Translations under genes and position numbers: made by a program
Shown: positions 1-27,645 of the stretch, one piece after another
How positions within the stretch are numbered: position 1 is the stretch's first letter
Layout: each line of letters starts with the position of its first letter
The notes under the pieces: generated by a model
The model's database searches: none
The model's input: the letters and a program-made list of their open reading frames with translations, nothing else
What the model was told of the DNA's origin: nothing
Virus record (IMG/VR): IMGVR_UViG_3300031951_000982
Coordinates: 1-27,645 of that record
Reading direction: 5' to 3' (one strand)
DNA length: 27,645 nt
Source of the DNA: a virus

Positions 1-526
1 ATGCCGCACCTCCGTTGAAGCCGTTCAGTTCGACCCACGATTCCGACTCCGTCCACCTCACCTTAGTCGGCAGTGCAGGATGCTTGAAGGACTCGTGGAC
101 ATAGGCCCAACCGATGAAAATGGTGCGAAGGGTGAAACTGTTCCTGCGCCTGATCGCCCACCTACGAGCGATCTTCTTCGCGTAGTAGGTCTCGGCCATG
201 AGCGTATTTGGTGCATCCATGAAGCCACTCACCATGTAGTCGCAACCTCGCTCGCGTGGAACGCGCAGGGTCGGGCTGATCCTTCCGACCTCGATAATTT
301 GACCATCGCAACAACCCCCAATCAACTGCACCGCATGAGAATTCTCCAGCAGAGATTCGTATTTCGGAGTAGGCGAGAACGACAACTGAGGCCGTTCGAT
401 GTAAAACCTTGCCGACCTCCATCCCTCTTCGTCTAAGTAACGGATCGCCGGTTTGTTTGGACGCGGGATGACGGGCATCCACTTGGTCGAGACGATCCGA
501 TCGCGCAGATATTCAGGGTCGATCAT
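1..526 (-). CDS. Hypothetical early phage protein, 3' end cut by window edge
   Basis: An open frame with no stop runs from an ATG at 524-526 to the left edge, giving at least 175 residues. The start is well supported: a GGGAGGTG ribosome binding site lies about 6 bases upstream, and the ATG overlaps the stop of the preceding gene as ATGA. The product begins MIDPEYLRDRIVSTKWMPVI and contains a 'GGCCDGQIIEV' stretch and many aromatic and basic residues. I see no signal peptide, membrane segment or family I recognise. It is the last visible member of the leftward early operon. Its visible end repeats the same GGAGGTGCGGCAT string found at its own start, so another gene probably begins just outside the window. 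Confidence 0.75.
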   Translation of the reverse strand, partial: MIDPEYLRDRIVSTKWMPVIPRPNKPAIRYLDEEGWRSARFYIERPQLSFSPTPKYESLLENSHAVQLIGGCCDGQIIEVGRISPTLRVPRERGCDYMVSGFMDAPNTLMAETYYAKKIARRWAIRRRNSFTLRTIFIGWAYVHESFKHPALPTKVRWTESESWVELNGFNGGAA

Positions 527-855
527 GCCGCACCTCCCGCCCAGACGCACACGCGCTGCGCGCGCCCGCTCGAGCCGTCGCGCGTCTCACCAGTTGCGAC
601 GATCCGGCCGAGCCTACGAAGGTCGCTGCAACGCTTCCACGCGCTGACAGCGCCGACGATGTCGCCCGCCTCCTCGTCGGTCAGGCCGCGCCCGCCCGCG
701 TCGCGGTACGCCCGCGAGAGCTGCGCGATGATGGTGCTTGTGTCGAGGCTCTGCGCGGCGGCGTGGCTCGTCGCCGGGTCGCTGGCGCGCGCGCGCGTCG
801 GCGCGGCGAACAGGTCGAGCGCGGCGAAGTCGGCGCGCGATTGGTACTCCTTCAC
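523..855 (-). CDS. Small winged-helix-like phage protein
   Basis: This is a 110-residue product. Residues about 25-105 have the layout 'DPATSHAAA', a helical segment, 'GRGLTDEEAGDIVG', then 'SDLRRLGRIVATGETRDGSSGRAQRVCVW'. From memory this resembles small phage proteins with a helix-turn-helix followed by a beta wing, in which ATSH, LTDEE, LRR-G and a terminal V-VW are conserved. A DNA-binding or regulatory role is therefore likely but not shown. It starts in an ATGA overlap with the upstream gene and ends in an ATGA overlap with the downstream one, so its expression is translationally coupled within the operon. Confidence 0.75.
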   Translation of the reverse strand: MKEYQSRADFAALDLFAAPTRARASDPATSHAAAQSLDTSTIIAQLSRAYRDAGGRGLTDEEAGDIVGAVSAWKRCSDLRRLGRIVATGETRDGSSGRAQRVCVWAGGAA

Positions 856-1169
856 GGCTCACCTCCATTCCGCACGGGAACATCGGGCGTGTTCGCGTGC
901 GGCGCGTCGAAGCAGTTCCATCCGCGCTCGGCGGCGATCTCGCGTGCGATGCGGCGAGACTCGCCGTACGAGATCAGTGCATTCGGATTCGCCTCGTGCA
1001 ATCGGTCAATGGCTTCCGACACGCAGAGGTCACGCCGCGCCTCGTCGCGCTCGGCGGTGCGCTGCGCGAGTTCTGCGCGGAGGCGGTCCAACTCATCGGC
1101 GGCTTCGACCCAAATGAAGACCCCGCCAATACGAAGCCTGTTCGCGAGTTCTTTGGTGTAAGCACTCAT
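852..1169 (-). CDS. Small coiled-coil hypothetical protein
   Basis: This is a 105-residue product starting MSAYTKELANRLRIGGVF. The ATG at 1167-1169 is preferred over longer in-frame extensions because it has a GGAGG ribosome binding site and overlaps the previous stop as ATGA. Residues about 22-50 (ADELDRLRAELAQRTAERDE) form a short heptad-patterned coiled coil. The C-terminal half contains 'IAREIAAERGWNCFDAP'. Proteins of this type are common among phage accessory early genes and have no assigned function. No enzyme motif is visible. Confidence 0.75.
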   Translation of the reverse strand: MSAYTKELANRLRIGGVFIWVEAADELDRLRAELAQRTAERDEARRDLCVSEAIDRLHEANPNALISYGESRRIAREIAAERGWNCFDAPHANTPDVPVRNGGEP

Positions 1170-1708
1170 CGCGCCTCCTTCGCACGGCGGATCGCGTCGA
1201 TGGCATCTCCTGCGCTCTCCGCATGCCGCGCCGCAGCCCACGCAGCCGACGCCGCGCAATCCGCCGCATCCTTTGCCGCAGGCCGCGTTGCACACCGCTG
1301 CGCAACCCATGCCGCCGCCTGTGTGCGCTCCTCGCACATCCGCCGCCACGACTCCCCGTGTCCATCGCGGTCCGCTTGCGGCTGGTACGCCTTCAACTCC
1401 CGCCACATCTCCGCGAGCGGGTCGTTCGACTTGACCGCGCACCGCAGCATCGACGCTATCTCCGTCGCGGCCTGCCTCGCCCTGTACTCGGCGTGACTGT
1501 TGCCAGCCTGCCATTCAGGAGTCACATCATCTCGTTCAAAGCGCATCGCCGCATGAACGATCGCGGCGACCTGCTCTTGGTAATCCGCGAGCGGGTCGGG
1601 CTTCTTGAGCGCGGCGAGTTCGGCTGCGAGCGCGTCGCGCTCGACGCGAAGGCGGTCGTTCTCAGTGCGCAGCGCAACGACGATGGCTGGTTCTTTGTAT
1701 TCGCTCAT
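1166..1708 (-). CDS. Coiled-coil, alanine-rich hypothetical protein
   Basis: This is a 180-residue product starting MSEYKEPAIVVALRTENDRL. The start has a GGGGGAGC ribosome binding site and overlaps the preceding stop as ATGA. Residues 10-40 are heptad-like (RTENDRLRVERDALAAELAA). Residues about 120-175 are alanine- and arginine-rich with several Cys. The N-terminus resembles that of the next gene (MSAYTKEL...ADELDRLRAELA), so the two may be distant paralogues or share a mixed coiled-coil module. I can suggest no function. It belongs to the leftward early operon. Confidence 0.7.
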   Translation of the reverse strand: MSEYKEPAIVVALRTENDRLRVERDALAAELAALKKPDPLADYQEQVAAIVHAAMRFERDDVTPEWQAGNSHAEYRARQAATEIASMLRCAVKSNDPLAEMWRELKAYQPQADRDGHGESWRRMCEERTQAAAWVAQRCATRPAAKDAADCAASAAWAAARHAESAGDAIDAIRRAKEAR

Positions 1709-1836
1709 CGCTCCCCCTTCCGGCGGTCGCCGTCGATCTCGTCCAGCTCCCACACCACGCGGCGCGCGAGCATGATGCACACGACGAGCAGCGCGGTCGC
1801 GCTGGCCATCACGAAGTAGTCAGTCCAGGTTGTCAT
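1705..1836 (-). CDS. 43-residue single-pass membrane protein
   Basis: The start ATG at 1834-1836 follows an AAGGAAACGG ribosome binding site. The product begins MTTWTDYFVMASATALLVVC. One hydrophobic segment (residues about 8-27) is followed by basic residues and an acidic-basic tail (WELDEIDGDRRKGER). It ends in an ATGA overlap with the next gene. Longer in-frame extensions exist, but they lack a ribosome binding site and would run over the upstream gene. The function is unknown; it lies next to another tiny membrane protein gene. Confidence 0.65.
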   Translation of the reverse strand: MTTWTDYFVMASATALLVVCIMLARRVVWELDEIDGDRRKGER

Positions 1837-1849
1837 TGTCCGTTTCCTT

Positions 1850-1863
1850 GCGGCTCCTGCCGC
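1850..1863 (-). promoter_or_regulatory. Leader hairpin GCGGC-AGGA-GCCGC upstream of the 43-residue gene
   Basis: A perfect 5-bp inverted repeat with an AGGA loop lies 14-27 bases upstream of the start at 1836. The same 14 bases occur at 3688-3701, at a similar distance from another start. A Shine-Dalgarno-like AGGA shown in a hairpin loop could be a binding site for a translational regulator. The structure is seen in the sequence; the role is inferred. Confidence 0.45.
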
Positions 1864-1865
1864 AG

Positions 1866-1988
1866 TTAGAACACCCTGCCGAGAATGTATCCGATCAGAT
1901 ACAGGTTGAGGCCGAGGCTGACCGCGAGCGCGGCGCACGCGCGACGCGTCCGTACCCGCGCCTCCTCGACGATGATCCACTCATCCAT
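1866..1988 (-). CDS. 40-residue single-pass membrane protein
   Basis: The product starts MDEWIIVEEARVRTRRACAA and continues with 'LAVSLGLNLYLIGYILGRVF'. Residues about 17-38 form one hydrophobic helix after an amphipathic, basic N-terminal segment, so a single membrane pass is likely. An AGGGG ribosome binding site lies about 8 bases before the ATG, which overlaps the end of the CsrA-like gene by 8 bases. Such tiny membrane proteins in early operons may act in host takeover or superinfection exclusion, but nothing here proves it. Confidence 0.6.
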   Translation of the reverse strand: MDEWIIVEEARVRTRRACAALAVSLGLNLYLIGYILGRVF

Positions 1989-2208
1989 TTGGCGAACCCC
2001 TGACGCGCTCGATGCGCATCGACTTGCGCGCCGTGATCGCCACGCGGGCGCGACCGCCCTTCGCGCGCATGATGCACACGCGCGCGAGCGGCGCGCCGCT
2101 GGCGTCGAGAATCCACGCCTCTTGCTTCTCTGGCATCGTGACGACAAGCGTCGTCATCGTCTCGCCGTTGACGAGGTCTGTGACTCTCGGAGCAGTATCG
2201 GATGTCAT
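1981..2208 (-). CDS. CsrA-like RNA-binding protein (putative)
   Basis: This is a 75-residue product. Residues about 40-70 read 'LARVCIMRAKGGRARVAITA' followed by 'RKSMRIERVR'. This aligns without gaps to the core of CsrA (V-T-V-L-x-V-K-G-x-x-V-R-I-G-V-x-A-P-K...V-H-R). It keeps the K-G-G turn, the V-R-I-like strand, the A-x-K and an Arg at the place of CsrA Arg44. The N-terminal strand 'LVVTMPEKQEAWIL' fits less well and would need a two-residue insertion. CsrA binds GGA motifs near ribosome binding sites. The start has a GGGGGA ribosome binding site and an ATGA overlap with the upstream gene; an internal ATG at 2155-2157 (MTTLVVT) is an alternative. Assignment is by eye only. Confidence 0.5.
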   Translation of the reverse strand: MTSDTAPRVTDLVNGETMTTLVVTMPEKQEAWILDASGAPLARVCIMRAKGGRARVAITARKSMRIERVRGSPNG

Positions 2209-2465
2209 CGAATCCCCCGATCTGAATCCATCGCGTCGGCTTTCGCCGGCGCGACGGGCACAGCGGGCGCGGAAACAAGACAAGACGCGCCAGCCTTCTC
2301 GCGTCCGTGCGAGTTCGCGCGGATCCTAGCACACTCGCCGTGCTTCGTGTCGCGCTCGACGAGGTAGGAGATCGCGGCGATCTCGTCCACGGTCGTCGGC
2401 ACGATGCGCGCGACGATCGACCGAATGCCGAGACGCACCGATTGGCTGTAATAGGGGGACTTCAT
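2205..2465 (-). CDS. Hypothetical early protein, 86 residues
   Basis: The product starts MKSPYYSQSVRLGIRSIVAR. The ATG has an AAGGATC ribosome binding site and overlaps the previous stop as ATGA. Its own stop overlaps the CsrA-like gene start. The first half is a possible helix-rich segment ('TTVDEIAAISYLVERD'); the second half is low-complexity and rich in Ala, Pro and Val. I recognise no family. The tight coupling on both sides supports a real gene. Confidence 0.65.
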   Translation of the reverse strand: MKSPYYSQSVRLGIRSIVARIVPTTVDEIAAISYLVERDTKHGECARIRANSHGREKAGASCLVSAPAVPVAPAKADAMDSDRGIR

Positions 2466-2818
2466 CGTTGATCCTTGTCGTCGTCGTACCACCGAGCCCG
2501 TTCGTCGAGGTGGCGGATCACCATCTCTCGGACGGCAAGGCGACCAGCCCGCGTTCCATTGAAGAAGCTGCGGACTTCCTCGCGCACAGCCTCGTCCATC
2601 GCCTGCTTGACTTCCACATTCAGAATTGCCTTGAGGTTTTCCTCGGAGCAGTAGGCCTCGACGGCCTGCTGAACCATAAAGTCCATTTTCAAAGCCTCCT
2701 CCGAGAGGTGCCTCAGCATGGTGCTCTTCATGAAGTCAACCTGAAGTTTGATGATGGGGGTCGACATGAGCTGGCTGGAGTGCATTTCAGCGAATCCGCG
2801 TTGATTGTGCGTGCTCAT
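2462..2818 (-). CDS. Helical hypothetical early protein, 118 residues
   Basis: The product starts MSTHNQRGFAEMHSSQLMST and is predicted to be almost wholly helical from its composition (charged, Leu/Met-rich). It includes 'EEVRSFFNGTRAGRLAVREM' and an acidic-basic tail. The ATG overlaps the Gp157-like gene stop as ATGA and has a GAGGATC ribosome binding site. Base use is somewhat less GC-rich than its neighbours. No catalytic motif is visible. Confidence 0.7.
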   Translation of the reverse strand: MSTHNQRGFAEMHSSQLMSTPIIKLQVDFMKSTMLRHLSEEALKMDFMVQQAVEAYCSEENLKAILNVEVKQAMDEAVREEVRSFFNGTRAGRLAVREMVIRHLDERARWYDDDKDQR

Positions 2819-3333
2819 CGGATGCTGATCCTCGTTCCGCGCTCCATGAGCGATGCGAACTCAAGCACCTCGCCAGAGTCGAGCCGCGCGCGAATCGCGT
2901 CCTTGTCGGCGCTCGCGGTCGTCTCGACGCGCACGGCCCAGCCGGGCAGATCCTCGACGCCGCAGCGGATGTCGAGCGGAGCCTTGCCGCCGTTCTTCGC
3001 GAGCGAGACGGTGAACCGATCGGTCTCGACCTTGCCGAGCTTGCGCTGTTCCCACACGAACCGCAGCCGCTCGCGCAGCGCGTCGGCGGTGCGCTCGTCG
3101 GCCTTCGCGCGGTCGGCGAGCCGCTTGGCCTCAGCCTTGCGCGCCGCCGCCCTGGCGTCGATCTCGGCGATGAGCGCGCAGTAGGCGTCCACCTTGCCGT
3201 TGAGGTTGTTGGTCAGTTCAGCCTCGAACGCGTTGAACGCGGCCTCGGCCTCGGGCGTGATTTCGCCGCCCGTTTCGGCGAGCAGCGCGTCGAGCGCCGC
3301 CATGTCGTCAGCAATCTGGTAGATGGTTGGCAT
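2815..3333 (-). CDS. Siphovirus Gp157-family protein
   Basis: This is a 172-residue product beginning MPTIYQIADDMAALDALLAE. It has the layout of the Gp157 family: an N-terminal 'IYQIADD' helix, an acidic stretch (GEITPEAEAAFNAFEAEL), a long coiled coil from about 40 to 90 with 'ARKAEAKRLADRAKADERTA', then 'GKVETDRFTVSLAKNGGKAP' with the conserved FTVS-KN strand and a VEDLP segment. Family members are early phage proteins, some linked to phage resistance, and often lie near recombination genes. The biochemical role is not settled. The ATG at 3331-3333 has an AGAGGAT ribosome binding site; longer upstream frames lack support. Confidence 0.85.
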   Translation of the reverse strand: MPTIYQIADDMAALDALLAETGGEITPEAEAAFNAFEAELTNNLNGKVDAYCALIAEIDARAAARKAEAKRLADRAKADERTADALRERLRFVWEQRKLGKVETDRFTVSLAKNGGKAPLDIRCGVEDLPGWAVRVETTASADKDAIRARLDSGEVLEFASLMERGTRISIR

Positions 3334-3360
3334 TTGATCCTCTGTGTTCTGTTGGGTGTT

Positions 3361-3395
3361 GCGCCGCCGGCGGCGTATCCCACCGCCGGCGGCGC
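3361..3395. repeat. 13-bp GC-rich inverted repeat between early genes
   Basis: A perfect 13-bp inverted repeat (GCGCCGCCGGCGG, 9-base loop, mirrored arm) lies between the 86-residue gene and the Gp157-like gene. One more pair is possible at the base. The minus-strand transcript has no U run after it, so it is not a standard intrinsic terminator. It may be an attenuator, a processing site or an mRNA-stabilising hairpin. Confidence 0.6.
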
Positions 3396-3410
3396 ACGGA
3401 GCCACGCGGC

Positions 3411-3671
3411 TCAGTTCTGTTGGTTGTTCGGGGTGCGCGCGACGAGCGTGAGCCGCCATAGCATCGAGTCGTCGGAACTGCTGGCAGACCACCCCCACGC
3501 TTCGACGGCGGGTCGGCCATCGCTGCGGATGACTTCCTCGATGTCGCACGGCTCGCCAGCGTCGGCGGCGATGCGCTCGACCTCGGCGGTGGCTGCGGTC
3601 AGGTCGGCGACCTCGACGGTCACGATCTCGTCCTGCTGGCGGCTGCGGGTGATGGCGGCTTCGATGGTCAT
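3411..3671 (-). CDS. Hypothetical early protein, 86 residues
   Basis: The product starts MTIEAAITRSRQQDEIVTVE. It is mixed alpha/beta in appearance, with an acidic middle (TAEVERIAADAGEPCDIEEV) and a C-terminal part with 'WGWSASSSDD' and 'WRLTLVARTP'. It is the first gene after the regulatory spacer 3672-3844, so it probably opens a transcription unit. The start is preceded by the AGGA-loop hairpin leader that also occurs upstream of the 43-residue membrane protein gene. The function is unknown. Confidence 0.65.
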   Translation of the reverse strand: MTIEAAITRSRQQDEIVTVEVADLTAATAEVERIAADAGEPCDIEEVIRSDGRPAVEAWGWSASSSDDSMLWRLTLVARTPNNQQN

Positions 3672-3844
3672 GGCTGTTCCGTTTCTCGCGGCTCCTGCCG
3701 CGTGTGTGTGCCGCGCTCCATGCGCGACGAGATGAGTCTATACCATGTTTCGGCTCAAATCCACCAAAGCATGAGCGATTCCGCAATTTCCTAGAAGTTT
3801 CTAGTTATCCGCCTATGCATAGTCGGACTGCATATGCAAACCGC
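3672..3844 (-). promoter_or_regulatory. Probable leftward promoter/operator region
   Basis: This 173-base spacer is clearly more AT-rich than its surroundings and holds no convincing gene. It contains a perfect inverted repeat CTAGAA-GT-TTCTAG (3791-3804), a TATGCATA palindrome (3814-3821) and TGCATATGCA (3830-3839), plus a possible -10 box TATAGA on the minus strand (3742-3737). No good -35 sits at the ideal distance, which fits a regulated promoter. The hairpin leader at 3688-3701 is inside it. Confidence 0.5.
3688..3701 (-). promoter_or_regulatory. Second copy of the AGGA-loop leader hairpin
   Basis: GCGGC-AGGA-GCCGC lies 17-30 bases before the start at 3671. It is identical to 1850-1863 over 14 bases, and the similarity continues into the following bases (AAACGG just downstream in both). 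This is a candidate shared translational control element. Confidence 0.45.
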
Positions 3845-4522
3845 CTACAATCGCGTCTGAGCCGTCCGAGCGCCAGACCCTACCGAGACCCTACCCGACA
3901 GCGAGGACGCCTCTCGCTGCCAGCCCGTCCGCGCCGACAGTGCGAGGCGGATCAGCTGGTCGCGGAACTCAATGGGGGTCGCGTTGGCCTCGCGCCTTGA
4001 GAGGGTCGGCTTGTTCCGATCCTTCCCCCTCTGATCGTGAAATCCGACTTGATGCGTTCCCTTTGGTCGTTCCCACCGAAGGTCGAACGGCGCGGCCTTG
4101 CCCGTGAAGTACAGCCATGTCGCCTTTGATGCTCTGTGGCCATACGCGCTCTGCCAGACCTCGCAAACCCACCCGTCGCCATCTCGAGACCATCCGATTC
4201 CCTCAGGCTTCCGCAAGCCGTGCGCCGCCCACGCGCGCGTCTTTGCAGGATGCTCGAGCACGCCTCCGCATCGACGCACCGAAGCAAGCGCTGAAGCGAA
4301 GCAGCCGTTGTCGTTGCCGGGTCGATTGTGTTCGCCGCCCCACCTAGCAAAGTTCACCGCTGCCAGCGCGCCCCACAACTGACAAGGGGGATGCGCGATC
4401 ACTGGTAGGTCGTCGCGATAGTTCCGCGCGTCCCTCTCAATCGGCCAGAGATCGACAAAGTCAAGGGAGGAGTAGCAGCCGTCGCTTTGGACAAACAGGG
4501 AAGCGATTGTCTTGGATCTCAT
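3845..4522 (-). CDS. Cytosine-methyltransferase-like PPCQ protein (putative DNA modification)
   Basis: This is a 225-residue product. Residues 41-50 read VIAHPPCQLW, so a PPCQ motif (Cys47) resembles motif IV of DNA cytosine-C5 methyltransferases. 'GGVLEHPAKTRAW' (around residue 85) takes the place where those enzymes have their ENV motif, and 'YGHRASKATWLYFTG' follows. I recall short phage and proteobacterial proteins of this exact layout, usually left unannotated. No clear SAM-binding F-x-G-x-G motif is visible at the N-terminus ('MRSKTIASLFVQSDGCYSSL'). It could be a methyltransferase relative or another nucleotide- or DNA-modifying enzyme. The start overlaps the upstream stop as ATGA; GAGGTAG upstream is a weak ribosome binding site. 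Confidence 0.55.
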   Translation of the reverse strand: MRSKTIASLFVQSDGCYSSLDFVDLWPIERDARNYRDDLPVIAHPPCQLWGALAAVNFARWGGEHNRPGNDNGCFASALASVRRCGGVLEHPAKTRAWAAHGLRKPEGIGWSRDGDGWVCEVWQSAYGHRASKATWLYFTGKAAPFDLRWERPKGTHQVGFHDQRGKDRNKPTLSRREANATPIEFRDQLIRLALSARTGWQREASSLSGRVSVGSGARTAQTRL

Positions 4523-5184
4523 CCCAAGGCTACCTCGCTCGCAGGCATCATCCCCCTCGCGGCCAGCCCGTTCGCTCCGTAGGCGCGCCACCACTCGCGC
4601 GCGGGCAGGGGGTTCAACGGGCGCGTCGGGTCGTCGACCCAGCGCCCCGCCTCGTCCCTGACCTGTTCGTAGTAGCCCGCTTCGGTCGGCGCGGCGCGCA
4701 CCCGGTCGAGCAGGATGTCGGCGACGGCCATGTACCACGGCATAAGCCAGGTCTCGGGCTGCGCGGGCGGGCGCGGCGCGCCCCAGAGGATCAGCTGATC
4801 GACGATCTCGCCGACGAGTAGCGGGTTCGCCGTCAGCACGGTTCGGCGGTCGCGCTCGCGCTCCTCGCGAATCGCGGCGAACTGGGCGGCGTCGCGCGCC
4901 GCCTTCAGGTCGAACTCGCGCTGGTGCTTCTCGCGATCGACGAGGACGACAGTCGGCTTGCCGGCGGGCTGCGCCTCGTACGCGCGCATAAACTTCCCGG
5001 GAATGAACCGCCGCGTCGGCCCGCCGTCCATGACGGCGTACTGGTTCAGCGCCGCCATCGCGCGCGTGAAGTCGAAGTTTTTCGCCTCGCGCATCCACAG
5101 CCGCGTGATCTCGTCGTCATCGTCGCCGCCGCGAAAGAGCTGCTTCGCGCGCGCGCGCAGTTGTGCTAGTTCGTCTTGTGTCAT
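4519..5184 (-). CDS. Putative phage helicase loader / replication protein
   Basis: This is a 221-residue product starting MTQDELAQLRARAKQLFRGG. Residues about 25-70 contain 'ITRLWMREAKNFDFTRAMAA' and 'RFIPGKFMRAYEA', with the pattern L-W...L-x-x-F-x-F...A-x-x-A-L...F-x-P-x-x-F. This resembles the N-terminal domain of G39P-like helicase loaders ('W...L.d...e.v..Al..y.....fpPti.ei'). The C-terminal part has 'PTRPLNPLPAREWWRAYGAN'. No ATPase motif is present. An AAAGGTG ribosome binding site precedes the ATG. It is the first gene leftward of the 5185-5433 spacer. The replication role is an inference from the weak family pattern and position. Confidence 0.45.
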   Translation of the reverse strand: MTQDELAQLRARAKQLFRGGDDDDEITRLWMREAKNFDFTRAMAALNQYAVMDGGPTRRFIPGKFMRAYEAQPAGKPTVVLVDREKHQREFDLKAARDAAQFAAIREERERDRRTVLTANPLLVGEIVDQLILWGAPRPPAQPETWLMPWYMAVADILLDRVRAAPTEAGYYEQVRDEAGRWVDDPTRPLNPLPAREWWRAYGANGLAARGMMPASEVALG

Positions 5185-5433
5185 TTGCACCTTTCGAGGA
5201 CTACACAGACACACACATATGTGTGTGTGTCAGGAGTCAATGTGCTTTCGCTGTTTCGGGAACGCACCGCGCGTTCGGTCACTGAGTGACGGGAGGGGGT
5301 TTTAGGGGGAGGGGATTCGGCTTGTCAATGGGGGTGCGCCGTGCATTTTTCGATTATTCAGCAGATCGCTGCATATGCAGTCGGCGCGGAATCGGATCGT
5401 GCGCGAGCCGATCTAAGGCGCGGAGGCGCGCGC
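5185..5433. promoter_or_regulatory. Divergent intergenic region with palindromes
   Basis: This 249-base non-coding spacer lies between the leftward loader gene and the small rightward gene at 5434. It holds a 20-bp perfect palindrome of alternating AC/GT around CATATG (5209-5228), an imperfect TCACTGAGTGA element (5279-5289), a purine-rich G tract (5290-5313) and a perfect 12-bp palindrome CTGCATATGCAG (5369-5380). The last matches the element in 3672-3844. No clear sigma70-type promoter stands out. A bidirectional control region, or an origin next to replication genes, are both possible. Confidence 0.5.
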
Positions 5434-5559
5434 ATGACCGAAGACCTAGAGGGGCTGTACGCGGTGGCTCAGGAGTTCGTCCGCACCTACGACGAGGCGG
5501 CGGAACGAAAGCGGCGCGCCAGCCTGAGCCGGCGCGCCGCCAATTGGGGGAGCGGATGA
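5434..5559 (+). CDS. 41-residue rightward hypothetical protein
   Basis: The product starts MTEDLEGLYAVAQEFVRTYD, followed by a basic helical tail (EAAERKRRASLSRRAANWGS). The ATG has a GGAGG ribosome binding site 7 bases upstream, which supports this start over the in-frame GTG at 5341. It is one of only two rightward genes. Its TGA stop abuts the stop of the leftward gene 5560-5952. Position next to the CTGCATATGCAG palindrome suggests a regulated small protein. It is likely helical and may be a regulatory peptide. Confidence 0.55.
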   Translation: MTEDLEGLYAVAQEFVRTYDEAAERKRRASLSRRAANWGSG

Positions 5560-5952
5560 TCAGCGCAGCTTCGCGCCGCGCTCCGCGATGATAGCGCGCG
5601 CCGCGATCTGCGTGGTGTAGAACTTCACGCGCTGGTCGACGCCCTCCCAGCGGATGGCGCGGCGGCGGATCGTGCGCACCGTCACGCCGAGCGCCACGGC
5701 GTGATCGTGGCGGCGCGGCATGAGGTGGCCGGGCATGAGGTCAAGCACGACGCCGACCTCGGCGAGCGCGCGCACCCTCGGAGGGAGCGCCTCGTCATCT
5801 CGAATGAGCCGCGCCACGCGCAGCGCCTCGCGCAGCGTGAACGGGTGGAACACGCGCTCGTCCTCCTGCTCGATGCTCGCCTGTGCGCGGATCGAGGCAG
5901 TACCTGGCTCTTCGATGCGCCCAGATGGGAACAGGTTCGTTAGCCACTTCAT
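5560..5952 (-). CDS. Hypothetical protein with possible helix-turn-helix, 130 residues
   Basis: The product starts MKWLTNLFPSGRIEEPGTAS. The C-terminal half has 'HDHAVALGVTVRTIRRRAIR' (residues about 82-101), which fits the A-x-x-L-G-V-T-x-R-T-I-x-R pattern of a helix-turn-helix. The middle (LREALRVARLIRDDEALPPR) is helical. A DNA-binding role is plausible. It is the last gene of the leftward unit 7561-5560 and ends exactly against the convergent 41-residue gene. The start overlaps the upstream stop as ATGA. The family is not recognised. Confidence 0.65.
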   Translation of the reverse strand: MKWLTNLFPSGRIEEPGTASIRAQASIEQEDERVFHPFTLREALRVARLIRDDEALPPRVRALAEVGVVLDLMPGHLMPRRHDHAVALGVTVRTIRRRAIRWEGVDQRVKFYTTQIAARAIIAERGAKLR

Positions 5953-6275
5953 GGGTTGGCCTCGTCTTTCTCGAAGCAGTCCCAGTCAAAATTGTCGGCG
6001 ATCTTGGCCGCAGCCTCGTCGAGTAAAAGCTCGTCAAGCCTTGCATCATCGACCAGATCGACAAAGGCTCGGCAATACATTCGTCGAGCGTGGTCGCGAT
6101 CGGCCTCCGCCTCTCGGAGATCCACGATCAACTTGTCGACGAGCGCCGCCCACGCGGGCGCGTTCTGCCATCCGACCGCCGACCACTGGCTCGGCGGTTG
6201 ATTGAGCCATGCCAGAAGGCCGGGGATGTCCTGCGGGTAGACGGGGTCGGGCTTGATGTTTCCGCGCATCTTCAC
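5949..6275 (-). CDS. Hypothetical acidic early protein, 108 residues
   Basis: The GTG at 6273-6275 overlaps the previous stop as GTGA and has a good GGGGGTGA ribosome binding site; an ATG two codons later is the alternative. The product starts MKMRGNIKPDPVYPQDIPGL. It contains Trp-rich 'LNQPPSQWSAVGWQNAPAWA' and a strongly acidic C-terminal half ('VDLVDDARLDELLLDE', then 'DNFDWDCFEKDEANP'). The acidic, helix-rich nature could fit a DNA-mimic or protein-interaction role, but I see no family match. Confidence 0.65.
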   Translation of the reverse strand: MKMRGNIKPDPVYPQDIPGLLAWLNQPPSQWSAVGWQNAPAWAALVDKLIVDLREAEADRDHARRMYCRAFVDLVDDARLDELLLDEAAAKIADNFDWDCFEKDEANP

Positions 6276-6556
6276 GGCGTCACCCCCTTCGGAGCGTTGA
6301 CGATCTCAATCTCCGTCTCAAAGCAAAGTGGGAATCCCAGATTCACATGATCACCAAACACCTGCATCAGCCGCCAGAGCTGCCACTCGCTCCATCCCTG
6401 CTCATCTTCCTTCGGCGGCTGGTACTCGCCGCGAAACGCTCGCGACGCTGGGCTTGCGTAATAGATGTCAGTCGTGGACTCCCAATCCTCTCGAAGAGCA
6501 GCGCGACCATAGTCTGTCAGGCGAACGCGGACTGTGTCGTTGATGTTGAATTTCAC
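6272..6556 (-). CDS. Hypothetical early protein with KFNINDTVRVRLTDYGR start, 94 residues
   Basis: The GTG at 6554-6556 overlaps the preceding stop as GTGA and follows a strong GGAGGTGA ribosome binding site. The N-terminus 'KFNINDTVRVRLTDYGRAAL' is a beta-type 'x-V-G-D-x-V-R-V-R-L-T-x-x-G' motif seen in many small phage proteins. The C-terminal end 'EIVNAPKGVTP' resembles the end of the upstream gene product ('EIAKAPKEVTL'), because the 3' ends of the two genes are near repeats. The function is unknown. Confidence 0.65.
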   Translation of the reverse strand: MKFNINDTVRVRLTDYGRAALREDWESTTDIYYASPASRAFRGEYQPPKEDEQGWSEWQLWRLMQVFGDHVNLGFPLCFETEIEIVNAPKGVTP

Positions 6557-7473
6557 AGCGTCACCTCCTTCGGAGCCTTGGCGATCTCGACCACGATGTC
6601 GCGCTTGCCGTCGAACTCGAGCCAGCAGTAGGTAGGCTCGGAGAACGCCAAGTTGGCCTCGATGCCGCTGGCGATGCTCGGATCGCGCACGGCGATCGGC
6701 TGCTCGCGCCCCTCGATGTCGATCCGCCAAACCTCGCCCTTCGGCGTCTTGACCGCCGCGATCCGCGCGTTCGCGGGGATCACGAAGGTCTCGTCGGAGA
6801 ACACAGCCGCCGGCGGCGCGGCGGGCGCGGCTGGCGCTGGCGGTGCGGCCTGACCATCGAACTCGGCGCGCGTCGGCGCGAGCAGCCGCTTGGTCTCGGC
6901 GCTCCGCTCTGCTGGCGACATCGACCGCATGGCGGCAGGGCTGAGCGCCTTGGCCTTCGGCTCGGGCTTGGGGTCGTCGGGGATCTCCGTCTCACCGTGC
7001 GCCTCCACATAGACGGGGGCCGCGCCGAGAGCGTCGGGGCAGTGGGTCTTGTAGCCCGCCGAGATGCACCGCGCGAAGAGCATGGCGCGCGTGTACTTCT
7101 GCCAGTTGTCACCACTCAGGCCCGCGCGCTTCGCGTCCTCCATGCTGAACGACGAAGACCCGATCTTCTGCCCGCCGCTGTAGAAGTCGATCTCGCAGAT
7201 CGTGTCGTCCGACTTGATGACGCGGTAGTCGTACTTCCCGCTTCGCTTGATGGCGGCAGCCATCGCATTGGCGGCAAGAACCGCCTTCCCTTGGATGATG
7301 TGCAGCCCGCTCATGGCGTCGTAGTCGGTCAGGCCAAGCCCGCGACCAATGATGATCTTCGTGGCCGCAGCCGCCTCGGTCTTGATGTCAGGGAACATCC
7401 CCGACGCGCGGAACACCTGTGCGACCGTCATGGGGTCGAGCTGGCCGTTGTTTCGGATGGCGAGGTCACTCAT
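6553..7473 (-). CDS. Conserved phage early protein, putative RecT-like/recombination-associated
   Basis: This is a 306-residue product. Residues about 40-90 read 'IIGRGLGLTDYDAMSGLHII', then 'QGKAVLAANAMAAAIKRSGK', then YDYRV. Residues about 110-150 have 'SMEDAKRAGLSGDNWQKYTR' and 'MLFARCISAG...CPDALG'. I recall this layout from phage proteins annotated as hypothetical or RecT-like that lie in recombination modules; a single-strand annealing role would fit but is not proven. Residues 165-235 are a Pro/Ala-rich linker, and the last 70 residues form a beta-rich domain. The ATG at 7471-7473 has a GGAGGTGG ribosome binding site inside the upstream 31-residue gene. Confidence 0.6.
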   Translation of the reverse strand: MSDLAIRNNGQLDPMTVAQVFRASGMFPDIKTEAAAATKIIIGRGLGLTDYDAMSGLHIIQGKAVLAANAMAAAIKRSGKYDYRVIKSDDTICEIDFYSGGQKIGSSSFSMEDAKRAGLSGDNWQKYTRAMLFARCISAGYKTHCPDALGAAPVYVEAHGETEIPDDPKPEPKAKALSPAAMRSMSPAERSAETKRLLAPTRAEFDGQAAPPAPAAPAAPPAAVFSDETFVIPANARIAAVKTPKGEVWRIDIEGREQPIAVRDPSIASGIEANLAFSEPTYCWLEFDGKRDIVVEIAKAPKEVTL

Positions 7474-7561
7474 CGGAGCCACCTCCGATCAGCGAACCGA
7501 TGGCGGGCGGGATGAGCACGATGGCCGCGATGACGAGCGGCGTCAGATCGATATCAGGCAT
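7466..7561 (-). CDS. 31-residue membrane peptide
   Basis: The ATG at 7559-7561 follows AGGAGG at an ideal 6-base spacing. The frame gives MPDIDLTPLVIAAIVLIPPA followed by IGSLIGGGSDE and a TGA at 7466-7468. A single hydrophobic helix (residues 7-25) is broken by PP, with a short acidic tail. It overlaps the next gene start by 8 bases and carries that gene's ribosome binding site. The clean ribosome binding site, a membrane-type composition and tight coupling support a real gene despite its size. It is the first gene of this leftward unit. Confidence 0.6.
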   Translation of the reverse strand: MPDIDLTPLVIAAIVLIPPAIGSLIGGGSDE

Positions 7562-7666
7562 GAGAGCCTCCTGTTTCGAGCCGAGCACCACGCTCGGCAA
7601 GCGGACAAAGTGTCCGATGCGACCACTCTATCGGCGACGACAGGAATCGTCTACACTTTTTCTGAC
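7562..7666. promoter_or_regulatory. Divergent promoter/operator region with two inverted repeats
   Basis: This spacer lies between the leftward 31-residue gene and the rightward gene at 7667. It contains GCCGAGC-5-GCTCGGC (7580-7598) and CGGACA-AAG-TGTCCG (7602-7616), both perfect. A TACACT box (7652-7657) sits 9 bases before the rightward ATG, so that transcript could be almost leaderless. A leftward GATAGAGT stretch (about 7627-7634) is a possible -10. It is likely a switch controlling divergent transcription. Confidence 0.5.
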
Positions 7667-7933
7667 ATGGACGCGAAAAAAGGCATTCCGCCCAAACTGC
7701 GCGCTCGCAGAGTCCGAGATCATGTGACGCGAGTCCTGATCGAACTGCGCCGCGAGCGCGTTCGGCGCGACGCCGTGCGCTGCCTCGCCGTCACCGACAT
7801 CTCCTGGGACTGCCTCGACCTGTACACGATCGCGCTCGACGCGGCGGAAGACGACGAACTCCGCTTCCTCGTCCAGCAAGCGCGCGGGACGATCATCACC
7901 GCGCTCGTTCGATCATGCAATGAGCGAGTCTGA
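7667..7933 (+). CDS. Small rightward protein, possible regulator, 88 residues
   Basis: The product starts MDAKKGIPPKLRARRVRDHV. The N-terminal half is very basic (RVLIELRRERVRRDAVRC); the C-terminal half is acidic and helical (DAAEDDELRFLVQQARGT). No ribosome binding site is present, but a TACACT -10-like box ends 9 bases before the ATG, as in leaderless repressor mRNAs. It is divergent from the leftward early operon across paired inverted repeats. Its last 21 bases overlap the 3' end of the tail gene 7913-9322 on the other strand. I recognise no domain; a DNA-binding regulator is a guess from position and charge. Confidence 0.5.
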   Translation: MDAKKGIPPKLRARRVRDHVTRVLIELRRERVRRDAVRCLAVTDISWDCLDLYTIALDAAEDDELRFLVQQARGTIITALVRSCNERV

Positions 7934-9322
7934 GATCGTCTCGGTTCCGCCGTAGTTCGACGGCAGCGCAAGCCCCTTGCCGTACATCTCGAACAGGCGG
8001 TCGAACGCGCGAACGAATCCGCTGGTTCCGTCGTTCGTGAACTGGAACCGCCCGTTGTCGTCGATCACCCAATCGATCGAACCCGCGATCATGCCCATCG
8101 CCTGACCGCCGGGCGCGAGCGGCATCAGCTCCGCGATCGCGATCTCGTCGATGTACACCGACGCGACCGCGACAGTCGTGGTCGACTCAAGGTGGAAGTA
8201 CAGGTCGGTCGCCATCGCGCGCGGCGTTCGGAACGCCAGCGTGTAGATCGCGTACGAGGTCGTCAGCGATGCCAGGCTCTGCGAGAAGAAGAATCCGTTC
8301 GTCGGAGCCGTGAAGTCGCCGGAGTTGATGATCGTTCCGGCGGAGTCCTTCACCGAGAGGCGAATCGTGCCCGTCGCGCCCGCGTCCTTCTTCGCCGCGA
8401 ACGCGATCACATACGGGCGATCAGGCGTGAGCCGTCCGACCGTGCCGTTCGCCGCGCCCATCTGCTGGCGGATGTTGAACAGCGTGCCCGTTCCGTGGAT
8501 CAGCTTCAGCGACTTCGCGCCGCGATAGAAGTTGCCCGCGCCCGTCTCGGTCGCGAAATGCGTTCCCGCCGTGCCGGCCACGACCGTCCACTGGTCGGGC
8601 ACATTGCTCGTCTGATCCTCAAGGTCGGAGTTCGTGAGGAGGTTCTGTCCCATCGCGCCCGCGTCGACCGACGCCGAGATCGTGTTGATGCGGATGACGC
8701 GGCCAGAGCCAGCGGGAAACCGATAGTCGAGGCTCGGGTACGCGGGCTGTCCGCGCAGCTCGAAGACCTCGCTGCCGCGCTGGATCGCGCCGGACTGCGC
8801 GTCCTGAATGCAGCGCGCCTCGATGATCTCGCTTCTGATGTTGGGAAAATCGTTGGTCGAGCGGAGCAGCGTGTCGGGCGCTGAGGTCTCGTACACGAAG
8901 GTTCCGTTGCCCGTGTTGCTCGCGCCGTACGACGCGCTGCCCTTCGTGATCGCCTGACCGTTGATCGTCTTCGTGTCCGCGTCCATCTGGCGGATGAGGA
9001 AGACGAGCGCGTCCTGCACCGTTCGCGTCGGCATCACATTCGTGGCGCTGCCGCCGTTCGCCTCGGCGAAACAAGTCTCGATGAGCGTCCGCTCTGCCGC
9101 GCTGCGGACATCGTTCAGGACGCCGCCAGCCTCGGCGATCCGCGCCTCGATGTTGCCGCTCAGGACATCGATCATGTACGCGTCGGTCGACGAATACTCG
9201 AGCTGCACATTGGCGAGCAGCGTCTTGAGGTTGTTCTGGTGCGTGCGGACGGCGTCCATCATGAAGATGAGCGCGCCGAGACGCGTGAAGAGACCGCCGG
9301 TTCCGTCGTAGGTGATAGCCAT
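7913..9322 (-). CDS. Putative tail fibre/tip protein with carbohydrate-binding-like module
   Basis: This is a 469-residue product starting MAITYDGTGGLFTRLGALIF, a start I associate with proteins of Planctomycetota-type prophages. Residues 1-130 look helical (a structural N-terminal domain). Residues about 225-400 resemble a CBM4/9-like beta-sandwich: 'NLLTNSDLEDQTSNVPDQW', then 'GAGNFYRGAKSLKLIHG', then repeated beta strands. The C-terminus (SIDWVIDDNGRFQF) is beta-rich. A role in binding surface sugars at the tail tip is inferred. An AAGGAAGG ribosome binding site precedes the ATG. It is the last gene of the leftward virion block. Confidence 0.6.
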   Translation of the reverse strand: MAITYDGTGGLFTRLGALIFMMDAVRTHQNNLKTLLANVQLEYSSTDAYMIDVLSGNIEARIAEAGGVLNDVRSAAERTLIETCFAEANGGSATNVMPTRTVQDALVFLIRQMDADTKTINGQAITKGSASYGASNTGNGTFVYETSAPDTLLRSTNDFPNIRSEIIEARCIQDAQSGAIQRGSEVFELRGQPAYPSLDYRFPAGSGRVIRINTISASVDAGAMGQNLLTNSDLEDQTSNVPDQWTVVAGTAGTHFATETGAGNFYRGAKSLKLIHGTGTLFNIRQQMGAANGTVGRLTPDRPYVIAFAAKKDAGATGTIRLSVKDSAGTIINSGDFTAPTNGFFFSQSLASLTTSYAIYTLAFRTPRAMATDLYFHLESTTTVAVASVYIDEIAIAELMPLAPGGQAMGMIAGSIDWVIDDNGRFQFTNDGTSGFVRAFDRLFEMYGKGLALPSNYGGTETISDSLIA

Positions 9323-9325
9323 GTG

Positions 9326-9574
9326 TCAGCCTTCCTTGGGCTTATCGGTGAACGGGACGGCTGCGTTGAGCGCGGCGCGGCGCTTCGCGCAGCCTCCGCA
9401 GTCGCTCACGACTTGGTGGACTCCAAGAGCGCCAAGCGCGGCGTGCACGGTGTCGCCAAGCCCTCGAGGCGAACCCTTGTATCGGGTGCATGACGCGCAG
9501 CGCGCGTCGTCGGTGTCGCCGCGCACGACGGGGTGGTTGCACCGAACCGACAGCCTGTAGATGCACTCAGGCAA
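9326..9574 (-). CDS. Small cysteine-rich (CxxC) protein, 82 residues
   Basis: The probable start is TTG at 9572-9574, giving the frame PECIYRLSVRCNHPVVRGD. Cysteines at 4, 12, 26, 29, 59 and 62 include two CxxC pairs (CASC and CGGC), so a zinc-binding fold is likely. The segment 'GLGDTVHAALGALG...CGGCAKRRAALN' resembles small tail-region proteins I associate with Planctomycetota phages. A GTGAGGACGG ribosome binding site precedes the TTG, and the start overlaps the upstream gene by 8 bases. The function is unknown; it may be a structural or assembly protein. Confidence 0.65.
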   Translation of the reverse strand: MPECIYRLSVRCNHPVVRGDTDDARCASCTRYKGSPRGLGDTVHAALGALGVHQVVSDCGGCAKRRAALNAAVPFTDKPKEG

Positions 9575-10406
9575 GCGCGACCGTCCTCACCTGACGCGTG
9601 ACGGTCACGACATCTCCGCAGTTCAGCGGGATGTCGTTTCCACCGTCTGGGTTCGTGGTTCCGCACTTCCCCGTGATCTCGAAGAAGGGAGACACAAATA
9701 TCTCCCTCGCGCAGGTCAACGAAGAAAGGTGCGGGGCGGTGGTCGTGGCCGTGGTGTCGTAGTTCAGATAGTCCAGGGCGTTCGTCAGATTGCAGGACGC
9801 TGGGAAGACGAACGCGGCGGCTGGCGCGCAAGGAAAGTTGAAGAGCGCCGACAGCAGCGAACAGCACGGCTCTGTGCGCGTGCTGCTCTGCGTCTGCGGG
9901 TCACCGCATCGACTCCATGATGAAGTCGTCTCGTCGGCGACTCGGCCCGCGTCGTCGAACACGATCGAGAGCACCCCGTCAAGGCACGAAATGCTCATGT
10001 CGACCTCGATCGGGTCGGAAAAAACCTCAGAGTAGGAATCAAGCAGGGTCTTGCAGCAGTCAAGATTCGGGCAGCCGAACGGGTTCCCGTCGCACGGGCC
10101 GTTCTCCTCGAAGTTCAGGAACTCAGGCGCGCTCGTCGCCAGTTCGGACTCGACCCTCTGGAAGAAACTGAAGACGGCGACTCCGCGATAGACGCCGTCA
10201 GGCTGACGATTCAGCGTCGCGACGGCTGTCTTGGTCACGACATCGGTGTATTGCCCGCCAGACGGCCAGCGCCTGCTCGTAGTCGAAGACTCGTCCCACG
10301 CGAAACTCAGCGTCAAGGGGGCGCACGCGATGAACTGCGCGCACGGGATTCCCCCGCCTTCGCCGCCGCCGCAGCAGCACCCTGCGGATGCCGCGTCGAC
10401 GCTCAC
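9567..10406 (-). CDS. Cysteine-rich hypothetical virion-region protein, 279 residues
   Basis: The GTG at 10404-10406 overlaps the previous stop as GTGA and has a GAGGAAG ribosome binding site. The product opens with a Cys-Gly run (SAGCCCGGGEGGGIPC) and contains about twenty cysteines, including 'FGCPNLDCCKTLL' and 'TEPCCSLL', in a beta-rich, Ser/Thr-rich background. Such Cys content is unusual for a cytoplasmically assembled virion protein and suggests metal binding or disulfides in an extracellular tail component. No family is recognised. It lies among tail-tip genes. Confidence 0.7.
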   Translation of the reverse strand: MSVDAASAGCCCGGGEGGGIPCAQFIACAPLTLSFAWDESSTTSRRWPSGGQYTDVVTKTAVATLNRQPDGVYRGVAVFSFFQRVESELATSAPEFLNFEENGPCDGNPFGCPNLDCCKTLLDSYSEVFSDPIEVDMSISCLDGVLSIVFDDAGRVADETTSSWSRCGDPQTQSSTRTEPCCSLLSALFNFPCAPAAAFVFPASCNLTNALDYLNYDTTATTTAPHLSSLTCAREIFVSPFFEITGKCGTTNPDGGNDIPLNCGDVVTVTRQVRTVALA

Positions 10407-10768
10407 GCTTCCTCGCCGTAGATCGTCACGACCACATGGTTGGCGCTGTTAGCCGACACGACGATTCGATCGCCCGCGACCATCCACAGCGTCGCGTCGA
10501 CGAGAGTCGTGGTCTTCGCCGCGATCGACAGGTCGTAATAGAGCGCGTTGTCCGCGCCCACCGACTCGCCTGGGCGCACATGGTGAACGCGCAGCGTCAC
10601 CGTTCCGCTGTGCGACGACGCGAAGAACATCGTGTCGATGCGCGCGGCCTTGCCTGACGGCACTTCGTACACATGGTTCGAGGTGGTCTGGGCTTGGCGC
10701 GCGGCAAGCCTGCGGCGCGGGTAGGCGCGCGCGTCGAGCGGCTGGATCTGGGAGGGGAGGGTTGTCAT
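10403..10768 (-). CDS. Small beta-rich putative tail protein, 121 residues
   Basis: The product starts MTTLPSQIQPLDARAYPRRR. Residues about 35-120 are beta-rich ('SGKAARIDTMFFASSHSGTV', then 'TLRVHHVRPGESVG...YYDLSIAAKT'), as in phage proteins that give a small jelly-roll or immunoglobulin-like accessory domain. The start overlaps the upstream stop as ATGA. A nearby GGGAGGGGAGGG-type tract lies downstream of the start, inside the gene. A role as a small tail or surface decoration protein is inferred from composition and position. Confidence 0.65.
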   Translation of the reverse strand: MTTLPSQIQPLDARAYPRRRLAARQAQTTSNHVYEVPSGKAARIDTMFFASSHSGTVTLRVHHVRPGESVGADNALYYDLSIAAKTTTLVDATLWMVAGDRIVVSANSANHVVVTIYGEEA

Positions 10769-11463
10769 GTGCAGACGAACGAGTAGCCGTTCGGGATGGA
10801 GAAGACCCAGTTGTTTCCGCTGTACGAAGCCATGACGACCGTCCCGGGCTTGATCGCCCTGCGCGTCGACAGCGTTCCAGACGGCGGAACCGTTCCGACG
10901 CCGATCGAGTTTCCGTCGCTCGGATTCTCCGCGCCGTTGAGCAGCGTGTACTCCGACTGCGATGTCACGACCCACTGCTGGCCGATGCCCGGCGAGATGA
11001 CCGACTCGACCGTCTTCGCGACATACGCCCACGCGTCGGGGCGCGTGGCGTGCGCGACGCTCGAGACGATCTGGAACGCGCGCGTCACCGTTCCCGCGCT
11101 CGTCGCGATCGTGTAGTAGAGCTTGCCCTGCTTCGTGCGCCGAGGCTCGATGATGACCGTGTCGCCGGCGATCGCGCCGCCGCTCAGGGAGATCGCGGGA
11201 TAGTGGAACGCGTCACCGTCCTTCGTGCTCGCCACGCCGCCGCTCACCGCCTCGAATGTGCCGTCGTCCTTGCGCGTCATCTCCGACCATGAGAACGCGC
11301 CGGCCGCGTTCTTCTGGATCAGCCGAACAAGCAGAGCGTCATCCACAGGCTCGCGGCGCGGGCGAGTCGCCGCACGCTTGCTCTCGAGGAGATCGAACGC
11401 CTCGTTCAGATGGCTGAACTCGAGGTTCCCGACCTTGCCTGATGTGAAGCGCGGGAGCGTCAT
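10765..11463 (-). CDS. Hypothetical tail-region structural protein, 232 residues
   Basis: The product starts MTLPRFTSGKVGNLEFSHLN. An N-terminal helical part (FDLLESKRAATRPRREP) precedes a beta-rich region ('GDTVIIEPRRTKQGKLYYTI', then 'IGQQWVVTSQSEYTLL'), with a Ser/Gly-rich C-terminal part ending 'SYSGNNWVFSIPNGYSFVCT'. The start lies 3 bases beyond the previous stop and has no clear ribosome binding site, so translational coupling is likely. I recognise no domain. Neighbours suggest a tail-tip or fibre-associated protein. Confidence 0.65.
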   Translation of the reverse strand: MTLPRFTSGKVGNLEFSHLNEAFDLLESKRAATRPRREPVDDALLVRLIQKNAAGAFSWSEMTRKDDGTFEAVSGGVASTKDGDAFHYPAISLSGGAIAGDTVIIEPRRTKQGKLYYTIATSAGTVTRAFQIVSSVAHATRPDAWAYVAKTVESVISPGIGQQWVVTSQSEYTLLNGAENPSDGNSIGVGTVPPSGTLSTRRAIKPGTVVMASYSGNNWVFSIPNGYSFVCT

Positions 11464-11466
11464 GGG

Positions 11467-11838
11467 TCAGTCGGCGATGATGTAGTACTGGAGCTTGACG
11501 GCGGCGGTGTTGGCCTTCGCGGTCGGCGCGTTCGTGCCGAGCCGGCAGATCGCCGCCTCGCCCGCCTTCAGCTTCATGAACGGCGCGAACGATCCGCCAG
11601 TGCCCGTGCCGATCTCGACGAAGTTCGTCGTGTCGGTGTTGCGGAAGTACGCGTACCCCGCGCTGGAGACATCGGACATGGTGATCGTCTCGGCGTTCGT
11701 GGATGTGCCGATGTCCTGCGCGCCGCCCGTCGCGGTCGTGCCGCTCATGTCGACGAGGATCGTGCCGGGGTCGTTCTTCTGAACGAGGAACCCCTTCGAG
11801 ACGGACATCTTGAGCGTTAGCGTGATTTCCTGTGCCAT
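11467..11838 (-). CDS. Hypothetical virion protein, 123 residues
   Basis: The product starts MAQEITLTLKMSVSKGFLVQ. It is Thr/Gly/Ala-rich and beta in nature, with 'YAYFRNTDTTNFVEIGTGTG' and 'FAPFMKLKAGEAAICRLGTN'. This is the pattern of small phage structural domains that carry a 'F-R-N-T...V-E-I-G...L-K-A-G-E' strand series. The ATG is one base from the preceding stop and has no strong ribosome binding site. A tail or capsid-associated surface role is likely from family style, but not proven. Confidence 0.65.
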   Translation of the reverse strand: MAQEITLTLKMSVSKGFLVQKNDPGTILVDMSGTTATGGAQDIGTSTNAETITMSDVSSAGYAYFRNTDTTNFVEIGTGTGGSFAPFMKLKAGEAAICRLGTNAPTAKANTAAVKLQYYIIAD

Positions 11839-11839
11839 G

Positions 11840-12661
11840 TCAGAAGTTCTCGCTGAGGAGGTTGAAGTTCGCGAACTCGGGGAACGGCTGACGCCATCGG
11901 CAGGATTGAGCGACCTTCTCGCCGTTCGGCATCTCGACCAGCTTCGGCTTGCCGTCCGCGTCCTTGTCGACGACTTGGATCATGTGGTAGAGCGAGTCCT
12001 GAGAGAACGAGTGGACGAGCGACACGCGGTCGACGCCGATTCGGTTCGCCTTGGCCCCGCGATACAGCACCTGTCCGATGGGAGCGCCTTGGAACTCGGC
12101 GAGGTTTCGCTTGCCGCGCGCGGCGCGGATGAGCTGCGACCGATCGGGCAGCGTCGAGAGCGCGACGGTCTCCACGAACTCAATCGTGCTGAGGTTGTGG
12201 AGAACCGTCATCGGCTCGCCAGCGACATCGATCGATGTCCCGCCGACGAACGCCTCGTTGCTCGGAGACCCGTACTGCGGGATGCTCATGCCGGGATTCA
12301 CGCGGTAGAAGTCGCGGAACTCGACCGACCAATCGACGCTGAACTGGCTGTACCCGATCTCCTGCGGCTGCTTCTCGAGCGGCTCCGAGTTCTCGTAGGT
12401 GAAGTCGACCCGCCACTCGTAGCGAGACTCGATGTCTGGCTTCAGCGTGTACGACTTCGCGTAGAGCGCGGTATCGCCCGGGAACTGCGACCCGATGTCG
12501 GGGATGTCGACGCCGTCGACGGTCGTTCCGAACAGCGCGCGCACGGCGGCGGCGGTCGTCAGCGGCGTCGAGTCGTTCCAGACGGCGAACCGCCGCGTGG
12601 CGGTGATCTTGCCATCCGACCACGACTCGTTCCGCGTCTCCTGTAGTTCGATCGCTGGCAT
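11840..12661 (-). CDS. Putative distal tail/baseplate protein, 273 residues
   Basis: The product starts MPAIELQETRNESWSDGKIT. It is a mixed beta protein with 'TATRRFAVWNDSTPL', 'ESRYEWRVDFTYENSEPLEK' and 'VHSFSQDSLYHMIQVVDKDA'. It lies directly after the tape measure gene, where siphoviruses usually encode distal tail or tail-tip proteins, so that role is inferred from order only. The start shares one base with the upstream stop (TGATG), a coupling junction. No catalytic motif is visible. Confidence 0.6.
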   Translation of the reverse strand: MPAIELQETRNESWSDGKITATRRFAVWNDSTPLTTAAAVRALFGTTVDGVDIPDIGSQFPGDTALYAKSYTLKPDIESRYEWRVDFTYENSEPLEKQPQEIGYSQFSVDWSVEFRDFYRVNPGMSIPQYGSPSNEAFVGGTSIDVAGEPMTVLHNLSTIEFVETVALSTLPDRSQLIRAARGKRNLAEFQGAPIGQVLYRGAKANRIGVDRVSLVHSFSQDSLYHMIQVVDKDADGKPKLVEMPNGEKVAQSCRWRQPFPEFANFNLLSENF

Positions 12662-13944
12662 CAGATGAACCCCGCTGATCTCTGCTGGTCTCGGATGTTG
12701 GTCATGAGGCCGACCAGACGCTCGTCGTTCTTGCGCTTGTCGGCTGCCGGGTACGCGTCGAACTTGAAGGAGCCGAGCGCGGTCTGGGCGCTTCCGATTC
12801 CCGCCTGCTGCGACGAGACGCGCTGCTGCTCCAGATCGGCTATCTCCTTGATGCGATCCTCGTTCGCCCCGACCTCTTGCATCCTGAGCCTCGACGCCTC
12901 CTCGGCTTCGCGCCTGATGCGCTTCTGCTCCGCTTCAGCCTGCTCGCGATCGCGCCGAGCGGCGTCGTCGGCGAGCTTCTGGTTCTGTTCGGCTTCCTTC
13001 TTCGCGGCCTCGTCGAGGTTCTTCAGCGTAAGGTCTCGCTCCATCATCAACAGCGAGACCTTGCGGTCGTGCCGCTCGTCGATCATCTTGACGATCGTCT
13101 CGTCCTCCGTCTTCGCGCGCTCGAGGTTGGTCTCCATGTTCAGGAGGCTCAACTTCTGCTCGTACTCCGCGCGCGCGATGCCCGCCTCGTTGCCAGACAT
13201 CTTGACCACGGCCACCTGTTGCTCAAGCTCAAGCCGACGATTCTCAAGCATGAGGGAGCCGCGCGTCGCGGCGTTCTCTGCCTCGATCTCGTTCTTCCGC
13301 GCCGCGCCGGCAAGCATTGAATCGCGCGCCGCCATCTGCTTCGCGATCAGGTCTTCCGCCGCCTTGTCCGCCGCGCCGAATGTGCTGTCGTAGATCGCCT
13401 CGCCGAGGTTTGCGAACGCGCCGACGAACGGGATCGTCTTGATGCCGTCGAGGATGGCGTCGGGAATCGACTTGTCCGACCTCATGAAGTTCGCGACCGC
13501 GTTCGCAAGTCCTGCGGCCATCATCGGGCCGGCGATGTTCTTCAGCATCCCGACCGACTTCGTCTGGAACGAGTCGGAGAAGTCGAAGCCGCCGCGCTCG
13601 CCCGCCTTGCGCATCTGCCCCGTCGCGCCCTTCGCCGCCACGACCTCTATGGCCTTCGGCACGGAGACATCCATCGCCTGCTTCGCGCCCTTGGTCACCG
13701 CGTCGTCAATCGCCTTCGGGACGGTGTCCTCGACGGCCTTGGCGACCTTCTTCGGCATCGCCGCCTTGATCGCGCGGCTCACCTCCTCGGCGATGCCCTG
13801 CCCCATGTCCTTGCTCGACGCGCCCTGAAACGCCGTTCCCGCGCGCTTGCCGGACTCAAGGAACGCGGCCTCAATCTTCGCGAACTGCGCGTCGAGCGCG
13901 GCGAGATCGGCCATGACGGAGATTGAGAGATTGCCTGCGCTCAT
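12661..13944 (-). CDS. Tail tape measure protein (short)
   Basis: This is a 427-residue product starting MSAGNLSISVMADLAALDAQ. It follows the two overlapping chaperone frames and precedes tail-tip genes, which is the tape measure position. Residues about 55-115 contain repeats of 'VPKAI..AV.KGA' type, residues about 135-190 have two hydrophobic segments (GPMMAAGLANAVANF; TIPFVGAFANLGEAI), and residues about 205-395 form a long charged coiled coil. These are tape measure traits. At the usual rule of about 0.15 nm per residue it would give a tail near 64 nm, short for a siphovirus. The start overlaps the chaperone frame as ATGA. Confidence 0.75.
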   Translation of the reverse strand: MSAGNLSISVMADLAALDAQFAKIEAAFLESGKRAGTAFQGASSKDMGQGIAEEVSRAIKAAMPKKVAKAVEDTVPKAIDDAVTKGAKQAMDVSVPKAIEVVAAKGATGQMRKAGERGGFDFSDSFQTKSVGMLKNIAGPMMAAGLANAVANFMRSDKSIPDAILDGIKTIPFVGAFANLGEAIYDSTFGAADKAAEDLIAKQMAARDSMLAGAARKNEIEAENAATRGSLMLENRRLELEQQVAVVKMSGNEAGIARAEYEQKLSLLNMETNLERAKTEDETIVKMIDERHDRKVSLLMMERDLTLKNLDEAAKKEAEQNQKLADDAARRDREQAEAEQKRIRREAEEASRLRMQEVGANEDRIKEIADLEQQRVSSQQAGIGSAQTALGSFKFDAYPAADKRKNDERLVGLMTNIRDQQRSAGFI

Positions 13945-14138
13945 CGGCTCTCCACATATCGACGCATCCAGTCTCCGTTTTCAGCCTGCGCCGACGAATG
14001 GCCGTTCAGCGCCAGACGGAGGTGCGCGTCGAACTCGCCGCAGGTGAGGTCGAACGGATGGCCGAGTCCTGGCGATGCGCGCGCGATCAGATGCGCCTCT
14101 GCAACGGGGTCGCGCTCGACCACGGGAGGCGCTATGCG
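13941..14138 (-). CDS. Tail assembly chaperone T-frame, expressed by -1 frameshift
   Basis: This second reading frame is open from the slippery site to 13941, giving 65 residues from CGC at 14138. It starts R-I-A-P-P-V-V-E-R-D-P-V and ends 'NGDWMRRYVESR'. It has no good start or ribosome binding site of its own. It lies in the -1 frame relative to the upstream gene, as in lambda G/GT. The fusion would be 198 residues (133 from the first frame plus 65). Its stop overlaps the tape measure start as ATGA. Gene order and frame geometry make the assignment strong, although frameshifting itself is predicted. Confidence 0.8.
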   Translation of the reverse strand, partial: RIAPPVVERDPVAEAHLIARASPGLGHPFDLTCGEFDAHLRLALNGHSSAQAENGDWMRRYVESR

Positions 14139-14144
14139 TTTCCC
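14093..14144 (-). promoter_or_regulatory. Programmed -1 frameshift signal (GGGAAAC plus stem)
   Basis: GGGAAAC (14138-14144) sits in the X-XXY-YYZ phase of the upstream frame (TCG GGA AAC), two codons before its TAG. Five bases later a perfect 7-bp stem starts (GCGCCTC at 14126-14132 pairs with GAGGCGC at 14093-14099). It encloses a 5-bp GGTCG/CGACC hairpin (14108-14121). This is the classic arrangement of slippery heptamer, short spacer and structured RNA. Confidence 0.85.
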
Positions 14145-14536
14145 GACTGCGGCTCGTCCTCTGCATCGAGCGTGTCCGTGTCGATGCCGAGCGCCTCGAG
14201 ACAGGTTCGGCTCAGTTCGCGCGGCAGCGCCTTCGAGCTGAAGTCGTTCGCGATCTCCGCGCTGCCCATCGACACCGTCAGGATGCGCAGCGCGCCCTTG
14301 AGGCTGTACGCGTCGAGGTAGAGCGCCGTCGTGTTCATCGCCTTGCGGCGAGCCTCTCCGATGTGCTCCGCCGCCTCGGCGCGCCCCATGCCCGCGAGCC
14401 GCGCGTCCTCAGCCGCCGCGCGCGCGCGCTCGGTGGCGAGTTCCTCGGACAGCGCGAGGCGCTGCCGAACCGTGAGGGGCGAGGCGCGGAAGTCCGTGCC
14501 GCCGACCGTGCAAGTCCACTGCGTGAGCCGAATCAT
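14132..14536 (-). CDS. Tail assembly chaperone (gpG-like)
   Basis: This is a 134-residue product starting MIRLTQWTCTVGGTDFRASP. The middle is helical and charged ('EELATERARAAAEDARLAG', then 'LYLDAYSLKGALRILTVSM'). The C-terminus is acidic (DTDTLDAEDEPQSGNA), as in tail chaperones. It lies between the tail tube and tape measure genes. In lambda-like phages G and the frameshift product GT act as scaffold chaperones for the tape measure during tail assembly. A GGAGG ribosome binding site precedes the ATG, which overlaps the upstream stop as ATGA. The slippery site is two codons before the stop. Confidence 0.8.
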   Translation of the reverse strand: MIRLTQWTCTVGGTDFRASPLTVRQRLALSEELATERARAAAEDARLAGMGRAEAAEHIGEARRKAMNTTALYLDAYSLKGALRILTVSMGSAEIANDFSSKALPRELSRTCLEALGIDTDTLDAEDEPQSGNA

Positions 14537-14802
14537 GCGCGCCTCCGAAGCAGTGCCGCAAACGGGTCGTCAAGTACGATCTGCCTGTCGCCCGCGCGGC
14601 GGATCGACCATCGGTCGACCTCATGCGGCTTGACGCCGCTCGAGACGAGCGCGAACCCAAGCGCGGCCTCTTCCGAGACCGTGCCGGGGTTGACGCGACG
14701 CGACCAAGCCCGTCCATCCTGCTGCACGACCGAGACGACCCAGTCGGTGTCGCCCGGCCCGCCGAAGGCGAGCACCGTTTCCTCTGTAGATGCGGTTTTC
14801 AT
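14533..14802 (-). CDS. Small protein between tail tube and chaperone genes, 89 residues
   Basis: The product starts MKTASTEETVLAFGGPGDTD. It continues 'WVVSVVQQDGRAWSRRVNPG' and 'WSIRRAGDRQIVLDDPFAAL', a mixed alpha/beta protein. No ribosome binding site is evident before the ATG; the start is 7 bases after the tail tube gene stop, so coupling is likely. Its stop overlaps the chaperone gene as ATGA. It is not a family I recognise; position suggests a tail assembly or tail completion role. Confidence 0.6.
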   Translation of the reverse strand: MKTASTEETVLAFGGPGDTDWVVSVVQQDGRAWSRRVNPGTVSEEAALGFALVSSGVKPHEVDRWSIRRAGDRQIVLDDPFAALLRRRA

Positions 14803-14809
14803 ATGAGTG

Positions 14810-15232
14810 TCAGACGAGCCATGTCACGACGGGCGCTGTGCCGTCTGCGTTGGCGAAGTTGCAAGTCAGCGTCGACTCGCCGTTCTTGTCGGAGTTGAAC
14901 GCGAAGTTGTTGAACACGCAGTTCGCGGCGATGCGCGCATCGGTGGTCGACGCGGCATCAAAGAGCGTGAGCGTGAGCGCCGCAGTCGCGGTCGAGACGA
15001 AGAACGACGCGGTGTTGGCGGTTGCCGTCGAATCGATGGCGGGCACGCCGTTCAGCGATCCAGTGAGGTCGAGCAGACCAAGGCGTCGGCGCTTGCCGGT
15101 GTCGCCGAATCCGGTCAGGTCGCTCTCGGGGCGCGCGAGCGTCGCCGCGAAGGTCTTGACCTTGATGACATCGCCGCCGGTGGGCATCGTCACATTGCCG
15201 TCGTTGCCGATGAGATAGGTGTTGATTGGCAT
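14810..15232 (-). CDS. Major tail (tube) protein
   Basis: This is a 140-residue product starting MPINTYLIGNDGNVTMPTGG. It has the common tail tube pattern: an N-terminal strand, 'VIKVKTFAATLARPESDLTG' with 'FGDTGKRR...LLDLTGSLNG' next, then beta strands ending 'STLTCNFANADGTAPVVTWL'. In siphoviruses this protein stacks as hexamer rings to form the tube. It lies between the tail completion gene and the chaperone pair, as expected. A GAGGAT ribosome binding site precedes the ATG. It is short but within the range for a minimal tube fold. Confidence 0.75.
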   Translation of the reverse strand: MPINTYLIGNDGNVTMPTGGDVIKVKTFAATLARPESDLTGFGDTGKRRRLGLLDLTGSLNGVPAIDSTATANTASFFVSTATAALTLTLFDAASTTDARIAANCVFNNFAFNSDKNGESTLTCNFANADGTAPVVTWLV

Positions 15233-15242
15233 GGGGGAATCC

Positions 15243-15635
15243 TCAGATGTCGAATGCCGTCAGGCGGTACGCCTCTGTCATCGACCATGAATCGTCGGAG
15301 AATGAAGGCACGCCCGCCGCAGACCTCACAAGCACGGCGCGATCGAATCCCGTGACCGTCAGCGATGTCGAGAAGGCGGTCGCGACGGCCTGCGCCGCCG
15401 CGTGAAGGTCGTCCACTCCGCTGTTCGAGAAGAAGAACTGGAACTCGAGCTGCATCGTGTGCTTGACCGCGCCGAACATCGGCTCGGTTCGCGTCTCGGT
15501 GGCTCGGTAGACGAGGAGCGGGAGAGCCGCGTTGGCCGCGCCGACATCGAGGTAGATGCGGCTCCCGACGATCGCCGTCAGGGTCGTCGTCGCCGCCAGC
15601 CTTGCCTTGATCGCGTTGAGGATTGCTTGGCTCAT
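15243..15635 (-). CDS. DUF3168-like tail completion / head-tail connector protein
   Basis: This is a 130-residue product starting MSQAILNAIKARLAATTTLT. It has the DUF3168 (gp17-like) layout: an N-terminal helix, 'IVGSRIYLDVGAANAALPLL' and 'VYRATETRTEPMF' strands, 'LEFQFFFSNSGVDDLHAAAQ' and a closing 'AYRLTAFDI'. Such proteins join the tail tube to the head. The ATG has an AGGGTG ribosome binding site and overlaps the preceding stop as ATGA. Longer upstream frames are discounted because they would overrun the gp10-like gene. Confidence 0.8.
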   Translation of the reverse strand: MSQAILNAIKARLAATTTLTAIVGSRIYLDVGAANAALPLLVYRATETRTEPMFGAVKHTMQLEFQFFFSNSGVDDLHAAAQAVATAFSTSLTVTGFDRAVLVRSAAGVPSFSDDSWSMTEAYRLTAFDI

Positions 15636-16159
15636 TTGAACACCCTGCCCATGCGCCTCTTGACCCACAAGGCCATGATGTTGGGGACTTCCTTCGACAC
15701 GGCTGAAACCACGGGACGCACATACGGGCGCGGCGCAAGGCGCGTGCGCGGACTGCCGTACTCCAGCGCGCGAGCGTAGGGCATATTGCTGCCAACGGTG
15801 TAGAGGATCGACTTTCCGCCCTGATCGACCATCGACACGAAGCCGTTGTCCTGCTCTTTGATCCCGAGCCGCGAATACGGAACGATCGTCCATGACGCGC
15901 GCAGCCGACCCGTCTGCGCCGCCGGCGGCTCGCCGGGAGCCGATCGCGTCCTGTTGATCTTGACGCGCTTGGCCTCGCCCTTGCGCTTCCGCATCACGAA
16001 GGTTCCAGCAGGACGGCCAGTGCCCTTCATGCTCAGGCGCTCGCGCATGGCGCGCTGGATCTGGAGTCCCACAGCGCCCATGCCGTCGATCACGCCGTCC
16101 TTGATGACGCTGATCGGGAACCCCGCGCGACCGCCAGCCCATCGGAACGAGGCGCTCAC
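15632..16159 (-). CDS. HK97 gp10-like head-tail/tail protein
   Basis: This is a 175-residue product. The GTG at 16157-16159 has a GAGGTGACGCT ribosome binding site and overlaps the previous stop as GTGA. Motifs typical of the HK97 gp10 family are present: 'PGEPPAAQTGRLRASW' (residues about 76-92) and 'MPYARALEYGSPRTRLAPRP' with 'YVRPV' (about 125-150). The middle is basic. Members form part of the head-tail or tail terminator region. The order (connector, head closure, gp10-like, DUF3168, tube) agrees with HK97-type phages. Confidence 0.8.
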   Translation of the reverse strand: MSASFRWAGGRAGFPISVIKDGVIDGMGAVGLQIQRAMRERLSMKGTGRPAGTFVMRKRKGEAKRVKINRTRSAPGEPPAAQTGRLRASWTIVPYSRLGIKEQDNGFVSMVDQGGKSILYTVGSNMPYARALEYGSPRTRLAPRPYVRPVVSAVSKEVPNIMALWVKRRMGRVFK

Positions 16160-16536
16160 AGCGTCACCTCTGGCTCAACCTCGACGCAGTCGACGATCGT
16201 GTGGTTCAAGTGCGGCGCAGCGCCCGTCTCGCCCAGTTCGCCCGGGTTCGTGACGCCCGTCACGCGCCAAGTCTTCGCTGTGCCCGTCACCTTGTCGTGG
16301 ATCTCGTCGTCGATGCGGATGTCGGCGCACCCCTCGAGGTAGATCGCAGTCGTCGTTCGACCGTTCATGCGCCCCTGCGCGACATCGCTCGACTGCGACG
16401 CGGGCTGCACGAAGCCGCGAACCTCGAACTCCCGCTCGTAGGTGCGCGAGACGCGGCCATCGGTCTCCACCGCCGTCGTGGGACGATAGACGAACAGACA
16501 GCGCCCGAACCGCGCGACGAGTCCGCCGACGCTCAA
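16156..16536 (-). CDS. Head closure / head-tail adaptor protein
   Basis: This is a 126-residue product from a TTG at 16534-16536 that overlaps the preceding stop as TTGA and follows GGAGG at good spacing. The content fits the head-tail adaptor fold: 'DGRVSRTYEREFEVRGFVQP', 'ASQSSDVAQGRMNGRTTTAI', 'YLEGCADIRIDDEIHDKV', then 'WRVTGVTNPGELGE' and 'IVDCVEV'. In such proteins the Q-P-A-S, D-I-R-x-x-D and W-x-V-x-G-V signatures recur. The 3' end (EVEPEVTL) carries the ribosome binding site of the next gene. Confidence 0.75.
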   Translation of the reverse strand: MSVGGLVARFGRCLFVYRPTTAVETDGRVSRTYEREFEVRGFVQPASQSSDVAQGRMNGRTTTAIYLEGCADIRIDDEIHDKVTGTAKTWRVTGVTNPGELGETGAAPHLNHTIVDCVEVEPEVTL

Positions 16537-17348
16537 CGCAGCCTCCGATACGGGGCGAGGAGCTCGCGGATCTCCTCCTGCTGCTCCGCTGCCGCGCGGC
16601 GGCTGTAGGAGTACCCGCCAAGGCTCTCGGAGGCGATGCCGCTGTCGCGCGTCCTGTCTCGGAAGAACCGCGCAGCGACCGTCAGCGTGGCTTGGACGAG
16701 GTCGTAGGGGATCGTGGTGAACCCGCCCGTGTAGTCGACGAGGATGGACGCGTAGCGCCTCTGGAACTGGCCGTGGATGATCGCCGCGTTCTCGTCGATC
16801 GAGTAGTCGGACAGGCTCTCCGTCCACCCCTCGAGCAAGCAGGACGAGTTGCGAAGATCGCGCCCCGCCACCTTGCGAATGTAGATCGACGGAATGTTGA
16901 GGTTCGCTGTTCCGCTGAACCCGGTCACCGCGCTGATCGCCGTCGCAAGTTCGTTCGTGGTGTCGTTCGTGCTCAGGCTCAGGCTCGTCGTGGTCGTCGC
17001 GCCCGCGCTGTCGCGGCGGTGCAGATGCAGCGAGGACGAATCCACCGAGACGGACGCGAACGCGTCGTTCGGGTTCGTGCTCGAGACGGTGAGAACCGTG
17101 TCCGTCGCGCCGCCCACAAAGAAGACGCTGACCGCTGGCGGGTTCTTCAGGACGATGCGATCGGCTCCGTAGGCGTCGTGCACCTCCTGCACGCGCGCCG
17201 AGGTGAACCGACGACCGCAGTATCGCTCGACCCACGCCGACGCGCGGTCGATCGACTGCTCGAGGATCGTGTCGGTCGAGCCGCCAGTGATCCCGAGGAA
17301 GGTCTTCAGTTCGGCGAGGGTGACGAGCGAGGTAGCGGCTACGGCCAT
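16533..17348 (-). CDS. Head-tail connector protein (gp6-like), with insertion
   Basis: This is a 271-residue product. The N-terminus 'LVTLAELKTFLGITGGSTDT' followed by 'IDRASAWVERYCGRRF' is the signature start of gp6-like connector proteins, and 'PYDLVQATLTVAARFFRDRT' near residue 215 is their conserved C-terminal helix. It is clearly longer than the roughly 100-200 residues usual for the family. The extra part is a Ser/Thr-rich stretch (about 85-165). The start shares one base with the preceding stop (TGATG). Confidence 0.8.
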   Translation of the reverse strand: MAVAATSLVTLAELKTFLGITGGSTDTILEQSIDRASAWVERYCGRRFTSARVQEVHDAYGADRIVLKNPPAVSVFFVGGATDTVLTVSSTNPNDAFASVSVDSSSLHLHRRDSAGATTTTSLSLSTNDTTNELATAISAVTGFSGTANLNIPSIYIRKVAGRDLRNSSCLLEGWTESLSDYSIDENAAIIHGQFQRRYASILVDYTGGFTTIPYDLVQATLTVAARFFRDRTRDSGIASESLGGYSYSRRAAAEQQEEIRELLAPYRRLR

Positions 17349-17557
17349 CAGGTGTCCTTCTTCTTCCCCCTCTTCGACGCTTTCGGAGGAGCGGTCGAAT
17401 CCACGAACAGCGGCGCGGGTTCGATCAGGCGCTGCGCGTACTTGCCTTCGACGAGCCGGCGCGCGGTCGCCTCGTCCGCGTTGAAGACAGTGCCAGGGCG
17501 CAGAGACCGCCGCCCCGTGCCCGGCTCGAATATCGCGCAGTTGCGGAGGCAGATCAG
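17348..17557 (-). CDS. Small head-region protein, probable CTG start, 69 residues
   Basis: The frame opens directly at the stop of the glycosyltransferase gene. No ATG, GTG or TTG exists near its 5' end. The first usable codon is CTG at 17555-17557, overlapping the TGA as CTGA, like the ATGA/GTGA/TTGA junctions of its neighbours. The product is 'ICLRNCAIFEPGTGRRSLRP', then 'GTVFNADEATARRLVEGKYA' and a basic C-terminus (KASKRGKKKDT). The 'EATARRLVEGKYA' motif occurs in small phage head-region proteins. Reading as a frameshift tail of the upstream gene is an alternative. Confidence 0.55.
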   Translation of the reverse strand: MICLRNCAIFEPGTGRRSLRPGTVFNADEATARRLVEGKYAQRLIEPAPLFVDSTAPPKASKRGKKKDT

Positions 17558-18588
17558 TAGGTCTTGCACTGCTCTGGCCTCCCGTGCTTCGAGTGGTCGC
17601 CGTTCCACTGGTTGATGACGCGGAGGTCTTCGCCCGGCCATGTCACGACGAGCTGGAGATGCCCGATGCGGACGCGCGGGCACACGGACACATTGTTCCC
17701 CGCCGCGTTCCACTTCTTCCAGAAGTAGATGTCGTCGTCGACCTTTGCCTCTCCCCACTCGCCGCGCTCGTCGGGGGTCGACCAGAACCACGGCTTGGCC
17801 ATTCGCTTCAGCGCGTCGACGCGGAAGAGCGTCAGGCCCATGTGTCCCGTCTCGCACTGCACGGCGTCCGTGTGGAACTTCGTCGAGTCGATCGTCTTGA
17901 GCCGCTGTCCATCCTCGCCGAGCATGGTCAGGAGCACCGAGTCGCGGTCGCGCCCGATCTGGAGCGGGAACAGCGCGTCGACATCGGGTCGCGTCTCCAT
18001 GATCTGCCACAGGCGGATGATGTCGGCCTCGTCGAAGATGGAGTCGAAGTCGATCGTCAGGACATACTTGCGGCCTGGCTCCGCGACCACGGATTCCATG
18101 ATCCGCTGGAGGCATTGCCCCCAGAACACGCCCGTGGACTTCATGAAGTCGATGCCGAGCTTCGCGCACGACAGGTGCGTCGCCGCCATCGTGTCCGTCC
18201 ACGCGACGCGCGGGAGGCTCATCACGGCGTGGATGTCGCGCATGGGGTACTGAGGCTTCGGCAGCGCGAAGCGCCGCGCCACGGCGCGCAGGACGGAGCC
18301 GTCCGACTCGATGTTCCCGAGGCGCTGCAAGCCCGCCGCGTCGAGCAGCCGCGACAGCTTCTCGCGGTTCCAGAGGCTCGAGTACTTGCCGCTGCCGAGC
18401 GCCATCTCCTCGACGCTTCCCGTGCCGTCCGCGTACGCCTTCGCCGCCGCGTCGAAGTCCGGAACGCAGAACGCCGCGCTCTGGCCCTCGTCCAGTTTCG
18501 CGGCGCATTGTTTGGCGATGTCGAGTTCCTTGCCGATGGGCGCGCGCGCGAGCGCGTCGCCGAAATCAATCATGTCCTCTGTATCCAT
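17554..18588 (-). CDS. GT-A-type glycosyltransferase
   Basis: This is a 344-residue product starting MDTEDMIDFGDALARAPIGK, with a GGAGGAATC ribosome binding site. Residues 165-174 (YVLTIDFDSI) give a DxD-type motif (D170-F-D172) for metal and nucleotide sugar. Residues about 272-302 have 'KVDDDIYFWKKWNAAGNN' and 'CPRVRIGHL', the usual acidic and late His elements of GT-A enzymes. Residues 60-95 (SSLWNREKLSRLLDAAGLQR) look like a separate small helical domain and recall the tail of class I methyltransferases. It lies inside the head gene block, which points to glycosylation of a virion or host surface component. The sugar and acceptor are unknown. Confidence 0.75.
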   Translation of the reverse strand: MDTEDMIDFGDALARAPIGKELDIAKQCAAKLDEGQSAAFCVPDFDAAAKAYADGTGSVEEMALGSGKYSSLWNREKLSRLLDAAGLQRLGNIESDGSVLRAVARRFALPKPQYPMRDIHAVMSLPRVAWTDTMAATHLSCAKLGIDFMKSTGVFWGQCLQRIMESVVAEPGRKYVLTIDFDSIFDEADIIRLWQIMETRPDVDALFPLQIGRDRDSVLLTMLGEDGQRLKTIDSTKFHTDAVQCETGHMGLTLFRVDALKRMAKPWFWSTPDERGEWGEAKVDDDIYFWKKWNAAGNNVSVCPRVRIGHLQLVVTWPGEDLRVINQWNGDHSKHGRPEQCKTY

Positions 18589-18622
18589 GATTCCTCCGAG
18601 TTGGTTGTGTGCCTCCACAGAC

Positions 18623-18648
18623 GGGGCGGGAGCCGAAGCCCCCGCCCC
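18623..18648 (-). terminator. Strong UUCG hairpin between decoration and glycosyltransferase genes
   Basis: The minus-strand RNA can form an 11-bp GC-rich stem (one G-U pair) closed by a UUCG tetraloop, between the gene ending at 18670 and the start at 18588. No U run follows, so it may be a partial terminator, a processing site or an mRNA-stabilising element rather than a full stop. Confidence 0.5.
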
Positions 18649-18669
18649 ATCCTACAGAGGTTCGTGCGA

Positions 18670-19092
18670 TCAGACCTGAGAGAGATTCGCAGTGCCGATC
18701 TCGGCTGCGGTCGTGCAGCCGTCAGCCGGCTCGCTGAGCTCGACCGCGATGATCGGCTCGGTGCTCGCGCCGAGGCCGAAGGTCGGCTTGAGGTAGCGAC
18801 GGCGACCGCGCAGGTCGACCTCGTAGACGATCTTGGCGAGGGTCGTCGCGATCGTGTTGGTGGTCGGCGTGTAGGCCGTGCCAGCGCCGGCGGCGGTGAT
18901 GGTGGTGAAGTTGCTGTTGTCGTCCGAGTCCTGAAGGATGTTGTTCGAGGAGGTCGTGCTGACGGCGACATTGCTGTTCGCGAAGCAGTAGATGCGCGCG
19001 AAGGAGAACCCACGGGTGTCGATCGACGCCGTGAGGGTAGTGACATTGGTCGCGCCGATCGCGGCGATGATGAACTTGCTGTTCTGACGCAT
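18670..19092 (-). CDS. Putative capsid decoration/head protein, 140 residues
   Basis: The product starts MRQNSKFIIAAIGATNVTTL. It is beta-rich with 'SIDTRGFSFARIYCFANSNV' and 'LRGRRRYLKPTFGLGASTEP'. Small proteins of this style ('ID..G...A.I......S.....SN...L..SD', then 'RRYLKP') are common right after the major capsid gene and may decorate the capsid. It is flanked by strong hairpins on both sides. An AAGGAA ribosome binding site precedes the ATG. The assignment rests on position and pattern, not on a named domain. Confidence 0.6.
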   Translation of the reverse strand: MRQNSKFIIAAIGATNVTTLTASIDTRGFSFARIYCFANSNVAVSTTSSNNILQDSDDNSNFTTITAAGAGTAYTPTTNTIATTLAKIVYEVDLRGRRRYLKPTFGLGASTEPIIAVELSEPADGCTTAAEIGTANLSQV

Positions 19093-19125
19093 GGTGTTTT
19101 TCCTTGCGGTTGAGTTTCGGAGAGC

Positions 19126-19156
19126 GGCGAGGCGCGGAGGTCATCCGCGCCCCGCC
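19126..19156 (-). repeat. 13-bp hairpin downstream of the major capsid gene
   Basis: GGCGGGGCGCGGA, a 5-base loop and TCCGCGCCTCGCC can pair over 13 bp with one G-U wobble on the minus-strand RNA. It is located between the capsid stop and the next gene. There is no U tract. It is likely a stabilising or processing hairpin for abundant capsid mRNA, or a weak terminator. Confidence 0.5.
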
Positions 19157-19168
19157 ACCAAGGGGGAA

Positions 19169-20533
19169 TCAGAGGACGAACTTGATCAGCGCGCCCGCAG
19201 CCGTCGACGAGCCGACATTCGCGCACACGATGTCGAAACGCTGCGTTCCGCGAACCGCGATCTCGTCCTGCTCGAACGCGTTCAGCGCCGAGTCGGAGAA
19301 CGCGACGGTCTGCTGGCGGCGATCGCCGAAGTAGCAGCCGAGCGAGAGGTCGCCGAAGTACGCGAACTCAGCGCCATCGCCCTCGCTGACGGGGATCACC
19401 TGGGTGAACTCGACCGGGTAGCCGTAGAAGCGCGGCTGCGCGATTCCGTTCACCATCTCCGCAGCGGTCACGCCGCCCGCACCCATCGCGAGACGCTCGA
19501 AGATGCCGTGGTAGGCGTTCTTCGAGCAGTAGATCTTGACATTGTTGCGCTGCGAAGCCCACGCCGGGAGCTTGCGGAGGCCGACCGTCAGGTTCGCGAG
19601 CGTGACGGCGGCGTAGCTCGTCTGCGCCATGTCGGCGGTCTGGTAGGTCGTGTCGGTCATCGACGCATCAAGGCCGACGATGCCGCCGTAGGTCGAGGTG
19701 CCGTCGCCGTTGAAGCCGCAGTCGTCCTCCTTGAGCGCGAACGCGTGGGCGATTTCGCCCGCGAGATCGTCGCCGAGGTTCACGACATTGTCCTCGTTCA
19801 GCTCGCTCGAGATCGTGGTCACGACGCCGAGCTTCTTCGCGACGAGCTGCACCTGATCGAAAGCCTGCTGGCTCTCGGTGATGGCCGAAGCCTCGCCGAC
19901 GAAGTACGCGGTCACGGTCGACGCGCGCTTCGGGATGCGCTTGACATCGCTCGACATCGCCACGACGCGCGCGTTGCGGCGGAACACGCCGAACTGCTCG
20001 CGCAGGGTGATCAGCTCGTTCTCAAACTCGTCGGGAACGGTGAAGCCGCCCTGCGAGTTGATGCCCTCGACATGGCCCTTCATGCGGACGAGCGAGATGC
20101 CGTTGGCCTTGCACCAGTCGGCGGACTTCTGGTGACCGAGCGCGCCGAGCGCCCAGCGACCGAACTTGTAGGCCGACTCGCGGCTCTTCAGGTTCTTGAG
20201 GCTGCCGAACACGCGCGCCTTCTCCCAGTCCTTGCCGACCTCGGCGCGGACATGGAGGTTCGCGGTGAGCACTTCCTGAGCGAGGTTCTTGCGAACGCTC
20301 TTGGCGATGGCCTCTGCGCTCGCGGCGTCAGCCTCGACCTCGGGAGTCTCGGCGGGAGACGCGGCCTTGATCACGATGTCAAGGCTCGACGGGTCAACGG
20401 CCATGCCGGCCTCGTCGACGATCATGTAGTTCTCAAGGACAAGAGCCTTCTGGGCGATCACGCCGGCAGAGCCCTTCTGCTTCGCGGCCTTCTCGAGGCA
20501 GGTCGAGAAGTCGCTGAGGTTCATGGTCTTCAT
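19169..20533 (-). CDS. Major capsid protein, HK97 fold
   Basis: This is a 454-residue product from the ATG at 20531-20533 (GGAGAT ribosome binding site). Residues 1-130 are a helical, acidic delta/scaffold-like region (PEVEADAASAEAIAKSVRKN). Residues about 155-180 have 'MKGHVEGINSQGGFTVPDEF', the typical 'GG-x-x-V-P' start of the mature HK97-type shell protein. Later elements include 'YFVGEASAITESQQAFDQVQ', 'KLGVVTTISSELNED', 'NGDGTSTYGGIVG' and the terminal 'QRFDIVCANVG'. The delta region is presumably cut off by the adjacent protease, near residue 115-165. Confidence 0.9.
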   Translation of the reverse strand: MKTMNLSDFSTCLEKAAKQKGSAGVIAQKALVLENYMIVDEAGMAVDPSSLDIVIKAASPAETPEVEADAASAEAIAKSVRKNLAQEVLTANLHVRAEVGKDWEKARVFGSLKNLKSRESAYKFGRWALGALGHQKSADWCKANGISLVRMKGHVEGINSQGGFTVPDEFENELITLREQFGVFRRNARVVAMSSDVKRIPKRASTVTAYFVGEASAITESQQAFDQVQLVAKKLGVVTTISSELNEDNVVNLGDDLAGEIAHAFALKEDDCGFNGDGTSTYGGIVGLDASMTDTTYQTADMAQTSYAAVTLANLTVGLRKLPAWASQRNNVKIYCSKNAYHGIFERLAMGAGGVTAAEMVNGIAQPRFYGYPVEFTQVIPVSEGDGAEFAYFGDLSLGCYFGDRRQQTVAFSDSALNAFEQDEIAVRGTQRFDIVCANVGSSTAAGALIKFVL

Positions 20534-20613
20534 GGGAAAATCTCCGTCTTGCGCGGTCTGCTCTCTTCGTTCCAAGGTTGTCTTTCAGGCGACTCGCCGT
20601 AGGATCAGCCGGG

Positions 20614-21282
20614 TCAGAGATAGATCGCGCCCTTCGCCCGCGCGATCTCGCGCTTGACGATGGTGTCGATGTCAATCGGCGCGCGCTTCGCTCCAGTTGA
20701 GGGCGCGGGAACATTCACGGTGACGACCACGCGCTTCGGCGCTTCGATGCCGAACCACTTCTTCGCGGCGATCGGCGACATGACGCCCTTCTTCACGGCG
20801 GTGATCAGCGCCTCGGGGTTCGCCTGAAGCGGCGCGAGGCTGACCTCGAGCAACTTCCAGCGCGAGAAGATGGTCGAGACATTGCCGCCGTACTTCTTGC
20901 GGTCGACCTCGGTGGCGCGGCGCGTGCCGCCGTCCTCGGGCACATAGCCGACGCTCACGCCGTTGACGATGCCCTGACCGACGAGCGCGGCGGCGACCTC
21001 GGGGAAGAACTCGCCCGCGTAGCCCTCTGGCCGCTGCGCGAACGCGAAGTCGCCGACGATGTCCCGCTCGCGGCGCTTGAGGCCGACGCACTTCCCGACA
21101 GGCTCCGAGTAGTCGTGGTTCCAGAAGAGCACGGGGTTCTGCTCGAACTCCTTCGAGTTCATGCCCTGCGGGATCAGCACCTCGCCATCGCGGTCAATGG
21201 TCTCTGCGGTGATTACTGCGGTGAATCCCTTGGCGCTGCCCTCGATGCGGGCGGGAAGAGCCTTGCGGTTGATGTTGGTCAT
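20614..21282 (-). CDS. Prohead serine protease, HK97 type
   Basis: This is a 222-residue product. Catalytic candidates are His56 in 'VLFWNHDYSEPVGK', Ser110 in 'GIVNGVSVGYVPED' and Glu146 in 'WKLLEVSLAPLQANPEA'. They match the His/Ser/Glu pattern of the HK97 gp4 family, which digests the scaffold region of the capsid protein and itself during maturation. The length is normal for the family. The start overlaps the portal-fusion stop as ATGA. The C-terminal part (KRAPIDIDTIVKREIARAKG) is probably removed on autoprocessing. Confidence 0.9.
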   Translation of the reverse strand: MTNINRKALPARIEGSAKGFTAVITAETIDRDGEVLIPQGMNSKEFEQNPVLFWNHDYSEPVGKCVGLKRRERDIVGDFAFAQRPEGYAGEFFPEVAAALVGQGIVNGVSVGYVPEDGGTRRATEVDRKKYGGNVSTIFSRWKLLEVSLAPLQANPEALITAVKKGVMSPIAAKKWFGIEAPKRVVVTVNVPAPSTGAKRAPIDIDTIVKREIARAKGAIYL

Positions 21283-24200
21283 GGTTTCACCGTTCCTGCC
21301 TCGATGTTGATTCGCCGCGCCTCGCGCTCGATGTCGCCGCTTTCACGGATGCGGCGGGCGATCTCTTCCATTTCTGGGTCGAGCCTCGGCTGCATCGAGC
21401 AGCGGCAGTTCGGGTGCAGCGGAGGCCCGGCAACATCCTCGTAGTCGAGGAGCAGCGATCCGCCATCGGCTCCCGTGATGGTGTCGCCCTTCTTGAAGAA
21501 GGTGTCTCCAAGGCCGATCGCGTTCGTGCTGAACGACTTCGACGCCGCCTCGCAGAACTCGCACGGGTCGGGCGCGAGAAGCCAGGTCTTGCCCTGAACC
21601 ATGCCCGTCGCGCTCCACGCCTCGACCTCGGCGACGCGCGCGGCGCGCATCGACTCCGTGCGGGCGATCGTCGTCGCGCGGCTCCACGATCCGTCCTGAT
21701 CCTTCTGCGAGTCCGCCCACTCCTGCACCCGGCTCGCGAGCTGCTCGGTCGTCTCGCCGCTCTCAAGGCCGCTGCCGAGCACCTCGCGCACGCGAACCGA
21801 CTGCGTCTCGACGACGCCTGCTGCGGTCTGTCGGGAAAGCCTGATCGACTCGGTGTCGGCATACGCAGCCAGATCGCGGCGCTCGATGGAGAAATCGACC
21901 TCGGTCGCAATCTTGCTGACGGTGTCGATGCCGATCTCGGCTCCCGTCGCGATGGCCTCGCGGAGGTACGGCGCGAGAGCCTCGACGATGGCGCGCTGGT
22001 ATCCGCGCGAGCGGATGATGCGCTCGGCGTCGGCGATCAGCTGCGGCGTCGGGCGATCGGTGCTAGCGAGCTTCTCGAGCAGTTCCTTGACCTGAGCGTC
22101 AAAGACGATGGACACCTTGGCGGCGGCTTCGGCCTCGGACTTGGCGATCCTCTCCGCCTCCTTCTCCGCGCTCTTGGTCATCAGCCACGCGCCGAAGTCG
22201 GTCGCGTGCTTGCCGACGAACTCGGACTGCTTGACGCTCTTGGTCTTCGCGCACCCACAACCGCAGGACTTTTTGTCTCGCTGGCGGTCGAACTCCTCGA
22301 CCTTGCGCCTTGCCCACGCGAAGCCCTCGTCGCCGCCCCATCCGTTCCACGCCTGCCAGCCCTTGCCCTGATCGTCCCAAGTCTCGCCCTGCTTGTCGGA
22401 CTCATGCCGCTCGAAGTACGCGACCATGCGACGGATCGTGTCCTCGCTCAGGTTGGCGCGGTTCGCGAGGTCGCGCGCGCGCGCGATGCCGATCTCGGTC
22501 ATGCCGCGCTGCGACTCGGGCTTGGTCTCGCGGACTTCGAGCGCGCGGCGCGCGTTCGACGCGACCGACTCGGGCGGCTTCGTGTCGATGTCAGAGACGG
22601 CCTTGCCGATCGACTCCTCCAAGCCCTTGCCGCCGCACATCGAGTACGCGATGGCGACCGCCTGATCCTGCTCGTAGCCTTCGCCAATGAGCTTGCCGAC
22701 CTTGTCGGACACGCAGTCGCCGAGCGCGTCCTTGCGCTCGACTGACTTCGCTCCGATCTGCTGTCCGCTTGCCGGCGGTTGCGGAGGAACGGCAGATGCG
22801 CCCTGTTGGATCGGGTTGAAGATGGACGCAATCGTCTGCGGCGAGATCGTCGGGAACGCAGCCGATGCGATGGACACCGCCGAATCCTTCGGGAGTTCGC
22901 CGAGCTGGATCGACTTCGCGAGGTCGACGAGGCTTGCGATCTGCGCCCCGTTGAGCGCCGTGTCGGCGATCGCCTCGCCAGAGGAAGGAGCCTGCGGCTG
23001 CGATGCCGGCCTTGCGGCAGGCTGAACCGCACCAGACGGAGCCGCAAGGGGCAACGCCGATGCGCCGAGTGGCTGGCCGCTGATCAGCAGCCGAGACGCG
23101 TTGGGGTCTTCCAATGCCTCCAGACCCTCCATCTCGCGCGCCTCGTTCGCGGTGATGATTCCGCCCGCGACATAGGTGCGGCGCTTCTCCGTCTCGAACT
23201 TTTCGTCGGCGGCGACGGGGTTGTCGTACGCAAGGAACGCGTCGCCCTCGATGCCGAACATGGGAAGGAGCGTCTGGTTCAGAACCTCTTCGTCCATGCG
23301 CATGAGCGGCAGGACGCTCGTCGCCTTCCAAGACGCAAAGCCGACCGTCGCGCTCGCGAGGTTCGGATCGTTCGCCTTGAGCATCGACACGGGCACGCCG
23401 AACACAGCCGCGATCTCCTCGACGATCTGCTCGCGACCCATCATGTCCTTTGGCGAGAACGACAGGGGCTTGATGTCGATATCAGCGGTTGCCGTGAGGA
23501 AGCGACCCGTGCGGCGCGTGCCGCGCAGCTTCGAGTCGATCTGCGCCTCGAGCCGCTCGATCTCGTCTGGAGAAGCGTCGCCCTTGATCGTCAGCAGCCA
23601 ATCGGGTCGCGCCTTGTTCGCGAACCAGTGGTAGTCCATCTCGTGCAGGGACTGATTGTTCGTCGTCGCCCACCACGCGGCCTCGACCTTGCCCATCCCG
23701 TAGTAGATGTCTTTCGGGTTCGGGCGCTTGAAGTGAATGACCTCGTTGGACGGGAAGAACGCGCGCCGCTCGTACGACACGCCGTAGAGGTAGCCGTCGA
23801 TCACCTTCTCGGTGCCCGGCACGACCTCGACCCACTGCGAGGGCATCGTCCACAGCTCGACGGGGACGCCGAGGCGCTTGTCGAGCACGGCGTGGAGGTA
23901 CGCGTTGCCCGTCAACTCGAGGTACAGCACGCGCAGGACGGTCTGCTCGAAGCCGTTTTCCCAAGGGTTCGCCTTCGACAACAGGTCGAGGACGGGGTGG
24001 TTCTCGGTGATGACCTCGTAGTCGTCGCCGTATTCCGCCGCCTTCGTCATCGCGTAGCGCGACGGGAGCTGGTCGAGGGAGCCTGAGAGATACGCCTTCG
24101 TGCGGCGATCCGTCCTGCGCGTGTTCCAGAGCTTCGTGCCCGCGCTGCGGTTCCGCACATACAGACGGAGCGGCTGCGAGGCGACGGCGTAGGCATTGAG

Positions 24201-24359
24201 GTTCGCGGCGGCGTAGATCCACGACGCGTAGTGGCTGACCGCCTGACCGTTCGAGAACGACGGGCGCTGCGTGTCCCCGCTGATCACCCGCGTCGAGGAC
24301 TGCAACCACTTGCGCGAGTCCGTGACGGCCTTCTGGAACAGCCTAGAGAGTAGCGACAT
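21279..24359 (-). CDS. Portal protein fused to MuF-like domain (1026 residues)
   Basis: The start is MSLLSRLFQKAVTDSRKWLQ at an ATG one base over the terminase stop (TGATG). Residues 1-420 are an HK97-type portal ('HPVLDLLSKANPWENGFEQT', 'ELTGNAYLHAV', 'VPVSMLKANDPNLASA', 'TANEAREMEGL'). A Pro/Ala linker follows, then 'TALNGAQIASLVDLAKSIQL' (about 478-497), 'CVSDKVGKLIGEGYEQDQAV' (about 559-578), and 'IGIARARDLANRANLSEDTI' with 'MVAYFERHESDKQG' (about 630-670). A CGCGC cluster and a long helical part come next. The MuF end has 'PCEFCEAASKS' and 'PPLHPNCRCSM'. Portals form the dodecameric DNA gate; MuF proteins sit in the head. Confidence 0.85.
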   Translation of the reverse strand: MSLLSRLFQKAVTDSRKWLQSSTRVISGDTQRPSFSNGQAVSHYASWIYAAANLNAYAVASQPLRLYVRNRSAGTKLWNTRRTDRRTKAYLSGSLDQLPSRYAMTKAAEYGDDYEVITENHPVLDLLSKANPWENGFEQTVLRVLYLELTGNAYLHAVLDKRLGVPVELWTMPSQWVEVVPGTEKVIDGYLYGVSYERRAFFPSNEVIHFKRPNPKDIYYGMGKVEAAWWATTNNQSLHEMDYHWFANKARPDWLLTIKGDASPDEIERLEAQIDSKLRGTRRTGRFLTATADIDIKPLSFSPKDMMGREQIVEEIAAVFGVPVSMLKANDPNLASATVGFASWKATSVLPLMRMDEEVLNQTLLPMFGIEGDAFLAYDNPVAADEKFETEKRRTYVAGGIITANEAREMEGLEALEDPNASRLLISGQPLGASALPLAAPSGAVQPAARPASQPQAPSSGEAIADTALNGAQIASLVDLAKSIQLGELPKDSAVSIASAAFPTISPQTIASIFNPIQQGASAVPPQPPASGQQIGAKSVERKDALGDCVSDKVGKLIGEGYEQDQAVAIAYSMCGGKGLEESIGKAVSDIDTKPPESVASNARRALEVRETKPESQRGMTEIGIARARDLANRANLSEDTIRRMVAYFERHESDKQGETWDDQGKGWQAWNGWGGDEGFAWARRKVEEFDRQRDKKSCGCGCAKTKSVKQSEFVGKHATDFGAWLMTKSAEKEAERIAKSEAEAAAKVSIVFDAQVKELLEKLASTDRPTPQLIADAERIIRSRGYQRAIVEALAPYLREAIATGAEIGIDTVSKIATEVDFSIERRDLAAYADTESIRLSRQTAAGVVETQSVRVREVLGSGLESGETTEQLASRVQEWADSQKDQDGSWSRATTIARTESMRAARVAEVEAWSATGMVQGKTWLLAPDPCEFCEAASKSFSTNAIGLGDTFFKKGDTITGADGGSLLLDYEDVAGPPLHPNCRCSMQPRLDPEMEEIARRIRESGDIEREARRINIEAGTVKP

Positions 24360-25537
24360 CAGATGACCTTCATGATCAGGGGCTTCCTCTGCCGTCTTGC
24401 GTGAACGGCAAGAGCGAGCGCGCACACGCCGTCGTCGTGCCCGGCGGTTGCCTCATACGAGACAGTCCTCCCCGAGTATCGGTAGCCGAACGCCTCAAGT
24501 TCAGCGCGGAGCCACCCATCGGGGTAGCGGATGTCGCGTCCCTGCACCGCGATCTGCAAGCCCTCCATGAGCTGTTGCTTGCTTTGCGATGTGAACTTGA
24601 ATCCCTCGACGCGGCGGCAGACCTTGCGCAGATCCTCGACGATCGGATCGCCGACGCCCGTCGAGTCGATCTGCGCGGGCTTGTCGCCGATCGTGCGCGC
24701 GAGGCGCTCGCGCGTGACCGACCACGGCGCTTGCCAACGCTCGAGCCGGCAGACCGCGCCGTCCTTGTCGAGCGCGAGCGCGACGGTGTAGTCCTGGCTC
24801 TTCGCGAGGTCGACGCCCCAGCACTCGGGCGCGGCGGTCGAGAGCTCGCCGATGCACGAGCGGATCGCGTCGAGGCCGAACGGGTTGCCGCCGTCCTCTG
24901 CGGGGATGCCCTCGTACTCCTGTAAGAACACCTCTGGCGGCAGCGATCGCCGCGCGGCCTCGACCTCGTCGCTCGGAATGTGCGGGTTCTGGCTCGTTCC
25001 GATGCGGAAGGCGCGCATCTCGCCAGTTGTGTCACCTTCCGCCTCGGTGAACAGGCGGTGAAAGTCGCCCGTGCCCTTCGGCGTGCCGAGGAACAGCGCG
25101 GTTCCCCTGCGGTCGGAGAGCGTGGGTCGCGCCGCGTTGCGCCACCATTCGAGGAGGTGCGGCACGAACCCCGCCTCGTCGACCACGATCAGGTCGTAGT
25201 CGCGCCCGCGCCCGGCGTCAATGTCCTCGAGCGACCAGAAGTCGATCACGCCGCGCGTGACGAGCTCGAGGCGCTTCTCGACGCGATCCATGCGCGCCGT
25301 GACGGGCGCGAGCGCGCGCTCAATGTCGCGCATTGGGTCGGCGAGGTACTTGTAGGTCGGCGCGAACCATCCGACCTTTCGTCGGTTAATCGCGGCGCGC
25401 TGCGCCTTGACCTTGCCGTAGGTGGTCTTTCCCCAGCGCCGACCGATCTCAAGGACACTGAAGCGCGCGAGCGCCTTGTCGACCGTCATCTGAGACGGGT
25501 GCAGGATCGATGAGAGCGGATGGAGCTGGATTCTCAC
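24359..25537 (-). CDS. Terminase large subunit
   Basis: This is a 392-residue product from a GTG at 25535-25537 overlapping the small subunit stop as GTGA. Walker A is GRRWGKTT (residues 32-39), Walker B is LIVVDEAG (116-123) with Asp120 and Glu121, and a coupling motif LGTP lies near 140-143. The nuclease half shows Asp223 (GVDLAKSQDY), Asp291 (IDSTGVGD) and Asp358/Asp359 (AGHDDGV), the RNase H-like metal site. It packages DNA through the portal using ATP and cuts the concatemer. It is slightly short for the family but complete in motifs. Confidence 0.9.
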   Translation of the reverse strand: MRIQLHPLSSILHPSQMTVDKALARFSVLEIGRRWGKTTYGKVKAQRAAINRRKVGWFAPTYKYLADPMRDIERALAPVTARMDRVEKRLELVTRGVIDFWSLEDIDAGRGRDYDLIVVDEAGFVPHLLEWWRNAARPTLSDRRGTALFLGTPKGTGDFHRLFTEAEGDTTGEMRAFRIGTSQNPHIPSDEVEAARRSLPPEVFLQEYEGIPAEDGGNPFGLDAIRSCIGELSTAAPECWGVDLAKSQDYTVALALDKDGAVCRLERWQAPWSVTRERLARTIGDKPAQIDSTGVGDPIVEDLRKVCRRVEGFKFTSQSKQQLMEGLQIAVQGRDIRYPDGWLRAELEAFGYRYSGRTVSYEATAGHDDGVCALALAVHARRQRKPLIMKVI

Positions 25538-25869
25538 GCATCGGCCTGCGGGATCTTCGCGGCGATCTCCTCGATCGTCACGACCTCTTCGCGAACGGTC
25601 GTGTCCGCCTTGTCGCGCTGGTCGAGGTACTGCTTGCCGAGCCAGATGAGCATCGGGACGCTGCCCTCGCGCGCCTTGGTGTACTGCCAGCGCCGAAGGC
25701 TCATCCTCATGTCGTCGCGACCCCTGTCGAGTTCCGCGCGGAACCGCATGAGGATCGTCTTGCGCGAGTAGCCGAGCACCGTGGCGATCTCCTCGCCCGT
25801 GCAGCCGATCTTGGCGAGCTCGAACACCTTCTTCGGATCGATGTCAGCCTTGGGGCGACCGCGCGGCAT
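25534..25869 (-). CDS. Terminase small subunit-like DNA-binding protein
   Basis: This is a 111-residue product starting MPRGRPKADIDPKKVFELAK. 'IGCTGEEIATVLGYSRKTIL' (residues about 21-40) is a clear helix-turn-helix, followed by 'MSLRRWQYTKAREGSVPMLI' and 'WLGKQYLDQRDK', the usual layout of small phage terminase-type proteins ('GCT-x-E-E-I-A...W-L-G-K-Q-x-L-x-Q-R-D'). It recognises the packaging site and hands DNA to the large subunit. It overlaps the methyltransferase gene end by 26 bases. Confidence 0.85.
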   Translation of the reverse strand: MPRGRPKADIDPKKVFELAKIGCTGEEIATVLGYSRKTILMRFRAELDRGRDDMRMSLRRWQYTKAREGSVPMLIWLGKQYLDQRDKADTTVREEVVTIEEIAAKIPQADA

Positions 25870-26350
25870 CGTTGAAAGCCTCCATGTTCAGGCTGATGAA
25901 GTGCTGGGAGCAGTTCGCGCCCTCGCCGTGCTCAACGATCGCCACGCGCGAGAACCCTGCGTTCTGGAGTTGCGCGGCCAACTTCGACGCGGTGAAGATC
26001 GCATGGTGGAAGTCGTGTTCGTCGGTCTGACCACCCATGAGATACCCCTCGATGAGCGGGTCGGCGCTTCCCGCGATCATGCAGCAGATGATCTTCGCGA
26101 AGTCGGGAACCGCGACGAACAGGCGACCGCCGGGCTTGAGCACGCGCCGCCATTCGCGCAGCGCGGGAACCGTGTGAGCCATCGGTAGATGCTCGAGCAC
26201 ATGAGATGCGCGGATCTCGTCCACGCACGCGTCGGGGATTCCCGCGAGCGACCTGGCGTCGTTGAGATTCTTGATGTCCCAAGAAATCCAGCCGTCCTCG
26301 ACGGTGCTTCCCGCCCCGATGTCGATCTTCAAGAGTTCCTCTGTATCCAT
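25844..26350 (-). CDS. SAM-dependent methyltransferase (type 11-like)
   Basis: This is a 168-residue product starting MDTEELLKIDIGAGSTVEDG. Motif I is 'KIDIGAG' (8-14), with an acidic D25 in 'ISWDIKN'. 'SHVLEHLPMAHT' (49-60) and 'RVLKPGGRLFVAVPD' (69-83) match the class I methyltransferase E-H-x-x and L-K-P-G-G motifs. It is short (usual 200-250), lacking a large C-terminal part. It is upstream of, and overlaps, the small terminase gene. Its start has a GGAGGACAAC leader resembling that of the glycosyltransferase gene. The substrate is unknown; a sugar or small molecule is more likely than DNA, as no DNA-specific motif is seen. Confidence 0.75.
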   Translation of the reverse strand: MDTEELLKIDIGAGSTVEDGWISWDIKNLNDARSLAGIPDACVDEIRASHVLEHLPMAHTVPALREWRRVLKPGGRLFVAVPDFAKIICCMIAGSADPLIEGYLMGGQTDEHDFHHAIFTASKLAAQLQNAGFSRVAIVEHGEGANCSQHFISLNMEAFNDAARSPQG

Positions 26351-26370
26351 GTTGTCCTCCGTTGCGGAGT

Positions 26371-26535
26371 CTACTGCTCCGCTTCAAGCTCCACAATGCG
26401 CGCGCGCGTCGACACGATGTCCGCGTCGACGGATCGCACCTCGTCCTCGTTGCCCGCGTCCCACGCGAGGCGGCGCGCCGTCTCGAGGCGCGCCAGTTTG
26501 TTCCGCGCAAGGGAGAGTTTCTCTGCGTTCGTCAT
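26371..26535 (-). CDS. 54-residue coiled-coil protein
   Basis: The frame starts ATG at 26533-26535 after an AGGGGG ribosome binding site and ends with TAG at 26371-26373. It reads MTNAEKLSLARNKLARLETA, then 'RRLAWDAGNEDEVRSVDADI' and 'VSTRARIVELEAEQ'. Leu and charged residues in a heptad-like arrangement suggest a two-helix coiled coil. It fills an otherwise empty gap between the virion gene 26548-27186 and the methyltransferase gene, with short spacers on both sides. It could be a small head- or tail-associated protein. Confidence 0.7.
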   Translation of the reverse strand: MTNAEKLSLARNKLARLETARRLAWDAGNEDEVRSVDADIVSTRARIVELEAEQ

Positions 26536-26547
26536 GGCGTCCCCCTA

Positions 26548-27186
26548 TCAGACGGGCACTTCTTCCCACTGGAGCGAGCCGATCCAAGTCGCGCTGGTGA
26601 GCGCCGCAGACCCGCCGAGCGCGAGGTAGGAACCTGGCGGAATGATGATCGCGCCCTCGATGTCGGTGACCGCCGGGCTGACATTGCCGACGCCCGCAGC
26701 CGTGGCCCAGTAGTACGAGGCAAGGGCGACGGCGTTGCTTGCCGCCGTGCTGCTCGTCAGGGCGACATTGCGGAAACCCGTCATCACCGATCCAGACTGC
26801 AACTGCGTCGCCATGTTCCACGGCGTGACCGTGGTCGCCTGCGTGATCGTCGCGGTCGTGCCGAAGTAGAGGCCGAACGCGACGGTTCCCGCGCCGCTTG
26901 CCGCGACCACGCTGCCGATCGACACCTTGTTGACGACCGCATTGCGTCCCGATCCGATCGGGTTGAAGATCGCGAGCATGGGCGTTCCGCCTGCGCCGCC
27001 CGTGTAGGCCGTCACCGCCGCAGCCGTCGAGACGGACAGGAGGAACGAGTTGCCGCGATAGGTCGTCTCGTAGTAGCGACCGTGCAGCTCTTGGACGATC
27101 GCTTCGCCGAGCTGTCCCGAGCGACCGTTGAGGATGGCGTTGTTCGCGCCCGCTGCGGGCTGTCCGACGATGTTCTGGATGATCAT
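26548..27186 (-). CDS. Putative virion surface protein, 212 residues
   Basis: The product starts MIIQNIVGQPAAGANNAILN. The rest is beta-rich and Ala/Gly/Thr-heavy ('YETTYRGNSFLLSVSTAAAV', 'LAIFNPIGSGRNAVVNKVSI', 'GAIIIPPGSYLALGGSAAL'), as in phage tail or head surface proteins with a jelly-roll-like fold. Its 'IPPGSYL' strand is common in such decoration domains. It lies upstream of the terminase genes, whereas most tail genes lie downstream. A weak ribosome binding site precedes the ATG. The function is inferred. Confidence 0.65.
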   Translation of the reverse strand: MIIQNIVGQPAAGANNAILNGRSGQLGEAIVQELHGRYYETTYRGNSFLLSVSTAAAVTAYTGGAGGTPMLAIFNPIGSGRNAVVNKVSIGSVVAASGAGTVAFGLYFGTTATITQATTVTPWNMATQLQSGSVMTGFRNVALTSSTAASNAVALASYYWATAAGVGNVSPAVTDIEGAIIIPPGSYLALGGSAALTSATWIGSLQWEEVPV

Positions 27187-27196
27187 GGCGTGTGTC

Positions 27197-27645
27197 TCAG
27201 TAGGAGTTGAAGCCCGTCACGGTGAGCAGGACGCTTGCGCCCGTCGTGCCGGCGGTGTAGTTGAGCGCGGCGTTTGCCGAGCCGCGAAGCGGGGTCGGGA
27301 AGTCGAGCTGAACGGGGAGCGTCATGCTCGCGGGAACGCTGAAGGTCACGAGCGTCGCGCTCGCGTCTTGGATCGTCAGCGTGGTCGCGGTGGCGTTCGT
27401 GTTCTGGAAGGTGATCGAGGTCACGCTCTGGCGGATGTCGGCTCCCTGCGCGATCCTGATCGCCGTCTGCGCGTTCGTGGTGACGGTCGTCGATACCGCG
27501 AAGTCAAGGTCGCCGGGCGCGAACTGCTTGAAGACGAGCTGACCGCTGCGCGAGAAGGTCGCGCGCACCGCGTCGCCAGCGACCACGGTCGCGGCGGGGA
27601 GCGCGGTTCGCACCACGCCGCCCATGATCAGCGGGTTCGCCGTCG
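27197..27645 (-). CDS. Virion structural protein, 5' end cut by window edge
   Basis: The frame is open to the right edge: upstream of the internal ATG at 27623-27625 it reads T-A-N-P-L-I. At least 148 residues are present, so the true start lies outside. The visible part is 'MGGVVRTALPAATVVAGDAV', 'FKQFAPGDLDFAVSTTVTTN' and then Thr-rich beta strands ('ATTLTIQDASATLVTFSVPA'). This is the style of a small beta-sandwich surface protein. It ends 11 bases before the next gene start. A structural role is inferred from neighbour and composition. Confidence 0.65.
   Translation of the reverse strand, partial: TANPLIMGGVVRTALPAATVVAGDAVRATFSRSGQLVFKQFAPGDLDFAVSTTVTTNAQTAIRIAQGADIRQSVTSITFQNTNATATTLTIQDASATLVTFSVPASMTLPVQLDFPTPLRGSANAALNYTAGTTGASVLLTVTGFNSY

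Follow-up and report, generated by a model that had tools for sequence, protein, structure and literature searches.

A lambda-like G/GT tail assembly chaperone locus with a probable -1 programmed frameshift in a phage family seen in metagenomes

We found that the minus strand of the window, by which we mean the whole 27,645-nt stretch of viral DNA analyzed here, carries a locus laid out as a G/GT-type tail assembly chaperone pair, and with a probability of about 0.93 we read it as being expressed by ordinary lambda-type -1 programmed frameshifting. The first gene (gene A) ends shortly after an in-phase slippery heptamer, a stem lies immediately downstream, and the second part, which sits in the -1 frame, is strongly conserved among relatives.

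Layout of the locus and the slippery site

The features of the locus are listed in Table 1. On the minus strand, the 3′ end of gene A reads TCG GGA AAC GCA TAG, so that GGGAAAC, the sole GGGAAAC on this strand of the window, stands in X_XXY_YYZ phase two codons ahead of the stop. The spacer between heptamer and stem is GCATA, and the stem that follows these 5 bases consists of 7 perfect base pairs. From 14408 onward, the -1 frame has no stop until the TGA at 13943-13941, which overlaps the ATG (13944) of the next gene as ATGA. A -1 shift would join 133 residues of gene A to 65 of the second frame, giving a predicted fusion of 198 aa with the junction-spanning residues ...PQSGNRIAPPVVER.... On all of these points the preliminary description, which had proposed the heptamer phase, the stem, the fusion sizes and the open second frame, agreed with the minus-strand sequence, although the name "tape measure" that it used for the next gene is a label given by position. 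A point that tells against the reading is that G_GGA_AAC has been described as a slippery site for mammalian ribosomes.

Table 1. Positions of the recoding signal and of neighboring genes in the window.
Feature	Position	Strand	Remarks
Gene A, G-like tail assembly chaperone, zero frame	14132..14536	-	134 aa; ATG start, TAG stop
Slippery heptamer G_GGA_AAC	14138..14144	-	two codons ahead of zero-frame TAG
Downstream stem, 5′ arm GCGCCTC	14126..14132	-	starts 5 nt past heptamer
Downstream stem, 3′ arm GAGGCGC	14093..14099	-	pairs with GCGCCTC
Inner hairpin, 5′ arm GGTCG	14117..14121	-	
Inner hairpin, 3′ arm CGACC	14108..14112	-	
T-like C-terminal part	13941..14138	-	65 aa; -1 frame, read only after shift
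Next gene, probable short tape measure protein	12661..13944	-	427 aa; label by position only
Small gene	14533..14802	-	89 aa; directly precedes gene A; synteny conserved
Probable tail tube (major tail) protein	14810..15232	-	140 aa; weak PHROG match plus position

Wrong as stated was the further claim that the second frame has no start of its own, since an in-frame GTG is present at 14123-14121 and gives a 60-aa ORF in the ORF listing. With this codon, or by termination-reinitiation past the gene A stop, the 65-aa part could be made as a separate small gene. However, no Shine-Dalgarno-like sequence was found ahead of the GTG, which sits within the stem, and its position is not conserved in most relatives. 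Nor would separate initiation account for a heptamer in phase, a -1 relation without exception and a stem immediately behind the heptamer.

The fusion could likewise arise if RNA polymerase gained or lost a base at the heptamer. While some relatives carry GGGAAAA, and hence a run of four As, the longest runs that the window offers are only GGG and AAA, and those on which polymerases usually slip are far longer. Both the strict phase of the tandem codons and the stem that follows them are, moreover, features of ribosomal slippage, and we regard a transcriptional origin of the fusion as highly improbable.

Conservation of the junction among relatives

When gene A and the C-terminal part were each used in alignment searches, 80 viral loci were returned per query. 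An initial search with gene A had found one close relative, 82% identical, in which the heptamer was kept, and a search with the upstream 89-aa gene added five more contigs, with GGGAAAA. Clustering of the relatives gave 33 representatives, in which gene A identity falls to about 25%. The same arrangement was present in two MAG contigs, one with GGGAAAC (L161) and one with AAACCCT (L160); a third genome match (L162) lacked the domain order and was set aside as chance. With gene A of the window or the C-terminal domain as query, tblastn found no match among 50,697 phage records. From these searches the family appears to be uncultivated, with relatives found only in metagenomes and no cultured relative among the matches.

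The preliminary description had proposed a comparison with related phages, and in this comparison the heptamer proved to be kept: of the 33 representatives, 32 had an in-phase GGGAAAN where the two parts meet, with A, C, G or T as the last base, and the remaining one had another in-phase XXXYYYZ site instead. Elsewhere in the same genes, in-phase GGGAAA occurred at none of 6,187 positions. The zero-frame stop fell 0 or 3 nt past the heptamer in 29/33 representatives. At every distinct junction holding both parts, the C-terminal domain was in the -1 frame of gene A, and no -1-frame stop lay between the junction and this domain. Since the record is a metagenomic contig, the break between the frames might be put down to faulty sequencing or gene decay. 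This explanation is refuted by the recurrence of the -1 relation and the heptamer in two MAG contigs and in dozens of contigs that were assembled separately, and we give it practically no weight.

The -1 frame is under protein-coding constraint. Mean column identity was 62% in the C-terminal domain, with the consensus RDW.AEAHLIARAAPGLGNPLDLTCAEFDAHL...DWMRRYVE, vs. 44% in gene A, and when the window was compared with its nearest relatives, 13/15, 18/28 and 17/25 of the differences in the C-terminal stretch fell at third positions of the -1 frame. In the stretch that begins 30 nt ahead of the heptamer and ends 36 nt past it, no ATG, GTG or TTG was found in the -1 frame in 10 of the 33 representatives, and in the others the start codons near the junction were at scattered positions. 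Because of this conservation, the third-position bias and the missing or varying start codons, we concluded that the C-terminal domain is translated, and that a conserved separate start is not the route. Production of the 65-aa part as a gene of its own in the window is, in our judgment, very unlikely, although an ATG does overlap the stop in the GGGAAAATGA clades (e.g., L044, L047, L133 and L085) and a GTGA stands in place of the heptamer in L121. In the GGGAAAATGA clades, the ATG that overlaps the stop is itself created by the heptamer, so that the two modes could operate side by side.

Two kinds of junction departed from the family pattern. The L035-type contigs (L035-L042; eight viral contigs that show two different junction sequences) and L160, a MAG contig, had no GGGAAAN, and carried A_AAC_CCT in phase followed by a strong GC-rich hairpin. 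This unusual slippery site, common to viral and MAG contigs, was seen at L035:4381-4420, in L038 and near 3520 in L160. In L121 (3120-3150), no recognizable heptamer was found, and the C-terminal domain opens with a GTG that shares bases with the stop of gene A (GTGA); this is possibly a split gene translated by reinitiation, or else the site of a C_CCT slip. On a quick tree with moderate branch support, the L035-type contigs, L160 and L121 grouped together, adjoining a GGGAAAT lineage, and a minimum of 10 site-type changes was needed across the tree. We tentatively suggest, at somewhat less than even odds, that one subclade swapped GGGAAAN for A_AAC_CCT with a GC-rich hairpin, and that its neighbor L121 gave up the heptamer in favor of GTGA or a single C_CCT slip. 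If true, these contigs would form a natural series of frameshift-signal replacement and loss in which the fusion partner was retained.

RNA folding downstream of the heptamer

Because the ribosome covers the heptamer, we began the folded stretch after it. The window's fold had a minimum free energy of -21.9 kcal/mol, and 2 of 200 dinucleotide shuffles were as stable; with synonymous-codon resampling, a stricter control, the window by itself was not significant (z -1.3, p 0.11). Across the 33 representatives, the same control gave a mean z of -1.93, with 28/33 below -1, vs. means between +0.18 and -0.82 for seven control stretches in the same genes. Since the 33 sequences are related, we give no joint probability for the folding. 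These values point to a family-wide excess of predicted folding 3′ of the heptamer, with a putative role as stimulator. In frameshifting of the lambda G/GT type, stimulating RNA structures at this place are common, although not always present. When the heptamer was included (78 nt), a different minimum-energy fold was obtained, and the window had no excess stability. An upstream Shine-Dalgarno-like stimulator in the style of dnaX was also considered and rejected, as anti-Shine-Dalgarno pairing was not above the synonymous-codon control.

In most representatives, the predicted stem begins ~3–7 nt past the heptamer, and the position of its 3′ arm differs between clades. With regard to the stem described for the window, 97% of cells were paired in the outer stem in five close relatives, with no covariation found in the window's clade. 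The stem's 3′ arm doubles as code for the conserved AEAH residues. The inner 5-bp hairpin, which the preliminary description had also reported, is present, but it was fully kept only in the closest relative. In the L024 clade, the stem showed one compensatory change, too few to carry much weight.

Under lambda-type frameshifting, the majority of ribosomes would stop at the gene A TAG and release the 134-aa chaperone, while a minority would pause at the stem with GGA in the P site and AAC in the A site. The tRNAs would then move back by one base to pair with GGG and AAA, and translation would continue in the -1 frame, yielding the 198-aa fusion that includes the conserved C-terminal domain of 65 aa. 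If the two products act as in lambda, the 134-aa protein would attach along the length of the tape measure protein, and the fusion would recruit tail tube subunits. Slippage itself, its rate and the roles of both products are what we infer.

Protein assignment and comparison with known systems

The gene order runs from terminase through a portal fused to a Mu F-like domain, an S78 protease, an HK97-like capsid protein, a gp6-like connector, HK97-gp10, a gp17-like tail completion protein, the probable tube protein and the 89-aa gene to gene A with its extension, followed by the 427-aa gene in the tape measure position. This order is the one expected of a head-tail module in a long-tailed phage. 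The tube candidate, placed between the tail completion gene and the chaperone, had a weak match to PHROG 290 (minor tail protein; E 0.0056). The 427-aa gene matched no PHROG or Pfam family; its counterpart is directly next in the relatives and encodes 323–466 aa where complete. The small size of this tape measure candidate and its lack of a family match leave two readings, short tails or a mistaken label.

Within the same module, the portal-MuF fusion is a 1,048-aa frame (21279-24425, minus strand) with a portal domain at E 6e-44 and a Mu F-like domain at E 5e-6, just under Pfam's cut-off. Beside the terminase gene, a methyltransferase domain protein is encoded at 25844-26350 (minus strand; Methyltransf_11, E 7e-8). 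Between the capsid and connector genes lies a 354-aa protein (17554-18618, minus strand) with no Pfam match, which on an impression from its sequence resembles a glycosyltransferase.

Scans of the window's gene A against Pfam, PHROGs and NCBIfam returned no tail-chaperone profile and no name, and we took a match to phrog_7061 (HTH, E 0.017) as chance. PHROG 344 (tail assembly chaperone) was matched by two of 28 gene A relatives (best E 0.0011), the window's gene not being one of them. In Foldseek, the gene A model (AlphaFold2, pLDDT 92) retrieved an Arthrobacter phage chaperone (E 0.026), and when the PDB was searched by sequence with a profile of gene A, a multifunctional fusion protein matched weakly (E 0.0022). 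Two of the three top solved structures for this model in VIA-align were B. subtilis YqbN (PDB 3klu; Z 4.1, 14% identity) and the HK97 tail assembly chaperone (PDB 2ob9; Z 3.3, 15% identity), both weak matches whose low Z alone does not prove homology. For the C-terminal domain, modeled with moderate confidence (pLDDT 75), no clear structural match was found. The assignment of gene A as a chaperone is strong when all of these lines are combined with position and frameshift, and no single line is strong by itself.

The locus resembles lambda G/GT, in which the heptamer is GGGAAAG, in that overlapping frames directly precede the (probable) tape measure gene, a -1 shift at GGGAAAN falls near the end of the first frame, and the fusion adds a separate C-terminal domain. 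The G/GT logic put forward in the preliminary description is thus supported, as both the gene order and the strongly conserved -1-frame domain fit it. The locus differs from lambda in having G_GGA_AAC as its heptamer, a strong downstream stem, a 65-aa C-terminal part and a zero frame that ends within one codon of the heptamer, and no sequence similarity to lambda G/GT was found in the searches made. According to PMC5009743 (citing Levin 1993; Xu 2004, 2013, 2014), a low-level -1 shift in lambda produces gpGT, which binds the tape measure protein through its G part and the tube protein through its T part, and long-tailed phages widely share this arrangement even though their sequences have little similarity. 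The g-t fusion of HCTV-1, a haloarchaeal tailed virus, uses the heptamer G_GGA_AAC (PMC5009743), which is identical to that of the window; HCTV-1 is an archaeal virus, and the comparison covers the heptamer. Among actinobacteriophages, PRFect, which lists XXXYYYZ as one motif type, reports a joined frameshift gene in 2,476 SEA-PHAGES genomes (PMC10885494). The chaperone frameshifts in that set involve the same kind of gene and the same logic as in the window, whereas the window's family had no tblastn match among the phage records searched.

The principle of this frameshift is already established, and the window's locus adds another example; the AAACCCT subclade and the apparent GTGA junction of L121 are mildly new. 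With this locus, the conserved frameshift of tail chaperones reaches a broad family of phages seen only in metagenomes, in which gene callers that rely on start codons would split or miss the fusion protein. The relatives provide natural variants of the stem and of the heptamer, with A, C, G or T as the last base of GGGAAAN, with AAACCCT, or with no heptamer at all.
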